Below, piece by piece: positions 1-54,267 of a stretch of DNA of 54,267 bases. The stretch comes from a virus. A model generated the notes under the pieces. It saw nothing but the letters and a program-made list of their open reading frames with translations, did no database searches and was not told the DNA's origin. The stretch's first letter is position 1; each line of letters opens with the position of its first letter. The DNA is taken from positions 117,500 to 171,766 of the IMG/VR virus record IMGVR_UViG_3300042691_036629, one strand, 5' to 3'. Made by a program: the position numbers and the translations under genes.

Positions 1-2
1 GG

Positions 3-248
3 GATTTCAATTGTAGTAATAATCAATTAACAACTTTAGTTGGATCACCACAAATTGGTGTGGAAAGATTTGATTGTAGTAAAAATGAATTGACATCTTT
101 AGAAGGTTCACCAAAAAAGGTTTATGTTTTTGATTGTAGAGATAATAAATTGACATCTTTGGATGGTGCGCCGACAGTTAGTGGAACTAGTCCAAGTGGT
201 GTTCCTTATCTTTTTTATGTAGGAAATAATATTAGTTTGAGTAGTTAA
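3..248 (+). CDS. Leucine-rich repeat protein, C-terminal part
   Basis: The reading frame is open from the window edge, so this is the 3' end of a longer gene. It shows about three repeats of the form FxCxxNxLTSLxGxP (for example FDCSKNELTSLEGSP and FDCRDNKLTSLDGAP), typical of short bacterial leucine-rich repeats found in large phages and thought to mediate protein binding. A valine codon (GTG) at 60 could be mistaken for a start, but the repeat pattern continues unbroken upstream of it. A strong terminator follows the stop codon. The partner is unknown. Confidence 0.85.
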   Translation, partial: DFNCSNNQLTTLVGSPQIGVERFDCSKNELTSLEGSPKKVYVFDCRDNKLTSLDGAPTVSGTSPSGVPYLFYVGNNISLSS

Positions 249-270
249 TTGACTACTCAAACTTTTTTTT
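234..270. terminator. Hairpin terminator with T-run
   Basis: An 11-bp perfect stem (AGTTTGAGTAG/CTACTCAAACT) overlapping the LRR stop codon is followed by eight T residues. It sits between convergent genes and should end the plus-strand transcript. Confidence 0.85.
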
Positions 271-553
271 ATAAACCCAGTTTTCTTAGTTTTTTATCTC
301 TATTGTACTGTAATAAATCTCTTTCATAAACAAATAGGTTCATATCAGAAACACCATGTCCAAGTTCATTAATGGCACCATTATTATAATATAATCGAGT
401 TACTTCATATTTCTTGCCATAAATTAAACCTCTATCATTTGAAATTGAAATGATAAAATCACCAATTGATGGATGATCCTTTCCATAATCAATAACTTTT
501 TTTAGTTTAGGTTTCTCCTCAAATATCTTTAATAAGAGTTTTAATATTTTCAT
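269..553 (-). CDS. Small tagged protein, barrel-like core
   Basis: 94 aa, no function recognised. The hydrophobic, basic N-terminus (MKILKLLLKIFEEKPKLKK) is followed by a core containing DFIISISNDRGLIYGKKYEV, the GKxYxV pattern of a small beta barrel. The end NRDKKLRKLGL is the shared C-terminal tag of this genome. The core and the MxLFVYExD segment are paralogous to the gene at 20087-20341. It is the last gene of the first minus-strand run. Confidence 0.8.
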   Translation of the reverse strand: MKILKLLLKIFEEKPKLKKVIDYGKDHPSIGDFIISISNDRGLIYGKKYEVTRLYYNNGAINELGHGVSDMNLFVYERDLLQYNRDKKLRKLGL

Positions 554-562
554 AAGTCCAAT

Positions 563-781
563 TTAATCACGAGTTTCTACATTACAGAAGTAATTATCGA
601 AATGACCATTACCACATGTTAAATATATTGAAGTATGACATGTTTCTGATGGTATCTGTTCAAGTTCAGATATATATTTCTCTTTCTTTTTTTTAGACCA
701 AAAGCCAGTGTTTAGACTTTCTATTGATGTATATTCATGAAATATTTCACAATCACATTGTTTACATTTTACTTTCTTCAT
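563..781 (-). CDS. Cysteine-rich small protein, possible zinc ribbon
   Basis: 72 aa. CKQCDC near the N-terminus and CHTSIYLTCGNGHFDNYFC near the C-terminus supply the cysteines and histidines expected of a zinc-binding ribbon. It lacks the C-terminal tag carried by both flanking genes. Function unknown. Confidence 0.75.
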   Translation of the reverse strand: MKKVKCKQCDCEIFHEYTSIESLNTGFWSKKKKEKYISELEQIPSETCHTSIYLTCGNGHFDNYFCNVETRD

Positions 782-796
782 AATTCGTTTTTATTT

Positions 797-1015
797 TTAT
801 ATACCCAGAAGATCTTTTAGTTTCTGATCTCTATAATACTCTTTATCCATCTGTATTCTGGTTTCATTCATAAAATAATCTATTTTGTATGAATAGTTTG
901 TCTTACCATACCAGTGTATGATTATGTTTTTCTCTTTTATATCCTTTATAATTCCTCTTATGATATATCCATCTTCAATCCAAAGGTATCTGGTACCAAT
1001 CTTTATCTCTTTCAT
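797..1015 (-). CDS. Small tagged protein
   Basis: 72 aa. The first half (IGTRYLWIEDGYIIRGIIKD) reads as alternating beta strands of an SH3/KOW-like barrel. The tail is YRDQKLKDLLGI, a tag variant with a doubled leucine. The start overlaps the stop of the upstream gene by 4 nt (ATGA), indicating translational coupling. Confidence 0.8.
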   Translation of the reverse strand: MKEIKIGTRYLWIEDGYIIRGIIKDIKEKNIIIHWYGKTNYSYKIDYFMNETRIQMDKEYYRDQKLKDLLGI

Positions 1016-1212
1016 ATCCCAAGATTTTTTAGTTTCTTATCTCTTAATAAACTCTTATAGTAGTTATAATCAACACCATAAGCACCACTATTAGGATTCA
1101 GTCTAAACATAATTGAATTACCAAGTAATCTGATATCAAATAAAGGACCGTCGTGTTTAATTCCTTGTGAATGTATAATAAAATATCTTAGTAAATCTTC
1201 ATCTACATTCAT
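1012..1212 (-). CDS. Small tagged protein
   Basis: 66 aa, no recognised domain. An acidic start (MNVDEDLLRYFIIHSQGIKH) is followed by a short strand-rich middle and the tag LRDKKLKNLGI. It overlaps the genes on both sides by 4 nt. Confidence 0.8.
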   Translation of the reverse strand: MNVDEDLLRYFIIHSQGIKHDGPLFDIRLLGNSIMFRLNPNSGAYGVDYNYYKSLLRDKKLKNLGI

Positions 1213-1478
1213 ATCCCAATCTCTTTTAGTTTTTGATCTCTAATATTCTGTTTAGTTGAAAACCATCTCCAAATACAATCAACTCCACCAGAACCGGTAA
1301 ATCTTATCCAAGCATTTGATTTATCTCTAACATTTGTACAATAGTAATAAACAGAGCAATATCTATTACTTGTTAGTCTACCATAGTCTTGCACTTTGAA
1401 ATCATACTCTTTACCAACAACTAATTGGTTGGATAAGTTTTTTCCTTTTATTTTATTTGTTATACAAACCATTTTCAT
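1209..1478 (-). CDS. Small tagged protein, KEYDF barrel family
   Basis: 89 aa. The start MKMVCITNKIKGK and VVGKEYDF match the widespread ICI...GKxYxV small-barrel pattern in this genome. It is rich in Tyr, Trp and Cys in the middle. The tail is IRDQKLKEIGI. It overlaps both neighbours by 4 nt. Confidence 0.8.
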   Translation of the reverse strand: MKMVCITNKIKGKNLSNQLVVGKEYDFKVQDYGRLTSNRYCSVYYYCTNVRDKSNAWIRFTGSGGVDCIWRWFSTKQNIRDQKLKEIGI

Positions 1479-1699
1479 AACCCAAGTTCTTTTAGTTTCT
1501 TATCTCTCCATTCTTTGAGAGTTATAAATCTATTAAAATTATAAATACCAATTACACCACTATCATTTTTAATGGATATACTTGAATTTAATTTATAATT
1601 ATCAATTCTTTTAATTGTATATCCTTTACCATAAGTTAATTTCTGTTTCTTACCATGATCAGATGAATCAATACAAAAAACAATATCACCTTCTTTCAT
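1475..1699 (-). CDS. Small tagged protein, GKGYTI barrel family
   Basis: 74 aa. DIVFCIDSS, LTYGKGYTIKRI and SIKNDSGVIGIYNFNRF are successive elements of the small-barrel family, followed by the linker LKE and the tag WRDKKLKELGL. It is probably the promoter-proximal member of the 269-1699 run. Confidence 0.82.
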   Translation of the reverse strand: MKEGDIVFCIDSSDHGKKQKLTYGKGYTIKRIDNYKLNSSISIKNDSGVIGIYNFNRFITLKEWRDKKLKELGL

Positions 1700-1725
1700 A
1701 AACCATATTAAAAGTAAATTATGTG

Positions 1726-1947
1726 TTATAGTTTTTCATATTCTTGTCCTGTTCTTAAAGGTTGAGTAGCTCCTAATCTATACTCTGTATATTCAACATT
1801 ATTGAGATAAGGTAATAGAATACTTATTTGTGGAATTCCATCTATTATTTCATCTACATAAAAGTCAACCGGAATGATATTTACGGTTAATCTAATAATA
1901 TCTCTTTTAGTAACTATTGGTTCGGTTGTTGAGTATTCTGTTATCAT
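1726..1947 (-). CDS. Hypothetical protein
   Basis: 73 aa, no tag and no recognised domain. The sequence is strand-rich (IRLTVNIIPVDFYVDEIIDG) and ends in a charged tail. It is separated by short gaps from both neighbours rather than overlapping them. Confidence 0.65.
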   Translation of the reverse strand: MITEYSTTEPIVTKRDIIRLTVNIIPVDFYVDEIIDGIPQISILLPYLNNVEYTEYRLGATQPLRTGQEYEKL

Positions 1948-1959
1948 ATTAGTCTTTGT

Positions 1960-2256
1960 TTAATAAAAATACTCTTTATAATAATTTAAGGATAAATCCA
2001 TGGAATCATATTCTTTATTCTCATCATCTAATAAACAAACATGTTCACCACAAAAGCCAAGTATTTTATATGATATACCTTTTGTGAAACCACCAAGTAA
2101 TCCAGGTGCTTTAAGACTTTTTTTACAAGTTACAAACTCACCTATATTTTTACCTATACTTTTCATAAAATCTTCATTCTGTTTTTTATGAAGATCAGAT
2201 AAGTATCTATTTTTTAATCTTATCTTTTCTAAAGATTTCTTCTTAGAATTACTCAT
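1960..2256 (-). CDS. Hypothetical protein, lysine-rich N-terminus
   Basis: 98 aa. A strongly basic, probably helical N-terminal 35 residues precede a barrel-like segment (GGFTKGISYKILGFCGEHVC). No C-terminal tag. A TATATTTG box lies 18 nt upstream of the start at 2274-2281. Function unknown. Confidence 0.75.
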   Translation of the reverse strand: MSNSKKKSLEKIRLKNRYLSDLHKKQNEDFMKSIGKNIGEFVTCKKSLKAPGLLGGFTKGISYKILGFCGEHVCLLDDENKEYDSMDLSLNYYKEYFY

Positions 2257-2261
2257 ATCCT

Positions 2262-2456
2262 TTAATGTTTATACAAATATAGGAAAATCTTCTCAATAAA
2301 CCCCTTTCTTTTTAAAGAATTGTTCTTTGACCTCATCTCTCTAAATGATTTCGTCAAATCATCGATTTCTTTTATCCTATTCTTATCACGTTCGGAACTT
2401 CTCTTTTTTGAGAGAATTTTCATAAGTTCTTCGAAATCATTCGGTAAATCGTTCAT
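2262..2456 (-). CDS. Short charged helical protein
   Basis: 64 aa, almost entirely charged and helical (SERDKNRIKEIDDLTKSFRE), possibly a coiled coil, with a hydrophobic end (FIEKIFLYLYKH). Its start overlaps the stop of the upstream gene. A TATATTTG box for the next gene lies inside its 3' end. Confidence 0.7.
   Translation of the reverse strand: MNDLPNDFEELMKILSKKRSSERDKNRIKEIDDLTKSFREMRSKNNSLKRKGFIEKIFLYLYKH
2274..2281 (-). promoter_or_regulatory. Bacteroidetes-type -7 box TATATTTG
   Basis: Matches TAnnTTTG, the -7 element of Bacteroidetes housekeeping promoters. It lies 17 nt upstream of the start at 2256. Confidence 0.55.
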
Positions 2457-2812
2457 ACACCAAGCTCATTTAACTTTTGATCTCTTATGATTCTTTTAAA
2501 GCTCCCATATATCATCTCATATCTTTCTTTATTAGATCCTAATCTATCATAACTATCAACATCAACCCAAATAACATCCCAATATTTATTAAACTCATGG
2601 AAAGTTTCTATTCTAATATATTTAGGGGTTCCGTCGGCATTCCAAACTTTTGGTCTTTCTTCTTCTTCATATCTTACACTTACAATATTTAGTTTATTTT
2701 CTAAATCTCTAACGTTTATTGTAATGGAACCAGGCATTGCCTTAGAAGTTCTTATTATATCTATGTTAAATTCTTCACCGGTTCTTTTTAATATAGCCCT
2801 AACTTTTATCAT
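2453..2812 (-). CDS. Tagged protein
   Basis: 119 aa. Strand-rich; includes ERPKVWNADGTPKYIRIETF, where the tryptophan and glycine spacing suggests a beta hairpin. Ends IRDQKLNELGV. It overlaps its upstream neighbour by 4 nt. No family recognised. Confidence 0.8.
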   Translation of the reverse strand: MIKVRAILKRTGEEFNIDIIRTSKAMPGSITINVRDLENKLNIVSVRYEEEERPKVWNADGTPKYIRIETFHEFNKYWDVIWVDVDSYDRLGSNKERYEMIYGSFKRIIRDQKLNELGV

Positions 2813-3099
2813 ATTCCAAGTTCATTTAGTTTTTGATCTCTTCTCCATTGAACTATAAAGTCATTAAAATTCATTTGTTCCATTTCACTTATACCACTTA
2901 TGATTACTCTTACCCATGGACAATTCATTTGAGCATCAATAAAGGTATCGTAGTTATCAGTTCCTTCGGTATATTTTCTTATAGCATCTTCTAATATAGG
3001 TTTTGGATCTTCATCACCGGCATACATGAATATTGCTATTACACCAGTGCCACCATTTTTAAGTGGGAATGTTGATTGGTTTATTCTTAAATCTTTCAT
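2809..3099 (-). CDS. Tagged protein
   Basis: 96 aa. The core GVIAIFMYAGDEDPKPILED and a later PWVRVIISGISEME suggest a small alpha/beta fold. Ends WRRDQKLNELGI. Four-base overlap with the upstream gene. Confidence 0.8.
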   Translation of the reverse strand: MKDLRINQSTFPLKNGGTGVIAIFMYAGDEDPKPILEDAIRKYTEGTDNYDTFIDAQMNCPWVRVIISGISEMEQMNFNDFIVQWRRDQKLNELGI

Positions 3100-3347
3100 A
3101 TACCCAGTTCTTTAAGTTTCTCTTCTCTCATTGTCTCCACATCCAATTCGTATTCGTATGCATTTTCCCAGCCAGACATATCCTTTCCGTTGACCCACCA
3201 TTTATCATAGTACCTCACGCGAACCTGATCGATAACGAAGTTGGTGGATGTGTTCGGATCGACGTATTTCCTCATTTCTATTATTCTCATTTTAATGTGT
3301 GGTTTCATTACCATGTTTCTTATCTTAACCCAATCTCCTACGTTCAT
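3096..3347 (-). CDS. Tagged protein, SH3/KOW-like; unusual base composition
   Basis: 83 aa. The start MNVGDWVKIRNMVMKPHI resembles the VGDxVxI opening of SH3/KOW-like barrels. It is a paralogue of the next gene (both have SWEAADE/GWENAYE plus VDVExM). Tail MREEKLKELGI. The stretch at about 3165-3265 is visibly richer in G and C than its surroundings (CACGCGAACCTGATCG, TTCGGATCGACG), suggesting recent exchange. Confidence 0.82.
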   Translation of the reverse strand: MNVGDWVKIRNMVMKPHIKMRIIEMRKYVDPNTSTNFVIDQVRVRYYDKWWVNGKDMSGWENAYEYELDVETMREEKLKELGI

Positions 3348-3577
3348 ATTCCTAATTCGTTTAATTTCTCATCTCTCATTCTCTCCACATCTACTACAAA
3401 TTCATCTGCGGCTTCCCAGGACATTAAAGGTTCTCTATTTAATGTAGATCTATTATGGTACTTCACGAGTATTCGTCCGGATGATATATTAGTATCTGGT
3501 ATTATCTGTATTATTTCCATTTTACCTTTACCAAATTTAAATCCGTTGATGGGTTTTATTAAGTCTCCTACTTTCAT
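3344..3577 (-). CDS. Tagged protein, SH3/KOW-like paralogue
   Basis: 77 aa. Starts MKVGDLIKPINGFKFGKGK and ends VDVERMRDEKLNELGI, aligning with the adjacent gene at 3096-3347. This looks like a tandem duplication that has since diverged. Overlaps by 4 nt on both sides. Confidence 0.82.
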   Translation of the reverse strand: MKVGDLIKPINGFKFGKGKMEIIQIIPDTNISSGRILVKYHNRSTLNREPLMSWEAADEFVVDVERMRDEKLNELGI

Positions 3578-3816
3578 ATACCAAGTTCATTTAGTTTATT
3601 ATCTCTTTCTCTCTGAAAATTTCGGAACCTTTTCACATCATATATCTCCCTGGCCCTTCTATCGTTAATTATGAATATATAGGTTCTACCATTTAAATAT
3701 TTAAGTGATTGTATCTCATATTGTTTACCTTCCGTTAGATATCTCCCTTCTGAGAATGGTATATTTGTTCCACCTTCTATACATACTACGATATCTCCTA
3801 TTCTAAACTCATTCAT
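3574..3816 (-). CDS. Tagged protein, GKQYEI barrel family
   Basis: 80 aa. RIGDIVVCIEGG, LTEGKQYEIQSL and FIINDRRAREIYDVKRF follow the family order: first strand, GKxYxV, then a ND-containing turn. Tail ERDNKLNELGI. Tightly coupled to both neighbours. Confidence 0.82.
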   Translation of the reverse strand: MNEFRIGDIVVCIEGGTNIPFSEGRYLTEGKQYEIQSLKYLNGRTYIFIINDRRAREIYDVKRFRNFQRERDNKLNELGI

Positions 3817-4160
3817 ATACCAAGTTCATTTAGTTTCCTTTCTCTAATAATATCTTTGAATTCATTTTCAAGTACTTCAAAGTCATCTAATTTGAAGTTT
3901 ATCTTGTTAGACGTGACTTTTTCGCCAAGCCAAATGGTAGTCCTACTCAAAGTTGTTTCGGAACCACTTGTGATATATGTAACGTTGTGTTCATTTTTTT
4001 TAAACCCCAGACTATATCTTTTTTCGAATCCACTATGTTCTTCCGGATTGTATATGGTTATCGTGTATCTTCCATAAGAAAGGTAGATAAACTCATCTCT
4101 TATAATAGTGAGAGTGAATCCAATATCTTTTACAAATTTTAAAAAGTCTTCTAACATCAT
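3813..4160 (-). CDS. Tagged protein
   Basis: 115 aa. The N-terminal helix MLEDFLKFVKDIGFTLTIIR is followed by strands containing LGFKKNEHNVTYITSGSETT. A DDFEVLENEFKDI helix leads into the tag IRERKLNELGI. It resembles the general head-helix plus sheet layout of phage effector proteins, but no family is recognised. Confidence 0.8.
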   Translation of the reverse strand: MMLEDFLKFVKDIGFTLTIIRDEFIYLSYGRYTITIYNPEEHSGFEKRYSLGFKKNEHNVTYITSGSETTLSRTTIWLGEKVTSNKINFKLDDFEVLENEFKDIIRERKLNELGI

Positions 4161-4384
4161 ATACCAAGTTCATTTAGTTTCCTTTCTCTTTCCAATTCAA
4201 TCTTTATAAGTATAATCATTTCCATATACTCAATCCAAGAATCCCATATACCAGTGTAAGCAACACCCTTCAATCCATTTATAAGAACTTTAATTTCTTC
4301 TATGGGTAGTTCATCAATCCATTTCTGTTTCTCTTCTCTACCTTTACTAGCAAACTCTGGTACTAACTCTTCATATGTTCTCAT
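4157..4384 (-). CDS. Tagged all-helical protein
   Basis: 75 aa, predicted helical throughout (EELVPEFASKGREEKQKWID), unlike the barrel-type neighbours, yet carrying the same tail ERERKLNELGI. It begins the run that continues down to about 2.5 kb. Confidence 0.8.
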   Translation of the reverse strand: MRTYEELVPEFASKGREEKQKWIDELPIEEIKVLINGLKGVAYTGIWDSWIEYMEMIILIKIELERERKLNELGI

Positions 4385-4417
4385 ATTCCTAATTCTTTTT
4401 AGTGATTAACAAATTTT

Positions 4418-4609
4418 TTATAAATACCCATCCCATTCAAACTTAACATCTTCTAGTTTGAAATCAATATCATAAATATCTTTCAATATCTTTACAGCAT
4501 GTTGAGCATATGTCATCCTATTCATTTCTAAACGGTGATGATTACCATTAACTATCATAGTCATTTCTTCCCCTAAGAAGGAGTGACTTTCAATAAATTT
4601 TATTTCCAT
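4418..4609 (-). CDS. Hypothetical protein
   Basis: 63 aa, untagged. Contains NGNHHRLEMNRMTYAQHAVK, a His-rich turn before a helix, and ends EWDGYL. Only 2 nt separate it from the upstream tagged gene. Confidence 0.7.
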   Translation of the reverse strand: MEIKFIESHSFLGEEMTMIVNGNHHRLEMNRMTYAQHAVKILKDIYDIDFKLEDVKFEWDGYL

Positions 4610-4611
4610 AA

Positions 4612-4854
4612 CTACTTTAATAAATCATTAAGTTTAATTTCTCTCCACTCTTCTAGTGGAACTACTTCTTCTCTAGTATACCAAGATTCCTTACCTTTGT
4701 TGTTCTTTATAGAAAAATGTTCTTTTCCTTCTATATCAAACAAAGATTTCATATTTGAAAAATCATATCTATAAAATCTTTGTTTGATATCATAGACTTT
4801 TCCCATAGTAAGTGGAATCTGATCCATATGGTTGTTTATACAAATAACTTTCAT
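4612..4854 (-). CDS. Tagged protein, ICI...GKVYDI barrel family
   Basis: 80 aa. MKVICINNHMDQIPLTMGKV, FSIKNNKGKESWYTREEVVP and EEWREIKLNDLLK show all the family elements in order. The tail is the LLK-ending variant of the tag. Confidence 0.85.
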   Translation of the reverse strand: MKVICINNHMDQIPLTMGKVYDIKQRFYRYDFSNMKSLFDIEGKEHFSIKNNKGKESWYTREEVVPLEEWREIKLNDLLK

Positions 4855-4903
4855 TCTTCCTTTTTTGAATCAATATGTCTCACTTTATAGATGAATATCT
4901 TTT

Positions 4904-5125
4904 TCATATTCCTATCTCTTTTAGCCTTTTCTCTCTCCATTCATCTATCGGCATCACCGTGATCTTGCTGTACCAGTATGTGTTTCCCTCGTCGTCCTGT
5001 ATTAGGTAGATCGGCTCTTCGGTGTTGTTGTCTTTCCCCTGTTCCAGCACGTCGTAGGCCTTTCCTGGGGTGAGGTCCCATTTGCAGTATCCAGGGTGGG
5101 ATTTTCTTATGCAGATTGCTTTCAT
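4904..5125 (-). CDS. Tagged protein, ICI...GKAYDV family, GC-rich
   Basis: 73 aa. MKAICIRKSHPGYC, LTPGKAYDVLEQG, IQDDEGNTYWYSK and DEWREKRLKEIGI make it a clear member of the barrel family. Its DNA is close to 50% GC with blocks such as TCGTCGTCCTG and CCTTTCCTGGGG, against under 30% in adjacent members. The protein is ordinary for the family; only base use is odd, which suggests recent acquisition from a relative with different composition. Confidence 0.87.
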   Translation of the reverse strand: MKAICIRKSHPGYCKWDLTPGKAYDVLEQGKDNNTEEPIYLIQDDEGNTYWYSKITVMPIDEWREKRLKEIGI

Positions 5126-5346
5126 ATTCCTAATTCATTTAATTGTTTCTCTCTCCATTCATCTAATGGAATTATAACTCTTCTCGTATAGTATGATCCA
5201 TATCCAGCATCGTTAATAATAAAGAATCTCATTTTATCATCCGGGAATTTTATTTCTTTAGCTTTTTTAACGACATTATAGATCTTACCTAAAGTTAGTT
5301 CCATATAAGTATCACCGACGTATTCGTTTATACAAATAGCTTTCAT
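5122..5346 (-). CDS. Tagged protein, ICI...GKIYNV barrel family
   Basis: 74 aa. MKAICINEYVGDTYMELTLG, GKIYNVVKKAK, FIINDAGYGSYYTRR and DEWREKQLNELGI. Closest in layout to the neighbouring gene at 4904-5125, with which it overlaps by 4 nt, but with normal AT-rich codon use. Confidence 0.87.
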   Translation of the reverse strand: MKAICINEYVGDTYMELTLGKIYNVVKKAKEIKFPDDKMRFFIINDAGYGSYYTRRVIIPLDEWREKQLNELGI

Positions 5347-5351
5347 ATGAT

Positions 5352-5624
5352 TTACTTTATAAATTCTTCAAAAATCTCGTCAATAGTTTTACCTTTTAAA
5401 TTTTTAAGGTTGTCACCTAAGTATAAACCAAATTGTTTCATATCTTCTTCGGTGTACATTTTTTCTGATTGCCATTTAGCACCAGCTTTGAAAGCATTTC
5501 TAACATCTTTATTATAATCTTCGGTGCTACCATAATCTCCTTCATATAGATCTGGTGGATATAATTTAAGAGCAACTCCTTCTAAATTTTCATTACTTTC
5601 GTTATATCTGTGTAAATATTTCAT
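5352..5624 (-). CDS. Head-targeting-type N-terminus, acidic protein
   Basis: 90 aa from the second in-frame ATG, preferred because MKYLHRYNES then matches the N-terminal module seen on other genes here; an ATG six bases upstream is also possible. Contains AFKAGAKWQSEKMYTEED, reminiscent of short phage proteins with an AKWQ helix. No C-terminal tag. Function unknown. Confidence 0.7.
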   Translation of the reverse strand: MKYLHRYNESNENLEGVALKLYPPDLYEGDYGSTEDYNKDVRNAFKAGAKWQSEKMYTEEDMKQFGLYLGDNLKNLKGKTIDEIFEEFIK

Positions 5625-5640
5625 AATCATTATTTATTTT

Positions 5641-5799
5641 TTAGTAATACTTATCGTAATTATCATCAATTGTTGAATTAAGAAACTCTAAAGCTTTCTC
5701 TTTTGAGACAGTTCCTCTAAGAGAACCAATATACTTCAGTTCACCACCTTGTGTCTTTATATCCACTCTAACGAAATAACCTCCAGGTTTAGTATCCAT
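5641..5799 (-). pseudogene. C-terminal half of a frame-split head-targeted gene
   Basis: 52 codons from an internal ATG: TKPGGYFVRVDIKTQGGELK then a helix ending DDNYDKYY. It overlaps, in a different frame, the 47-codon reading frame that supplies a targeting-type N-terminus (5757-5900). The pair reads best as one gene broken by a frameshift near 5780-5800, though two overlapping genes cannot be excluded. Confidence 0.55.
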
Positions 5800-5900
5800 T
5801 GCAATACTGCTTCTGGATATTTTTTTCTTAATTCACTTAATGAAAGCAACTCTTTATGAGATTGCTCTTTTAGCATCTTAAAATTTTTAATATACTTCAT
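5757..5900 (-). pseudogene. N-terminal half of a frame-split head-targeted gene
   Basis: 47 codons beginning MKYIKNFKMLKEQS, the N-terminal module, then a helix SLSELRKKYPEAVLQ before running out of frame. TTAATATATA lies exactly 4 nt before the ATG (5905-5914), the arrangement seen at intact head-targeted genes, so the start is reliable. Confidence 0.6.
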
Positions 5901-5904
5901 TAGT

Positions 5905-5914
5905 TATATATTAA
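5905..5914 (-). promoter_or_regulatory. Putative late promoter TTAATATATA
   Basis: Motif ends 4 nt before the ATG at 5900, the same spacing as at other head-targeted genes in the window. Confidence 0.55.
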
Positions 5915-5921
5915 AATTCTT

Positions 5922-6068
5922 TTAATCATTTATAAAAATCTTTAATTTTCTTCTAAGAGAATCTTTATACTTTTTAGGTGTCATTAAATATATAAATGAT
6001 ACAAAAATTATACAAAAAAACCAAAAAGATATGACGATTAAGTATAATAGGTTATTAAATATTTTCAT
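5922..6068 (-). CDS. Small single-span membrane protein
   Basis: 48 aa. One long hydrophobic stretch (LIVISFWFFCIIFVSFIYLM) followed by a basic tail (TPKKYKDSLRRKLK), so the C-terminus is probably cytoplasmic. Its start overlaps the stop of the upstream gene (ATGA). Function unknown. Confidence 0.7.
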   Translation of the reverse strand: MKIFNNLLYLIVISFWFFCIIFVSFIYLMTPKKYKDSLRRKLKIFIND

Positions 6069-6283
6069 CTTTTAAGTATATTCTCTATCTTTTTATCTCG
6101 TTCTTCTTGTTTGTGTAAATAATCAAAATAATCATATTTACTTTTAAACCCGTGTTTTCTTAAAACCTGAGTTTCATGTGAACGGAACTCGGTGTAACCA
6201 CGAGTTGATTTCTCACCTAAATTTTTACAAATGTATTGATAGTCGTCGTAATCATCATACATTTTATCTAGTCCACTTCCCAT
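6065..6283 (-). CDS. Tyr/Asp-rich protein with divergent tag
   Basis: 72 aa. The N-terminus is dense in D and Y (KMYDDYDDYQYICKN), then a helical part FRSHETQVLRKHGFKSKYDY. The end ERDKKIENILKR looks like a degenerate C-terminal tag. Confidence 0.7.
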   Translation of the reverse strand: MGSGLDKMYDDYDDYQYICKNLGEKSTRGYTEFRSHETQVLRKHGFKSKYDYFDYLHKQEERDKKIENILKR

Positions 6284-6293
6284 TATTTTATAT

Positions 6294-6743
6294 TTATTCT
6301 ATTCCTAATTCTGATAATTTTCTATCTCTGATCTTTTTCTGATCAACAACTATCTCTACTATTCTCTTATCTATCCACTTCTCTTTCATAAAGTTAATTA
6401 TACTAGGTCTGTTATTAGGATCTCTTGGATAAAGATCAAATGAAGAGAAATCAGTAGCAGTAACCTTAACACTATCTTTTGATACTTCTAAGATGGTTAC
6501 CTCATAAGTTACTTTATATTCTATTTTAACAGGATCTCTTTTCGGGTTGGTGTTTACAATCCCATAGTCCTTTATTATCCCAGTATCACCAGGCATTATA
6601 TCAAATATCTCTTTTTCTTTTACAACTACCTTTTTAGCAGAATCTAATTCTGTTCTGAGTGTAGTGTTTTTATCAAGGAGGTTTGATATGGTTATAGCAG
6701 AGATTACCAGTGCTATAGACAAACATATAATAACTATTAACAT
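6294..6743 (-). CDS. Tagged membrane-anchored protein
   Basis: 149 aa. One N-terminal membrane span (LIVIICLSIALVISAITISN), a helical stalk, then a soluble domain containing MPGDTGIIKDYG, TYEVTILEVSKDSVKV and NFMKEKWIDKR. Tail IRDRKLSELGIE. Paralogous to 45371-45790 in architecture and in the segment before the tag (NFxxxxWxD). If the tag works in the cytoplasm, both tag and domain should lie on that side. Confidence 0.8.
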   Translation of the reverse strand: MLIVIICLSIALVISAITISNLLDKNTTLRTELDSAKKVVVKEKEIFDIMPGDTGIIKDYGIVNTNPKRDPVKIEYKVTYEVTILEVSKDSVKVTATDFSSFDLYPRDPNNRPSIINFMKEKWIDKRIVEIVVDQKKIRDRKLSELGIE

Positions 6744-6952
6744 ATTCCTAATTCATTTAGTTTTTCTTCTCTAATTTGTTGTATGGTTTTAAAAAAATCT
6801 TGACTTATAGTAATCCAACGATGTTTATCATCACATATTATATATTTACCATTCTTAAATTGTTCAGTAAATACTTTGGGGTCGGCAATTCTATACCACT
6901 TACCAACTGTTATAGAACTAACATCATCATTATTAATACAAAGTACTTTCAT
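6737..6952 (-). CDS. Tagged protein, GKWYRI barrel family
   Basis: 71 aa. MKVLCINNDDVSSITVGKWY and CDDKHRWITISQDFF match the family; tail IREEKLNELGIC has one extra residue. Its start lies inside the 3' end of the upstream gene. Confidence 0.82.
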   Translation of the reverse strand: MKVLCINNDDVSSITVGKWYRIADPKVFTEQFKNGKYIICDDKHRWITISQDFFKTIQQIREEKLNELGIC

Positions 6953-7319
6953 ATCTAATATGATTTGTATATAATATTCCTTCTAAACTCCTAAGAGCTT
7001 TAATACTTAATAAGTATTTTAAGTCAGACTTCAATCTATAACATTCTTCTTTATGTGATATTTCTATGGTTTCTAAGATGGGTTTATTATGATAATTATA
7101 GAAATCATCATTAGATTTAATATCTATATTTAAAACATCTCCTTTAAAGTAGATATTAGTTATAATGAATGGCATAACCGGATTACTGAATAAGTAAAGA
7201 TTAGGTTTATAACCCATTAAATCATCTCCACTTATTTTTAATTTATTGTTTCTATCTAAATAGCTTAGAATTCTTTCTATCATTTCTAACTTTAGATTCT
7301 TGGTTTTTAAGACATTCAT
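6933..7319 (-). CDS. Hypothetical protein
   Basis: 128 aa, untagged. A helical N-terminus (KNLKLEMIERILSYLDR) precedes strands NPVMPFIITNIYFKGDVLNI. Ends with a helix rich in L and K. Overlaps the following gene by 20 nt and the preceding one by 4 nt. Confidence 0.75.
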   Translation of the reverse strand: MNVLKTKNLKLEMIERILSYLDRNNKLKISGDDLMGYKPNLYLFSNPVMPFIITNIYFKGDVLNIDIKSNDDFYNYHNKPILETIEISHKEECYRLKSDLKYLLSIKALRSLEGILYTNHIRYESTLY

Positions 7320-7660
7320 GATAATAATTGATTTAATTTTTCTTCTCTAAAAAAGGCTTTAATCTTTTCTTTATTAATTCTTAATGAATCTCCAGGTGCG
7401 AGTTTAGAATCTGGTGTAGTCCAAGTTAGTTTACCATCATGGGTATACCAGAAGTAATCAGCAAGAGGTTCTCTTTTAAGAACATCATATATTTCTTCTA
7501 ATGCTCCTTTAACTATATCATCTTCTAATTCTTTCTGAGTGCTTTGAGGCATTTTATTAAATGAATGTGTTATTTTATCCCAATACTTAATTGATTTTGG
7601 ATAATTACTATCAATTACCCAATCAAAAAATGGTGTGTTAAAACAATCTTCTAAACTCAT
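7316..7660 (-). CDS. Tagged protein
   Basis: 114 aa. TQKELEDDIVKGALEEIYDV forms a helix; YFWYTHDGKLTWTTPDSKL looks like a beta hairpin. Ends AFFREEKLNQLLS, the LLS form of the tag. Confidence 0.78.
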   Translation of the reverse strand: MSLEDCFNTPFFDWVIDSNYPKSIKYWDKITHSFNKMPQSTQKELEDDIVKGALEEIYDVLKREPLADYFWYTHDGKLTWTTPDSKLAPGDSLRINKEKIKAFFREEKLNQLLS

Positions 7661-8052
7661 AATATCGTCCTTAATAATTGATCTCTCTTATCTTCTAAGC
7701 TCTTACTAAACCAAATGGTTTTTCTATAAGCCACTAATAGTTCTTTCCAATTTGGCATTTTATCCCAAACACCATACACATCCATAGAATCATCCCATAG
7801 AATTATATTTTGTATCTCTGGTTTATCTTCGAGTTTCCATGCCCAATAACCAACCTCTTTAGCTGTTATCATTAGTTTCTCACCAATTACTTTAATACCA
7901 GTTGCTTTGAAGTCATAATTATCATTACCAACTCTTACTTTAAAGTAATCGCCTTTCTTAACATTCTCTGTGGTTTCGAATTCAATATAAACACCACCAG
8001 ATATTTTTTCTCTTCTGTTTGATGCCACTAATTCTGCTGTCAGTACTTTCAT
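7657..8052 (-). CDS. Hypothetical protein, weak tag
   Basis: 131 aa from the ATG giving MKVLTAELVASNRREKISGG; earlier in-frame codons lie inside the upstream gene. Strands GDYFKVRVGNDNYDFKATGI suggest a beta-rich fold. The end SLEDKRDQLLRTIL may be a decayed tag. Confidence 0.75.
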   Translation of the reverse strand: MKVLTAELVASNRREKISGGVYIEFETTENVKKGDYFKVRVGNDNYDFKATGIKVIGEKLMITAKEVGYWAWKLEDKPEIQNIILWDDSMDVYGVWDKMPNWKELLVAYRKTIWFSKSLEDKRDQLLRTIL

Positions 8053-8056
8053 ATTC

Positions 8057-8509
8057 TTAGTATTCAAATCTTTTATCACAATCAAGTAATTGCTCAAACT
8101 CTTCTTCAGGAAGATAATCAAACTCTCCTATAACAGTATTAACAAAATAAGATGCTCTTGAGTAATTGGAGTAGTTGTCTAATACTTCGGATAGGATCTT
8201 ACCAATTTCTTTTAAAGGTTTGTTTTTTAGAAATTTTATGATATCATTCATGTTCATTACTTCATGTGGTCCTTTATCATCATAACTGTAAGTGCCGAAC
8301 TTTTGAATTGCTTTATCTATCTTATCAATAAGTAAAGAAGCATCTTCACTGATATTAGATGTTTGATTTTCTTTTAGTTTTTCTAAATACTCAGTTTCTA
8401 ATCTAAGATAGGATTGTAATACTGCTTTAAGTGTAGGCATATTAATACCACCTCTTTGGTCATAAAGTTCTATCTTATCGATAAGTTGTTGCATTGGTGT
8501 TTTTTCCAT
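8057..8509 (-). CDS. Helical hypothetical protein
   Basis: 150 aa, mostly helices: METxxQQLIDKIELYDQ-like opening, SLLIDKIDKAIQKFGTYSYD, and a closing YLPEEEFEQLLDCDKRFEY. No tag. A TATATTTG box 18 nt before the start (8528-8535) makes this the first gene of its transcript. Confidence 0.75.
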   Translation of the reverse strand: MEKTPMQQLIDKIELYDQRGGINMPTLKAVLQSYLRLETEYLEKLKENQTSNISEDASLLIDKIDKAIQKFGTYSYDDKGPHEVMNMNDIIKFLKNKPLKEIGKILSEVLDNYSNYSRASYFVNTVIGEFDYLPEEEFEQLLDCDKRFEY

Positions 8510-8527
8510 ATTCTTTAGATTTTATAA

Positions 8528-8535
8528 CAAATATA
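8528..8535 (-). promoter_or_regulatory. -7 box TATATTTG
   Basis: TAnnTTTG element 18 nt upstream of the start at 8509. Confidence 0.55.
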
Positions 8536-8543
8536 ATAATTTT

Positions 8544-8774
8544 CTAGGATATTCCCAATTCTTTTATTCTAATTTCTCTCCATTTTTCTAGTGGCATTAA
8601 AACATCCTTGTAATACCATCTTTGTATACCAGCATCATTTGTTACGACCCATGCTCCTTTATCTTTATCAAATAAATAACCGTTTTTATTTGAATCAACA
8701 TTATATATTTTACCTGGTGTTAGTTTTACTTTACGTCCAGCTAAGTCATAATCATCTATACAAATAACTTTCAT
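8544..8774 (-). CDS. Tagged protein, ICI...GKIYNV barrel family
   Basis: 76 aa. MKVICIDDYDLAGRKVKLTP, GKIYNVDSNKNGYLF, VVTNDAGIQRWYYKDVLMPL and EKWREIRIKELGIS. A textbook member of the family, with an added serine after the tag. Confidence 0.87.
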   Translation of the reverse strand: MKVICIDDYDLAGRKVKLTPGKIYNVDSNKNGYLFDKDKGAWVVTNDAGIQRWYYKDVLMPLEKWREIRIKELGIS

Positions 8775-9052
8775 TCTAATATCTTATTAAGTTTTTCATC
8801 TCTAAACATGGTATGGTTTATGAATAGTTCTTTCATAAACATACCGATATAATTATCATAAATATCAACACCATCAACTTTAAATCCTGTTGGTTCTGGT
8901 ATAACTAATTCAGATGGTGTTGATTTACCTTCACCAAATATTCTATATACTTTATTCATAAACTCTTCACCAACATACCATTTACCTTCTTCTACAAGAA
9001 TGTTTTCTGTTCCTGATAATATAAAAGTTTTTATACAGAATATTTTTTCCAT
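8771..9052 (-). CDS. Tagged protein
   Basis: 93 aa. MEKIFCIKTFILSGTENILV and EEGKWYVGEEFMNKVYRIFG place it loosely in the barrel family, but the middle (PEPTGFKVDGVDIYD) is distinct. Tail FRDEKLNKILE. Overlaps the upstream gene by one base. Confidence 0.78.
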   Translation of the reverse strand: MEKIFCIKTFILSGTENILVEEGKWYVGEEFMNKVYRIFGEGKSTPSELVIPEPTGFKVDGVDIYDNYIGMFMKELFINHTMFRDEKLNKILE

Positions 9053-9765
9053 TAGTGTTTGTGATTTATTACTTTAGTTTCTCCTTTTTGAACGTGTTCG
9101 CGTTCGTTAAGTATTCTTTTTATTTTTAGATTTCCTCTTCCTTGATTTATAAACAAACTTCTTTTATACATCTTTAAAAGTCTTTCAGTAGAGAGTTTAT
9201 CAAGTTTTTTATCAATTGAAATATTAGTAAGATCTTCTTTTTTTCGTTTACGTAAACAAACACCATCTACATATCTATGTTCGGTATCTCCTACTTTAAC
9301 ACTCCATAGTTGGTTACCACCAAGATATTGGTGTTTGAATGTTATAATACCATAGTGTCCATTGTAGTGTACTGGGTCTCCTATTTCAAAAGACTTTGAA
9401 TATTCTTTCTTTGCTTCAATAACTTGACGATAATCAAACTTATATTGTTTAGTTGGAGTTCTAAGTTCTTCTAATCGTTTTTGTTGTTCTTGTGTATAGA
9501 TAATACTTTCTACATCAAATGATGGTAGTTCTTCTCTATCTGTTTTTAAGATGAAGTCTATAAGACTATCACGAACTTCAGCTTTTATATCAAGCATTTC
9601 ACACTCAATAGTAAATTGTGGTTTGTTATTATAATACTCTAAACTTATGTAAGTAATATCATAATATTTATCATCTTTAACTTTACTTTTCTCGATAGAA
9701 ATCAATCTCCAAAAGTCTTTTATATTGGATCTAATTTTATTTAGAATATTTTCATTATGTTCCAT
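9052..9765 (-). CDS. Hypothetical protein with KOW/SH3-like segment
   Basis: 237 aa, one of the larger untagged proteins. The N-terminal 90 residues are alpha/beta; residues about 135-185 (FEIGDPVHYNGHYGIITFKH then WSVKVGDTEHRYVDG) read like a single SH3/KOW barrel in which GDxVxxNGxxGxI is typical. The C-terminus is strongly basic, compatible with nucleic-acid binding. No catalytic motif seen. Confidence 0.7.
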   Translation of the reverse strand: MEHNENILNKIRSNIKDFWRLISIEKSKVKDDKYYDITYISLEYYNNKPQFTIECEMLDIKAEVRDSLIDFILKTDREELPSFDVESIIYTQEQQKRLEELRTPTKQYKFDYRQVIEAKKEYSKSFEIGDPVHYNGHYGIITFKHQYLGGNQLWSVKVGDTEHRYVDGVCLRKRKKEDLTNISIDKKLDKLSTERLLKMYKRSLFINQGRGNLKIKRILNEREHVQKGETKVINHKH

Positions 9766-9776
9766 GTGACAATATA

Positions 9777-10070
9777 TTATATTCCTAATTGATTTAATTT
9801 TATGTCTCTTATTTTCTCTTTTATGATATTTGTTATTATTTGGATATTACCACATAATTCTAAATCATAATAGGACTTATTAATTTCAAATGGGTGTTCA
9901 ATAACCTTTATATTATAATAAGTAAGATCTTTTGTGTGTAGTTTCTTATGAATTAATTTTATATAATTACTTCTACGAACAGTTATAAATTCATCAATCC
10001 AACTCATGTATGATGTTTGTTGTTTATGAATTAAACTCAATGATTCCCAATACCATTTTTTATCTTCCAT
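9777..10070 (-). CDS. Tagged protein
   Basis: 97 aa. Helix WYWESLSLIHKQQTSYMSW, basic centre (VRRSNYIKLIHKKLHTKD) and tail IRDIKLNQLGI. No family recognised. Confidence 0.78.
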   Translation of the reverse strand: MEDKKWYWESLSLIHKQQTSYMSWIDEFITVRRSNYIKLIHKKLHTKDLTYYNIKVIEHPFEINKSYYDLELCGNIQIITNIIKEKIRDIKLNQLGI

Positions 10071-10092
10071 TAGTATTATGAAGTATATCTAT

Positions 10093-10434
10093 TTAATTAA
10101 ATGAATAGATGAAACTTTCTTCGAAGTCATAGTTGTTAGCCATTTCTCTTAATTTATCAACTGTAATAGAATTATAAAAATCTTCACCTCTACCTACTAC
10201 ATCATAAACTAAATCACCCCAACTATCATCACCAACACTGATACCTGGTCCGCCATCATGTCCTAACCAAGCTGATTCATATTTTTTGAATAGAATGTTT
10301 GCTTTCTCATTTACAAATTCTTCTATTTCTCTTTGGTTATCTAAACCAGATAATTCATTTTGAATTCTTTCATAATCATGATCTGATTTCCATTTAAGAC
10401 CTTCGATTACTTTCCAAATTTCTTTCTCACTCAT
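10093..10434 (-). CDS. Acidic helical hypothetical protein
   Basis: 113 aa. KANILFKKYESAWLGHDGGP and ISVGDDSWGDLVYDVVGRGE are distinctive glycine/aspartate turns between helices. Ends NYDFEESFIYSFN, no tag. Carries its own upstream TATATTTG box (10455-10462). Confidence 0.75.
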   Translation of the reverse strand: MSEKEIWKVIEGLKWKSDHDYERIQNELSGLDNQREIEEFVNEKANILFKKYESAWLGHDGGPGISVGDDSWGDLVYDVVGRGEDFYNSITVDKLREMANNYDFEESFIYSFN

Positions 10435-10454
10435 ATCTTATAATATTATTATTA

Positions 10455-10462
10455 CAAATATA
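10455..10462 (-). promoter_or_regulatory. -7 box TATATTTG
   Basis: TAnnTTTG element 20 nt upstream of the start at 10434 in a 38-nt gap. Confidence 0.55.
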
Positions 10463-10472
10463 CTAAAAAATA

Positions 10473-10898
10473 TTATATACCAAGTGAATTAATTTTATAA
10501 TCTCTATCAAACTCTTTTACAATTCTTTTAAAGTCGTCTGTTAATCTAAATGCTTCATCATCTATTAAACATTGGTTTAGGAATATGTCTTTATTTAATT
10601 CCATTTCAGTTACAATCACTTCATCAAAATCTTTAATCTTATCATACTTATTTAATAAGGTTTGATATTGATAAGATTCTTTCCAGATGAATTCATCATC
10701 ATAATGATCAAACCATTGATCACTTTTTGGATCCCAATTGTCAGGCTCATCTAATATAGTTGAATAAGTTCTGTGGAATGTTCTCCATTTTTCAGCAATC
10801 TCATTTGCTTTATCTTTATCGGTGAAAAGACCAATAGTTATTAGTTGTGATCCTTCAAAATCACTATACATTATTTCTACTTGCCAAATCTTACTCAT
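10473..10898 (-). CDS. Tagged protein, alpha/beta
   Basis: 141 aa. MSKIWQVEIMYSDFEGSQLI then GLFTDKDKANEIAEKWRTF resembles the strand-helix opening common in small phage proteins that end a first strand with 'LFxDKDKAxEIA'. Acidic centre. Tail EFDRDYKINSLGI. Confidence 0.78.
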   Translation of the reverse strand: MSKIWQVEIMYSDFEGSQLITIGLFTDKDKANEIAEKWRTFHRTYSTILDEPDNWDPKSDQWFDHYDDEFIWKESYQYQTLLNKYDKIKDFDEVIVTEMELNKDIFLNQCLIDDEAFRLTDDFKRIVKEFDRDYKINSLGI

Positions 10899-11236
10899 TC
10901 AAATAATTTATTTAATTTATCGTCTCTATCAAACTCTTTATATAGATTATTCAGTTTGTCTATTTTCCATTGTTGGTCAAAAATCTGATGTATATGTGTA
11001 TATAAAATACCTTTACGGAAATCTGGCTTACCACCATTTGGTATATGAGATAATCGAAACCAACATATCTCATCACCAACTACATATCTAAAATAATAAG
11101 CATCATCATTTTTAAGTAATCTAATAGTTTTAATTTTATTAGATTGTATATCACCAATCATCTTTTTATAAGCGTTAGATGTAGTGATATTAGCAAGAAC
11201 TATATTATCTGTATCAATCCAATCTATATGTTCCAT
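10895..11236 (-). CDS. Tagged protein
   Basis: 113 aa. Strands IVLANITTSNAY, DAYYFRYVVGDEICWFRLSH; a helical end NNLYKEFDRDDKLNKLFE. The same EFDRDxK lead-in to the tag occurs in the adjacent gene at 10473, suggesting that the two tails are related by exchange. Confidence 0.78.
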   Translation of the reverse strand: MEHIDWIDTDNIVLANITTSNAYKKMIGDIQSNKIKTIRLLKNDDAYYFRYVVGDEICWFRLSHIPNGGKPDFRKGILYTHIHQIFDQQWKIDKLNNLYKEFDRDDKLNKLFE

Positions 11237-11248
11237 TAGAGTATAATT

Positions 11249-11755
11249 TCAACAATCATTATCTTCATCTATTAGTGTATCAACGTACCTTATATATGGC
11301 TCATCATTTAAAATTCTTTTATCATTTTCTGACAACGACTCTATTCCGTATAAGTTTATTTTATCTAAGATTATATCTTTTGTTATGTAGTTTTCAATAT
11401 AATCATCGAAGGTAATTATCATATTTTCTTTTAAGAATCCATATATTTCCATATCGTGTTTACCGTATAATACTTCATCGGTAATATCTTCTACTTTGGT
11501 GAAACCATCCATACCTTCGTGAATGATAGCATCCCATTTTTTAAATTCTATTGCGTATTCTTCTGGACAGAAACCTACACTTAGATATAGATCACCGTCT
11601 CTCCAATGACATACTTTACCGTCGTATCTAAGATCGAAGAAATCATAACGATTAGCAAAATCAATTAAAAAGTCTTTAGTTTCTTTTTCAAATTTATCAA
11701 GACCTATGGTAGTTTCTTCTTCAGAGAATGAAGAAATAAATCTGTATATTCTCAT
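11249..11755 (-). CDS. Acidic hypothetical protein
   Basis: 168 aa, strongly acidic. GKVCHWRDGDLYLSVGFCPE and EEYAIEFKKWDAIIHEGMDG are recognisable strand-turn elements; the C-terminal third is helical (SLSENDKRILNDEPYIRYVD). No tag, no known family. Confidence 0.72.
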   Translation of the reverse strand: MRIYRFISSFSEEETTIGLDKFEKETKDFLIDFANRYDFFDLRYDGKVCHWRDGDLYLSVGFCPEEYAIEFKKWDAIIHEGMDGFTKVEDITDEVLYGKHDMEIYGFLKENMIITFDDYIENYITKDIILDKINLYGIESLSENDKRILNDEPYIRYVDTLIDEDNDC

Positions 11756-11887
11756 TTATTTTAATTCAATAGATATATTATCAGTTTCGGTACCTAACAA
11801 ATTTGCTAACTTCTCTTTTAATTCCTCTATCTCATTGACATCAATCATAACATCTTTATAAACAGAGATTGATATAAGTTCTTTCAT
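11756..11887 (-). CDS. Short acidic protein
   Basis: 43 aa from the ATG that follows the upstream membrane-protein stop by one base (MKELISISVYKDVMIDVNEI); a longer reading overlaps that gene and is not preferred. Ends in a probable helix-strand (LGTETDNISIELK). Confidence 0.6.
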   Translation of the reverse strand: MKELISISVYKDVMIDVNEIEELKEKLANLLGTETDNISIELK

Positions 11888-11888
11888 T

Positions 11889-12059
11889 TTAGTTGTTGTT
11901 AGAATTTCTATTTCTTTTAATGATGTTACCAGCGAAGACAACGATGATTGCTATCCAAAGTGGTATTAGTACGATTGACCAAGACCAGTTAATTACTCCG
12001 AATATTTTTAGGATTATTAATATAATTAATACAGGTCCTAATATAGATTTATTTTTCAT
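11889..12059 (-). CDS. Two-span membrane protein, Fragile-X-F-like
   Basis: 56 aa. Two hydrophobic spans separated by FGVINWSWSIVLIPLW, then a basic tail (NIIKRNRNSNNN). The sequence resembles the short 'transmembrane Fragile-X-F' proteins common in phages and bacteria (KxxGVIxWSWxxVxxPLW). Function of that family in phages is not known. Confidence 0.7.
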   Translation of the reverse strand: MKNKSILGPVLIILIILKIFGVINWSWSIVLIPLWIAIIVVFAGNIIKRNRNSNNN

Positions 12060-12101
12060 ATTTATAGATTTTATTTTAGTATAAAGTTAGAAATATATTT
12101 T

Positions 12102-12335
12102 TTATATTCCTAATTCTTTAAGTTTAATTTCTCTTACTTCTGATATTGTTAAAAAATTATCAGCGTTATACTTTCTGAGCATTCCGTCTTCACATTTTAC
12201 TATATAAGATGGTTCGTCTGGTTTGAATGTGATTACATCATATATGATTGGTGCTGGTTCACATTCATACCACTCACCTTTTATAAGGACTTGGGTATCT
12301 ACCCAATTTACATTTATTTTGGATTGGCATTTCAT
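12102..12335 (-). CDS. Tagged protein, barrel family
   Basis: 77 aa. MKCQSKINVNWVDTQVLIKG, GEWYECEPAP, YIVKCEDGMLRKYNADNFL and VREIKLKELGI. The GKxYxV element is replaced by GEWYEC but the order of elements is kept. Confidence 0.82.
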   Translation of the reverse strand: MKCQSKINVNWVDTQVLIKGEWYECEPAPIIYDVITFKPDEPSYIVKCEDGMLRKYNADNFLTISEVREIKLKELGI

Positions 12336-12574
12336 AGTCCAAGTTGTTTAAGTTTTTCTTCTCTCAGTTGGTTTTTTGAAAGTGTTATCTGATTTTGGTT
12401 CACAACATAATGTTTACTTACGTCAAATGCTTTATCCGGATCTGTTGGTATTAGTCTAATTTTAGTTAGACCTTTTGATGTCTTTTCATCTAATATCTCA
12501 GTTACTTTATATAAATCATAATTATCTCCAAATAATTTGATTGATACTTCGTCACCTACTTTGAAATCTCTCAT
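12332..12574 (-). CDS. Tagged protein, SH3/KOW-like
   Basis: 80 aa. MRDFKVGDEVSIKLFGDNYD is a typical VGDEVxI barrel opening; later TKIRLIPTDPDKAFDV. Tail LREEKLKQLGL. A TATTTTTG box lies at 12598-12605. Confidence 0.82.
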   Translation of the reverse strand: MRDFKVGDEVSIKLFGDNYDLYKVTEILDEKTSKGLTKIRLIPTDPDKAFDVSKHYVVNQNQITLSKNQLREEKLKQLGL

Positions 12575-12615
12575 AATCCAATTTCTTTATTTTTATACAA
12601 AAATAATATTCTTTT

Positions 12616-12625
12616 TTAATATATA
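12616..12625 (+). promoter_or_regulatory. Putative late promoter TTAATATATA
   Basis: Ends 5 nt before the ATG at 12631; preceded by a T-run. Confidence 0.55.
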
Positions 12626-12630
12626 CAAAT

Positions 12631-13062
12631 ATGAAATATTTAAAGATATTTGAAGATTTTAATGACCCTATAACGGAAAATAATAATAAGGCTAATGAGA
12701 TAGTAGATGATATTAAAACCATTTCATATCTTTTAGAAGAAGAAGGTTTTGAATTAAGATATACATTTGCTACTAAATCTGGTAATTCTTTTGAGGTTGA
12801 TGAATATAATAAAATCATTAATAGTCATGTTTTTAATACTAAATCAGTAAATATAGATATGGTGGTTGTAAAAATAATTGGAAGAACAATTACTGATCCT
12901 AAAACATTCCAAAGGACTTTAACTGATAGTGGTAAAGAAGCCATTGAGAGATATATTAATCTCTTAAAAGAACACTTAGATTATATAGACCCTAATAATA
13001 TAACTACTCAAAGATCTTTGATCGGGAATACAAATGTTATAATTAAATTAGATAAAGAGTAG
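12631..13062 (+). CDS. Head-targeting-type protein
   Basis: 143 aa. The N-terminus MKYLKIFEDFNDPITENN is the targeting-type module; the rest is alpha/beta with GFELRYTFATKSGNSFEVDE and a helix SGKEAIERYINLLKEHLDYI. One of few plus-strand genes in this half, with its own late-type promoter. Its 3' end overlaps the convergent gene by 15 nt. Cargo function unknown. Confidence 0.78.
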   Translation: MKYLKIFEDFNDPITENNNKANEIVDDIKTISYLLEEEGFELRYTFATKSGNSFEVDEYNKIINSHVFNTKSVNIDMVVVKIIGRTITDPKTFQRTLTDSGKEAIERYINLLKEHLDYIDPNNITTQRSLIGNTNVIIKLDKE

Positions 13063-13302
13063 ATATAATCTTATATCTCTTATAATAGATTGATCTCTTA
13101 AATCTGAAGCACCACTCTTTATATATTCCGATAAATATGATTCACATATACTAATAAACTCTTCAGTTTCTATTTCATCATTATCAGAATATAATCCATA
13201 GACTTCCTTCTTAATATCACTTACTACGCAATATAAATAGAATGATCCTGATGTCATAGAAGTCATTTCATTAATTATCTTGGTAGCAATTGATATTCTC
13301 AT
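13048..13302 (-). CDS. Hypothetical protein with decayed tag
   Basis: 84 aa. MRISIATKIINEMTSMTSGS then strands YLYCVVSDIKKEVYGLYSD. The ending IIRDIRLYLLFI looks like a tag degraded after RDIRL, possibly because the 3' end overlaps a convergent gene. Confidence 0.72.
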   Translation of the reverse strand: MRISIATKIINEMTSMTSGSFYLYCVVSDIKKEVYGLYSDNDEIETEEFISICESYLSEYIKSGASDLRDQSIIRDIRLYLLFI

Positions 13303-13574
13303 AGTCCTAATTCTTTTAGTCTATCTTCTCTTTTTGTTTGAGGGTTTATTTTTCGAGATTCTTCAGTTTCAACCCAACCAGTAAAAATTGTTTTATGCCA
13401 AAAATCACTATTGTGTTTTTTAAACTCACCATCTACTATTTTAGCAACAGATCTATATTTTATTTTAGGATATTCATTTAAATCTAATTCATATAGATGA
13501 TCATCATTTTGTTCACTTGCTACAATCATGCCAGTGTGTAATTCCGAAATATCTAATCTTCTTAATATCTTCAT
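13299..13574 (-). CDS. Tagged protein
   Basis: 91 aa. LDISELHTGMIVASEQNDDH resembles the opening strands of the barrel proteins; YRSVAKIVDGEFKKHN and a TGWVETEES turn follow. Tail KREDRLKELGL. Confidence 0.8.
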   Translation of the reverse strand: MKILRRLDISELHTGMIVASEQNDDHLYELDLNEYPKIKYRSVAKIVDGEFKKHNSDFWHKTIFTGWVETEESRKINPQTKREDRLKELGL

Positions 13575-13783
13575 TCTCCTAGTAACTCACTAAGTTTTTT
13601 ATCGCGAGCTTCAGCTTTTTCTCTTGCCAATCTTTCTTCCTCTGATTCTGATGGTTTTGATTCATACCATATTTTAGCGTCATAATATTTTGAAAGGTAT
13701 TTACCATCATATGTCATATACCCATCTTCATCGTCAAAAGAGTATTTACCATACTTATCGTATGTTGTATATTTATCTTTCAT
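13571..13783 (-). CDS. Tagged Tyr/Asp/Glu-rich protein
   Basis: 70 aa. Low-complexity aromatic-acidic N-terminus (YTTYDKYGKYSFDDEDGYMT), then a charged helix EEERLAREKAEARDKKLSEL running straight into the tag ending LLGE. This suggests that the tag continues a single helix. Confidence 0.78.
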   Translation of the reverse strand: MKDKYTTYDKYGKYSFDDEDGYMTYDGKYLSKYYDAKIWYESKPSESEEERLAREKAEARDKKLSELLGE

Positions 13784-13787
13784 AAAG

Positions 13788-13886
13788 TTAACTTATTAAT
13801 AAGATTGCTATTATTCCCATTATACCTACTCCTAAAATCAAGCCAATTGTAAAATACTCAGCTCTTTCTGATTTCTTCTTAGCCAT
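13788..13886 (-). CDS. Mini membrane protein
   Basis: 32 aa: a basic start MAKKKSERAEYF and one membrane span (TIGLILGVGIMGIIAILLIS). Its start overlaps the 3' end of the upstream gene by 8 nt, consistent with coupling. Function unknown. Confidence 0.6.
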   Translation of the reverse strand: MAKKKSERAEYFTIGLILGVGIMGIIAILLIS

Positions 13887-14064
13887 TATAGTTTTCTATT
13901 TCATCAACATATTCTGGGATTCTTATAATATCATCATACCATTGTAAATTACTTAAATCCTCATTTTTCATGGTTTCTAATAATATAAGATATTCCATTC
14001 CTGTTTCATAAAAGTTCTTTATAAACCAAGATATACGTTCTTCGTAAGTTAACTTTTCTCTCAT
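13879..14064 (-). CDS. Helical hypothetical protein
   Basis: 61 aa. YEERISWFIKNFYETGMEYL and a second helix; ends DEIENYNG, no tag. A TATATTTG box lies at 14070-14077, 5 nt upstream, so the transcript would have almost no leader. Confidence 0.7.
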   Translation of the reverse strand: MREKLTYEERISWFIKNFYETGMEYLILLETMKNEDLSNLQWYDDIIRIPEYVDEIENYNG

Positions 14065-14069
14065 AATTA

Positions 14070-14077
14070 CAAATATA
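14070..14077 (-). promoter_or_regulatory. -7 box TATATTTG
   Basis: TAnnTTTG element 5 nt before the start at 14064. Confidence 0.55.
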
Positions 14078-14087
14078 TGAAAAATAT

Positions 14088-14705
14088 TTATAAACCCAAT
14101 TCTTTTAGTTTTCTTTCTCTTATGTTAGATTTCATTATTGCTTCCATATTATGATAAACATCTTTAGTTGATTCCCAAACTTTGTTTGATACGGTACGTT
14201 TAACTATCTCATTATTAATTTCTATATAGAGTCTTTTCTTAGAAATAAAGTAGATTTGATTTATTTGATGTATCTCATATGGTACTCCAATACTTTTAAT
14301 GAAATCTTCATCTTGTATCTCAGTAACATAGATAGAATCTGTATCAATATAAAGAACAGTATCAATATATTTATTAAAGTAATATTCCATTATAGAATAC
14401 ATATATCCACTAATTCTAACTGAGTTTTTAAATTCTAACTTACCAAACCAACTATTTAATATTAGATTTTCATAATCTGAATGGTTATTCCTTTTAAGTA
14501 GTTCTTTTAAATCATCTATCTTTATATTTGATTTATCATCACCTGTTATTAACCCTTCGTCATAAAACTGTATAATAAGATGGGTATAAAGTTTTTTAAA
14601 CTCTATTTTTAAGATATTACTATGTATTGATAAGTTATTAAACTTAGAGTTTAACTCACAAAAACCACCACTGTTATTATGATTATCTAAAAATTGTTTA
14701 AGCAT
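14088..14705 (-). CDS. Tagged DNA-polymerase-B-like palm protein
   Basis: 205 aa from the ATG that overlaps the upstream stop. Three family-B polymerase signatures appear in order. LYTHLIIQFYDEG (about residue 40) resembles motif A but lacks its Asp. LILNSWFGKLEF (about residue 85) resembles the motif B NSxYG. LYIDTDSIYV (about residue 120) is motif C with DTDS. The fold is far too short for a polymerase (usually over 550 aa), has no exonuclease, and ends in the genome's tag IRERKLKELGL. It is probably a remnant palm domain re-used as a binding protein; catalysis is unlikely. Confidence 0.65.
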   Translation of the reverse strand: MLKQFLDNHNNSGGFCELNSKFNNLSIHSNILKIEFKKLYTHLIIQFYDEGLITGDDKSNIKIDDLKELLKRNNHSDYENLILNSWFGKLEFKNSVRISGYMYSIMEYYFNKYIDTVLYIDTDSIYVTEIQDEDFIKSIGVPYEIHQINQIYFISKKRLYIEINNEIVKRTVSNKVWESTKDVYHNMEAIMKSNIRERKLKELGL

Positions 14706-14877
14706 TAATTCCAATTTGTTTTAATTTCCAATCTCTATAACATTTCTTACAAATCGTAACATTTATTTCTGTTTTAAGACCATTAATTTTAGCGGGTATA
14801 GTATAAATATCTTCACCAGTTATCACCTCATCACATTTAAAACAATTTGGTGATTTATATGACCAACTTCCACTCAT
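14698..14877 (-). CDS. Small tagged zinc-finger protein
   Basis: 59 aa. CFKCDE near residue 13 and CKKCYRDW near residue 46 form a two-knuckle zinc site around a strand-rich centre (IYTIPAKINGLKTEINVTI). The second CxxC runs directly into the tag (YRDWKLKQIGINA, three extra residues). Overlaps the next gene at ATGCTTAA. Confidence 0.78.
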   Translation of the reverse strand: MSGSWSYKSPNCFKCDEVITGEDIYTIPAKINGLKTEINVTICKKCYRDWKLKQIGINA

Positions 14878-15083
14878 TATATTCCCAATTCAGTTAATTT
14901 CTTATCTCTAATCACATCTGTGTGATAAACAGGTTTCCAAATGTGTGGATATTTAGAAAACTCACCACTTGTATATGGTTCAAATTCTCCAAGTTTTCTT
15001 CTATTACCTGGATAATCAGCAATCAAAATATATCCCTTAATCTCAGGGTGTCTTCTCGGTGTACTACACATACAAGGTCTCAT
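14877..15083 (-). CDS. Tagged protein
   Basis: 68 aa. Cys-rich start MRPCMCSTPRRHPEIKGYIL, then FEPYTSGEFSKYPHIWKPV and the tail IRDKKLTELGI. One-base overlap with the next gene. Confidence 0.78.
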   Translation of the reverse strand: MRPCMCSTPRRHPEIKGYILIADYPGNRRKLGEFEPYTSGEFSKYPHIWKPVYHTDVIRDKKLTELGI

Positions 15084-15089
15084 TAACTC

Positions 15090-15494
15090 TTACTCTTCTT
15101 TTTTTATTTTCTTATCATTTGGAAGTTTTACTTTCACACCTACTGGTTTCCATCTAAAGTATGGAGGTAAACATTCACAACACATTTCTCTCTCACCACA
15201 CGTTCCACAATAATTACCATCACCATCATTTATCATGTATTTAAGAGCTTTCTCATTTATCTCTATCTCTGGAACTTTTTCACCACAGAAAGGACAAAAA
15301 TTAACTTCTATATAACTTTCATGTTTTCCCCAAGAAAAATCTCTAAAACCAAATGATAACCATTTAGGTTTTTTTGTGGATGGTAGATCAATTGAATACG
15401 AATCTTCAAAATTAAATTGAAGTTTTACAACTTTATGTTTTTTAGATTCATCACAACAATTTGTTGTTATAACATGTTCATATATTCTACTCAT
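15090..15494 (-). CDS. Double zinc-ribbon protein
   Basis: 134 aa. CPFCGEK (about residue 67) and CGTCGEREMCCEC (about residue 95) supply at least one, probably two, zinc ribbons; an N-terminal NCCDE adds more cysteines. The basic tail is VKLPNDKKIKKEE rather than the tag. Likely a nucleic-acid or protein adaptor. Confidence 0.75.
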   Translation of the reverse strand: MSRIYEHVITTNCCDESKKHKVVKLQFNFEDSYSIDLPSTKKPKWLSFGFRDFSWGKHESYIEVNFCPFCGEKVPEIEINEKALKYMINDGDGNYCGTCGEREMCCECLPPYFRWKPVGVKVKLPNDKKIKKEE

Positions 15495-15754
15495 TATAAA
15501 ATCTTATTTAATTGCATTTCTCTCCATTCTTCTAAAGTCACAAAGTTTTCTTTAGAAAAAATTAAACTATGAGAACCATATTCAGTTTTATCATCAAACC
15601 AAAATCTAATATAACTTGATGATAAGTATCTATCTAATTCATAGTAAGGTAAATCATAAACTTTACCAACTTCTAAGAAGTCGTCTTTTTTAAGATACTC
15701 ATTTCCCATACTATCTCTTCTCAAGATTTTATCATTTACACAAACTAATTTCAT
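15494..15754 (-). CDS. Tagged protein, GKVYDL barrel family
   Basis: 86 aa. MKLVCVNDKILRRDSMGNEY, EVGKVYDLPYYELDR, IFSKENFVTLEEWREMQLNK; the tail ends at KIL, lacking GI. One-base overlap with its downstream neighbour. Confidence 0.84.
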   Translation of the reverse strand: MKLVCVNDKILRRDSMGNEYLKKDDFLEVGKVYDLPYYELDRYLSSSYIRFWFDDKTEYGSHSLIFSKENFVTLEEWREMQLNKIL

Positions 15755-16011
15755 ACTCCTAATTCATCAAGTCTTTTTTCTCTCCATTCATCAACCGTTA
15801 TAAAGTTGTGTATGAAATATTTACCTTTAGCTTGACCTCTGCTAAGATCATCAATGAATTCAATTGATACCATATGAGACGACGACTTCCAGTAACTTCC
15901 TGCTAAAATTATATCTTCATCAGTAACTATGGCTTTAGCACCAGGTAAACAATTATATCCATCCACCTTCTCCTTCCAAACAAGAATGGTTCCTTTATTC
16001 AGTCTAATCAT
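15751..16011 (-). CDS. Tagged protein
   Basis: 86 aa. KGTILVWKEKVDGYNCLPGA, IILAGSYWKSSSHMVSIEFI and DEWREKRLDELGV. Barrel-like with an NFITVDEWRE lead-in nearly identical to that of the gene at 15494. Confidence 0.82.
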   Translation of the reverse strand: MIRLNKGTILVWKEKVDGYNCLPGAKAIVTDEDIILAGSYWKSSSHMVSIEFIDDLSRGQAKGKYFIHNFITVDEWREKRLDELGV

Positions 16012-16280
16012 CTAACTTCAATTTCTTCATATGAGTAAGCATTCACATCACTTAAAGTATGATACTTACTCCACCATTCTAAAAGTAGATTTCTTCTAAC
16101 ATCAGTATCATCAATATCTTCTAACTCACTATCAATTTCACCAAACCTCTTTTTTAGTCTTTTATTGAATTCATTAGCTTTATCACAATACTTTTTAGCG
16201 AATTCTTCTGATCCGGTTACAAATAGGGATTCTGTATAAAAATCATCCCACGAACCACCTGTTCTTTTAACTACAAACAT
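16008..16280 (-). CDS. Helical hypothetical protein
   Basis: 90 aa. MFVVKRTGGSWDDFYTESLF then a long helix EFAKKYCDKANEFNKRLKKR; acidic end. Untagged. Layout resembles the strand-then-'EFAxxYCDxxNxF' phage proteins of unknown role. Confidence 0.74.
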   Translation of the reverse strand: MFVVKRTGGSWDDFYTESLFVTGSEEFAKKYCDKANEFNKRLKKRFGEIDSELEDIDDTDVRRNLLLEWWSKYHTLSDVNAYSYEEIEVR

Positions 16281-16286
16281 AATATT

Positions 16287-16589
16287 TTATTTATATGACC
16301 ATTCATCATCTTCATCAAAGTAATAAGACTTTGATTTATCACCATCTGATATAGTACAATAGTATTCAAACTCTTGACATATTTCTTCACATAAGAAAGT
16401 ATCGATATCCTCTATGTTAGTTAATTCATTAGTTTCTATTTTGACATTATGTAGTTCTTCATCTATATCATAATCAAATGTTATAATTGAATCTGGATAA
16501 TCAGATAGAAATCGTTCCATTATTTTTTCACCAATTGAATCTATAATGTTAGTGTCGTCTGTGTAAACGAAAAATTCGGTTGTTATCAT
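16287..16589 (-). CDS. Very acidic hypothetical protein
   Basis: 100 aa with a large excess of D and E (TFDYDIDEELHNVKIETNEL, ending FDEDDEWSYK). Acidic small phage proteins are often DNA mimics or inhibitors, but no family is recognised here. Confidence 0.72.
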   Translation of the reverse strand: MITTEFFVYTDDTNIIDSIGEKIMERFLSDYPDSIITFDYDIDEELHNVKIETNELTNIEDIDTFLCEEICQEFEYYCTISDGDKSKSYYFDEDDEWSYK

Positions 16590-16918
16590 ATTCTCCCTGT
16601 TTTTGATGTTCTTCTTAATTCATTTGCTAAAGTCTCCATTGTTTCACTAACAATAGGATGATTTTTATATGGTTTTCCAACCACAAGTAAAGTTCTTAGA
16701 ATACCACGATCAGTTTCATTTAGATAACCTTTTAAATATTCGTTATATTTAACCATTGTTTCATCACTTGGTGATCCTGATCTTTTACCAGTGAATGGTT
16801 CTAAATGTTTTTCAGCACCTAATATCTCACTACAATCTTCATATATTCCGTGATATATTTTAAGATTATCATTTGTTTCTTTTGAGAACATCGGATTGTA
16901 TTGATATTCTTTTCTCAT
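16586..16918 (-). CDS. Hypothetical protein
   Basis: 110 aa, helical; contains EPFTGKRSGSPSDETMVKYN and a C-terminal VSETMETLANELRRTSKTGR. Untagged. Overlaps both neighbours by 4 nt. Confidence 0.72.
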   Translation of the reverse strand: MRKEYQYNPMFSKETNDNLKIYHGIYEDCSEILGAEKHLEPFTGKRSGSPSDETMVKYNEYLKGYLNETDRGILRTLLVVGKPYKNHPIVSETMETLANELRRTSKTGRI

Positions 16919-17160
16919 ATGTTTAACATTTTTAGTTTAAAGTCTCTAAGTAAAGGTAGTATTAAGTTTTTATCATTTTCACCTAAATCATCTATATACT
17001 TATGACATATTTCCATAAAGTCTTCTAATATTAGATCTTCATCCAATACATATTTGTAATTTAGTTCTTTTTTTATTTTAGATATAAAAAAATAGTTATC
17101 TAACTTACGTAAAACTGTAAGTTTTTCTAACTCCTTAATAAAATCTCTATACTCATTCAT
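16915..17160 (-). CDS. Tagged helical protein
   Basis: 81 aa starting MNEYRDFIKELEKLTVLRKL. A longer reading up to 17226 would translate through a tRNA gene, so the ATG at 17160 is preferred. Ends LLRDFKLKMLNI, a divergent tag. The start lies 2 nt past the tRNA 3' end, so tRNA processing should release the mRNA. Confidence 0.75.
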   Translation of the reverse strand: MNEYRDFIKELEKLTVLRKLDNYFFISKIKKELNYKYVLDEDLILEDFMEICHKYIDDLGENDKNLILPLLRDFKLKMLNI

Positions 17161-17162
17161 AG

Positions 17163-17242
17163 TGGTCAAGATAGGATTCGAACCTATGACGATGCGACCA
17201 TTAAGGGTGAGATACCACTTTCTCATTACGCATTACTTGACC
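17163..17242 (-). tRNA. tRNA-like gene, rearranged centre
   Basis: 80 nt. Perfect acceptor stem (GGTCAAG/CTTGACC, discriminator A) and T arm (ATAGG-TTCGAAT-CCTAT). The centre is abnormal. A D-like arm (TGAG-AAAGTGGTAT-CTCA) is displaced eight bases 3' of its usual place. It lies between ATGCG and CGCAT, which can pair as an anticodon-type stem. The only anticodon-like loop, ACC-CTTAAT-GGT, has three pairs. Isotype undetermined (UAA is possible). No CCA encoded. Confidence 0.6.
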
Positions 17243-17296
17243 AACCTACTTCCTTTCTTCGTCGATGCTCGTTGTTTAGTAGTAACCAATCAGAAG

Positions 17297-17377
17297 TAGT
17301 CAGGACAGGATTCGAACCTGTATCATAACGCTATAAGGAACTTAATCCACGATGACTTCCCATTAGCCCACCTGACT
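17297..17377 (-). tRNA. tRNA-like gene, class-II length, weak anticodon arm
   Basis: 81 nt. Good acceptor (AGTCAGG/CCTGACT, A73), D arm (GGCT-AATGGGA-AGTC) and T arm (ACAGG-TTCGAAT-CCTGT). The remaining 32 nt fit a class-II layout, but the anticodon stem is poor; GGA-TTAAGT-TCC would give UAA (Leu). An alternative ATCGT/ATGAT stem encloses 22 nt. Promoter TATATTTG at 17411-17418 serves this and the next tRNA. Confidence 0.6.
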
Positions 17378-17410
17378 AACATTGCCCATTATCCATCGGA
17401 AATGTTTCTA

Positions 17411-17418
17411 CAAATATA
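17411..17418 (-). promoter_or_regulatory. -7 box TATATTTG upstream of tRNA pair
   Basis: TAnnTTTG element 33 nt before the 5' end of the tRNA at 17377. Confidence 0.5.
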
Positions 17419-17428
17419 ATAAATATTT

Positions 17429-17438
17429 TTAATATATA
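17429..17438 (+). promoter_or_regulatory. Putative late promoter TTAATATATA
   Basis: 30 nt before the ATG at 17469, the first of three consecutive head-targeted genes, so here a leader is expected. Confidence 0.5.
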
Positions 17439-17468
17439 CTTTATAATATAAAACAAATTTCATTTAGT

Positions 17469-18023
17469 ATGAAAAAGATTAAGAGTTGGAAGTTATTCAA
17501 CGAGTCAGTTGAAGAAAGTTTAGAGGATGTAAAATGGTTTTTAGTTGATTATGATAATATAGTTCCTTATGATTATTATCCTAACTCAACTAATTTACTT
17601 GTGTATCGTATATCTGGTTATGGATTTTCAAAAGCTGATTTTGAAAGAATTGAAAGACTAGCTAATGAAGAAGATTGGAATGTTATAAATAAGAAAGAGT
17701 TTCTTATTTTCTATAAAGGGAGTAGAGAAGAAGCTGTTTTAAATTGGTTAGATGAGAATTATAATAATCTTAAAATTAAAGTTATATCAAAAGGTGAAGA
17801 CCACTACTATAAGGAAAATGAGTATGTAATTTCATTTACAGTTAATAAAACTTTTAATCCGAATTATGAATTACTTTATAACAATATATTTATGGAAAGT
17901 GATATATCTTATGTACCACATGTTTTTATAGATGATGCTAACTTATTAGACGATATTTTAAAAAAGTGGTTAGAAAGGACTTATAATATTACTAAAATAA
18001 CTAACATTTATTATGAGGATTAA
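17469..18023 (+). CDS. Head-targeting-type protein
   Basis: 184 aa. N-terminal module MKKIKSWKLFNESVEESLED resembles T4 capsid targeting sequences, in which the prohead protease cuts after a Glu (LFNE|S is a candidate). The cargo is alpha/beta with FSKADFERIERLANEEDWNV; no family recognised. First of three plus-strand genes sharing the module; its 3' end overlaps the next start by 11 nt. Confidence 0.78.
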   Translation: MKKIKSWKLFNESVEESLEDVKWFLVDYDNIVPYDYYPNSTNLLVYRISGYGFSKADFERIERLANEEDWNVINKKEFLIFYKGSREEAVLNWLDENYNNLKIKVISKGEDHYYKENEYVISFTVNKTFNPNYELLYNNIFMESDISYVPHVFIDDANLLDDILKKWLERTYNITKITNIYYED

Positions 18024-18468
18024 AAATTGGAAATTATTCAACGAGTCAGTTGAATCGAGTATGGAAGATAAGTTTATGAAACATGAAATACTAAACAATA
18101 TAGAAGTTATTAAAACATATGGTCGTCAAAAAAATAATAAATCAATAGATTTAAAATTTATTTATAATGATGATATTATTTGGGAGTTTAAGATTGAGGG
18201 AAACGAATATTTTGATGAGGTTATGGAGACAGGTGAAGGTATTTATAGGATAATATCGTATAAACTCATTGATAAGTATAGGGGTAAAAACTTGGGGTTT
18301 GATTTATTTAAAAAAAGTATTAATATTGTTTTCAATGAGGATGATATAAAAAAAATCTACTCATATAATAATGAGCGAAATAGAAACTCAAATAGATTAT
18401 GGAATAAACTTTCTGAAAATGGCTATATTGTAAATAAAGATGAAAATTTCTACTCTGTTGAACGTTGA
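18013..18468 (+). CDS. Head-targeted GNAT-like acetyltransferase
   Basis: 151 aa. N-terminal MRIKNWKLFNESVESSMED is the targeting-type module. The C-terminal half has GNAT features: a strand ending RIISYKLI, the acetyl-CoA loop KYRGKNLGFDLFKK, and SNRLWNKLSENGYIV like the motif-B end of GNAT enzymes. GNAT enzymes acetylate amines of proteins or small molecules. A packaged acetyltransferase delivered with phage DNA is the inferred role; target unknown. Confidence 0.7.
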   Translation: MRIKNWKLFNESVESSMEDKFMKHEILNNIEVIKTYGRQKNNKSIDLKFIYNDDIIWEFKIEGNEYFDEVMETGEGIYRIISYKLIDKYRGKNLGFDLFKKSINIVFNEDDIKKIYSYNNERNRNSNRLWNKLSENGYIVNKDENFYSVER

Positions 18469-18487
18469 TAAAAAAATATATTGTAAC

Positions 18488-19156
18488 ATGAGGATTAAAA
18501 ATTGGAAATTATTCAACGAGTCACTTGATATGATAGAAGGTGAGTTGGAAGATATTGTTATTCACTTCTGTGAAGATGGTAATACTACTTTTGAATTGGT
18601 TGAAGTTTTTTGTGATGGTGGTATTTATATTTGGAAGGTTGATGATACTAGACAAATAAGAAGTAAAAATGATTACTGGGACTTTTATGAATCTCATAGG
18701 AGAATGGCTTTAGAGGTTGGTTATCATTTTCATTTATCTGGAGTATTGAGTGATTTAATAATATTCTCTAAGTTTGGTGATTTAAAAAACACTCTAATAG
18801 AATTATTAGATTGGATTAGTAGTTTAGAATTGGTTAGTAAAGAAAAACCATTTAATAATAGATATGTTGTTGGTAAGAAAATTTTTAATTATTATTTGTA
18901 TAAGGACAAGAAGTTAGTAGAGTGGAATAAATATGTTAATTCGGATGGTTTAGAGTCATTAGATCCACGTAGAGCAAGTTTTTCAAATGGTGAGATTGGT
19001 AGTCATTATAAATCTACTGTTTATCTAGAAAATATAGTTTGTAACATTTTTTTATGTGTTGATTCAAAAATTAAATTTGATATACTTAAATCATGGTTAA
19101 TTGAAATAGATCCTTTATTTAAAAAGTTTGAACTTAATGTTGGTGAATTAAAATAA
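18488..19156 (+). CDS. Head-targeting-type protein
   Basis: 222 aa from the ATG giving MRIKNWKLFNESLDMIEGEL; a longer reading would overlap the preceding gene. The 5' 36 bases are almost identical to those of the gene at 18013, although the rest differs, showing recent copying of the module. Contains GGIYIWKVDDTRQIRSKNDY and helices; no family recognised. Confidence 0.76.
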   Translation: MRIKNWKLFNESLDMIEGELEDIVIHFCEDGNTTFELVEVFCDGGIYIWKVDDTRQIRSKNDYWDFYESHRRMALEVGYHFHLSGVLSDLIIFSKFGDLKNTLIELLDWISSLELVSKEKPFNNRYVVGKKIFNYYLYKDKKLVEWNKYVNSDGLESLDPRRASFSNGEIGSHYKSTVYLENIVCNIFLCVDSKIKFDILKSWLIEIDPLFKKFELNVGELK

Positions 19157-19174
19157 AAACTCATTCGATTTATT

Positions 19175-19333
19175 TTACTTATTTAAAAGGTTATCAATTC
19201 TTAAATCTCTATCTTCTGCTAATATCTCTTCTTTAGATTTCTCTGGAATGAAATTTATTTTAAGATCTATTAATTGATTATCTTCTCTTTGTGTCCAAGT
19301 TATACTCTCGACACTAACTAAGTTTATACCCAT
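19175..19333 (-). CDS. Short protein with divergent tag, possibly truncated
   Basis: 52 aa from the only in-frame ATG (MGINLVSVESITWTQREDNQ). The frame stays open upstream to about 19380 without an ATG, so a longer ancestor may have lost its start. Ends EDRDLRIDNLLNK, a tag-like tail. Confidence 0.5.
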   Translation of the reverse strand: MGINLVSVESITWTQREDNQLIDLKINFIPEKSKEEILAEDRDLRIDNLLNK

Positions 19334-19380
19334 ATAGTTTGGGATAACCGATAAAGGAAGAGGTGAAATATGTTTTGGTT

Positions 19381-19676
19381 TTAAGTTATTCCTAATTCTT
19401 TTATTCGATTATTTCTTAATAGAGGAAGTATCCATTTATCATAAGTGTATGATTCTTCATCTATAAAATAATTCATGGTTAGTTTATAAAGTTCATCTTT
19501 TATATCTTCAAAGAATGGTAATGCTTCAACTAACTCACCATCTTTTGAGATTGTTATTTTGAAAAAACATCACCAGTTCTAATGTTATATAATAGAAATT
19601 CCTTTCCGGTACTAAATTCTCTTTTTTCTTTTGAAAAGAATTTCAGTTCAAATCCTCTGTTATCTTTATATCTCAT
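19381..19676 (-). pseudogene. Tagged gene split by a single-base frameshift
   Basis: A start (MRYKDNRGFELKFFSKEKRE) is in one frame. The rest (SKDGELVEALPFFEDIKDEL then NNRIKELGIT) is in the next. The frames join at a run of six T near 19560; one extra T would restore a 98-aa protein ending in the tag. It is either a real inactivating deletion or a homopolymer sequencing error. Confidence 0.65.
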
Positions 19677-19677
19677 A

Positions 19678-20052
19678 TTAAATTCCACATGGTACTCTTT
19701 TTCCATTATCGGATCTAAGTACAAAACTTATATCAATTTTAGCTTCTCCTTCTTTTAGTTTAAGTGATTTAACACCGGTTGTTTTACCAGATTTTATTTC
19801 AACTATATTTAACTTTGATATAGTATCAACTTTAACTTCATAAAAAACAATTATGTCTTTATTATATCCATTTAATATTTCAGTTTCCCATTTCCCATTA
19901 TCCGTTGGATATAATCTATACTCAATTGAATAGCAATCATCTCTATACCATTGGTCTTTAGGATCTTTTTTATCGGTTGCTAGTTCATATAAAGCAACAA
20001 AAACCGCTATAACTAAAGTTAATTTTATTAAATATCTTAAAGTTCTAAACAT
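19678..20052 (-). CDS. Membrane-anchored or exported protein
   Basis: 124 aa. N-terminal hydrophobic span (LIKLTLVIAVFVALYELATD) after a basic start, then a beta-rich domain (YSIEYRLYPTDNGKWETEIL; IDISFVLRSDNGKRVPCGI). Probably anchored with the domain outside. No tag. Confidence 0.7.
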   Translation of the reverse strand: MFRTLRYLIKLTLVIAVFVALYELATDKKDPKDQWYRDDCYSIEYRLYPTDNGKWETEILNGYNKDIIVFYEVKVDTISKLNIVEIKSGKTTGVKSLKLKEGEAKIDISFVLRSDNGKRVPCGI

Positions 20053-20086
20053 ATTATTTTTTTTATTTTTTATACTAAAAATTAGA

Positions 20087-20341
20087 TTATTTGTTTATAC
20101 CTAATTTTCTAAGTTTAAGATCTCTTTGAAGTGCCAACCAATCAGATTCGTAAACAAATAATGACATATCACATATCATATGACCATAATCATTTTTAAC
20201 TGACCAAAAAAGACTGCTGTAAGATAAGGTATATTTTTTACCTTTTGTTAATCTACAATTATTAGTTATAGATATAACAACTTCACCATCAACTGGCTTA
20301 CGTTCACTTCGTTCATTTACGGATTTTAGACCCCATTTCAT
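20087..20341 (-). CDS. Tagged protein, paralogue of 269-553
   Basis: 84 aa. GEVVISITNNCRLTKGKKYT, a middle strand FWSVKNDYGHMICDMSLFVY, and tail QRDLKLRKLGINK with two extra residues. Shares DMxLFVYExDxL with the gene at 269-553, 20 kb away. Confidence 0.82.
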   Translation of the reverse strand: MKWGLKSVNERSERKPVDGEVVISITNNCRLTKGKKYTLSYSSLFWSVKNDYGHMICDMSLFVYESDWLALQRDLKLRKLGINK

Positions 20342-20358
20342 ATTATCAATCTTTTATC

Positions 20359-20511
20359 TTAGTGGGCAATAGTTTTTAAATAGACCCAGAATAATCCTAA
20401 GAATTTACCTTGTATAACAGTAGCAACTAATGGTGCTGACCCTTCACCGTTTGAATCCATGGTCATGTCACCATAGATATTCACTCTTCTTAATTTTGTA
20501 AATAGTTTCAT
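20359..20511 (-). CDS. Small hypothetical protein
   Basis: 50 aa: MKLFTKLRRVNIYGDMTMDS then hydrophobic IQGKFLGLFWVYLKTIAH. Its start overlaps the upstream stop by 4 nt, supporting that it is translated. Confidence 0.6.
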   Translation of the reverse strand: MKLFTKLRRVNIYGDMTMDSNGEGSAPLVATVIQGKFLGLFWVYLKTIAH

Positions 20512-20738
20512 TTGTTTATAATTTGGTTAATTTTAACATCGCGATTATCACTCTTAATAGAAGATATTAATTTATTGATTTCATATCGGTGGATACTTGA
20601 ACTCAATAAGACTCCATTATTAAAAAGGATATGTATAGCGGGTTCTGAGTTACCTTCACTCAAAACTTGTATAGATTTGATATCATACTTTTTTAGTATT
20701 TCCTCACTAAGATTTAATTGTTTTATTTCTTCTAACAT
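20508..20738 (-). CDS. Tagged protein
   Basis: 76 aa. Helix QLNLSEEILKKYDIKSIQVL, strands PAIHILFNNGVLLSSS, tail NRDVKINQIINK, a tag variant ending INK. Confidence 0.75.
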   Translation of the reverse strand: MLEEIKQLNLSEEILKKYDIKSIQVLSEGNSEPAIHILFNNGVLLSSSIHRYEINKLISSIKSDNRDVKINQIINK

Positions 20739-20748
20739 ATTATTTATT

Positions 20749-21132
20749 TTAATTTGGATCTGTTACTAAACACCAATGTTTAACTTTCATTAAACCATCT
20801 TTTACTAATTCTTTTATCTCTTGTGATGTGTGTATATCCCAGATATATTCTTTACCATCACTATTTATTTCAATCTTTAGTAATCTAGCAAAAAAGTAAT
20901 TACCCATTCTATGATCAACACAAACAAGTAGTTTTGTATTAAATGGTGGATCAATTTCATCACCAATTGAAATCCATTTCATATCTGATTTACTTTTGAG
21001 TTCTTTTAATTGTTTCTTCCACATTACCAAACTATCACTTAATAGTGGGTTACCATTTTCTTCAGCATATTTGATAACATCAATAAGATTTTTTATTCTC
21101 TCACTATCATCTATTAGATTATCACAATTCAT
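20749..21132 (-). CDS. DUF551-like protein
   Basis: 127 aa. The C-terminal half matches the DUF551 pattern frequent in phages: MKWISIGDEIDPPFNTKLLV near residue 55 and VKHWCLVTDP at the end. The N-terminal half is a helical extension. Biochemical role of DUF551 is unknown. No tag. Confidence 0.72.
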   Translation of the reverse strand: MNCDNLIDDSERIKNLIDVIKYAEENGNPLLSDSLVMWKKQLKELKSKSDMKWISIGDEIDPPFNTKLLVCVDHRMGNYFFARLLKIEINSDGKEYIWDIHTSQEIKELVKDGLMKVKHWCLVTDPN

Positions 21133-21152
21133 ATTGTAAATATAATAAAAAT

Positions 21153-21410
21153 TTATAAAATTTCATTGAGTTTTATATCTCTTAATTCACTTTTCGTGTA
21201 GAAGTATTTACCATAATATAATTCATGATCTTCTTCTAAGTAAAATCCAAAAGATCTACTATCAGTTATTCTAACCCATATTCTACTCGAACTTTTTGGA
21301 ATTGGAACAGAGTCTTCCTCGACTATTTGGTATTTATTACCTAATAACATCTCAAATTCAACTCCATACTTTATTAAAGGAACACCTTTAGATATTAGAA
21401 ATTCATCCAT
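21153..21410 (-). CDS. Tagged protein
   Basis: 85 aa. FEMLLGNKYQIVEEDSVPIP and RIWVRITDSRSFGFYLEEDH are barrel-like; YFYTKSELRDIKLNEIL carries the tag with the same YTKSELRD lead-in as membrane proteins at 30438 and 32056. Overlaps the upstream gene by 8 nt. Confidence 0.8.
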   Translation of the reverse strand: MDEFLISKGVPLIKYGVEFEMLLGNKYQIVEEDSVPIPKSSSRIWVRITDSRSFGFYLEEDHELYYGKYFYTKSELRDIKLNEIL

Positions 21411-21912
21411 TACTATTCATCATTAGTTCTATTCTTGATATTAAAGACGCGAAAGCATACTCATAATCATCAAAAAGTGGTACTGAAAATCTCGAACAAA
21501 CAATCTCAACATTTCCTCTACGATAAAACTTTTTAGGAGCACAAGCAATTATTTTACCACTTGAGGCGAAGTGGCCAAGTTCAAGAAGTGAAATAGGAGA
21601 CATAGTATCCTCAACAAAGTTTAAGAAAATAATATCTGACTCTTCGAGTTTATTTAACTCCCAGTTTACTTGGTATCTAAACTCAGGATTCTTTTCGCTT
21701 TGTTCCCAACTTGAATCCCAAGAGTCTCTTCTGGGGTTATAGATTGTAATATTACCTGGTGTAAAAGAAAACTCATTTATTCTATTTGTAATATCTGTCT
21801 GCCAATCAACAGCTTTACCCATTTCAATAGATCCTGCTAAGAATATCTTAATGCTATTCTCAGTAGAGAACTTTGTTTTATTATCTGGTTTTATAACTTC
21901 AATTTGTGCCAT
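21403..21912 (-). CDS. Nucleoside 2-deoxyribosyltransferase-like enzyme
   Basis: 169 aa. KIFLAGSIEMGKAVDWQTDI (nucleotide loop), YNPRRDSWDSSWEQS, and EESDIIFLNFVEDTMSPISL followed by LELG place it in the nucleoside 2-deoxyribosyltransferase-like family; the Glu of SPISLLELG is the expected nucleophile. Such enzymes swap or cleave the base of deoxynucleosides. In a phage this suggests nucleotide salvage or base modification; the exact substrate cannot be told. Confidence 0.8.
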   Translation of the reverse strand: MAQIEVIKPDNKTKFSTENSIKIFLAGSIEMGKAVDWQTDITNRINEFSFTPGNITIYNPRRDSWDSSWEQSEKNPEFRYQVNWELNKLEESDIIFLNFVEDTMSPISLLELGHFASSGKIIACAPKKFYRRGNVEIVCSRFSVPLFDDYEYAFASLISRIELMMNSNG

Positions 21913-22310
21913 TATCTTAAAAATTTATTTATTACATCGTTTATATCATCTGTTGTGACTTTTTCTAAAAGAAGATTTGTAAATCTATTGTCTATTATAT
22001 TTAAATTAATAAAATCAATAATATCTCTTCGATCACCGGTTAAAGCTAATAATCTTGCTTCTCTAATACTTCCTCTATCAATAATTGTAATTTTGAAATC
22101 ATTAGACTCCATATCCTTTTTCAACTCTTCGATAGATTCAATATTAGGAAAATCAACTTCTGTAAAATCATAACTAATCTCATAGTTTTCCATTAAAGAC
22201 TCGGTTAAATTTTTAGCCTCCCGTAAAGTAATTGGTAAGTATTCTTTTATTATCTTAACAAACTGTAATTTACGATCTATTTTATCTTCTAATCTTATTC
22301 TAACTTTCAT
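21912..22310 (-). CDS. Protein with ribosomal L7/L12 C-terminal-like segments
   Basis: 132 aa. IIKEYLPITLREAKNLTESL resembles the 'VRxxTxLGLKEAKxLVE' helix of the L7/L12 C-terminal fold, a segment common in small phage proteins; IREARLLALTGDRRDIIDFI is a second helical part. No tag. Overlaps the upstream gene by 11 nt. Confidence 0.62.
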   Translation of the reverse strand: MKVRIRLEDKIDRKLQFVKIIKEYLPITLREAKNLTESLMENYEISYDFTEVDFPNIESIEELKKDMESNDFKITIIDRGSIREARLLALTGDRRDIIDFINLNIIDNRFTNLLLEKVTTDDINDVINKFLR

Positions 22311-22647
22311 TTAACAAGTCATTTAATTTAATATCTCTATTTTTTACTATATAATTATCATATTCAAGTCTTATTGTTCTGAGATAATTTATATTATTAA
22401 GTATTAAATTGTGAATAAATGGTGTAGCGAATCCATCTCTTAAAAAGATGAAGAAGTCTTCTATTTGAAGAAAAGTTAAATCATTAATTTCAATGAATTC
22501 AGCTTCATCATCAAATATTACAAAGTTGTAATACTCTTCACATTTAATTATGAAATTGATAAAGTCATAAACATCATCTATTTCAGACAACTTTGAATCT
22601 AAATCTAAATCATATTCAAATAACTCACTTTCTAATATAGACTTCAT
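22300..22647 (-). CDS. Tagged acidic helical protein
   Basis: 115 aa. Long acidic helices (SELFEYDLDLDSKLSEIDDV) and FLQIEDFFIFLRDGFATPFI; tail NRDIKLNDLLNES, a tag with two added residues. Confidence 0.76.
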   Translation of the reverse strand: MKSILESELFEYDLDLDSKLSEIDDVYDFINFIIKCEEYYNFVIFDDEAEFIEINDLTFLQIEDFFIFLRDGFATPFIHNLILNNINYLRTIRLEYDNYIVKNRDIKLNDLLNES

Positions 22648-22649
22648 TG

Positions 22650-23666
22650 TTAATCATATTCTTCGATATATGATTTGTTTATTCTACTAAATTCGTCTAA
22701 TAAAATTTGATGTTGTTCAAACTCACCACATTGAGGTGTTAAATATAAAACGTGTGGATAAAATCGACCAGACATTGGTATCAAATTATATCGAACATTC
22801 ATTAAGTGAACAATAGAATCTCCAAATACTTCCATATTATCAAAGTATTGAACTGATATTGGTTTCTTAACCTCTTCAATTTCATATTCTTTACCGTGTT
22901 TTCTCCACAATTTACTCAATCTATCATGTAGTGAGTTATCCTTATTATCAAATAACCTACCCAAATTTTTCTTGTATAATTCAGGTGATTGTAACCTCCA
23001 TAGTTCATTAGAAGTTTTCTCTTTTAAGAAATTAAATTCTTCCGAAACTTCTATATACGATTCTAAACAATATGAATCATTTCCAGCTACACGATAAACA
23101 AATTGTCCATTATGAGATAATAGAGAGCTTCCATCTGAATAGAAAATAACACCATCTTTTTGGTATTTGAATTTATATCTTTTTTGATCATAGTTTTCAA
23201 TAATTCCTTCAATCGGTTCAAATCCTAATAGAGATAACATTTCTGGTCTACCAAGATCATGTTTACCAATCTCCCATTGGTCATGACACTTAGACATAAC
23301 ATCATAAACTTTCTTATCGACCCACATGAAACGCCAGTTCTCTACCTCATCATACTTATCATTTTCATCTAATTTAGTGATGATTTTATTTACCTCTCTT
23401 CTGTTATAAGTAAACTTACCATCAACTAAGAATTTAATAAAATCAGCAATGGTGATACCTAAGTGACTTTCTATTAGTTTTGTATTATCATCTTCGATGA
23501 TATCTTCCATACCACCATAATCGTTATAACGACCGAATATGGGTAATGTACAAGGTACATAACCGCCATACTCACTTGTTGATTCTTTTAAAGGTATGAT
23601 AGCACATTCATGAACACTCGTTATTGCGATGTTGCTTATTCCACAACTTACTGACCAACTTCCCAT
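22650..23666 (-). CDS. Conserved phage protein, MGSWSVSCGIS family
   Basis: 338 aa. The opening MGSWSVSCGISNIAITSVHE, the PLKEST and LPIFGRYNDYGGMEDI segments, and KHDLGRPEMLSLLGFEP are hallmarks of a family recurring in unrelated phages with no assigned function. Untagged and much larger than its neighbours. Promoter box TATATTTG at 23680-23687. Confidence 0.8.
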   Translation of the reverse strand: MGSWSVSCGISNIAITSVHECAIIPLKESTSEYGGYVPCTLPIFGRYNDYGGMEDIIEDDNTKLIESHLGITIADFIKFLVDGKFTYNRREVNKIITKLDENDKYDEVENWRFMWVDKKVYDVMSKCHDQWEIGKHDLGRPEMLSLLGFEPIEGIIENYDQKRYKFKYQKDGVIFYSDGSSLLSHNGQFVYRVAGNDSYCLESYIEVSEEFNFLKEKTSNELWRLQSPELYKKNLGRLFDNKDNSLHDRLSKLWRKHGKEYEIEEVKKPISVQYFDNMEVFGDSIVHLMNVRYNLIPMSGRFYPHVLYLTPQCGEFEQHQILLDEFSRINKSYIEEYD

Positions 23667-23679
23667 ATTTTATTTTTTA

Positions 23680-23687
23680 CAAATATA
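23680..23687 (-). promoter_or_regulatory. -7 box TATATTTG
   Basis: TAnnTTTG element 13 nt upstream of the start at 23666. Confidence 0.55.
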
Positions 23688-23691
23688 AAAA

Positions 23692-23916
23692 TTATAAACC
23701 AATATCAGACAATTTCTTTTCTCTAAGTTCTGATTTATCACCAAATCTATCTTTATGTATTGAAATAAATTTATTGTTATCATCTCTTAAAAAATAGAAA
23801 TTACTAAATGTGATGTCATCATCAAGATAGTTTGGTTCTATATCATATTCTTTATATAAGGTTAAACTAATCCCCATATCTGATAAATTATCAGTATTTA
23901 TACATATCAATTTCAT
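23692..23916 (-). CDS. Tagged protein, ICI barrel family
   Basis: 74 aa. MKLICINTDNLSDMGISLTL, YKEYDIEPNYLDDD, FLRDDNNKFISIHKDRFG; tail LREKKLSDIGL. The GK of GKxYxV is replaced by YK. Confidence 0.84.
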   Translation of the reverse strand: MKLICINTDNLSDMGISLTLYKEYDIEPNYLDDDITFSNFYFLRDDNNKFISIHKDRFGDKSELREKKLSDIGL

Positions 23917-24113
23917 ATTCCTAATTTTTCTAATTGTGAGTTTCTAATATCTGCTATCCATTCAACTTCCGCTATCTTATAAGCCACTCCGTTCATTGCG
24001 TAAAAAGAAGCTCCTTCGCCTATGTGAACTATTACATGATCAACATAACCATAATACCAATCGTCACTATATTTAGACTTAAATCTAAATTTCATTCCTC
24101 TTTCTATTTTCAT
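23913..24113 (-). CDS. Tagged SH3-like protein
   Basis: 66 aa. IERGMKFRFKSKYSDDWYYG then YVDHVIVHIGEG; tail IRNSQLEKLGI, in which the usual KL is QL. Confidence 0.8.
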   Translation of the reverse strand: MKIERGMKFRFKSKYSDDWYYGYVDHVIVHIGEGASFYAMNGVAYKIAEVEWIADIRNSQLEKLGI

Positions 24114-24577
24114 TTTAATAGTTCATTTAGTTTATTGTCTCTTCTTTCTGATTTATAATCAAAGTAATCATCTACTCTATGAACAGAGAGTGTGAAATAT
24201 GGTTTTTCATTTTTACCCATATCAGCTCCCAATTGATAGAGTTCATCATCAGATAATGTTAAAAAGTAGTGAACTGTATCTCTATCATCTGATTTAATCA
24301 TTAAATGTGGTAGTGATAAAGTCTTCTCACATTCTTTTTTTATTTTCTCTAAAACTTTATTCTTACTAACCAACCAAGTAGAGTCAATATCTTTATTTTT
24401 CAACTTCATTATTTCAAATCCATTTTGAACTATTTCACTGAGTGAATTATTCCAAACTTTAAAGTTGGTTACAAAGGTAACTTCTTTCTCATAGATTGTA
24501 TAGTCATAATATTTACCATATTCGAATATAACACCCCAGTGAGCTGCCATTGATTTAGTACAAAGTAATTTACTCAT
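24110..24577 (-). CDS. Tagged protein with longer helical insert
   Basis: 155 aa. Opens like the barrel family (LLCTKSMAAHWGVIFEYGKY) but contains an extra helical region (KNKVLEKIKKECEKTLSLPH). Tail ERRDNKLNELLK. Promoter box TATCTTTG at 24601-24608. Confidence 0.78.
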   Translation of the reverse strand: MSKLLCTKSMAAHWGVIFEYGKYYDYTIYEKEVTFVTNFKVWNNSLSEIVQNGFEIMKLKNKDIDSTWLVSKNKVLEKIKKECEKTLSLPHLMIKSDDRDTVHYFLTLSDDELYQLGADMGKNEKPYFTLSVHRVDDYFDYKSERRDNKLNELLK

Positions 24578-24600
24578 TAAATAAAAAGATTATTATCTCA

Positions 24601-24608
24601 CAAAGATA
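24601..24608 (-). promoter_or_regulatory. -7 box TATCTTTG
   Basis: TAnnTTTG element 23 nt before the start at 24577. Confidence 0.5.
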
Positions 24609-24622
24609 AACAAAAAAATTAT

Positions 24623-25525
24623 TTATCCAAATAATTCTATTAACTCTTCTTTTGTCTTATCTTTTAATAAGTCATGTTTTATCATAAGACAATCATCTTC
24701 AAACCAACATTCATTACTCTCCTTTGAGAAAATTTCGGGTAAATCTTTTAGATATTTAATACTAAAATCATTTAGAGTTGGATCTAAAACTTTATTTAAG
24801 TTTTCCAACAAAGTTAAGTTTTTATTATAATCAGGGAAATAGATTGTCTTTGGTTCAGATCCATCTATTGATACTCTTTCTTTTCCATATTTTTTTTTAC
24901 TAAACTCATCATACTTTTGATCTAAATATGGTTTTAACTCTTCCCAATTTGTATCACTTATTTTATGACCAGCTTTAGCTTCAACTACATCAATTATACC
25001 TCTGAACCAATTAACAAGTAATCCAGGTGAATCATAATCAAATTTTGGATTTCCAGAAGCCACTTTAAAAATTGTTAATCTTTTAAAGGCATACCACATA
25101 TCCATACTTGGACAAACTCCTATTTTTGTTGTATCATAAGGTATTACTAAGTAAATAACTTTACCATGTGACATTTTTACTCTTGAAAGTCTTGAAGTAC
25201 AAATTGATTTATTTCTTCTTGGATATTCTTTCCAAGAATCTATATTTGATAAAATAAGATTATGATAATTACCTACTGGTGAATGAGGTGCTATTCTTTC
25301 ATGAGATGCGGAAACTGGTTTTGAATAAACTATATTTCCTATATCATTAGTTTTTCTGAAAAGTAATTGATCGCTATTAATATCATAATCTAAACTTTTT
25401 AATATAGTCAAGAAATCTCTACAATTCTCAATTAAAAGTGATTTAAATTCCTCAATTGTTATTTCTCTAACTGGTAGAACTCCATCTGATGGTCTAAACT
25501 CTTCATAATATTTAATATATCTCAT
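24623..25525 (-). CDS. Head-targeted protein, possible ADP-ribosyltransferase fold
   Basis: 300 aa. N-terminus MRYIKYYEEFRPSDG is the targeting-type module and TTAATATATA lies exactly 4 nt before the ATG. The centre (LLFRKTND, PRRNKSICTSRLSRVKMSHG, KVIYLVIPYDTTKIGVCPSM) resembles a phage family in which an Arg, an STS-like strand and a conserved acidic residue follow the order of ADP-ribosyltransferases. T4 Alt is a packaged ADP-ribosyltransferase, so the analogy is attractive, but the catalytic Glu is not obvious. Confidence 0.5.
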   Translation of the reverse strand: MRYIKYYEEFRPSDGVLPVREITIEEFKSLLIENCRDFLTILKSLDYDINSDQLLFRKTNDIGNIVYSKPVSASHERIAPHSPVGNYHNLILSNIDSWKEYPRRNKSICTSRLSRVKMSHGKVIYLVIPYDTTKIGVCPSMDMWYAFKRLTIFKVASGNPKFDYDSPGLLVNWFRGIIDVVEAKAGHKISDTNWEELKPYLDQKYDEFSKKKYGKERVSIDGSEPKTIYFPDYNKNLTLLENLNKVLDPTLNDFSIKYLKDLPEIFSKESNECWFEDDCLMIKHDLLKDKTKEELIELFG

Positions 25526-25529
25526 ACTT

Positions 25530-25539
25530 TATATATTAA
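25530..25539 (-). promoter_or_regulatory. Putative late promoter TTAATATATA
   Basis: Motif ends 4 nt before the start at 25525. Confidence 0.6.
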
Positions 25540-25554
25540 ATATTATTATTTATT

Positions 25555-26163
25555 TTAATTATCACCTAATAAATCATTTATTCTACTATCTCTTTTAGAT
25601 GCTTTTGATACGATTCTATCAACATCATCTTTAAATTTATTAAATTTCTCAATGACAGTTTTATCTTTTTGTTGTTGTAAAGAAACATACATAGAGTGAA
25701 TAATATCCATGTATTTATGAAGATCTTTATTATCTTTCCATCTAATGTTATTATCACCAAAGTGAATGTTACTAACCTTAAATTGATCATCTTTTATTTC
25801 CCAACTAATTAAAAAATATATATCTCGGTAATTGGATAATTTTCTCTTTATAATAATACTACCACTAATTCCTTCTTCAATATACCACTTTTGGTAATTA
25901 TAACCAACCTCATAACCACTAAATGATATATCATCAAGAACTTGAATAAGTAGGTTTTTATATTCATCTAATTCGTTGAACCTTTCTGCTACACCATAAG
26001 ATTTCTTTTCTACTTTTGTCTCCTCTTCTTTTTTCTCTTTTTTAAATAATTTATTAAAAAGAGATTTAGTGTTATTAAGATCACAAAAAAGCCAATCCAT
26101 TCCAAATAATACACCAGATGCCATAGAAAGTACTATAAGAGTGCCAATCATAAATTCATACAT
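25555..26163 (-). CDS. Tagged membrane-anchored protein
   Basis: 202 aa. One N-terminal span (FMIGTLIVLSMASGVLFGMD), a lysine/glutamate-rich linker, then an alpha/beta domain (ISGSIIIKRKLSNYRDIYFL) and a helix. Tail KRDSRINDLLGDN, a tag variant. One-base overlap with the upstream gene. Confidence 0.76.
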   Translation of the reverse strand: MYEFMIGTLIVLSMASGVLFGMDWLFCDLNNTKSLFNKLFKKEKKEEETKVEKKSYGVAERFNELDEYKNLLIQVLDDISFSGYEVGYNYQKWYIEEGISGSIIIKRKLSNYRDIYFLISWEIKDDQFKVSNIHFGDNNIRWKDNKDLHKYMDIIHSMYVSLQQQKDKTVIEKFNKFKDDVDRIVSKASKRDSRINDLLGDN

Positions 26164-26387
26164 TATTTTTCAGTTTGTAATAATAAATCTAAAATAATTG
26201 GCTTCAATTCCTCACATTGTTTAGCCAACCTCGTAACCATTTCCATTATCTCTGGATTATCTTTATATTCATCTTCGGATAGAATACTTGTTAAAGTCCA
26301 AAATGGAGTTAATCTATTTCTAATTTTTGCTTGTGGTGTCTCTGGTACCCAGTTACCATCCTTATCTTTATGTCCAGTTTCTTCCAT
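26163..26387 (-). CDS. Helical hypothetical protein
   Basis: 74 aa. MEETGHKDKDGNWVPETPQA then helices (NPEIMEMVTRLAKQCEELKP). Untagged; one-base overlaps on both sides show tight coupling. Confidence 0.73.
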   Translation of the reverse strand: MEETGHKDKDGNWVPETPQAKIRNRLTPFWTLTSILSEDEYKDNPEIMEMVTRLAKQCEELKPIILDLLLQTEK

Positions 26388-26764
26388 TATATTCCTAATC
26401 TAATTAGTTTTTTATCTCTTATTTTCATTTCCATATCATCTATTTGGTGATTAGAACCAGCTATACCAGTACCTTCTAGTGAATATGTTATACTAACATT
26501 GTAGGTTGTAACAAGTTTAGTTTTTAAAACATCACCACCTCCATTAAGATCATATAGATGTTGTTTTTCCATTTTAACATAATGTATCTTAAATAAACCA
26601 TCAAGTTTTAATAGTCCTTCATCTTTTAAAACTGATATAATATCTTCCGCTACCCAAGTAGTGTAAACTGAATATTGTGAACTAAATGGTAAATCTTCAA
26701 ATAATCTAACTTCGATTAGATCATCTGGTGATGTAAATAAATTTCCACTAAACGTATATTCCAT
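26387..26764 (-). CDS. Tagged protein
   Basis: 125 aa starting MEYTFSGNLFTSPDDLIEVR; a TTG two codons earlier is less likely. Strand-rich, with TTYNVSITYSLEGTGIAG; tail IRDKKLIRLGI. The start lies inside the 3' end of the antitoxin-like gene (17-nt overlap). Confidence 0.78.
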   Translation of the reverse strand: MEYTFSGNLFTSPDDLIEVRLFEDLPFSSQYSVYTTWVAEDIISVLKDEGLLKLDGLFKIHYVKMEKQHLYDLNGGGDVLKTKLVTTYNVSITYSLEGTGIAGSNHQIDDMEMKIRDKKLIRLGI

Positions 26765-26939
26765 ATTCAATTTTATCTAATATTTGCTTAACCTCATTTA
26801 GTTCTGCTTGAGATCCGAATAACTCAACTGGTTTTCTTCCATTCAAAGCAATTATTGGTGAATTAAGCCAACGTCTAAACTTATCTTTTTCATTGTTAAA
26901 GACACTTAGACCATATTTAAGTATTTCTCTTTTATTCAT
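26748..26939 (-). CDS. Antitoxin-like toxin-binding domain (Xre/MbcA/ParS, DUF2384)
   Basis: 63 aa. FRRWLNSPIIALNGRKPVEL followed by FGSQAELNEVKQILDKIEYG matches the C-terminal toxin-binding domain of Xre/MbcA/ParS antitoxins (WL..P..AL.G..P.EL......V...L..IEYG.Y). The usual N-terminal DNA-binding half is absent and no RES toxin gene is adjacent. Known relatives neutralise RES-domain NAD-degrading toxins by blocking the active site with their C-terminus. A free-standing copy in a phage suggests an anti-toxin that disarms a host system. Confidence 0.7.
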   Translation of the reverse strand: MNKREILKYGLSVFNNEKDKFRRWLNSPIIALNGRKPVELFGSQAELNEVKQILDKIEYGIYV

Positions 26940-26961
26940 AACTATAAAGTTAATAAAATTA

Positions 26962-27501
26962 TTATTTTATTCCTAATTTTTCCAACTTATCATCTCGCTC
27001 TGATTTTTTATCTATATACCCATCCCAATTTTTAAACTTATCACTAATATTTTTATCTCTTAGTTTATCCTCATATATAGATTCTATTTCACGTTTAATT
27101 CTATTTCTTAGAGATTCTATATCACCATAATAATCAACTTTACTGATTTTTATCAACGCAAATAATTTTTGTTCATAGATAGTTATGTAATTACCTTTTT
27201 TATAACACCAAAAGTAACCAAGATCTGAATAGTATATTTTTTTAAATCTGAGCGTAATTAATCCAAATGGTGGTGTGATTAAATCAAATGGACTACTAAT
27301 TTTATTTAAGTCGATTAAATTTGAAATAGCTCCTATAATAGTAGATATTAAACTAATTGCTACTTCTACTAAAAGAAGTAGTAATGTAAATCCAATAGTA
27401 GCACCAATTGGTGTTGAAGTTTCTCTAGCCATTAAGTTAGCCAGATAAATTGTTACAATGAAAACTACAACATTTATTAATAAATATATTTTTCTTTTCA
27501 T
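26962..27501 (-). CDS. Tagged membrane protein
   Basis: 179 aa. Two spans near the N-terminus (IYLLINVVVFIVTIYLAN; GATIGFTLLLLLVEVAIS), then a cytoplasmic domain with FWCYKKGNYITIYEQKLF and a long charged helix. Tail ERDDKLEKLGIK. Probably inner-membrane with the tag exposed to the cytoplasm. Confidence 0.78.
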   Translation of the reverse strand: MKRKIYLLINVVVFIVTIYLANLMARETSTPIGATIGFTLLLLLVEVAISLISTIIGAISNLIDLNKISSPFDLITPPFGLITLRFKKIYYSDLGYFWCYKKGNYITIYEQKLFALIKISKVDYYGDIESLRNRIKREIESIYEDKLRDKNISDKFKNWDGYIDKKSERDDKLEKLGIK

Positions 27502-27502
27502 T

Positions 27503-28021
27503 TTATGCTAATAATGATTTTAATGCTAAATCTCTTAAATCTGATCTAAGTTGACCTTGATTAAACTTAATATCAATAGTGTCTCCTTTTATCTTGAAAG
27601 ACATAGGTTTTTTTGTACCATCTGTATTTCTTTTCCAATATCCTCGACCACGAAAAACAGTCACATTATAATTATTAATTTCAATACCAAGTGTCATTGT
27701 TGTAACAATTAGATTTGGTTTAGAAGTTATAACTATATGATATTTACTATCCAAATCAACTGACTTGGCCCATTTTTTATAGTTGTTTATATGGTTTGAA
27801 ATAACATAGTTATACTCTTCAGTATTGAAATATGTTATAAGTTCTTGTTTAACTCTTTCCTCATTACATTCGGAAACCTTTATTAAATTAATAACTCCTT
27901 TTCTGAAACCAAGTGTATTAGTTTCAGACTCACTGTTATGAATTTCTTTTGCTAATTTTGAAACCAATAACCAATCTGGTGTTTCTTTTGATAATTCTAA
28001 TTGAATCAATTCTTTACTCAT
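27503..28021 (-). CDS. Hypothetical protein with divergent tag
   Basis: 172 aa. Helical N-terminal half (DWLLVSKLAKEIHNSESETN), strand-rich second half (LIVTTMTLGIEINNYNVTVF). Ends LRSDLRDLALKSLLA, recognisably tag-derived. Confidence 0.75.
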   Translation of the reverse strand: MSKELIQLELSKETPDWLLVSKLAKEIHNSESETNTLGFRKGVINLIKVSECNEERVKQELITYFNTEEYNYVISNHINNYKKWAKSVDLDSKYHIVITSKPNLIVTTMTLGIEINNYNVTVFRGRGYWKRNTDGTKKPMSFKIKGDTIDIKFNQGQLRSDLRDLALKSLLA

Positions 28022-28257
28022 ATTCCTAGTTTATTTAATACTAATTCTCTAAATAACGATTTGAACTTTCGATAGTGTATTGATCCACTTCGAAAATAAA
28101 CAGCTGGTGGTTCAAAAGTATATAAACTATCATTATCAATTAAATAATAACGAGTTTTCCCATCCGCGACAACCTTTATAAAGTCTCCACTTTCAACTGA
28201 TTTAACGTTCAATTTACTATCAGGGTATAACTCTTCAAGTGTTTTTTTCAAATCCAT
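28018..28257 (-). CDS. Tagged protein
   Basis: 79 aa. Helix LKKTLEELYPDSKLNVKSVE, strands GDFIKVVADGKTRYYLIDND, tail FRELVLNKLGI. Promoter TATATTTG at 28263-28270 ends 5 nt before the ATG. Confidence 0.8.
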   Translation of the reverse strand: MDLKKTLEELYPDSKLNVKSVESGDFIKVVADGKTRYYLIDNDSLYTFEPPAVYFRSGSIHYRKFKSLFRELVLNKLGI

Positions 28258-28262
28258 ATTTA

Positions 28263-28270
28263 CAAATATA
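28263..28270 (-). promoter_or_regulatory. -7 box TATATTTG
   Basis: TAnnTTTG element 5 nt before the start at 28257; the mRNA would be nearly leaderless. Confidence 0.55.
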
Positions 28271-28275
28271 ATAAA

Positions 28276-28698
28276 TTATTTCGGTAAAACCTTATGTTGA
28301 TCACACTCAATTACCTCACCAGTTTCCAACTCTACTAAATATTCGTTTAACCACAATCCTTTCTTAACTTCTTTTACAATACCATCAACTCGTCTGTTCT
28401 TGCTAACACCGATTACTCCTTTTATAAAAACTCTCACTTCATCATCAACATTAAACTTCTTATGAGTTATCTCTGCTGGATGTTTAAGTAACCATTCTTT
28501 TAGATTGTATCTATCTCCTTCCCACTCATCTTCTTCTTCATCATAACCCCAAGGTTGGATAATGAAATCTTCATATGGTTGAAACTTTTCTAAATTATCA
28601 TTACAGGTTGAACACATCATATGTTGTCTATGTGATCCAACTTGCTCACCTTCTTTGTTGAGTATTCTATACTCTATTACGTTTGCTGATGTAGCCAT
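28276..28698 (-). CDS. Hypothetical protein, KOW-like C-terminal half
   Basis: 140 aa. CSTCNDNLEKFQPYEDFIIQ in the first half; the second half (FNVDDEVRVFIKGVIGVSKN then GIVKEVKKGLWLNEYLVELE) reads as an SH3/KOW barrel. Untagged. Promoter box TATCTTTG at 28712-28719. Confidence 0.74.
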   Translation of the reverse strand: MATSANVIEYRILNKEGEQVGSHRQHMMCSTCNDNLEKFQPYEDFIIQPWGYDEEEDEWEGDRYNLKEWLLKHPAEITHKKFNVDDEVRVFIKGVIGVSKNRRVDGIVKEVKKGLWLNEYLVELETGEVIECDQHKVLPK

Positions 28699-28767
28699 AT
28701 TTTATTTTTTACAAAGATAAAAACTTTTATTGAAAAGTTAAATAGAATTATAAATTAAAAAATATTT

Positions 28768-28944
28768 ATGGAAGACGGACCAATGATGGAAAGACCATCT
28801 TACAGATGGGAAAACAAAGAATACTTATTAGAAGTATTTATGAAACAATTAGGTATCACAGAAGATCAATTAGAAAATGAACCTTCTTGGATCAAAGCTA
28901 AAGTTAGAGAAGCTAATATTGATAAAGTGTTAGATAATAACTAA
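28768..28944 (+). CDS. Small acidic helical protein
   Basis: 58 aa. MEDGPMMERPSYRWENKEYL followed by helices, ending EANIDKVLDNN. A strong terminator directly downstream supports it as an independent transcription unit. Function unknown. Confidence 0.65.
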   Translation: MEDGPMMERPSYRWENKEYLLEVFMKQLGITEDQLENEPSWIKAKVREANIDKVLDNN

Positions 28945-28950
28945 AAAGAA

Positions 28951-28980
28951 AAAGGGATTGTGAAAACAATCCCTTTTTTT
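28951..28980. terminator. Hairpin terminator between convergent genes
   Basis: GGGATTGT-GAAA-ACAATCCC followed by seven T on the plus strand; A-rich on the other side, so it can serve both directions. Confidence 0.85.
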
Positions 28981-29137
28981 ATTCTTTCAATAGTTGTCTA
29001 AAAACAACTTCTGTTCCTCCATTTTCAACATCCGGTCTGATAAAAACAAGATATTTATCATTGTTGATGTTAATTTCTTGTCTAAATCCAACCTTATTAT
29101 CTTTTATGACTTCGTAGATTTTATCAAATTCGCTCAT
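28979..29137 (-). CDS. Small hypothetical protein
   Basis: 52 aa. MSEFDKIYEVIKDNKVGFRQ, then strands DKYLVFIRPDVENGGTEVVF. Start overlaps the upstream stop by 4 nt; last gene before the terminator. Confidence 0.68.
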   Translation of the reverse strand: MSEFDKIYEVIKDNKVGFRQEININNDKYLVFIRPDVENGGTEVVFRQLLKE

Positions 29138-29367
29138 AATCCTAATTCTTTTAATCTTTCTTCTCTAATAAATGGCATCAAACATTTATCTAAATATTCA
29201 TTAATATCGTTGTTCATTTGATCTCTTGTTTGTTGTGTATTATATTCCCAAACATATCTAGCAACAATTTCACTTATATCTTTTATTATACAATCTTTTG
29301 CTATATCGCCTAAGTTAGAAAGTTTTTCTATCTTCTCTATGGTTTCATTTGTTAATTCTATATTCAT
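29134..29367 (-). CDS. Tagged helical protein
   Basis: 77 aa, all-helical (LTNETIEKIEKLSNLGDIAK; VARYVWEYNTQQTRDQMNND). Tail IREERLKELGL. Confidence 0.78.
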   Translation of the reverse strand: MNIELTNETIEKIEKLSNLGDIAKDCIIKDISEIVARYVWEYNTQQTRDQMNNDINEYLDKCLMPFIREERLKELGL

Positions 29368-29726
29368 CGAATTTTATATTTATTAAATACTTCTAAGTTG
29401 TTTGGTTCTAAAATGAATTGTAATATATTCTCACATTGTTGTATGTTTTCTGCTTTGAACCTTACTAAAATTCCACTTTTGTTGGTTTCGTATGGATCAA
29501 ATGAATTTATCATAAATATCTTATCTTTCGGATAAAATGTTGCTGTCGCCATTTCTCTTGAATTATCTTTATCGTGTAATCCAATATTATATAAAAATCT
29601 ATCATCTTGTTCAGACTTTTCATTTAAGAGTTTACTTAATCTAATATCTCTTAAATCTTGTAAACTAACTTCCCAACCGTAGTGGTCTGTTACATTCCAT
29701 GTGTATAAGTTTCCTTTGTAATCCAT
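29364..29726 (-). CDS. Fusion-like protein with an internal tag
   Basis: 120 aa. Residues 1-35 (MDYKGNLYTWNVTDHYGWEV then LQDLRDIRLSKLL) read as the last part of a barrel protein plus its C-terminal tag. The chain then continues for about 85 residues with a separate beta-rich domain (ATATFYPKDKIFMINSFDPY). This is the only clear case where the tag is not at the C-terminus, suggesting stop-codon loss or deletion fused two genes. Confidence 0.75.
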   Translation of the reverse strand: MDYKGNLYTWNVTDHYGWEVSLQDLRDIRLSKLLNEKSEQDDRFLYNIGLHDKDNSREMATATFYPKDKIFMINSFDPYETNKSGILVRFKAENIQQCENILQFILEPNNLEVFNKYKIR

Positions 29727-30184
29727 TATATTCCTATTTCGTTTAACCTCTTATCTCTTAAATATTGTTTAAATCTATCTGGTTTAAATTGAACAATAAA
29801 TCTACTACCTTGATAAACTATGTATTCTTCTTCGGTGTGAAGAGATGGGTAGGATAAATTACCTCGATTAAAATAAATTGTACTATATTTATCAATATAC
29901 TTTATTCCACCAAATATTTCAATAAAAGTCTTTTCAATTTCATTCACTCTCATTGGTAAATAAGATTTCATATCAAAATCTTTATGAAACATTGAGTTAT
30001 TTACTAAGTAATCTTTAATTTCTTTTTCGGTATTTTTATATTCTTCTTTACTAAATAAACTACTTCTGAAATTAAAATTTACTTTGATAGTTTCATCGTT
30101 CATTTCGATGACTTTATAGTCCTCAACTTGTTTGATCCTATCAATTATGTTAACCCACTCGTTTAATAATATTTTTAAGTTCAT
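29726..30184 (-). CDS. Tagged protein
   Basis: 152 aa. Helical first third, then FIEIFGGIKYIDKYSTIYFN and EEYIVYQGSRFIVQFKPDRF; tail YLRDKRLNEIGI. One-base overlap with the downstream gene. Confidence 0.76.
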   Translation of the reverse strand: MNLKILLNEWVNIIDRIKQVEDYKVIEMNDETIKVNFNFRSSLFSKEEYKNTEKEIKDYLVNNSMFHKDFDMKSYLPMRVNEIEKTFIEIFGGIKYIDKYSTIYFNRGNLSYPSLHTEEEYIVYQGSRFIVQFKPDRFKQYLRDKRLNEIGI

Positions 30185-30441
30185 ATACCTAATCCTGTTA
30201 TTTTTTTATCTCTCATTTCACTTAAAGTAACAAAGTCTTCTTTAGGAAAAGGCATGTAACACCAAACAAATCTAATATACGAATAATCAGATGAATTATC
30301 TTTTTCTACTAATCTCTTATAGGATTTACCTTCTTCAACTTCGAAATTTCCCCAATCAACATGTAATATAGATTTTGTTTTGAGACAAATTACATCTTCC
30401 ACTTTATCCGTATTTCTAGTCATTTTCATTGAATTGCTCAT
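30181..30441 (-). CDS. Tagged protein, barrel family
   Basis: 86 aa. DVICLKTKSILHVDWGNFEV, EEGKSYKRLVEKDNSSDYSY, PKEDFVTLSEMRDKKITGLG then I. The lead-in EDFVTLSEMRD parallels ENFVTLEEWRE of the gene at 15494. Confidence 0.8.
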   Translation of the reverse strand: MSNSMKMTRNTDKVEDVICLKTKSILHVDWGNFEVEEGKSYKRLVEKDNSSDYSYIRFVWCYMPFPKEDFVTLSEMRDKKITGLGI

Positions 30442-30959
30442 ATACCTAATTCTTTTAATTTATCGTCTCTTAGTTGTCTTTTTGTATAAAAATATTTTCC
30501 GTACTTTAACCAATTTATGTTAAATAACATACCAAGATGATCATCTTTATCACTTAAAGTTACATAGTAAAATTCATCATTCATACCTTTCTTGATATTA
30601 TAAATTTTATAACTTTTATCTTTAATTTTATTTTTAAAATTTTGAGTACCACTATAATACATCGAACTAATTAGTAACAAATCTAATGTTTTATATGGTA
30701 TATTTTCGACCATGTATATTTCATCATCATAATCTGGTATTCTCAAGTATTCTCTAGTTTCACTTTCTGAAATACTCATTGATAATTTATCTAAGATTGC
30801 TCTGATACTTAGAATTAGAATGAGTAGTATAACTACTGTAATAGTATATTCTTTTGAATTATTTATAACAAATAAAATAGGAGTAAATGAGGCTAAGAGT
30901 ACTAAAACTCTACTCACTGATCGAATTTTATATTGAATTAAAATATTTGTTATTCTCAT
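30438..30959 (-). CDS. Tagged membrane protein
   Basis: 173 aa. Two N-terminal spans (SRVLVLLASFTPILFVI; YTITVVILLILILSIRAILD) precede a soluble domain ending KYFYTKRQLRDDKLKELGI. The YTKxxLRD lead-in is shared with 21153 and 32056. The start lies 16 nt from the divergent plus-strand gene. Confidence 0.8.
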   Translation of the reverse strand: MRITNILIQYKIRSVSRVLVLLASFTPILFVINNSKEYTITVVILLILILSIRAILDKLSMSISESETREYLRIPDYDDEIYMVENIPYKTLDLLLISSMYYSGTQNFKNKIKDKSYKIYNIKKGMNDEFYYVTLSDKDDHLGMLFNINWLKYGKYFYTKRQLRDDKLKELGI

Positions 30960-30961
30960 AT

Positions 30962-30971
30962 TTAATATATA
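30962..30971 (+). promoter_or_regulatory. Putative late promoter TTAATATATA
   Basis: Ends 4 nt before the ATG at 30976. Confidence 0.6.
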
Positions 30972-30975
30972 CTAT

Positions 30976-31251
30976 ATGAAAGAATTATTATCAAGTTTAG
31001 CCGATAAAATCGGTAATTCATTTTCCAATAATGAAAAAGGTTGGTCAGCTAGAAAATTGACAGCTTTCATAATAACTGTTATTGTTGTCTTTGCTCACAT
31101 TAAATGGTTATCATCTTGTTATAAAAACGGTGATTTTGGTTTACTACCAGAAATACTAATAATCGACTTCTCTACTATATTATCTTTATTAGGTCTAACA
31201 ACTTGGGAAAGAGTTAAAAACCGAAAAGATGATAAAAACAAAAATGAATAA
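30976..31251 (+). CDS. Two-span membrane protein, holin-like
   Basis: 91 aa. An N-terminal amphipathic segment (NEKGWSARKLTAF) precedes two membrane spans (IITVIVVFAHIKWLSS; LIIDFSTILSLLGLTTW) and a highly charged tail (KNRKDDKNKNE). Size, topology and charged end fit a phage holin, and similar 'GWSARKLTA' proteins occur in Bacteroidetes phages. No lysin is adjacent, so the role is inferred. Late-type promoter 4 nt upstream. Confidence 0.6.
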   Translation: MKELLSSLADKIGNSFSNNEKGWSARKLTAFIITVIVVFAHIKWLSSCYKNGDFGLLPEILIIDFSTILSLLGLTTWERVKNRKDDKNKNE

Positions 31252-31252
31252 T

Positions 31253-31408
31253 TTATTTCTGAAAAAATCTCATTTTTTCATTAAGTTCACTAATTAAATT
31301 TAAAGGTGGTAATTGACCAATTTCCTTAAATTGTCTAATTGTTCTTTGTAAGTATTCAATTCTATTGATTAATTCTTTATCATCAATCTTAACCATATCT
31401 TTTGCCAT
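31253..31408 (-). CDS. Small helical protein
   Basis: 51 aa. KIDDKELINRIEYLQRTIRQ then LPPLNLISELNEKMRFFQK; probable coiled coil. Stop codon abuts the convergent gene's stop. Function unknown. Confidence 0.62.
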   Translation of the reverse strand: MAKDMVKIDDKELINRIEYLQRTIRQFKEIGQLPPLNLISELNEKMRFFQK

Positions 31409-31462
31409 AATTCAATTTTTAATAAAGATAATAAAAATTTAAAAAAATTCATAATAATTTTC

Positions 31463-31738
31463 TTATCTTAAATAAAAATTCTTGAAGTTTAATACTCTTG
31501 ATTCATAAACAGAAGAAGTATCAATACCACTTTGTTTTAATTTATCTAAACACTGATTTAAATAATATTCAGATGGACTACCCACTCTAATGAAGTGTAT
31601 AGCTGTCCACTTATCACCTTGTGGTTTAAATAAATCTTCTGGTAAATCTGAATTCTCAATCAAATCAGCAATTTTCTTCTTTCTAGGTATTAGAGGTTCA
31701 CCTACCGGAACATCATATGGTTTTATTTTTCTTTCCAT
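31463..31738 (-). CDS. Hypothetical protein
   Basis: 91 aa. Basic start (MERKIKPYDVPVGEPLIPRK), central GDKWTAIHFIRVGSPSEYYL and a helix. TTTATATATA lies exactly 4 nt before the ATG. Untagged. Confidence 0.7.
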   Translation of the reverse strand: MERKIKPYDVPVGEPLIPRKKKIADLIENSDLPEDLFKPQGDKWTAIHFIRVGSPSEYYLNQCLDKLKQSGIDTSSVYESRVLNFKNFYLR

Positions 31739-31751
31739 AGAGTATATATAA

Positions 31752-31784
31752 AATAAAAAAAGAGAGTTTTTAACTCTCTTTTAA
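31752..31784 (-). terminator. Hairpin terminator
   Basis: An 8-bp AGAGAGTT/AACTCTCT stem overlapping the end of the gene at 31770, followed on the minus strand by TTTTTTATTT. Confidence 0.75.
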
Positions 31785-32000
31785 CATTCCAAATAATTGA
31801 TCTTTTAAGTTTAATCTCTTTTTTCTTAAAGAATTTAATTCATCATTAGTGTAAATTTCATTAGCCTCAAGTCTATGAATGTCTTTATCTACTTGGTGAT
31901 AGTCGTCAAATAATTTTCTAAAATGATTATTTGTAGTTTTTAAAACATGAATTTTTTCATCATATTCAACAAACTCATGGTGTAAATCGTGTTTTTCCAT
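31770..32000 (-). CDS. DUF465/YdcH-like helical protein
   Basis: 76 aa. HEFVEYDEKIHVLKTTNNHF, FDDYHQVDKDIHRLEANEIY and SLRKKRLNLKDQLFGML follow the DUF465 (YdcH) pattern of a two-helix antiparallel coil. The family is widespread in proteobacteria with unclear function; a phage copy is unusual. Own terminator downstream. Confidence 0.72.
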   Translation of the reverse strand: MEKHDLHHEFVEYDEKIHVLKTTNNHFRKLFDDYHQVDKDIHRLEANEIYTNDELNSLRKKRLNLKDQLFGMLKES

Positions 32001-32055
32001 AATAAATTATATTTTTAATTTATATAAAAGATATAGGCTAATGTTTAATTTCGAG

Positions 32056-32686
32056 TTATATTCCTATTTTATTTAATTTAATATCTCTTAATTCAGATTT
32101 TGTATAATAATTTTCTCTACTGAAGAATTCCTTCATAGTTGTTTCTGATACAAATTTATCAAGGTGTGATGTGTCCCATGATCCATTTCTATTTGTTTTT
32201 ACTCTAAGTATTTTAGAGTATGACGTGTGATAATATTTAGTATCACCATCTTCTTCAATTTCACTGATTTTATAATCATTATAAATAGTATCCTTTAGAA
32301 CCTGGCTAAGTTCTAAATTAATATCACTTTCATTAACAAAGCAAGATATTAAAACAATAGCAAAAGCAATATAAGCAAATACCATTGTTGTTATACCAAG
32401 TTCACTCCATTCAACACTCTTTATAAAAAACTCTCCTTTATCTTCAAATAGCCTTTGTTCAGTATCATAAACTAAAGCATCTTTATAATAAGTAAGATCA
32501 TAAAAATGAATTCCATTATCAATAAAGTGTTTATCTACTCTATAAAAACAGACGGACTTATCCATTGAAGTTCCTAATGAGTAAAGTAAAATACCAACAG
32601 TTAGTATTATAAACTTAACTTTATTCAAAGCGATTAAGTTTTTAATGTAGTTTATCCAAAATCTAATTAAGTTTTGTTTAGTCATT
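32056..32686 (-). CDS. Tagged membrane protein
   Basis: 209 aa from the ATG overlapping the upstream stop (ATGACTAA); an in-frame ATG at 32709 exists. Spans near residues 15-35 (FIILTVGILLYSLGTSM) and about 95-115 (GITTMVFAYIAFAIVLISCF) flank an extracytoplasmic loop. The cytoplasmic tail carries YYTKSELRDIKLNKIGI. Paralogous in layout to 37271-37870 (both have xVxDTIYN/VFSKTVS-like segments after the second span). Confidence 0.76.
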
Positions 32687-32816
32687 TTTATCGTATTTCC
32701 ATTTAACAATATTAACCCAAATAGCTGAACCAGTTATCGGTTCTCTCCACTCTGTACAATTCTCAGATTTACAGGCACATCTATAACAATAGTGTTTATC
32801 ACCTTTAGAATCAATG
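32678..32816 (-). CDS. Cysteine-rich protein, start uncertain
   Basis: The frame encodes a hydrophobic lead (FLLGLPSFLAFAIDSKGD) then HYCYRCACKSENCTEWREPI and ends VKWKYDKND. The stop overlaps the next ATG as in neighbouring gene pairs, which argues that it is translated. No ATG exists in frame, so either a rare start is used or the 5' end was lost; the given start is approximate. Confidence 0.45.
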
Positions 32817-32930
32817 GCAAAAGCAAGAAAAGAGGGTAAACCTAAAAGAAATAGAAAAAATTTAGTTAAGACACATAAAAGACTTCAAAATAATTACGAA
32901 TTATTAAAAAAATATGAAACCATCCAATAA
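32814..32930 (+). CDS. Small basic protein
   Basis: 38 aa, very basic (MAKARKEGKPKRNRKNLVKT then a helix). Followed at once by a terminator on the same strand. It overlaps the Cys-rich reading frame on the other strand; at most one may be real at the 5' end. Confidence 0.5.
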   Translation: MAKARKEGKPKRNRKNLVKTHKRLQNNYELLKKYETIQ

Positions 32931-32946
32931 AAGATGGTTTTTTTTA
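32918..32946 (+). terminator. Hairpin terminator
   Basis: AACCATC/GATGGTT stem over the stop codon, followed by eight T. Confidence 0.75.
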
Positions 32947-32947
32947 T

Positions 32948-32955
32948 TATATTTG
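32948..32955 (+). promoter_or_regulatory. -7 box TATATTTG
   Basis: TAnnTTTG element 20 nt before the ATG at 32976, immediately downstream of a terminator. Confidence 0.6.
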
Positions 32956-32975
32956 TATAAATAAAAGTCAACACT

Positions 32976-33176
32976 ATGAACGGAACAAAAAATGTAGTAG
33001 CTATCGAAAATGCTACAAAGTCAATTGAAACATTGACAAGTCTTTTTAAGTCTAAAAGAATTTCATATGAGGAATTTGTAAAAGGCATTAATCAAAATTT
33101 ATCTGATATGTCGAGTAAACGAGACTACATTCAATATCTAAAGAATATTGGATTTTATGATAAATTAGTTAAATAA
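32976..33176 (+). CDS. Helical hypothetical protein
   Basis: 66 aa. VVAIENATKSIETLTSLFKS, YEEFVKGINQNLSDMSSKRD; all helix. It forms a complete single-gene unit with its own host-type promoter and terminator. Confidence 0.72.
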   Translation: MNGTKNVVAIENATKSIETLTSLFKSKRISYEEFVKGINQNLSDMSSKRDYIQYLKNIGFYDKLVK

Positions 33177-33210
33177 AAAAAACCCTCTTAATGAGGGTTT
33201 TTTTTATTTT
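33174..33210. terminator. Bidirectional hairpin terminator
   Basis: AAACCCTC-TTAAT-GAGGGTTT flanked by A-run and T-run, between convergent genes. Confidence 0.85.
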
Positions 33211-33821
33211 GTTTTTCTATAAAAAATTAGATCATCAATATGATTAAACTCTAATTCATTAAACTTTTCAATCAATTCCGGACTACCATACTCCATAACA
33301 CGATATTGATCTAAACCAAATATAAACCCACCAACTGGTATCTCAGTTATTATTTTATCAAAAAAACTCATTAACTTATTAGAAATTTTAAATGGTGTGA
33401 AAAACCAAATAAAATTAGTATTAGAATAATCATAACTCATAATATCATCATGAATTAAATTCAAATTGTTATCCCAATATGAAAGTAATTCACTTTTTAA
33501 TGAATTAACATACTCATCACATTTTTCAATTCCAGTGAATGTGAATTGTCTATTATTAAATTCTTTTGATTGTAAATAAAGATCGTATAATACTGTTCCA
33601 AAACCAACACCACAATCACAAGCATTAACTTCACTTGGAAGTAAACCTGCTTCTTCTAATCGTTTTAGTAAAAAAATGTTTCTTTCTATGTTGGATTCAA
33701 CATATTGCCACTCACCATCTGAGTCGAATTTATCTAAATCAACTTTTACTGATGATTTTAAATATTGTACTTTATTAAAGTACTCCACTAAAAGTGGATT
33801 TGGTTCAATTATTTCAGTCAT
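33204..33821 (-). CDS. SAM-dependent methyltransferase-like protein
   Basis: 205 aa. NACDCGVGFGTVLYDLYLQS is a motif I (DxGxGxG type, near residue 68), FTGIEKCDEYVNSLKSEL gives the acidic ribose-binding region, and NLIHDDIMSYDYSNTNFIWF resembles motif IV. Such Rossmann-fold enzymes use S-adenosylmethionine; the substrate is not evident. Untagged and near the terminator shared with the preceding gene. Confidence 0.72.
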   Translation of the reverse strand: MTEIIEPNPLLVEYFNKVQYLKSSVKVDLDKFDSDGEWQYVESNIERNIFLLKRLEEAGLLPSEVNACDCGVGFGTVLYDLYLQSKEFNNRQFTFTGIEKCDEYVNSLKSELLSYWDNNLNLIHDDIMSYDYSNTNFIWFFTPFKISNKLMSFFDKIITEIPVGGFIFGLDQYRVMEYGSPELIEKFNELEFNHIDDLIFYRKTK

Positions 33822-33850
33822 ATTAGTTATATGACCTACTACAAATTTGT

Positions 33851-34009
33851 TTATTCTTTTTCAGTAAATGCCCATAATATACAATAGGTGAAAAACCACC
33901 CAGTTAAAACAAATCCAATTCTCCATATAATCGGATCAACACCAGACCATTCTCCTAATCCTTCACAGACACCACCAATATAACCTTCTTTCCTTTTAAA
34001 CTTTTTCAT
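33851..34009 (-). CDS. PspC-domain membrane protein
   Basis: 52 aa from the ATG giving MKKFKRKEGYIGGVCEGLGE; an upstream in-frame extension crosses the promoter region and is rejected. GGVCEGLGEWSGVDPIIWRI then a membrane span (FVLTGWFFTYCILWAF) is a PspC domain. PspC proteins sense membrane stress; in a phage it might buffer envelope damage. Two TATATTTG boxes lie directly upstream. Confidence 0.78.
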   Translation of the reverse strand: MKKFKRKEGYIGGVCEGLGEWSGVDPIIWRIGFVLTGWFFTYCILWAFTEKE

Positions 34010-34011
34010 AT

Positions 34012-34037
34012 CAAATATATATTTAATTACAAATATA
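34012..34037 (-). promoter_or_regulatory. Two tandem -7 boxes TATATTTG
   Basis: TATATTTG at 34012-34019 and 34030-34037 upstream of the PspC-like gene, in the gap between divergent genes. Confidence 0.5.
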
Positions 34038-34047
34038 CCTATTAAAA

Positions 34048-34278
34048 ATGAAATTAACGTCAATTAAAAAAAATAAAAAATACATAGTTAAGTATATTGA
34101 AGACTCAAATTTTAAAGTAAACATAATAGAATTTGGAATTTTCCCAAATCAAATAGTAAAATTTGTTTATAAAGCTCCATTTGGCGGACCAATAGCAATA
34201 CTCACTGGTGATCTACAAGGAAATGTTATAGCAATAAGTAGAAGAGAAGCTGATTTGGTTATCGTTGAAGAGATATAA
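34048..34278 (+). CDS. FeoA-like small SH3 protein
   Basis: 76 aa. FKVNIIEFGIFPNQIVKFVY, APFGGPIAILTGDLQGNVIA and ISRREADLVIVEE match FeoA-type domains (LGL.PG..V.V....P.GGP......G..IALR..EA..I.V). In bacteria FeoA assists the FeoB ferrous-iron transporter. It may compete with or boost host iron uptake; this is inference. Followed by a terminator. Confidence 0.72.
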   Translation: MKLTSIKKNKKYIVKYIEDSNFKVNIIEFGIFPNQIVKFVYKAPFGGPIAILTGDLQGNVIAISRREADLVIVEEI

Positions 34279-34306
34279 AAAAAGAGAGCTTTTAACTCTC
34301 TTTTTA
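34278..34306. terminator. Hairpin terminator between convergent genes
   Basis: AAGAGAG/CTCTCTT stem with A-run and T-run on either side. Confidence 0.8.
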
Positions 34307-35500
34307 TTAATCTTCATCATCCCAATCTTCATCATCATCACCATCAGCAGACCATATGATTTCACGAGAACCTTCAAATCTTCTATTACTAATTTTACCA
34401 GTATTTCTATCCCAGTTTCTCATGTTATCAACCGATGGATAAGCACGGTATCCTTCTGGTTTAACTTTAGTGTGAGCAACATATGTTCTACCACCATCAT
34501 AGATGTAATGCCATCCTTTAGATCTAGCATATTCTCTAAAAACAGCATTATCTGAATCAGCACTTGTATATATACAATCCATTAAAACACCACCATCATC
34601 TAATGTCCAAAGAAGTGCTCTACCAATTATTTTATCAGGATTATCTAATGATTTTAAAATAAGTAGTTTAACTGTATCTGGATTATCAATATAGATTTCT
34701 AACCAATCTCTTCTACCAACTGCTTGGCAAGAACCACCTAAGTTTCCTCTATTTGGGAACTCATAGTTTTCTCTTTTATACCAGTAAAGAAGATCTTCAC
34801 CATCAACGATTTCAAATCTTGAGAAAACATCATTCATTACCGCGATAACACCTCTAAACTCATTTACAAATGTTTCTAATTGAGCATCGTTAAATCTTAA
34901 ACCTTTAGCATTTAAAAGAGCTCTGATTGCTCTACCAATTCTAATAGTTTGTCTTGATGAAGTGAAGACTTTCTTTTTTAATTCTTCATGAGCGTTAGCC
35001 AATCTTTCTTGACTATAAACACCTTCACCATTTTCAAACTTAACATAACACCAAGTTTTATTTGTTCTTGGAGAAGTCCATTTTGATATAACTTCACCAT
35101 ATTCAGTAGCTTGTGGATGATAAACTGGAGTATCAACAACCGGTTCATAACCCATTCTTCTAAAGATATTAAGGTTTCCAGCAGTATTTGTTAACCAATT
35201 ACCTCTACGACCAGTCCATCTAACCATCTCTTTGTCTAATCTAATAATAGCTTGAGCTGTTCTATCGTTAGTAAATGATAGTTCATTATCGTTATCAATT
35301 AAGATATCAAAGAAGTTAGATACAACATCTAAGTCTTCATTCTCAATTTCTAATAAGGCTTTAGCAACCTCGTTATCAGGTAGTCTTTGTAAAGCCTTTT
35401 TAAACTTAGGTGAGTAAGCAACAATTGACTCTAAAAGAAGTAAACTTTCAACTAAAAGTTTTTCTGATAAGAAATATTTGTAGTTTAATATATTCTTCAT
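34307..35500 (-). CDS. Large conserved phage protein with head-targeting-type N-terminus
   Basis: 397 aa. MKNILNYKYFLSEKLLVESL is compatible with a targeting module, and a TAATATATA motif lies 5 nt before the ATG. The body (TIRIGRAIRALLNAKGLRFN; EDLLYWYKRENYEFPNRGNL; GSCQAV; IGRALLWTLDDGGVLMDCIY) belongs to a family recurring in T4-like phages without assigned function. A second copy is at 38127-39374. The conserved Cys and acidic residues could be catalytic, but this is unproven. Acidic end (DGDDDEDWDDED). Confidence 0.75.
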   Translation of the reverse strand: MKNILNYKYFLSEKLLVESLLLLESIVAYSPKFKKALQRLPDNEVAKALLEIENEDLDVVSNFFDILIDNDNELSFTNDRTAQAIIRLDKEMVRWTGRRGNWLTNTAGNLNIFRRMGYEPVVDTPVYHPQATEYGEVISKWTSPRTNKTWCYVKFENGEGVYSQERLANAHEELKKKVFTSSRQTIRIGRAIRALLNAKGLRFNDAQLETFVNEFRGVIAVMNDVFSRFEIVDGEDLLYWYKRENYEFPNRGNLGGSCQAVGRRDWLEIYIDNPDTVKLLILKSLDNPDKIIGRALLWTLDDGGVLMDCIYTSADSDNAVFREYARSKGWHYIYDGGRTYVAHTKVKPEGYRAYPSVDNMRNWDRNTGKISNRRFEGSREIIWSADGDDDEDWDDED

Positions 35501-35505
35501 AATTT

Positions 35506-35514
35506 TATATATTA
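35506..35514 (-). promoter_or_regulatory. Putative late promoter TAATATATA
   Basis: 5 nt before the start at 35500. Confidence 0.5.
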
Positions 35515-35538
35515 TTTTTAATTTCTCAAAAAAACTAT

Positions 35539-35546
35539 TATATTTG
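35539..35546 (+). promoter_or_regulatory. -7 box TATATTTG
   Basis: TAnnTTTG element 17 nt before the ATG at 35564. Confidence 0.55.
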
Positions 35547-35563
35547 TATCTATATAAAAAAAT

Positions 35564-35653
35564 ATGAACGAATATAAGCTTGTTACTGAAAAACTACCCG
35601 AAAAGGGCAAAGATGTTATTGCCATAGTGTTTTTTTTTATTTTTATATATTAA
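35564..35653 (+). pseudogene. DUF551-like fragment
   Basis: 29 codons: MNEYKLVTEKLPEKGKDVIA then a T-run reading as IVFFFIFIY. The start resembles the DUF551 opening (LPExGKDVxx) but the domain is cut off where a poly-T tract begins. A promoter box is intact. Likely a deletion remnant or a short transcript whose end is a terminator (GGCAA/TTGCC plus T-run). Confidence 0.45.
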
Positions 35654-35657
35654 AAAA

Positions 35658-35666
35658 TAATATATA
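35658..35666 (+). promoter_or_regulatory. Putative late promoter TAATATATA
   Basis: Ends 4 nt before the ATG at 35671. Confidence 0.55.
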
Positions 35667-35670
35667 ATTT

Positions 35671-35850
35671 ATGGAAAATATTTATACATGGGAAGAATTT
35701 AACGAGTCTTATAACAAACCAAGAGCTGGTGGTAAAAAAAGATGGTCTGTAAAATACAAAAAATCTATTGACTGTAATAACCCTAAAGGTTTTAGTCAGA
35801 AACAATATTGTAAGAGAAAAAGAAAAGGTGGTAAATACAAGAATAATTAA
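35671..35850 (+). CDS. Small basic head-targeted protein
   Basis: 59 aa. MENIYTWEEFNESYNKPRAG is the targeting-type module; cleavage after FNE would leave a very basic peptide (KKRWSVKYKKSIDCNNPKGF and QKQYCKRKRKGGKYKNN). The CNNPKGFSQKQYC segment recurs in small T4-like phage proteins. A packaged DNA-binding or internal head peptide is inferred. It forms a unit with a late-type promoter and its own terminator. Confidence 0.72.
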   Translation: MENIYTWEEFNESYNKPRAGGKKRWSVKYKKSIDCNNPKGFSQKQYCKRKRKGGKYKNN

Positions 35851-35878
35851 AAAAAGAGGCTAAAGCCTCTTTTTTTAA
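35848..35878. terminator. Hairpin terminator between convergent genes
   Basis: AAAGAGGC-TAAA-GCCTCTTT flanked by A-run and seven T. Confidence 0.88.
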
Positions 35879-36114
35879 ATAGTAATTTTATTTTTTGCTT
35901 TATATCCGATTGTCTTACCGGTATAGATTGGATCTTTAAATTGATTATATCCTTGATCATACAAAGTCATTCTTTCTCTACCAAGTTGGCACATAATAGA
36001 ACCCTCACTACGACCAAGAGCTTTACATAGGAATTGAATATCCTCAGCATTATTTAAAATTGATGCTCTTAATAAAGCAATTTCGTTTTCAGTCCAGTTT
36101 TTTCTAGTTTTCAT
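35875..36114 (-). CDS. SANT/Myb-like HTH protein
   Basis: 79 aa. NWTENEIALLRASILNNAED then IQFLCKALGRSEGSIMCQLG resembles a Myb/SANT helix-turn-helix (W...E...L......I...LGRS..SI...L), seen in phage regulators and in DNA-binding adaptors. The C-terminal 30 residues are basic. It may regulate transcription; no target seen. Promoter TATATTTG at 36141-36148. Confidence 0.65.
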   Translation of the reverse strand: MKTRKNWTENEIALLRASILNNAEDIQFLCKALGRSEGSIMCQLGRERMTLYDQGYNQFKDPIYTGKTIGYKAKNKITI

Positions 36115-36140
36115 AATTTTAAATTATTAGTTAATATTTG

Positions 36141-36148
36141 CAAATATA
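36141..36148 (-). promoter_or_regulatory. -7 box TATATTTG
   Basis: TAnnTTTG element 26 nt upstream of the start at 36114. Confidence 0.5.
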
Positions 36149-36172
36149 AGAATAAAAATTGAAAAAACAAAA

Positions 36173-36346
36173 TTATTCTTCAGTTTCTTCTATTTTTTTC
36201 GGTGGATTCATCCATTTATATCTCTCACCATCTATATAAATATAATGAGAGTGTGAATTAGCCCCTTTTTGCCAAATTTCTTTCTCGCCTTCGTTTGGAT
36301 ATAAAATGAATCCGTTTTCAGTAAATTTAATTTTCCCTTTAATCAT
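36173..36346 (-). CDS. Small hypothetical protein
   Basis: 57 aa. KIKFTENGFILYPNEGEKEI, then SHYIYIDGERYKWMNPPKKI; beta-rich with an acidic end. No tag, no known family. Confidence 0.65.
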   Translation of the reverse strand: MIKGKIKFTENGFILYPNEGEKEIWQKGANSHSHYIYIDGERYKWMNPPKKIEETEE

Positions 36347-36396
36347 ATTATACTTTTAATTTTTTTGTATATATAATATGAAAAAAATGATTTTTT

Positions 36397-36798
36397 TTAA
36401 TTATTAGAATAATAATCTGAATCGCATTTTTTATATAGATCTTTAATCAGAGTTTCTTTTTTAGAATCCGTTATAGTATAATATAAAATACCGTCTTCAG
36501 ACTCTTCTTCAACTTCTAAATCAGTAGTATTTAACTTACCAACTTCAACAATAAACTTGATAACATTGGAATTTTTTTGAATAATGTGCTTTTCGAGTGG
36601 CGTTATATATTCAATTTCATCAATAATAGAACATATAAGCAAGATGTATTCATCTAAATTAAATGTTGATTTAACCAAATCACTAAAAGAATCTTTGGTT
36701 AGTACTATTTTGTTTTTAATTTTTAATTTATCATAAATAGATCTAACCATCTTAGGATTAGTAGATCTTATATATGAAATCAATACATCTAAATTCAT
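36397..36798 (-). CDS. Helical hypothetical protein
   Basis: 133 aa. Helices (LDVLISYIRSTNPKMVRSIY; FNLDEYILLICSIIDEIEYI) then an acidic strand pair. Promoter TATATTTG at 36813-36820. No family recognised. Confidence 0.7.
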   Translation of the reverse strand: MNLDVLISYIRSTNPKMVRSIYDKLKIKNKIVLTKDSFSDLVKSTFNLDEYILLICSIIDEIEYITPLEKHIIQKNSNVIKFIVEVGKLNTTDLEVEEESEDGILYYTITDSKKETLIKDLYKKCDSDYYSNN

Positions 36799-36812
36799 TG
36801 TAAATATTTTTA

Positions 36813-36820
36813 CAAATATA
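36813..36820 (-). promoter_or_regulatory. -7 box TATATTTG
   Basis: TAnnTTTG element 14 nt upstream of the start at 36798. Confidence 0.55.
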
Positions 36821-36828
36821 AAAAATAA

Positions 36829-37242
36829 TTAAATCTTACTACGTTTTATCTCACCATTATCAAAAAATATAGTAACAATCTCTTCAATACCAGTTATTGT
36901 TAAAATAGATCTTTCTAAGTCAAAATCAATTTTCTTTCTCTCATACAAATGAATAACATGAGATGGTTCTCCATTCTTGAATATGATTACACCAAACCAA
37001 CTATTATACCACTCACCCTTTGTTTCTAAGTTATAAACTTTATACTTATCTTCACCAACAGTAAATATTTTAAGTGGCTTATTTGTTAAGTCATAACAAA
37101 CTTTTGAAAATTGTGTTATGTTTGAGTAATCTTTTCTCTTTGAAAGATCAATAGTTACTCCTTTATTCATAAGTTGTTTTAAACTGAAAACTGTTTCATT
37201 TGGGTTTTCATTTTTAAATGAGTTAAAGTCTTTAATTAACAT
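36829..37242 (-). CDS. Hypothetical protein, weak head-targeting-type N-terminus
   Basis: 137 aa. MLIKDFNSFKNENPNETVFS could be a divergent targeting module. The body is strand-rich (YNSWFGVIIFKNGEPSHVIH; ERSILTITGIEEIVTIFFDN). TTAATATATA lies 22 nt upstream (37265-37274). Confidence 0.65.
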   Translation of the reverse strand: MLIKDFNSFKNENPNETVFSLKQLMNKGVTIDLSKRKDYSNITQFSKVCYDLTNKPLKIFTVGEDKYKVYNLETKGEWYNSWFGVIIFKNGEPSHVIHLYERKKIDFDLERSILTITGIEEIVTIFFDNGEIKRSKI

Positions 37243-37270
37243 TTTAATTTAATATATTTTTTATTATATA

Positions 37271-37870
37271 TTAAATTCCCAACTTATTAAGTATGTTTTC
37301 ACGTTTTCTTTGAATAGATTTCCACTCTGGGCAATTATTTAACTCAGTAAGTGATCTAACTCCAAAGTAGTTAGCTATATTACTCTCAGTTCTTCTATTA
37401 CTATTTTCACCAATCAATTTATTACCAAAGTAGTAGTAAAATCTACCATCTTCTACTTCACATTTAGTAAAGAATGAAACTGTTTTTGAAAAGACTCTAT
37501 CAAGTTGATAATTCGTTTCATCGTCGTTAGCGAAAATACCAACAACAGCCATTATAAAAGCAATTGTATAAATAATCCAAATAAAAATATTAGCATCATT
37601 ATACTTATACTCTACAATGTTATTACCCTTTGTTAATTTGAGTGGTTTAGATTCACTTCTCATTTCTAAATCACCATCATCAAAATAAAAATAACAATGT
37701 GATCCTTCAATATTCAATTCTTTAACTACGTGAGTTACTTCTTTAACATCTGGTAATGAATTTAGTACCGGGTATAAAAGTATTAACAAACCAATAGCAA
37801 CTGTTTTAACTTTGTTTGTTTTAATAAAGTTTAATAAATAAACAAGTGGAAATAGAATAATATTTTTCAT
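37271..37870 (-). CDS. Tagged membrane protein
   Basis: 199 aa. Spans near residues 5-35 and 95-115 (IFIWIIYTIAFIMAVVGIF) flank an outer loop with EGSHCYFYFDDGDLEMRS. The cytoplasmic part ends IQRKRENILNKLGI, a tag with an insertion. Same layout as 32056-32686. Confidence 0.75.
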   Translation of the reverse strand: MKNIILFPLVYLLNFIKTNKVKTVAIGLLILLYPVLNSLPDVKEVTHVVKELNIEGSHCYFYFDDGDLEMRSESKPLKLTKGNNIVEYKYNDANIFIWIIYTIAFIMAVVGIFANDDETNYQLDRVFSKTVSFFTKCEVEDGRFYYYFGNKLIGENSNRRTESNIANYFGVRSLTELNNCPEWKSIQRKRENILNKLGI

Positions 37871-37874
37871 CTTT

Positions 37875-38123
37875 TTAAATTCCTAATATTTTTAATTTTT
37901 GTTCTCTTATAAAAGAGGTATAACTTCTAAGTGATCTTGGGCTAAATGCTTCACCAGTTAAATACTTAAAACTATCTCTTTTAGATTGTTTTATTATTTT
38001 TTTAGATGGTTCATCATAATCAACATAAACATAACCATCTTCTAATTCTCTAACAAAGCCACTTAAACCGAATTTATCGGAAAGTGGCATTATTATTACA
38101 ACTCGCTCCCCTACCTTAAACAT
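37875..38123 (-). CDS. Tagged SH3/KOW-like protein
   Basis: 82 aa. MFKVGERVVIIMPLSDKFGL, SGFVRELEDGYVYVDYDEPS is a clear SH3/KOW-type barrel; then a basic helix and tail IREQKLKILGI. Confidence 0.82.
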   Translation of the reverse strand: MFKVGERVVIIMPLSDKFGLSGFVRELEDGYVYVDYDEPSKKIIKQSKRDSFKYLTGEAFSPRSLRSYTSFIREQKLKILGI

Positions 38124-38126
38124 ATT

Positions 38127-39374
38127 TTAGTCGTTATCGTACCAACCTCCGTGTGTTGTTCTTGCTACTCTGGTTTCATCACCACAGATTGACTTAGTAT
38201 TTGTACAAAACTTACCATCAATATCAATATAACAAAGAGTATCCATATATGGTAATTTACCAGTTTTCACTTTGTTAAGAGGAACCTTAATTGTTGCTCT
38301 TTTTCTGATAGACCCATTACTGATGTATTGACCTGGCTCCATATCTTGATGTTCTTTATACCACCATCCATTTTCTTTCGCAAACTCTCTAAATAAGTTT
38401 ACATCAGAGTCATTTTTAGTGTAGATACGATCCATATAAGTTGCTTTCTCACCATCAATCTCACCGTGCCATAAGATAGCACGACCTTTGATTTTTTTAG
38501 AAGTGTATTTTTCATCTTTGATTGTACCTTCATCATCATAAAGAATAACCATTTGAACATTATCATTCTTAACATAAATGTTAAAGTAAGTTTTAGCAAC
38601 TTCAGCCATACAAGATGAGTTTAAAGTACCACCACCCTCAACATAGTTTTCTCTTTTATACCAGTGTTGAATTTCTTCATCTTGAACAATATCAAACTTC
38701 TTGAAAGCGTCTCCTAAAACGTCATAAGTTGATTTGTATAAGTTTACAAACTCTTCAATATTAGAATCAGTATATTCTTCTTTAAGTAAAGTTCTAACAA
38801 GACGACCAATTCTAATTGGGTTTCTTGATTTTGTGATCATACCAACGTGTACATCAATTGTGTTGTACCAAGGTGATATAGAACCAGAACAATCATCATT
38901 GAAATAATTTTCACCGTAGTATTGGTAATAATTTTGGTCGTATGGTCGAGTGGCTTGTTTGTTGATAACACCAACACGATCTCCATCTTTTTCTTTGAAT
39001 AAACAATAAGTTTTACCAGATTGTTTTGAAACAACTTCATTTAAAATCTCACCGATTGTCCCTTGTGGAATTTGGAAAGCTAAAGGTGACTCCATATCAA
39101 ATTCTAAAGCTCCAAATATTCTTCTATTTGAGTTTTTGAAAAGTAAGTTACCAGTTCCGGTAACAATATGATACACCTTTGTATCATTAAGTAATTCAGC
39201 CGCTTTTCTTTCAGTGGTGAAAATTAATCCATCATTAGTAGCACCAACATCAACATAGTTGTTTACTAATTCCATTTCAGTATTGGCGTTTGATAAAATC
39301 TCCATAGCGATTTTATTTCTACCCATTGCTCTTAAAACATTTGCAAATTTAATACTTATTCTAAGTTTACTCAT
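38127..39374 (-). CDS. Large conserved phage protein, paralogue of 34307-35500
   Basis: 415 aa. Shared landmarks in order: an RxGRLVRTLL region (NPIRIGRLVRTLLKEEYTDS), the segment ending WYKRENYVEGGGTLNSSC, KGRAILWHGEIDGEKATYMD and RIYTKNDSDVNLFREFAKEN. It lacks the head-targeting N-terminus of the other copy and has a host-type promoter box (39395-39402), so the two copies probably act at different times or places. A C-terminal CYIDIDGKFC adds cysteines. Function unknown. Confidence 0.75.
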   Translation of the reverse strand: MSKLRISIKFANVLRAMGRNKIAMEILSNANTEMELVNNYVDVGATNDGLIFTTERKAAELLNDTKVYHIVTGTGNLLFKNSNRRIFGALEFDMESPLAFQIPQGTIGEILNEVVSKQSGKTYCLFKEKDGDRVGVINKQATRPYDQNYYQYYGENYFNDDCSGSISPWYNTIDVHVGMITKSRNPIRIGRLVRTLLKEEYTDSNIEEFVNLYKSTYDVLGDAFKKFDIVQDEEIQHWYKRENYVEGGGTLNSSCMAEVAKTYFNIYVKNDNVQMVILYDDEGTIKDEKYTSKKIKGRAILWHGEIDGEKATYMDRIYTKNDSDVNLFREFAKENGWWYKEHQDMEPGQYISNGSIRKRATIKVPLNKVKTGKLPYMDTLCYIDIDGKFCTNTKSICGDETRVARTTHGGWYDND

Positions 39375-39394
39375 TGTTTGAATTTTTAATAATA

Positions 39395-39402
39395 CAAATA
39401 TA
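39395..39402 (-). promoter_or_regulatory. -7 box TATATTTG
   Basis: TAnnTTTG element 20 nt upstream of the start at 39374. Confidence 0.55.
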
Positions 39403-39414
39403 ATAATTATTTTC

Positions 39415-39963
39415 TTATTTGAAAATAGATTTTAATTTTTTTAATACAGAATTTATTTGTCTACCATTTTCGAATGGATACATGAACTTACCAATTGGTT
39501 CTTGTGTAGTGAAAAGTACTTTTGTGAAGAAACCATCAGTGAAGAAACGAGACTTACAAGCTTCAAGTATCTCACTACATTTTTCTTCTGATGTTATTAA
39601 TCCACAGTTCCAAGATCCATCAGGTCTTTTTTCTAAAAGAACATATGGGTGTTGGAATATAGGGTGCATTAAAACATCACCTTTTTTATACTCAGATGGA
39701 ACATTTTTCTTAGGAGTTGGTTGGAATGATCCTTGAGTTGATTTTGGAGTAACCATTTCATCTAAAACTTTTAGTACCTCAGTTTGATTTACAGGTAAAC
39801 CTTTTAGTTTTTCTAATAGGTATTCTCTATCGTCCTTTGGTAATGACCTTACCCAAGTAACAAATTTTTCTTTAGTGAAGTCAGCATTTTTAGTAATTAG
39901 GTTGATAAACGTCTTTAAAGGAATACCTACATTTTTTAATTTTTCTTCTGAGATCATAACCAT
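39415..39963 (-). CDS. Hypothetical protein
   Basis: 182 aa from the ATG at 39963 (MVMISEEKLKNVGIPLKTFI); an earlier codon lies against the promoter box. Helical first third, a low-complexity TPKSTQGSFQPTPKKN linker, then HPYVLLEKRPDGSWNCGLIT. No tag. Confidence 0.7.
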   Translation of the reverse strand: MVMISEEKLKNVGIPLKTFINLITKNADFTKEKFVTWVRSLPKDDREYLLEKLKGLPVNQTEVLKVLDEMVTPKSTQGSFQPTPKKNVPSEYKKGDVLMHPIFQHPYVLLEKRPDGSWNCGLITSEEKCSEILEACKSRFFTDGFFTKVLFTTQEPIGKFMYPFENGRQINSVLKKLKSIFK

Positions 39964-39975
39964 ATTTTTGTTTAA

Positions 39976-39983
39976 CAAATATA
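39976..39983 (-). promoter_or_regulatory. -7 box TATATTTG
   Basis: TAnnTTTG element 12 nt upstream of the start at 39963. Confidence 0.5.
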
Positions 39984-40008
39984 GTAAAAATATTTATTAT
40001 AACAAATT

Positions 40009-40230
40009 TTATTCATCATTAGAAATTTTGATAACTTGTCTTATAGTTGATACAGTTGTTCCAAAGACACCAAAAAGTGTTAAAATCTTTTTATAGTTAA
40101 AAGTATTACTTGGGTGGTTAACATCTAACCAACCACCTAAAATGCTACATAAATAAATGGTTAAACCCATTTGTAATCCCATTGTTGTAAATCTTAACCA
40201 AAGAGATTTATTATTATTTTTTTGACTCAT
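40009..40230 (-). CDS. AtpZ/AtpI-like two-span membrane protein
   Basis: 73 aa. LWLRFTTMGLQMGLTIYLCS, ILGGWLDVNHPSNTFNYKKI and LFGVFGTTVSTIRQVIKIS match AtpZ-type proteins encoded beside bacterial ATP synthase operons (GLQ.G.TI......G.WLD). Those are linked to Mg/Ca handling or assembly of the ATP synthase. A phage-borne copy may modulate host membrane energetics. Overlaps the RNase H gene by 17 nt. Confidence 0.7.
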   Translation of the reverse strand: MSQKNNNKSLWLRFTTMGLQMGLTIYLCSILGGWLDVNHPSNTFNYKKILTLFGVFGTTVSTIRQVIKISNDE

Positions 40231-40672
40231 ATATTTTATCTATATTATTTGGATTTAATGAAGCTTCAACTGCTAACTTATCACACATTTCATTTTCAAT
40301 GTGACCATTGTGACCTTTAACCCAGTGATATGTTATATTAAATTTTTTAGAAACTTCTAAAAATCTTTTCCACAAATCTTCGTTCTTTTTACCACCAAAG
40401 TTTGGTTTAGTTACCCAACTATTAACCCATCCTTTTGTTATTGAATCAATAACATATTTTGAGTCTGAGTATATTTCAATTGGATAAGTATCAACTGTTA
40501 CTTTTTCTAAAGCAACAATAACGGCTAACAACTCCATTCGGTTATTGGTTGTTAGTCTAAATCCTTCTGAAATAGTTTTTTGTTTATCATTAAACTTCAT
40601 TACTATTCCATATCCGCCTTTCCCAGGGTTACCAGAGCAAGCGCCATCTGTATAAATTTGAATAATTTTCAT
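40214..40672 (-). CDS. rnhA: Ribonuclease HI
   Basis: 152 aa, the standard length. IYTDGACSGNPGKGGYG (catalytic Asp), NNRMELLAVIVALEK (catalytic Glu), IYSDSKYVIDSI (catalytic Asp), and YHWVKGHNGHIENEMCDKLA (His loop and final Asp) give the full D-E-D-D active site. It degrades RNA of RNA-DNA hybrids, for example primers during phage replication. Promoter TATATTTG ends 4 nt before the ATG (40677-40684). Confidence 0.96.
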   Translation of the reverse strand: MKIIQIYTDGACSGNPGKGGYGIVMKFNDKQKTISEGFRLTTNNRMELLAVIVALEKVTVDTYPIEIYSDSKYVIDSITKGWVNSWVTKPNFGGKKNEDLWKRFLEVSKKFNITYHWVKGHNGHIENEMCDKLAVEASLNPNNIDKIYESKK

Positions 40673-40676
40673 AAAG

Positions 40677-40684
40677 CAAATATA
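40677..40684 (-). promoter_or_regulatory. -7 box TATATTTG
   Basis: TAnnTTTG element 4 nt before the RNase H start; nearly leaderless transcript. Confidence 0.55.
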
Positions 40685-40694
40685 AAATAATTTT

Positions 40695-40704
40695 TTAATA
40701 TATA
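40695..40704 (+). promoter_or_regulatory. Putative late promoter TTAATATATA
   Basis: 7 nt before the ATG at 40712. Confidence 0.55.
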
Positions 40705-40711
40705 CAATATT

Positions 40712-41605
40712 ATGAAGAATATAAAAAAGTTTAATGAGTTTGTAGATTTACAAAATGAGGGAGTTAAAGACTGGGTAGCTGGTGCTGGACTTTTAGCATC
40801 TACACTTTTGCCTAATAAAGCAACTGCCGGTGTTGAACCTGGTGATACTTTACATAAAGTTACTAAAAGTAAAAGTGAGATGGAACAATTGGTTAAATAT
40901 AACCATTGGACTTTAGACTCAACAAAGGTTGATACTTTATATCAAATAATAAAAAAGAAAGCTCCTGAGACTAAAATCTATTCAGATACTATCACTTTTG
41001 GAGTTGATGGTGAATTATTTTTAACTGGTAAGTTTGAGTTGAATAGTACTGTTATTAGTGGTATAATGGATGATATAAATAGTATTGGTGAGAAGGGTGG
41101 TACTATAACAGACTTTCAAATTGAATCATCAACTGATAAAGAGCCAATTAAAATGGGTAATGATGTACTCGCTCAAAAAAGAGCTGATGTCATTAAAAAT
41201 GAATTAATTAAGAATGGAGTAGATCCGAGTCTCATTTCTATTCAGACATTACCAGAACAAGGTCCTGATTTATATAAATCTGGTATGAATTCTGATGAAA
41301 GAGTTGAGGCTAGAAAAAAAACATCCGAGTTTAGATATGTTAAAGTAAGAATAGTTTATATTTTAAATGGTGATGTTGATTTACCTGCTGAATATGATAC
41401 TATTATGAATAGTAAAAAGACTTATTATTTAAGTAAACCTGTTACGGTTGGTACTATAAAGCCAAGAAGGCTTAAAAATCATTTTAAAAAGACTACTGTT
41501 AGTTTACCGATTAAAAATACAAAAAGAAGTAATGGTAGAACTGATTGTCCAGACTGGGGTGGTAAAAAAGGATGGTGGAATAGTAAAAAACTTGGATACG
41601 AATAG
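40712..41605 (+). CDS. Head-targeted protein with OmpA-like domain
   Basis: 297 aa. MKNIKKFNEFVDLQNEGVKD is the targeting-type module (cleavage after NE possible), followed by a small hydrophobic stretch. Residues about 100-215 read as an OmpA-like peptidoglycan-associated fold: TDFQIESSTDKEPI strand, NDVLAQKRADVIKNELIKNG helix, then DPSLISIQTLPEQG. Ends in a basic, Trp-rich tail (CPDWGGKKGWWNSKKL). A cell-wall-binding packaged protein is inferred. Confidence 0.68.
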   Translation: MKNIKKFNEFVDLQNEGVKDWVAGAGLLASTLLPNKATAGVEPGDTLHKVTKSKSEMEQLVKYNHWTLDSTKVDTLYQIIKKKAPETKIYSDTITFGVDGELFLTGKFELNSTVISGIMDDINSIGEKGGTITDFQIESSTDKEPIKMGNDVLAQKRADVIKNELIKNGVDPSLISIQTLPEQGPDLYKSGMNSDERVEARKKTSEFRYVKVRIVYILNGDVDLPAEYDTIMNSKKTYYLSKPVTVGTIKPRRLKNHFKKTTVSLPIKNTKRSNGRTDCPDWGGKKGWWNSKKLGYE

Positions 41606-41613
41606 TATCCAAT

Positions 41614-42069
41614 TTATTTAAAGTTCATAGTTGATAATACTTCATACATTTTAATCATTTTACCATTAAAACCTTTTGTTTCTCTAAGTATTTTAGAAGA
41701 AGATCCTACAAATTTATATTTAGGTGATATTAAAATTTTATTATGTTTCTCTGAAGATTTCCAAGATTTTATAATTTCTATCGCTAAGATTGAATCTACA
41801 TCTTTCTCATTTATATCAATTTTGACAACTACTCTATTAACAACTTCGGCTCGAATAAAATTTTCTGAGTGAAAAATTGTATTCTTCACTATCAACATTG
41901 AGTCTGTATTCTTTTCAGAAACATTAAAACAATCTTTAGTAAAAGAAACTGGTTGTAAATTTAAAGAAGTTCGGTAAGAGTTTAGTTCTTTCAACACTAA
42001 ACTATCTAATCTGGTTTGTGAGTAAACTACCTGAGTTAACAACAACAATATGTATAAAATCTTTTTCAT
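41614..42069 (-). CDS. Secreted CAP/SCP-like protein
   Basis: 151 aa. Signal peptide (MKKILYILLLLTQVVYSQ, cut probably after YSQ). The mature part has ELNSYRTSLNLQPVSFTKDC, a central HSENF and KSWKSSEKHNKILISPKYKF, the pattern of CAP (SCP/PR-1) domains, which often bind lipids or act outside the cytoplasm. Promoter TATATTTG at 42074-42081, 4 nt before the ATG. Confidence 0.72.
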   Translation of the reverse strand: MKKILYILLLLTQVVYSQTRLDSLVLKELNSYRTSLNLQPVSFTKDCFNVSEKNTDSMLIVKNTIFHSENFIRAEVVNRVVVKIDINEKDVDSILAIEIIKSWKSSEKHNKILISPKYKFVGSSSKILRETKGFNGKMIKMYEVLSTMNFK

Positions 42070-42073
42070 ATAT

Positions 42074-42081
42074 CAAATATA
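42074..42081 (-). promoter_or_regulatory. -7 box TATATTTG
   Basis: TAnnTTTG element 4 nt before the start at 42069. Confidence 0.55.
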
Positions 42082-42104
42082 ATAAAAAATTTTTAGTTTA
42101 CAAA

Positions 42105-42443
42105 TTATTTCCAAAATATTTGAATTCCTAATATCAGTGCTGATAAGAAAAGACAAACTCCTGTTTTTAATGTTATACCTTCCCCAAAAAGTATTATTGA
42201 TAAAACTGAGAAGACTATTATTCCAATTGAAAAGCCTATTAATCTACTAGGCCATATTTGACCATCACCCCAAGCAACTAAATTTTTAACAGACATCATA
42301 AATACCCAAGAGATAGGTGCTCCCATCATTAGAACCCAAAATTTATGATCTTGTAAAAATTGATATTTTAAACTTCCTTGTATTTGAAAAAATATTAAAA
42401 TTTGTGCTATCGTTCCCCAAAAAATCCCCCAAAATAAATTCAT
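42105..42443 (-). CDS. Four-span membrane protein
   Basis: 112 aa with four likely spans (FWGIFWGTIAQILIFFQIQG; FWVLMMGAPISWVFMMSV; LIGFSIGIIVFSVLSIILFG; GVCLFLSALILGIQIFW). The size and four-helix topology recall small drug/metabolite transporter-like proteins. Motif TTAATATATA sits exactly 4 nt before the ATG. Confidence 0.68.
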   Translation of the reverse strand: MNLFWGIFWGTIAQILIFFQIQGSLKYQFLQDHKFWVLMMGAPISWVFMMSVKNLVAWGDGQIWPSRLIGFSIGIIVFSVLSIILFGEGITLKTGVCLFLSALILGIQIFWK

Positions 42444-42447
42444 TAGT

Positions 42448-42457
42448 TATATATTAA
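42448..42457 (-). promoter_or_regulatory. Putative late promoter TTAATATATA
   Basis: 4 nt before the start at 42443; overlaps the stop of the upstream gene. Confidence 0.58.
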
Positions 42458-43212
42458 TTTTTAGTTTTTATTCTTTCAGCTGCTCTTTTATAAGCGTTTA
42501 ATTCATTTTGTAAAGATTCTCTATCTTTATGATTTCTTGGTAGTTTATCTAATTGTTCTTGTCTTAACTTAATCTTTTCATTTAGTTTATCTAAACGAGG
42601 ATTACCCGTAGTTGTTTCTTGTTTAGGTTGAGATCTTTTTTGTTCTTGATTATGTTCTCTTTTATAATCATTATACTTTTTGTCCCAATCATATTGGTTA
42701 TATGTTCTATAATTGTTGTTGGATGGTCTTCTTTGTGAATTTCTAGCGATATCCAAGAATATATTTAATACTCTATGGTATTGTTGAGAATTTAATTTAT
42801 AAATTCCAAGTGTACTACCAATTCGATCACTCAAAATGATAAAATTATTTAATGAACCTGAGGATAATTTAAGTCTATAACCATTTTCGAATTTATAATA
42901 AATTAGATCGCTAGTAATAATATTGATTTTATCACTATATGGATTAGCATTAAAGTCTTTAACTAATAAGTTGATTATCTTATTAGACTTTCTTTCGTCT
43001 TCATCTGATTTTTCTCTTTGACGGTTTTTATAATCTCTATAAGATTTATCAAAATCCTCATACGGATCACTGTTATATTCATAAGAATTGAAACTGTTTC
43101 TATACTTACTCTCCTTTTTATTACTCTCTTTTTCCTCAGGTTCACTTTCCAAATAATTGGTTATTAAAATAAACACTGATAATATTATAATAACAAAAAT
43201 TATAAATTCCAT
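42454..43212 (-). CDS. Membrane-anchored, low-complexity charged protein
   Basis: 252 aa. One N-terminal span (FIIFVIIILSVFILITNYL), then an acidic Tyr/Asp/Ser-rich region, a folded part (FENGYRLKLSSGSLNNFIIL) and a long charged C-terminal helix (KIKLRQEQLDKLPRNHKDRE). Probable coiled coil. Function unknown. Confidence 0.7.
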   Translation of the reverse strand: MEFIIFVIIILSVFILITNYLESEPEEKESNKKESKYRNSFNSYEYNSDPYEDFDKSYRDYKNRQREKSDEDERKSNKIINLLVKDFNANPYSDKINIITSDLIYYKFENGYRLKLSSGSLNNFIILSDRIGSTLGIYKLNSQQYHRVLNIFLDIARNSQRRPSNNNYRTYNQYDWDKKYNDYKREHNQEQKRSQPKQETTTGNPRLDKLNEKIKLRQEQLDKLPRNHKDRESLQNELNAYKRAAERIKTKN

Positions 43213-43252
43213 AATAATATTTTTTTACAAAAATAAAAAAAGATTTTAATTT

Positions 43253-43262
43253 TTAATATATA
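43253..43262 (+). promoter_or_regulatory. Putative late promoter TTAATATATA
   Basis: Ends 4 nt before the ATG at 43267. Confidence 0.6.
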
Positions 43263-43266
43263 AACT

Positions 43267-43920
43267 ATGAGAAAAATTAAACTATTTAGTGAATTTTTAA
43301 AAGAGAGTTTAGAAATTCCGGTTGAGTATATTGACTTTGTTCAAATGTTGAAAGATCATGGTATTGATACAGATTTATATGGTACTGGTACTTATAAAAC
43401 AATTGGACATCTTTGGCAAGAAATAAAAGAAGGTGAAACTGATTTAACTGATGAAAATGGTCAGTTGATGAGAAAAGTACAATTTGTCGGTGCTAGAATT
43501 CTTTATAAGAAAGATGGTGGTTGGTTAAGACTTTATGAAGAGAAACAACTATTCAAAGATGGTAGAGAAAGAAGAAGAACTCACATGCCTTATTCGGCAG
43601 CTGAAAAGTTTAAAGCTGGTGAAGATCCAAAAGAAGTAATCATCAGAGGTATGAAAGAAGAATTGGGTATTGATATAACTAAAGATCAATTTGCTTTTTA
43701 TAATAAGAAAGAAATACAGAATGATGATGATTATCCTGGGATTATTTCGACTCATACTGGTTATGAATTCTTAGTTATATTAAATGATAGTCAATATATA
43801 GAAGAAGGTTACATAGAAAGACAAAAAGACAAAGATGTTTATTTTACTTGGAGACCAGTTGAGAAATCATTAAAAGAATCAAAATTATTTTTAGTATTAG
43901 AAAAATATAATAAATTATGA
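43267..43920 (+). CDS. Head-targeted Nudix-like hydrolase
   Basis: 217 aa. Targeting-type start MRKIKLFSEFLKESLEIP. Then RVQFVGARILYKKDG-like strands, RRRTHMPYSAAEKFKAGEDP and EVIIRGMKEELGIDITKDQF, a Nudix-box relative: the EELGI core is kept while the RE pair reads RG. A related family with H.P.S..EK...GEDP..A..RG..EELGI occurs in several large phages and plants. Nudix enzymes hydrolyse nucleotide diphosphate derivatives such as NAD or capped RNA; whether this one is active is uncertain. Confidence 0.7.
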   Translation: MRKIKLFSEFLKESLEIPVEYIDFVQMLKDHGIDTDLYGTGTYKTIGHLWQEIKEGETDLTDENGQLMRKVQFVGARILYKKDGGWLRLYEEKQLFKDGRERRRTHMPYSAAEKFKAGEDPKEVIIRGMKEELGIDITKDQFAFYNKKEIQNDDDYPGIISTHTGYEFLVILNDSQYIEEGYIERQKDKDVYFTWRPVEKSLKESKLFLVLEKYNKL

Positions 43921-44255
43921 AAAAATTTTCCGAAATAAATGAAGCTAAATTCTTTTCAGCGGATCCAAGTATTATTAAAAAATACGCTGCTAGAATAATA
44001 CCATTTTACATAACTGGTGAGTTAGTTTGTAAAGATACAAAGTTAATTGATGAGTGGTTAGAGATGAATAAAAATAATCAAAAACATCAAAATGAGAATA
44101 TTGTTTGTGATTTGGAGATAATGGCAGTTAAAGCTGTTTTGGATTATAGTCCTTTAACTCAAAGTGGATATAGTGTTTTATTTAATGAAATAGATAATAA
44201 ATGTCCTAAATTAGAAAGATTTATAAGAAATTTAGTAATCAACTTTAAAAAATAG
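43917..44255 (+). CDS. Short head-targeting-type protein
   Basis: 112 aa. MKKFSEINEAKFFSADPSII is a shortened targeting-like start; the rest is helical (LIDEWLEMNKNNQKHQNENI; CDLEIMAVKAVLDYSPL). Start overlaps the Nudix-like gene by 4 nt, so it is co-expressed with it. Confidence 0.7.
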   Translation: MKKFSEINEAKFFSADPSIIKKYAARIIPFYITGELVCKDTKLIDEWLEMNKNNQKHQNENIVCDLEIMAVKAVLDYSPLTQSGYSVLFNEIDNKCPKLERFIRNLVINFKK

Positions 44256-44318
44256 TTTGGATTTTTTATATTAAGAAATTATTATTTCTGATATATACCT
44301 TTAAAAAAATCCAAACAA

Positions 44319-44619
44319 ATGAAGTACAATCGACCTTAATAAGGTTTCACTTAACGACTTAAATCTTGTCGGTGGTAAAAACGCATCTCTTGGTGAGATG
44401 ATTCAAAATCTAAAGACGTTGGGAATAAAAGTTCCTAATGGTTTCGCAATTACAACAGACGCATACCACGATTTTATCAAGTATAATAAACTTGATGAAA
44501 AAATAACTAATCTTGTTTCTGATATAGATGATAGTGATATCAACTTACTTAGAAAAACTGGATTAGAAGTAAGACAATTAAGTTCCTCTTTTTTTATTCT
44601 TCTACTTTTTCAATTATAG
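44319..44619 (+). pseudogene. ppsA: Phosphoenolpyruvate synthase fragment (host-derived)
   Basis: The sequence VSLNDLNLVGGKNASLGEMI, then GIKVPNGFAITTDAYHDFIK, is the unmistakable N-terminus of bacterial phosphoenolpyruvate synthase (normally about 800 aa). Only about 85 codons remain. An ATG at 44319 starts M-K-Y but an extra A after TAC shifts the frame (removing it gives MKYIDLNKVSL). The homology ends near 44580 and a convergent gene follows. It is a non-functional captured piece of host chromosome. Confidence 0.85.
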
Positions 44620-44794
44620 TCATTAAATTATATTCTCTTGAATCTCTTCTCGAATCTTCATATGAATCATATGTTTTGTCTTTGGTAGATGTATATATGA
44701 ATGTTCTTTTTATAGATATTGCTTGTCTTTTCGTATCATACATACCTAACTCTAAAATTGGGTCTAAACCATTATCATAATAAACTCTCCACAT
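44594..44794 (-). CDS. Hypothetical protein
   Basis: 66 aa. MWRVYYDNGLDPILELGMYD, TKRQAISIKRTFIYTSTKDK, then an acidic end. Overlaps the 3' end of the phosphoenolpyruvate synthase fragment. Function unknown. Confidence 0.65.
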   Translation of the reverse strand: MWRVYYDNGLDPILELGMYDTKRQAISIKRTFIYTSTKDKTYDSYEDSRRDSREYNLMTIIEKVEE

Positions 44795-44855
44795 AAAAAC
44801 TTTTTTACTTTATACTATATATTTAAAGAAAATATTACTATATTTACATGTTAAA

Positions 44856-44865
44856 TTAATATATA
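44856..44865 (+). promoter_or_regulatory. Putative late promoter TTAATATATA
   Basis: Ends 4 nt before the ATG at 44870. Confidence 0.6.
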
Positions 44866-44869
44866 GATT

Positions 44870-45160
44870 ATGATTAATTGGGATAATTATAAGATTGGTC
44901 AAGAACTAAATCTTAAAATAGTAGCCACTAATTCAGTAGCAAACTTAAAAGTTAAAATATCTGATTTTGAATGGGCACCTAATAGAACATTACATCTTTC
45001 TGATGTAGAAGTTATTGAATCTGATGTGGAAGATTATCACACAGGTGACTTGTTAAGACTACCGATGATAGTAAAAGATGAATGTTTTAAATTCTTAGTA
45101 GTAACGCACTATAAATCTTACAAAGAAGTAGTAAAAGAAGGATCAATTTGTTTAAACTAA
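44870..45160 (+). CDS. Hypothetical protein
   Basis: 96 aa. MINWDNYKIGQELNLKIVAT, NLKVKISDFEWAPNRTLHLS then FKFLVVTHYKSYKEVVKEGS; beta-rich. No targeting module or tag, but the same promoter arrangement as head-targeted genes. Convergent with the next gene (4-nt overlap). Confidence 0.7.
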   Translation: MINWDNYKIGQELNLKIVATNSVANLKVKISDFEWAPNRTLHLSDVEVIESDVEDYHTGDLLRLPMIVKDECFKFLVVTHYKSYKEVVKEGSICLN

Positions 45161-45378
45161 TCCTTTTTTAAAATTTTATTAAGTTTCCATTCTCTAAGTG
45201 CGGCTGGAACTTTTGAATAATAATTTTCATGTATAGAAAATGTTAGGTTTTCTTTACCATTCTTTATGGTTATAAAATAAACATCACCTATTCTATTTTC
45301 TCGTATAAGTTCATAATCAAAGAAGTTAATATAAACCTCTTCGATTTCTCCATAAACACTTATTCTAAACTTATCCAT
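45157..45378 (-). CDS. Beta-rich protein with divergent tag
   Basis: 73 aa. VYGEIEEVYINFFDYELIRE, IGDVYFITIKNGKENLTFSI and the end ALREWKLNKILKKD, a tag variant. Start overlaps the upstream stop by 8 nt. Confidence 0.74.
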   Translation of the reverse strand: MDKFRISVYGEIEEVYINFFDYELIRENRIGDVYFITIKNGKENLTFSIHENYYSKVPAALREWKLNKILKKD

Positions 45379-45790
45379 TTAAAATTTGTTCTAATTTAAT
45401 ATCTCTTTTGGTTGCTTCATCAGCAATCAGTTTAAGTTCTTTAATATCAACCCATTGACCATTCAAAAAATCAATTATACCATTTCTATTTGATTTATCT
45501 CTTACATAATTATCCGTACCTGATATATCTTCAACTTTGACTTTAGCTTTTGTATCAGAAACATTCAAAAGTGATACTTCATAATAAACAGTGAACGTAT
45601 TACCTGATGAATTTTCTTTCAAATCTAAAATATGAAGACATTTATCACCAATTCCTAATTTATAAACATCTTTCTTAACTTTAGATTTCAACCTTTCTAT
45701 TTCAACATTCTTACTCTTTACTTTAATTAAAAGTAAAATTGTTGATGATATTGTAAATATAAATCCTGTTATAGCAAATGCGAAACTCAT
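45371..45790 (-). CDS. Tagged membrane-anchored protein
   Basis: 139 aa. One N-terminal span (AFAITGFIFTISSTILLLI), a helical linker, then GIGDKCLHILDLKENSSGNT, TVYYEVSLLNVSDTKAKVKV and DFLNGQWVDIKELKLIADEA. Tail KRDIKLEQILNG. Paralogue of 6294-6743. Confidence 0.78.
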   Translation of the reverse strand: MSFAFAITGFIFTISSTILLLIKVKSKNVEIERLKSKVKKDVYKLGIGDKCLHILDLKENSSGNTFTVYYEVSLLNVSDTKAKVKVEDISGTDNYVRDKSNRNGIIDFLNGQWVDIKELKLIADEATKRDIKLEQILNG

Positions 45791-45792
45791 AA

Positions 45793-46032
45793 TTATTTTT
45801 TAGACATTAACTTAATATTATCGGTTGTTGCTTCCATCATTTCATGAATTGCTTGATGATAAGCAATAAACGCTTTATGAAACTTTAGATTGTTCTCCAT
45901 AATTTTAGAGTTATTCTCCATCATTTCTGTCGCATTTTTAGTTAAATTGTTGAATAGATCAACTGGATTTGTGAACTTTTGATCATTAAAAGCTTTTTGC
46001 CACATATCCATCATTTCTTTAAATTGTTCCAT
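45793..46032 (-). CDS. Helical protein, phasin-like
   Basis: 79 aa, Met- and Asn-rich helices (LFNNLTKNATEMMENNSKIM; KAFIAYHQAIHEMMEATTDN) with a K-rich end, similar in appearance to phasin-type surface-coating helices. Untagged. Confidence 0.6.
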   Translation of the reverse strand: MEQFKEMMDMWQKAFNDQKFTNPVDLFNNLTKNATEMMENNSKIMENNLKFHKAFIAYHQAIHEMMEATTDNIKLMSKK

Positions 46033-46231
46033 CTTGTAGTATATTTTCTATTTTTTTATTTCTTATTTCATATAAAGGTTTAAAACGCCACATAGGGTAA
46101 ATGTCATAAAAACTCATATCGTTTTTTATGACACTACCATGTTTAAAAGTATCAATTTGATCTAATGTGTATATCTTACCTATTGTTAGGTGACGTTCTA
46201 CTCCTTTATTATCAATACACAATAGTTTCAT
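46019..46231 (-). CDS. Tagged protein, GKIYTL barrel family
   Basis: 70 aa. MKLLCIDNKGVERHLTIGKI then YTLDQIDTF, SVIKNDMSFYDIYPMWRF; tail IRNKKIENILQDGTI, with four residues after the tag-like segment. Fourteen-nt overlap with the next gene. Confidence 0.78.
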   Translation of the reverse strand: MKLLCIDNKGVERHLTIGKIYTLDQIDTFKHGSVIKNDMSFYDIYPMWRFKPLYEIRNKKIENILQDGTI

Positions 46232-46653
46232 TACTCTAAAACATCATTAATTCTTTCATTTCTGAAAGATTGTAAATCTATTTCAGTTTCAACATATTCA
46301 TAGAAACTAATAGTAACCATACTTGCGTATTCATTAGACTCTTCTTCATTAGCACTTGGATGTAACATATAATCTACATCTTCACGCCATCTTGTTTGGA
46401 TTTCACCATACTTCTCACGTAGTTTTCTATTGAATGCTAAAAATGTATCTTCATCAACACTTAAAACATCTTCCATGTCGTAGGCATAGTCTCGTAGAGA
46501 AACTTTTTTATATTCAGAAATATTAAGTTCCTTAACTTTATTTTTAGCACCTTCAAGGTCAAATGTAACTAATGATGGACTACCACCTTCTGAGTCAGAG
46601 TAAATCTCATCGTTGTACTCAAAACCCTTTTGTAAAATAACGTAACTTTTCAT
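46231..46653 (-). CDS. Tagged acidic protein
   Basis: 140 aa. MKSYVILQKGFEYNDEIYSD, SEGGSPSLVTFDLEGAKNKV (strand then helix), acidic middle; tail FRNERINDVLE. The opening resembles small phage proteins in which a first strand leads to a helix with 'EGAKxKV'. Confidence 0.74.
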   Translation of the reverse strand: MKSYVILQKGFEYNDEIYSDSEGGSPSLVTFDLEGAKNKVKELNISEYKKVSLRDYAYDMEDVLSVDEDTFLAFNRKLREKYGEIQTRWREDVDYMLHPSANEEESNEYASMVTISFYEYVETEIDLQSFRNERINDVLE

Positions 46654-46654
46654 A

Positions 46655-46855
46655 TTATTTGTTTAATTCAGTAATTAATAAGTCTGCGAAATGAACTGCG
46701 CTTTTAGATAACTCGGAAACATCAATTTCATTACTTGATATTAATAAACCATTTAATATCTCTAATGCCATCTTTTCTCGTTTAGTCATTTCTGATGCTG
46801 GTCTACTTCCCATTTGCTCAATTCGCAATTTGTTGTTTTCTTCAATTGTACTCAT
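46655..46855 (-). CDS. Helical hypothetical protein
   Basis: 66 aa from the ATG at 46855 (MSTIEENNKLRIEQMGSRPA). A longer reading starts inside the promoter box and is rejected. Helical, ending FADLLITELNK. Confidence 0.7.
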   Translation of the reverse strand: MSTIEENNKLRIEQMGSRPASEMTKREKMALEILNGLLISSNEIDVSELSKSAVHFADLLITELNK

Positions 46856-46887
46856 GTTATTTAAAATATTTAATAAGTTTAATGTCA

Positions 46888-46895
46888 CAAATATA
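46888..46895 (-). promoter_or_regulatory. -7 box TATATTTG
   Basis: TAnnTTTG element 32 nt upstream of the start at 46855. Confidence 0.55.
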
Positions 46896-46928
46896 ATAAA
46901 AAAGATCCATTTTTACAATGGATCTTTA
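46896..46928. terminator. Hairpin terminator
   Basis: AAAGATCCAT/ATGGATCTTT stem around TTTTACA, with an A-run on the left giving a T-run on the minus strand. Confidence 0.7.
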
Positions 46929-47014
46929 CCAAAAACAATTACATCAACTTTATTTTGAATTTTTGAAAGTGGTGGTAAAATAACTTTATCAACAACCCAT
47001 CTCTCAATCATCAT
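46913..47014 (-). pseudogene. Short or truncated reading frame
   Basis: 33 codons from an ATG (MMIERWVVDKVILPPLSKIQ). The same frame extends upstream as KLPLKHNARKDPN to a stop near 47062 without a start codon. A TATATTTG box at 47105-47112 lies upstream of the whole region. It reads as a conserved C-terminus that has lost its start. Confidence 0.4.
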
Positions 47015-47117
47015 ATTTGGATCTTTTCTAGCATTGTGCTTAAGTGGTAATTTATCAATCTTTTACCACCTTTTGACAAAGAAAAATAATAGTTTATATT
47101 TATACAAATATAATAAA

Positions 47118-47570
47118 TTATTTTCTGTTCTGTTGTAAAAACTTTAAGTAATTTTCATTTCTTATGTTTTTCATTTTAACTATTAGTTTGTCCCACTCTA
47201 ACATTAAAGATTCTGGTATCTCTATACCTTTCATCTCAAACTCTTTAAGTATTTCTTCTTTAGTGAAACTACATTCAACAATACCTTCAGTCCATTGTTT
47301 AACCCATAAACCCCAACCTTTTTTACCACTGATTACAGCTTTAAGTATATTAGGGTGTTTTGTTCTTGGATTTACAAACTTAAATCTACCGTTGTCATAT
47401 TCTCTAAACGCAAACTTAGCTTCAGAACCGTTTTTGACGTAATCTACTTCGAAATTAGAACCACAAAAAGTTATTAAACCAGTTCTATAAATTTTGAAAT
47501 AAAACTCAAACATTTTATTAAAATTATCTGAGTATTTTTTTAATTTTCTATCGTTTCTAGAACCTACCAC
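47118..47570 (-). CDS. Conserved phage protein, SRNDRKLKKYSD family
   Basis: 150 aa from a GTG. GSRNDRKLKKYSDNFNKMFE, FCGSNFEVDYVKNGSEAKFA, KKGWGLWVKQWTEGIVECSF and TKEEILKEFEMKGIEIPESL match a family found across T4-like phages, function unknown. The family-like sequence continues upstream in frame (YERVGGDKLTRIKKSLEV) to about 47621 with no ATG, so the true start is unclear. Confidence 0.7.
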   Translation of the reverse strand: MVGSRNDRKLKKYSDNFNKMFEFYFKIYRTGLITFCGSNFEVDYVKNGSEAKFAFREYDNGRFKFVNPRTKHPNILKAVISGKKGWGLWVKQWTEGIVECSFTKEEILKEFEMKGIEIPESLMLEWDKLIVKMKNIRNENYLKFLQQNRK

Positions 47571-47640
47571 TTCCAGTGATTTTTTTATTCTAGTTAGCTT
47601 ATCGCCTCCAACTCTTTCATATAATTTATTTTATTTTTAG

Positions 47641-47714
47641 TGGAGAATACCGGAATCGAACCGGTCACCTCTTGTCTGCCAGACAAGCGCTCTAGCCAAA
47701 TGAGCTAATTCCCC
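47641..47714 (-). tRNA. tRNA-Ala(GGC)
   Basis: 74 nt, complete cloverleaf. Acceptor GGGGAAT/ATTCTCC contains the G3:U70 pair that defines alanine tRNAs; D arm GCTC/GAGC; anticodon arm CTTGT-CTGGCAG-ACAAG reading GGC; T arm ACCGG-TTCGATT-CCGGT. A73. No CCA encoded. Confidence 0.95.
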
Positions 47715-47736
47715 AATTAAGTAGAGAAATTTAGAT

Positions 47737-47845
47737 GAGTGTGTTTTTACTATGCTATCCATTACACCACCACCGCATTATTTTTATTTGAGCGGTGACC
47801 AGGACTCGAACCTGGATCAGTCGTTTGAAATACGAAGTAACACTC
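47737..47845 (-). tRNA. Putative circularly permuted tRNA (3' half before 5' half)
   Basis: Read 5'-3' on the minus strand. An anticodon arm (TCGT-ATTTCAA-ACGA, anticodon UUC), a T arm (CCAGG-TTCGAGT-CCTGG) and the acceptor 3' strand TCACCGC come first (47836-47792). A 15-nt AT linker follows. Then come the matching acceptor 5' strand GCGGTGG (47776-47770) and a D arm (GTGT-AATGGATA-GCAT, to 47752). All seven acceptor positions pair, with one G:U. The outer ends pair too: GAGTGTTACT (47845-47836) with AGTAA...CACTC (47751-47737), leaving a 5-nt bulge. Isotype by anticodon is Glu, but the acceptor and U73 look glycine-like. Two unrelated tRNA fragments are the alternative. Confidence 0.6.
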
Positions 47846-47864
47846 GTTCTTTACTACTACTTTG

Positions 47865-47936
47865 AGCGAGAAATGAGATTCGAACTCACGACACTCTGGT
47901 TGGTAACCAGATACTCTACCACTGAGCTATTCTCGC
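47865..47936 (-). tRNA. tRNA-Gly with anticodon ACC
   Basis: 72 nt, complete cloverleaf. GCGAGAA/TTCTCGC with U73 and the G1:C72, C2:G71 pairs expected of glycine tRNA; D arm GCTC...GAGT; anticodon arm TCTGG-TTACCAA-CCAGA; T arm GTGAG-TTCGAAT-CTCAT. The loop places ACC at 34-36. A34 is rare in bacteria outside tRNA-Arg, where it becomes inosine. Confidence 0.85.
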
Positions 47937-47947
47937 AATTACAAAAG

Positions 47948-48094
47948 TTAAACTTTCAACTTTTGTTTTCTTTTTCTTTTGATCATCTTCATTATGAATT
48001 TGAATACATGATCATTTGCATCCTTTCTTAATTTTACCTTTGATGATTCGAAACTTCCCGTTAATACTTCTTTACTTTTTTTCATTTGTTTCAT
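47948..48094 (-). CDS. Small basic protein within the tRNA cluster
   Basis: 48 aa. MKQMKKSKEVLTGSFESSKV then a helix ending MIKRKRKQKLKV. Strongly basic, possibly RNA-binding. It lies between tRNA-Gly and tRNA-Ala genes on the same strand and would be released by tRNA processing. Confidence 0.6.
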   Translation of the reverse strand: MKQMKKSKEVLTGSFESSKVKLRKDANDHVFKFIMKMIKRKRKQKLKV

Positions 48095-48110
48095 ATTTTT
48101 ATTTTTTGTG

Positions 48111-48184
48111 TGGAGCTAGGGGTGTACGATACCCCATCTCCGCATTGCAAGTGCGGTATGTTAGCCAGTTGTCACCATAGCCCC
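48111..48184 (-). tRNA. tRNA-Ala(UGC)
   Basis: 74 nt. Acceptor GGGGCTA/TAGCTCC again has G3:U70; anticodon arm CCGCA-CTTGCAA-TGCGG gives UGC. D arm has one mismatch. The T loop is ATCGTAC rather than TTCRANT, so the usual T54 is missing, which is unusual. A73. Confidence 0.88.
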
Positions 48185-48229
48185 AAATTGAAGGAAGACT
48201 AACCTTCGTTGTAACTTAAAGTCTTTTTG

Positions 48230-48317
48230 AGCAGGTAGTGGGATTCGAACCCACGATGTGAACCTTATCTGACCGGATTGGAAATCCGGAGCCATCGACC
48301 AACTAGGCGACACCTGC
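48230..48317 (-). tRNA. tRNA-Gly(UCC)-like with long variable region
   Basis: 88 nt. Acceptor GCAGGTG/TACCTGC with U73 (glycine-like); D arm GCC/GGC with a class-II type loop; anticodon arm CCGGA-TTTCCAA-TCCGG reading UCC; about 18 nt of variable region (TCAGATAAGGTTCACATC) where glycine tRNAs have 4-5; T arm GTGGG-TTCGAAT-CCCAC. Its first 15 nt overlap the end of the HNH gene. Confidence 0.8.
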
Positions 48318-48854
48318 ATGTATTTCTCTATGACAATTAGAACAAACTAAAATACATTTATCTAATTCATTTTTTATTCTATCCCAAGAAAGATTATATT
48401 TCCCGGAGATTGTAAAATCTTTTTCACTCGGATTGGTATGATGAAAATCAAGTGCTTGAATACATTTATTATACCCACATAAAATACATTCACCACCTTT
48501 ATACTCAACCGATTTTATTTTTAACATTGTTCTTCTTTTCAATCTATAAATTTTAGAATTTTTTTTAGCTGCATCACTATCAACCCTCTTAATATCAGCA
48601 TGTTTAATTACTGTTGTTTCTGAAATTCCAAAATATATAGATGTTTCTTTTTTTGTGTGTGTTTTATAATATTCTTTTAATTGTAAAATTTCATCTTCAT
48701 TTAACTCTTTATATTTTTTTAATCCAATATCACTTAGTCCATTTTCCTTACACCATTTTGATACTATTGATTTTGAACATTTTAATATTTCACTTATTTT
48801 ATTTAAACTGAATCCATTTTTTCTCAATTCAATTATTTTACTTTCCAAACTCAT
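48303..48854 (-). CDS. HNH homing endonuclease
   Basis: 183 aa. Two helix-turn-helix segments (FSLNKISEILKCSKSIVSKW; KKETSIYFGISETTVIKHAD) precede a zinc-HNH domain: CILCGYNKC, LDFHHTNPSEKDF, CILVCSNCHREIH. The HH and the terminal CxxCHREIH are the metal and catalytic elements. The last five codons and stop lie inside the downstream tRNA-Gly(UCC) gene, so the endonuclease gene is fused to a tRNA 5' end. TTAATATATA at 48876-48885. Confidence 0.9.
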   Translation of the reverse strand: MSLESKIIELRKNGFSLNKISEILKCSKSIVSKWCKENGLSDIGLKKYKELNEDEILQLKEYYKTHTKKETSIYFGISETTVIKHADIKRVDSDAAKKNSKIYRLKRRTMLKIKSVEYKGGECILCGYNKCIQALDFHHTNPSEKDFTISGKYNLSWDRIKNELDKCILVCSNCHREIHAGVA

Positions 48855-48875
48855 ATACTTTCCAATTCTTTCTTA

Positions 48876-48885
48876 TATATATTAA
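48876..48885 (-). promoter_or_regulatory. Putative late promoter TTAATATATA
   Basis: 21 nt upstream of the HNH endonuclease start at 48854. Confidence 0.5.
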
Positions 48886-48910
48886 AGTATATGGGTTCTC
48901 ACCCAAAATG

Positions 48911-48991
48911 TCGATAGGGTGGGATTCGAACCCACGTTTTCAACTTCCCGCTACGGATATTCAATGTATAAGATTGAACCGGTACCTATCG
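48911..48991 (-). tRNA. tRNA-like gene lacking a normal D arm
   Basis: 81 nt. Perfect acceptor (CGATAGG/CCTATCG, A73) and T arm (GTGGG-TTCGAAT-CCCAC). Directly after the acceptor comes TACCGG and then a 6-bp arm with a seven-base loop (TTCAAT-CTTATAC-ATTGAA, anticodon-like UAU), where a D arm is expected. A small hairpin CCG-TAG-CGG and GAAGTTGAAAAC follow before the T arm. Isotype uncertain (Ile by UAU). It may be degenerate or structurally remodelled. Confidence 0.55.
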
Positions 48992-49061
48992 TTTTAATTC
49001 TTTTCGTGAATCACTCGGTGGATTTTGATAGACCAGTAGACCACTTACTACCTGTTTCTTA

Positions 49062-49376
49062 TTATAACTTTATAAATGTTTCACTCTTAATTGATTTACT
49101 AATCCATCTAGCTAATTCAGAACCTCTAATTTCAGCTTCAAATCTAGTTGTGCCTAAATCTTCTGATAAAATAACAGTTTCTACTTCATACATAGATAAA
49201 CCACTTTCATCATTAAATGTTGGTCCTTCTTGTGTTGTTGATATTGGGAATTGGTATAACTCACCAAATACTTCAACATTGTAATATAAATTACCAGCGA
49301 TATAGTGACTGAATCTTGCCATTGTTTTAGACTTCATTAAGTCTTTTTTTACTTCTACTTCATTAAACATAATCAT
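49062..49376 (-). CDS. Conserved small phage protein
   Basis: 104 aa. MARFSHYIAGNLYYNVEVFG, ELYQFPISTTQEGPTF and DLGTTRFEAEIRGSELARWI resemble a family frequent in T4-like phages and cyanophages (FSHYxxGxLxYxxxxFxFPV...GxxTFxAExKxxxLxRWI); function unknown. It sits inside the tRNA cluster. The first of two close ATGs is given. Confidence 0.7.
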   Translation of the reverse strand: MIMFNEVEVKKDLMKSKTMARFSHYIAGNLYYNVEVFGELYQFPISTTQEGPTFNDESGLSMYEVETVILSEDLGTTRFEAEIRGSELARWISKSIKSETFIKL

Positions 49377-49390
49377 TTATTTTTTATTTG

Positions 49391-49473
49391 TTGGAAGGGA
49401 GGGATTCGAACCCCCGTACCCGTTAGGGAGCGGATTTACAGTCCGCCGCATTTAACCACTCTGCCACCTTCCA
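49391..49473 (-). tRNA. tRNA-Tyr(GUA)
   Basis: 83 nt, normal class II. Acceptor TGGAAGG/CCTTCCA; anticodon arm GCGGA-CTGTAAA-TCCGC; variable arm CCC/GGG; T arm GGGGG-TTCGAAT-CCCTC. A73, no CCA. Confidence 0.95.
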
Positions 49474-49487
49474 GTTTTTATTTCATT

Positions 49488-50114
49488 TTATTTTTTTAAT
49501 CTTCCCAATTCCCATCCTTCAGGGATTATCTCATTTTTTTTTATTTTTTTATTCTCATACCCATTTGTTATCCAACAAGTTCCAAATTGAGAATTATTCT
49601 CACCTTTTTGAATTTCACTCAACTTTTCACTTATCTTAATTTTAGATTCTTGTGAATGTTTTTTACCACTGAAACCTTTACTATTTAAATTATTTTTATT
49701 ACCTTTTAGTTTATTTGATATTTTTTTTATCCAATTATCTTTAAAATCAATATCTTTCCTTTTTTCATTTAGTCTATCATTACCAGCTTTAGAACATTTC
49801 ATTTGATGTTCCTCATCTTTAAATCCACCACTACCACCAACTCTCAAATTCATACAAAGAGTTTCATTTATTAGATTTGATGTAATAAGATCAATTTCCG
49901 CTTTTATCAGTTCATCTCTATTATCATAAAATTCCAATATTTCAATTTTAAAATTCTCTTTACCATACTTTCTTATTGAGTATCTTAATTTTTTACCAGA
50001 TCCCAAATATCCATCGTTTAAATTATTTGTACTGTGCATACCATAATAATAATTATGATTTATCAAATTTGTCGTTTTATACAAATAGTGATAACATTTA
50101 ATTTTTCTTGGCAT
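49488..50114 (-). CDS. GIY-YIG homing endonuclease
   Basis: 208 aa. CYHYLYKTTNLINHNYYYGM carries the GIY-YIG signature as YLY...YYG; RYSIRKYGKENFKIEILEFY and KAEIDLITSNLIN supply the catalytic helix and Glu. The C-terminal half has NUMOD3-like repeats (GFSGKKHSQESKIKISEKLS) that bind DNA. Located between tRNA genes, a typical site for mobile endonucleases. TTAATATATA at 50135-50144. Confidence 0.88.
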   Translation of the reverse strand: MPRKIKCYHYLYKTTNLINHNYYYGMHSTNNLNDGYLGSGKKLRYSIRKYGKENFKIEILEFYDNRDELIKAEIDLITSNLINETLCMNLRVGGSGGFKDEEHQMKCSKAGNDRLNEKRKDIDFKDNWIKKISNKLKGNKNNLNSKGFSGKKHSQESKIKISEKLSEIQKGENNSQFGTCWITNGYENKKIKKNEIIPEGWELGRLKK

Positions 50115-50134
50115 TTTTAAATTTTATTTTTATT

Positions 50135-50144
50135 TATATATTAA
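50135..50144 (-). promoter_or_regulatory. Putative late promoter TTAATATATA
   Basis: 20 nt upstream of the GIY-YIG endonuclease start at 50114. Confidence 0.5.
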
Positions 50145-50170
50145 ATATAATAGTACAAAAATGTCTAAAG

Positions 50171-50238
50171 TGGGAGACGTGAGACTCGAACTCACCTGCT
50201 AGGATTTTACAGATCCGGCCGTCACCATAACCCCTCCC
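50171..50238 (-). tRNA. tRNA-like gene, anticodon GUA, short D region
   Basis: 68 nt, four or more shorter than normal. Acceptor GGGAGGG/GTCTCCC with a mismatch at the last pair; anticodon arm GGAT-CTGTAAA-ATCC (GUA, Tyr) with only four pairs; T arm GTGAG-TTCGAGT-CTCAC. The D region is too short for a normal arm and there is no long variable arm, unlike bacterial tRNA-Tyr. Isotype by anticodon only. Confidence 0.6.
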
Positions 50239-50247
50239 AAGTATAAA

Positions 50248-50285
50248 CTAAAAAACCCAACTGATTTTGTCAGTTGGGTTTCATA
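50248..50285. terminator. Hairpin terminator
   Basis: AAACCCAACTGA/TCAGTTGGGTTT perfect 12-bp stem, A-run on the left; it should end minus-strand transcripts coming from 50.4 kb. Confidence 0.82.
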
Positions 50286-50306
50286 ATATTTTTTTATTAA
50301 AATATA

Positions 50307-50402
50307 TTATAATACACTTTTACTGACAATAGGTAATCTATACCCCGCCTCATAAGCCTCGTAGCCTCTCGCTTCTATTGATATGTTAACTATTGTTCTC
50401 AT
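50307..50402 (-). CDS. Very small protein
   Basis: 31 aa: MRTIVNISIEARGYEAYEAG then YRLPIVSKSVL. It is bounded by a TATCTTTG box (50437-50444) and a terminator, and codon use is notably more G/C than surroundings. A real micro-gene is plausible; no family. Confidence 0.5.
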   Translation of the reverse strand: MRTIVNISIEARGYEAYEAGYRLPIVSKSVL

Positions 50403-50436
50403 TGTATATTTTTTTAATTGTTTTTATTTTACTCTA

Positions 50437-50444
50437 CAAAGATA
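50437..50444 (-). promoter_or_regulatory. -7 box TATCTTTG
   Basis: TAnnTTTG element 34 nt upstream of the small gene starting at 50402 and downstream of the initiator tRNA. Confidence 0.5.
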
Positions 50445-50487
50445 CGGAAGTTTTTTAAAACACCAAATCTTTTTATATTTTTTTTAG

Positions 50488-50561
50488 TAGCGGGAGCTGG
50501 ATTCGAACCAACGACCTCAAGGTTATGAGCCTTGCGAGCTACCAGACTGCTCTATCCCGCG
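50488..50561 (-). tRNA. Initiator tRNA-fMet(CAU)
   Basis: 74 nt. CGCGGGA/TCCCGCT leaves the first pair (C1-U72) unpaired, the initiator hallmark; D arm GAGC...GCTC with the initiator-type loop AGTCTGGTA; anticodon arm CAAGG-CTCATAA-CCTTG; T arm GTTGG-TTCGAAT-CCAGC. A73. TTAATATATA at 50571-50580 lies 9 nt upstream of its 5' end. Confidence 0.92.
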
Positions 50562-50570
50562 ATGTAAGTA

Positions 50571-50580
50571 TATATATTAA
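50571..50580 (-). promoter_or_regulatory. Putative late promoter TTAATATATA
   Basis: Immediately upstream of the initiator tRNA and hence of the whole tRNA cluster. Confidence 0.5.
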
Positions 50581-50651
50581 AAAGTTTTTCTTCCTTTTTA
50601 ATTTTTATGATATTTTTTTGAAAAAGTTTAAAAAAACTTTATATTTTTTTA

Positions 50652-50661
50652 TAAATATATA
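50652..50661 (+). promoter_or_regulatory. Putative late promoter TAAATATATA
   Basis: Ends 4 nt before the ATG at 50666. Confidence 0.55.
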
Positions 50662-50665
50662 CAAT

Positions 50666-50866
50666 ATGGATGATTTAGTAAGAAAAATTGGAGTTGAAAA
50701 GATAAAAGTTTTTGAAAAAGACCTTGATTACTTTATTGATTATTATAAAGATAAAGCTTTATCACAAGGATATAAAGGTGATTTAAAATTTAAAAAAGAG
50801 GGTCCAAATATTATTATATTTGTTAAACTTATTTATGAGGATAATAATTCTTCTGAATATAAATAG
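50666..50866 (+). CDS. Hypothetical protein
   Basis: 66 aa. MDDLVRKIGVEKIKVFEKDL, YKDKALSQGYKGDLKFKKEG then strands. The start is fixed by the promoter motif; a longer reading begins inside tRNA-fMet. Its 3' end overlaps the convergent lipoprotein gene by 38 nt. Confidence 0.7.
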   Translation: MDDLVRKIGVEKIKVFEKDLDYFIDYYKDKALSQGYKGDLKFKKEGPNIIIFVKLIYEDNNSSEYK

Positions 50867-51071
50867 TTTCACCTAATCTATATTTATTCACACTAAAAAC
50901 AAATGTATCACCACAATCTGTTACTATTGTATATTTAGGTTTTACATCTAAAGTAGATCCGACTTCTTCTTCAATTTGAGTTACTACACATTCTTTAAAC
51001 TCAACTTTTGGTTTATTTGAATGATAACAACCACTTATAATTAAAGTTAATATAAATAATAAATGTTTCAT
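50829..51071 (-). CDS. Small lipoprotein
   Basis: 80 aa. Signal peptide with lipobox (MKHLLFILTLIISGC; Cys15 would be lipidated), then a beta-rich domain (VEFKECVVTQIEEEVGSTLD; YTIVTDCGDTFVFSVNKYRL). Anchored to a membrane, possibly at the surface, where superinfection-exclusion lipoproteins act; this role is inferred. TAAATATATA ends 4 nt before the ATG. Confidence 0.75.
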   Translation of the reverse strand: MKHLLFILTLIISGCYHSNKPKVEFKECVVTQIEEEVGSTLDVKPKYTIVTDCGDTFVFSVNKYRLGETIYIQKNYYPHK

Positions 51072-51074
51072 AAT

Positions 51075-51830
51075 TTATATATTTAAATTTAAAAATCTAT
51101 TAAATCTTTCTTTCGCTGTTAATCCTATTAATTTATTATCACTTTTCATATTTCTACTTTCCCAAATATGAACTGCCATCTCAGGTGAATTCTCATCAAT
51201 TTTTGGATTTGTTGATATATTATCTGAATCATAGTATGGATATAAATATCCAAATTTCATACCTATGTCTAAAAGATGCCAGAATAAAAAGTAGTATGGT
51301 TCTTTATCTTCTATAAAAGAATAAGGTCCAATAATTTTATGTGGATATTTAAAATTATCCTTGTACTCCTTTTTACATTTTATATCAGCAGTAACATTCC
51401 ATCCAACTAATCCTTGTTTTAGTTTTAACTTATATCTAAGATTAGACATATTGTATTTAATCTTATTTAAATTATCGACTTTTCCAAATAATAAGAATGG
51501 ATTTATTATTATTGGATTTGTGTTTCTAAGAGGATGATATCCATCTGGACAACCTATATAATCATAATTATCAAGAAGTGATAAAGTTTTTATTATTTCT
51601 TCTTTATTTGTTAAAAAACAATCTTCGTCTAATAGAATGAAATATTTTTCGTTTCTATCTTTTATCTCATTTATCCAATAAAACATAGAGTTTGGCCATT
51701 TTTGTATATCTCTCCCATCAATTAATATATGTTCAGATTCAGGAAACATATTTTTTATTATATTTCTTTGAACCTCTAAACACTCACTAAATAGTGTAGT
51801 AGTAACAAAAACTATATCTCTATCTTCCAT
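51075..51830 (-). CDS. Glycosyltransferase-like protein
   Basis: 251 aa. IVFVTTTLFSECLEVQRNII opening, then KYFILLDEDCFLTNKEEIIK with a DxD-type metal motif, DYIGCPDGYHPLRNTNPIII, and HLLDIGMKFGYLYPYYDSDN. The overall order fits a family-A glycosyltransferase fold transferring sugar from a nucleotide sugar. Acceptor unknown (DNA base, virion or host surface). Confidence 0.65.
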   Translation of the reverse strand: MEDRDIVFVTTTLFSECLEVQRNIIKNMFPESEHILIDGRDIQKWPNSMFYWINEIKDRNEKYFILLDEDCFLTNKEEIIKTLSLLDNYDYIGCPDGYHPLRNTNPIIINPFLLFGKVDNLNKIKYNMSNLRYKLKLKQGLVGWNVTADIKCKKEYKDNFKYPHKIIGPYSFIEDKEPYYFLFWHLLDIGMKFGYLYPYYDSDNISTNPKIDENSPEMAVHIWESRNMKSDNKLIGLTAKERFNRFLNLNI

Positions 51831-51943
51831 ATCTTTTTTATTTTTTTTCTTCTCTTCATTTGTAAAAAGTTAAGCTTCATAGTAAAACTATTTGGATATA
51901 ATGAAGCGAAGTCAAAATTTATCATTTTCCATTTATCTTCCAT
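51812..51943 (-). CDS. Short protein with DNA-polymerase-B motif A-like sequence
   Basis: 43 aa. MINFDFASLYPNSF is the exact pattern of family-B polymerase motif A (DFxSLYP), followed only by a basic helix (MKRRKKIKKIWKIEI). Its start overlaps the upstream stop and its end overlaps the next start by 19 nt. It may be a degenerate polymerase fragment or a member of a small phage family. Confidence 0.5.
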   Translation of the reverse strand: MEDKWKMINFDFASLYPNSFTMKLNFLQMKRRKKIKKIWKIEI

Positions 51944-52124
51944 ATATCTTTTTAATTTTAATTTTACGATCGTGTGCTTTCATTAAAGATTTACTTGCCT
52001 TTAACCATCTTTCTATATAATCTTGATCACCAGACTCAAGATCAATATTAAAGTATTTTCCTGAATTACCATATGATGGTAACACTCTTATGCTATTATA
52101 TAAGTTTGGATCAAATGTTTTCAT
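51933..52124 (-). CDS. Hypothetical protein
   Basis: 63 aa. NLYNSIRVLPSYGNSGKYFN, DYIERWLKASKSLMKAHDRK then IKIKKIYGR. The end may be a strongly diverged tag (DRKIKIKKIYG). Start overlaps the nucleotidyltransferase stop by 4 nt. Confidence 0.65.
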   Translation of the reverse strand: MKTFDPNLYNSIRVLPSYGNSGKYFNIDLESGDQDYIERWLKASKSLMKAHDRKIKIKKIYGR

Positions 52125-52738
52125 ATTTTTGGTGTTAATTTTCTAAAGTCTGTTAGTACGTTATTATGTAATTGCTTAAATTCATTTTCTAATTCTTCCC
52201 AAGTCCAAATTTTACTCTTTATCTTATCCCAAATAAAGTTAGCACAAGTAAAATCATTTATTTTACCAGTTTCAACTATTTGTGAAGAAAACATTGGTAT
52301 TCTTAAAGAGTGATATAAAGATTTAACACCAATGTTGTATTCATCAGCAACTGTTAACTTCTTTTTACACTTTACCCAACTATTTGAACTAACATGAGAA
52401 GTAGCGTGTCTTAATTTTTTTAAATCTAATTTTAGATCAAACTTCATATCTTCTTTCAACTTGGCCCAATCTGGAGCAAAATAACATTCTAAGTTTTTTG
52501 GCATATGCCAGTCTAAGTCGGCTTTAAACTTATCAGGAGTGTAAATATGAATGTTATATAAATCAGTTTTAATTTCAATTGATTCAACTGAGTTCTTACC
52601 AACAATAACAACATCCCAATCAGAATTATCTGAATGAGTGCCGTAAATTCTACTACCAAATATTATCACATTTAATATTCGAGATTGATGTAAACCAGAA
52701 GCTTCTATAATATCATTCAAAATTTTATTCTCATCCAT
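52121..52738 (-). CDS. Nucleotidyltransferase-fold protein
   Basis: 205 aa. VIIFGSRIYGTHSDNSDWDV is the GSxxxG...SDxD metal-binding signature of the polymerase-beta-like nucleotidyltransferases. The helical remainder (LKKLRHATSHVSSNSWVKCK; YNIGVKSLYHSLRI) matches phage-encoded members of the superfamily. It probably transfers a nucleotide to RNA, protein or a small molecule. Promoter TATATTTG at 52743-52750, 4 nt before the ATG. Confidence 0.8.
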   Translation of the reverse strand: MDENKILNDIIEASGLHQSRILNVIIFGSRIYGTHSDNSDWDVVIVGKNSVESIEIKTDLYNIHIYTPDKFKADLDWHMPKNLECYFAPDWAKLKEDMKFDLKLDLKKLRHATSHVSSNSWVKCKKKLTVADEYNIGVKSLYHSLRIPMFSSQIVETGKINDFTCANFIWDKIKSKIWTWEELENEFKQLHNNVLTDFRKLTPKI

Positions 52739-52742
52739 ATAA

Positions 52743-52750
52743 CAAATATA
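52743..52750 (-). promoter_or_regulatory. -7 box TATATTTG
   Basis: TAnnTTTG element 4 nt before the start at 52738. Confidence 0.55.
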
Positions 52751-52760
52751 TTAAAAATAT

Positions 52761-52770
52761 TTAATATATA
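52761..52770 (+). promoter_or_regulatory. Putative late promoter TTAATATATA
   Basis: 34 nt upstream of the GIY-YIG gene starting at 52805. Confidence 0.5.
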
Positions 52771-52804
52771 TTATTTTGGCTTTAGATTTTTTATATATAA
52801 TAAC

Positions 52805-53599
52805 ATGAAATATACAATTAATGATACTAAATTTTTCCCAAAAACAAATGGGGTATATAAAATATCTTTCACCAACTCAATTAATGGAAAAGTTTATATA
52901 GGGAGTGCTTCTGGTGGATATGGATTTTATACTAGATGGAAATCACATATTTCAAGTTTAAAAAATAAAAAATCAGGAAATACAATATTGCAACTAGCAA
53001 CAAATAAATATGATTTAAGTAATATTATATTTGAAGTTTTGGAATTTTGTGAAAAGGATGATTGTCTAAATAGAGAACAGTTCTATATAGATAAATATAA
53101 CTCTTATAATTATGGGTATAATGGAAGACCAAAATCATCAAATAATGGTTGCTTACCAATGAAAAAAGTAACAAAAGATAAAATATCAGATAAATGGAAA
53201 ATAAAACGAGATTTTTATGTGGGTGAAGTTAGAAGATTGTATATTAATGAGAATAAAAATACTAGGGAAATATCAGATATTTTGAATATAAGTAGAACTT
53301 TTATTCAAAAAATATTCAAAGAGAATGAAATAGAACCTAGAAAAAATTTTGGTCTCCAAAAGGTAAGATTTTACCAATATAAAGACGGAATTTTAATAAA
53401 AGAATGGGATTCGATAAATGATTGTGTGATTAGAAATTCATTCAATTCTAATGGTATTAGAATTGTTTTAAATGGTCAATGTTTTTTTTACAAAAACTTT
53501 CATTTTAATTATTTAAAACTAGATGTAGATGAGATAAATAAATTAGAAAATGAATTTAAAATTAAATCAAAATGTAGAAAATATTATTATATTAACTAG
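52805..53599 (+). CDS. GIY-YIG homing endonuclease with HTH tail
   Basis: 264 aa. NGVYKISFTNSINGKVYIGS (GVY...YIG), GFYTRWKSHISSLKNKKSGN with the conserved Arg region, FEVLEFCEKDDCLNREQFYI with the Glu. Then a helix-turn-helix (NTREISDILNISRTFIQKIF) and a NUMOD1-like strand region (YQYKDGILIKEWDSINDCVI) that bind the target DNA. A free-standing mobile endonuclease; its neighbours show no split gene. Confidence 0.9.
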   Translation: MKYTINDTKFFPKTNGVYKISFTNSINGKVYIGSASGGYGFYTRWKSHISSLKNKKSGNTILQLATNKYDLSNIIFEVLEFCEKDDCLNREQFYIDKYNSYNYGYNGRPKSSNNGCLPMKKVTKDKISDKWKIKRDFYVGEVRRLYINENKNTREISDILNISRTFIQKIFKENEIEPRKNFGLQKVRFYQYKDGILIKEWDSINDCVIRNSFNSNGIRIVLNGQCFFYKNFHFNYLKLDVDEINKLENEFKIKSKCRKYYYIN

Positions 53600-53844
53600 T
53601 CATTCCCATCTAATAATTTATTTAATTTAATATCTCTCATAATACTTGGATCTAAACTTTCTAAAATACCTTCTACACAATCTTGACAGATTATCATAAC
53701 ATGATTCTCCAATGTTCTTATACTAGCACATCTTACATTGTAAGAATCACAACCATCGCATATTTTGTTTTCTTCAACAAACATTAGTGATGCCTTTTCA
53801 ACTCTGGGTCTATCAATAAACTTATCTAAGTGTATTTTTCTCAT
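53596..53844 (-). CDS. Tagged zinc-binding protein
   Basis: 82 aa. CDGCDSYNVRC and, 25 residues later, CQDC form a zinc site (residues about 29-58), followed by GILESLDPSIMRDIKLNKLL and DGND. The tag is followed by four residues. One-base overlap with the upstream gene. Confidence 0.78.
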   Translation of the reverse strand: MRKIHLDKFIDRPRVEKASLMFVEENKICDGCDSYNVRCASIRTLENHVMIICQDCVEGILESLDPSIMRDIKLNKLLDGND

Positions 53845-54170
53845 TAGTCTAATAAATTATTTAACTTCAACTCTCTTATAATTCTTAAATCAAAAATTAA
53901 GGTCTCATAAGTTGAATATTTATAAGTTTTACCACCATCATAAGAATAAGTATCATACTCTTTGTTATATTTAACAAGTGTATAGTCTAATGGTTTCAAT
54001 AACTTAAGCTTATAAAAACTACCATCACCTGGTATGTATATTACTTGAAAAGCATAGACACCATTATTTACTCTTCCTTCAATGTCATCTAATATTTCAT
54101 CGCTATATACTATACTACCCTTGATGAAAAAATTAGTAATTGTATCTCTTATGTAACTTTTTAGTGTCAT
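53844..54170 (-). CDS. Tagged protein
   Basis: 108 aa. Helical start (LKSYIRDTITNFFIKGSIVY), strands GVYAFQVIYIPGDGSFYKLK, YDGGKTYKYSTYETLI; tail LRIIRELKLNNLLD. Promoter box TATCTTTG at 54190-54197. Confidence 0.76.
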   Translation of the reverse strand: MTLKSYIRDTITNFFIKGSIVYSDEILDDIEGRVNNGVYAFQVIYIPGDGSFYKLKLLKPLDYTLVKYNKEYDTYSYDGGKTYKYSTYETLIFDLRIIRELKLNNLLD

Positions 54171-54195
54171 TTTATTTTATTTTATTTTACAAAGA

Positions 54196-54228
54196 TAAAA
54201 AAACCTCAGATAAATCCGAGGTTTTTTT
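54196..54228. terminator. Hairpin terminator
   Basis: AAACCTC-AGATAAATC-GAGGTTT (extended by CGGATT/GATAA-type pairs) with a seven-T run; separates the last tagged gene from the truncated frame at the window edge. Confidence 0.75.
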
Positions 54229-54229
54229 A

Positions 54230-54267
54230 TTAATTTAATTTTTCAAAAAAATCATCATCAGTATCAT
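54230..54267 (-). CDS. 3' end of a gene cut by the window edge
   Basis: The minus strand encodes DTDDDFFEKLN and a stop. Only the last 11 codons are visible, so nothing can be said of function. Confidence 0.35.
   Translation of the reverse strand, partial: DTDDDFFEKLN

What the first reader, a model, noticed from the sequence alone, without database searches (positions are those of the whole stretch)
47737..47845. Candidate circularly permuted tRNA gene in a phage
The 3' half of a tRNA (anticodon arm, T arm, acceptor 3' strand TCACCGC) precedes its 5' half (acceptor GCGGTGG plus D arm), joined by a 15-nt AT linker. The two acceptor strands are fully complementary. In addition, the outer ends form a separate 10-bp helix with a 5-nt bulge, as if to hold the two ends together for joining. 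Permuted tRNAs are established in some red algae and archaea, processed by a bulge-helix-bulge endonuclease that bacteria lack. A phage RNA ligase/kinase pair of the T4 type could seal the ends (inference).
Basis: partly seen in the sequence, partly recalled or inferred. Interest (0 to 1): 0.9.

Follow-up and report, generated by a model that had tools for sequence, protein, structure and literature searches.

The report
Phage Y RNA mimicking a tRNA
What looked like a tRNA gene with its halves swapped is most likely a phage Y RNA, a small RNA that grips a ring-shaped Ro60-like protein with one end and imitates a tRNA with the other, here with an unusually complete tRNA that still carries an anticodon loop.

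Summary
In detail: on the minus strand a tRNA's 3' half precedes its 5' half, with a 15-nt linker, a 7/7 paired acceptor and a helix joining the outer ends. It is under selection: in four related sequences 142 of 142 pairing cells hold and 11 of 36 pairs change on both sides. The feature is larger than reported: 47719-47862 (144 nt), with a second outer helix.

The interpretation, a tRNA joined by ligase, is not the best one. The same stem plus permuted tRNA occurs in many phages, usually with a Ro60 (TROVE) gene: 13 of 14 large motif-bearing contigs, 1 of 15 controls. Huge phage LR745206, with the closest named relative, encodes Ro60. Rfam's YrlA (bacterial Y RNA) has the same permuted order. 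RNA ligases show no association. Two close relatives have a 6-nt "anticodon" loop.

So this is a Y RNA-like RNA: Ro60-binding handle plus tRNA mimic. Unlike Rfam's YrlA consensus it keeps an anticodon arm. Side finds: tRNA-order isomers with the handle inserted in the anticodon stem, and a second handle family paired with DUF2828 proteins, including Felix O1-like phages.

The parts
47719..47862 (-). whole Y RNA-like RNA, 144 nt
   Evidence: fold z -2.50; covariation; lies between tRNA-Gly and tRNA-Ala
47857..47862 (-). P1 5' strand AAGUAG (outer handle helix)
   Evidence: 2 of 6 pairs change on both sides
47719..47724 (-). P1 3' strand CUACUU
47846..47856 (-). internal loop, 5' side (UAGUAAAGAAC), conserved UAGYRA-type
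47725..47736 (-). internal loop, 3' side (AUCUAAAUUUCU), conserved UUYU-type
47840..47845 (-). P2 5' strand GAGUGU
   Evidence: 2 of 6 pairs change on both sides
47737..47742 (-). P2 3' strand ACACUC
47836..47839 (-). inner helix 5' strand UACU, part of the conserved GUUACUUCG
   Evidence: never varies, so no covariation support
47748..47751 (-). inner helix 3' strand AGUA
47743..47747 (-). 5-nt bulge AAAAC
47820..47835 (-). anticodon arm UCGU AUUUCAA ACGA(C), loop reads UUC
   Evidence: loop is 6 nt in L312 and L377
47799..47815 (-). T arm CCAGG UUCGAGU CCUGG
   Evidence: 2 of 5 pairs change on both sides
47792..47798 (-). acceptor 3' strand UCACCGC
   Evidence: 4 of 7 acceptor pairs change on both sides
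47777..47791 (-). 15-nt AU-rich linker between the acceptor strands
47770..47776 (-). acceptor 5' strand GCGGUGG
47752..47769 (-). UG plus D arm GUGU..GCAU
   Evidence: one-sided changes only
47864..47936 (-). flanking tRNA-Gly upstream of the RNA
47640..47714 (-). flanking tRNA-Ala downstream of the RNA

Best explanation
It is a phage Y RNA-like RNA. Shown by sequence and covariation: the RNA's two ends pair into a handle (P1, internal loop, P2) and the middle folds as a tRNA whose order is T arm, acceptor, D arm, with an anticodon arm at the junction. Inferred: the RNA is cut out of the tRNA operon when the flanking tRNA-Gly and tRNA-Ala are trimmed; the handle is held by a phage Ro60 (TROVE plus vWA ring protein), and the tRNA-like end recruits or imitates tRNA for tRNA-binding enzymes or an effector such as PNPase, as described for bacterial YrlA. 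No splicing or ligation is needed.
For: Same stem motif plus permuted tRNA in many phages, with P1 and P2 sequences that differ but pair (72 records: own strands P2 13.1 and P1 14.0 against 9.0 and 9.2 for swapped strands). TROVE in 13 of 14 large motif-bearing contigs, 0 of 11 records of the other motif family, 1 of 15 controls below cut-off (Fisher 2.9e-6 against controls). Of 67 loci with only the window's motif class, 40 hold a Ro60-like ORF (member of the merged Ro60/DUF2828 profile, not a strong DUF2828 match) in the fetched flank, median 326 nt from the RNA, and none a DUF2828 ORF. LR745206, which has the same RNA at the same place, encodes a 483-aa TROVE/vWA protein. Annotated phages VanLee and Sixama have a 'Ro-like RNA binding protein' near such elements (Sixama's element, of the related GUUAUC type, by eye). 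Rfam YrlA RF02553 aligns over its full length to Kikimora's element (38.8 bits, below its cut-off of 69) and its consensus has the same order T arm, acceptor, short loop, acceptor, D arm; best match in phages 47 bits, VanLee. Literature passages: PMC8394870, PMC7824862.
Against: No TROVE gene in the window's own 171,766-nt record G000 or in contigs G002 and G003, though these are fragments. In LR745206 Ro60 lies about 127 kb from the RNA. The window's element itself is not matched by RF02553 even at E 10; no record of 18 reaches the Rfam cut-off, and at the loose limit used there (E 1) RF02553 also rings in 13 of 14 ordinary control genomes and in phages of the other family, so weak RF02553 matches say little beyond 'tRNA parts in this order'. 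Weasels2 carries such an RNA but no TROVE match, and contig G017 likewise. The anticodon arm is not in the Rfam YrlA consensus. No binding or expression was measured.
Confidence: 0.86

Rival explanations
1. A true permuted tRNA gene: the handle is an intron-like element that is cut at the edges of the anticodon stem, the ends are ligated (phage or host ligase), and RNase P and 3' processing open the circle at the linker, giving tRNA-Glu(UUC).
For: Joining the halves restores five standard pairs in the anticodon stem with U33 for the window (GUCGU AUUUCAA ACGAC) and for 62 of 103 records with UACUUC next to the anticodon arm (several junctions were tried per record and no null was run, so this is biased upwards; LR745206 was left out there by a filter slip but restores it too). 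tRNA-order isomers with the handle inserted exist. LR745206 has five PF09414 and one PF09511 ligase genes.
Against: Ligase families no commoner than in controls: 8 of 14 motif contigs, 8 of 15 controls. Strong Ro60 association. Close relatives have a 6-nt loop and a different anticodon. No bulge-helix-bulge. The unjoined RNA forms the same pairs as a three-way junction.
Confidence: 0.07
2. The Y RNA's anticodon arm is the working part: the RNA is a decoy that occupies host anticodon nucleases, with Ro60 stabilising it.
For: Anticodon loops of many identities are kept; PMC7790460 (passages) suggests that YrlA's tRNA-like domain may competitively inhibit an anticodon nuclease; huge phages carry several RNA ligases.
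Against: Loop length is not kept in two of four close relatives; no nuclease was tied to it here.
Confidence: 0.2
3. A remnant of tRNA-array rearrangement (tandem tRNA-Glu copies with outer halves lost), without function.
For: It lies in a tRNA array with homing-endonuclease-type genes.
Against: 142 of 142 pairing cells kept with 11 pairs changed on both sides; same place and structure in LR745206 at 78% identity.
Confidence: 0.01

Closest known systems
YrlA class of bacterial Y RNAs (Rfam RF02553; PDB 6CU1 as cited in PMC8394870)
   Same: Ends pair into a handle with an internal loop; tRNA-like domain in the permuted order T arm, acceptor 3' strand, loop, acceptor 5' strand, D arm; companion Ro60 gene in related phages.
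   Different: Anticodon arm kept; linker 15 nt against 3 in the Rfam consensus; RF02553 does not detect the window's copy; sits in a tRNA array, and in LR745206 far from Ro60.
Permuted tRNA genes of red algae and archaea (features recalled)
   Same: 3' half before 5' half, end helix.
   Different: No bulge-helix-bulge, Ro60-associated handle, anticodon loop not conserved; joining not shown.
Animal Y RNAs (RF00019)
   Same: 5'/3' end stem that Ro60 binds; one stretch of L119 scores 26.5 bits, below the cut-off of 38.
   Different: No tRNA-like domain in animal Y RNAs (recalled).

Membership tests
Y RNA, YrlA type | 5' and 3' ends pair into a long stem | tested here: met
   P1 and P2
Y RNA, YrlA type | tRNA-like domain with T arm, acceptor and D arm in permuted order | tested here: met
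   Rfam consensus
Y RNA, YrlA type | Ro60 (TROVE) gene in the same genome | tested here: inconclusive
   absent from G000, G002, G003 fragments, present in LR745206 with the same RNA
Y RNA, YrlA type | score above RF02553 gathering (a detection threshold, not a biological definition) | tested here: not met
   window not matched at E 10; 0 of 18 records over cut-off; so not filed as a member of RF02553
Y RNA, YrlA type | anticodon arm replaced by the handle, as in the Rfam consensus | tested here: not met
   window has stem UCGU/ACGA and a 7-nt loop
Y RNA, YrlA type | binds Ro60; modified by DusA and TruB | not testable with these tools
   needs protein and RNA
Permuted tRNA gene | 3' half precedes 5' half | tested here: met
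Permuted tRNA gene | bulge-helix-bulge at the ends to be joined (definition recalled) | tested here: not met
   6 bp, one 5-nt bulge, 4 bp
Permuted tRNA gene | conserved decoding anticodon loop | tested here: not met
   UUC, GCA and two 6-nt loops among four relatives
Permuted tRNA gene | joined RNA made in cells | not testable with these tools
   no RNA data

The most novel reading that the evidence does not exclude
Phages carry whole tRNAs on a protein handle, in two circular permutations (ends at the handle, or ends at the acceptor with the handle inserted in the anticodon stem) and in two separate systems: one with Ro60/TROVE, one unrecognised with DUF2828 ring-like proteins and a different handle (UAAAAAG / UUCAGCAA), the latter in Felix O1-like laboratory phages. 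These full tRNAs may be decoys for anticodon nucleases, or may be released as working tRNAs.
Probability: 0.55. Interest if true: 0.7.

Novelty: new variant of a known kind. Interest (0 to 1): 0.55.

Why it matters
It turns an apparent permuted tRNA into a testable Ro60/Y RNA system in phages. It suggests that unannotated gaps in phage tRNA arrays can hold Y RNAs that tRNA finders and Rfam's cut-offs miss, shows Y RNA-like RNAs with an anticodon arm, and points to a second handle and protein pair (DUF2828) present in a phage that grows on E. coli K-12, where function can be tested.

Tried and rejected
Permuted tRNA with ligation was my working view up; I dropped it as the leading view when phage annotation led to the TROVE test. 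Before that I read the handle as a mini-intron family (notes); the tRNA-order loci that suggested introns are now read as handle insertions, which RNA data must decide. RNA ligases as partner: no association. L314 was a chance pattern hit inside tail genes. L021 has no tRNA call. The AlphaFold2 model of the DUF2828 protein was poor (pLDDT 43.7) and was not used. Iterated profiles of DUF2828 and TROVE proteins converged on one merged set of 131 ORFs, so the hhalign score is circular; I rely on PHROG 850 for their kinship. BLAST with the Rfam YrlA consensus found nothing in E. coli or phage records. In 392 genomes of one bacterial phylum TROVE was found in 4, 3 over cut-off, with no permuted tRNA by eye in the five loci fetched; one (L421/L425) has a GUUACUUC before the TROVE gene (not followed).

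For some searches I took, from 40 large contigs with a motif-pattern match, the 24 (14 F1, 10 F2) in which the strict scan found the RNA, and dropped 16 without it; of 19 control candidates I used the 15 with no such RNA in the fetched piece and dropped 4. In one search, 41 of 103 records fell below the limit. In one search, 42 of 72 own strands beat at least 95% of foreign strands, 63 of 84. In one search, 27 of 67 F1 loci and 69 of 90 F2 loci have no ring-protein ORF in the fetched piece, and 207 other loci hold 30 Ro60-like and 14 DUF2828 ORFs without an RNA passing the scan. Of 98 unique tRNA-order candidates 57 have no motif.

Full report
What is there. On the minus strand the window reads, from 47862 to 47719, a 144-nt RNA lying between tRNA-Gly (47864-47936) and tRNA-Ala (47640-47714). 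Its middle is a tRNA in permuted order: anticodon arm, T arm, acceptor 3' strand, 15-nt linker, acceptor 5' strand, D arm. The window is part of a 171,766-nt virus record, probably a fragment.

It is real and selected. Folding energy is 2.5 sd below shuffles. The huge phage LR745206 (634,780 nt) has the same RNA between the same two tRNA kinds at 78% identity, and two further contigs (L312, L377, nearly alike) carry close copies. In an alignment of the four, all 142 scorable cells of the 36-pair structure are standard pairs, 11 pairs show two-sided changes, and the covariation score is 0.440 against 0.205 +/- 0.035 in shuffles and at most 0.143 for slid partners. Acceptor (4), T stem (2), anticodon stem (1), P1 (2) and P2 (2) have the two-sided changes; the inner helix never varies and the D stem changes on one side only. 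In contigs L007 and L009 the stretch printed is identical.

It is common. A scan for T arm, acceptor strand, linker, complementary acceptor strand and D arm outside ARAGORN tRNAs gave 242 hits (210 unique) in 381 loci (3.37 Mb), with 9 for shuffled acceptors; by the motif next to the anticodon arm the 210 fall into 95 with CAGCAA or CUGCAA (family F2), 73 with UACUUC (F1, the window's), 8 with UUAUC (F3) and 34 with none. Many of these loci were fetched with such motifs, so the counts are not frequencies. The F1 handle is: [P2'] - about 8-12 nt ending UUYU(C) - [P1'] ... [P1] - UAGYRA or similar - [P2] - GUUACUUC. For 72 F1 records the RNA's own two strands pair better than strands swapped between records (P2 13.1 against 9.0, P1 14.0 against 9.2).

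What it is. Annotated phages with F1 or F3 elements pointed to the partner: VanLee and Sixama have a 'Ro-like RNA binding protein' near the RNA and Kikimora an 'RNA-binding protein' (elements and, for Sixama by eye, 130). TROVE (Ro60) was then found in 13 of 14 large F1 contigs, in LR745206, VanLee, Phabba and Kikimora and in the L012 contig, in 0 of 10 F2 contigs and not in phage ekra, and in 1 of 15 controls below cut-off; it was not found in Weasels2, in F1 contig G017, or in the window's own fragments G000, G002, G003. In the fetched pieces 40 of 67 F1 loci hold a Ro60-like ORF, median 326 nt from the RNA, and none a DUF2828 ORF. Rfam's YrlA model aligns over its full length to Kikimora's RNA below its cut-off, and its consensus has the same permuted order. 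That score is weak evidence by itself: at E 1 the model matches 17 of 18 phage records, F2 phages among them, but also 13 of 14 ordinary genomes, never over its cut-off, and it does not match the window's copy. Bacterial YrlA RNAs are described as 90-150 nt with an end stem that tethers the Ro60 orthologue and a tRNA-like domain (PMC8394870, passages); a small subset of jumbo phages has a TROVE protein (PMC7824862, passages), and phages with YrlA are mentioned in PMC7765460 (passages). The founding paper (Chen 2014, RNA) is not held; that it reports Y RNAs in more than 250 bacterial and phage species is recalled from its abstract.

How it differs. The Rfam YrlA consensus runs from the tRNA-like domain straight into the handle. 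The window RNA keeps an anticodon stem-loop. Joining the two halves at one junction restores five standard pairs with U33 in 62 of 103 records with UACUUC (51 permuted, 11 tRNA-order; several junctions were tried per record, no null was run, and a filter slip left LR745206 out). In the window the loop reads UUC, in LR745206 GCA, and in L312 and L377 it has 6 nt, so decoding does not seem to be kept. Of 15 tRNA-order F1 candidates 11 restore the stem, among them L263, L293, L319, L338, L347 and L373, and carry the handle as a hairpin in the anticodon stem, P1 often being short (P1 partly by eye): the same plan with the ends at the acceptor.

Against splicing. RNA ligase families (PF09414, PF09511, PF01139 taken together) occur in 8 of 14 F1 contigs, 8 of 11 F2 records and 8 of 15 controls (Fisher 1.0 and 0.43). 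The ekra record, a complete genome, has none of the three. The end structure is not a bulge-helix-bulge. The unjoined RNA already makes every pair as a three-way junction. Joining remains possible and needs RNA data.

A second system. F2 RNAs share the permuted tRNA but have another handle, (U)AAAAAG - helix - CUGUU ... UUAG - helix - UUCAGCAA. 84 unique F2 records pair better with their own strands (16.1 against 9.3). They accompany proteins with PF11443 (DUF2828) and PF25043 (DUF7788): PF11443 in 7 of 10 large F2 contigs plus ekra and Enterococcus phage H1, 0 of 14 F1 contigs, 1 of 15 controls. These proteins fall in the same PHROG, 850 'RNA-binding protein', as the phage Ro60 proteins. The L058 locus, an F2 example, matches 607 phage records, most named Salmonella or Escherichia phages; the query includes neighbouring tRNAs, so only the 240 records covered over at least 80% are likely to hold the RNA. 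ekra, a Felixounavirus listed with host E. coli K-12 MG1655, holds it. None of the 15 listed papers of 225 mentions DUF2828. Searches for permuted or intron-bearing phage tRNAs (listings only, some cut) listed no report of these RNAs.

Verdict. A Y RNA-like RNA with a YrlA-type plan, confidence 0.86; a variant because it keeps an anticodon arm. Expression, Ro60 binding and function are inferred.

Noticed in passing
L058, L077, L155 (Escherichia phage ekra, record 76.5-79.4 kb): Felixounavirus phages carry an unannotated F2 permuted tRNA near a DUF2828/DUF7788 protein; the L058 locus matches 607 phage records, 240 over at least 80% of the query.
   Followed up: partly
L155 8661-8723 and 9140-9218; L046; L100: F2 handles enclosing only an anticodon-arm-like hairpin, with no T or D arm seen (by eye).
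   Followed up: no
L263, L293, L319, L329, L336, L338, L347, L361, L373: tRNAs in normal order with a Ro60-type handle inserted as a hairpin in the anticodon stem.
   Followed up: partly
L411 from 12979 (LR745206): An F1 handle hairpin without a tRNA-like domain, possibly a second, tRNA-less Y RNA of the same huge phage.
   Followed up: no
LR745206 73 kb, 271 kb, 346 kb, 347 kb, 465 kb, 470 kb: Five PF09414 and one PF09511 RNA ligase genes in one phage.
   Followed up: no
window 48303-48854, 49488-50114, 52805-53599: Likely homing-endonuclease-type genes in and near the tRNA array: an HTH protein, HNH by eye, and two GIY-YIG-type proteins, one of them below the Pfam cut-off for GIY-YIG.
   Followed up: no
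window 17163-17377: Two odd tRNA-like genes, one read by ARAGORN with a four-letter anticodon taag.
   Followed up: no
L384 9566-9911: Brevundimonas phage Kikimora carries a permuted tmRNA (RF04321, 57.7 bits, cut-off 47).
   Followed up: no
L380 2721-2827: The only hit of one F2 pattern in bacterial genome contigs, in a Bacilli MAG contig that also has a DUF2828 gene; may be a phage contig.
   Followed up: partly
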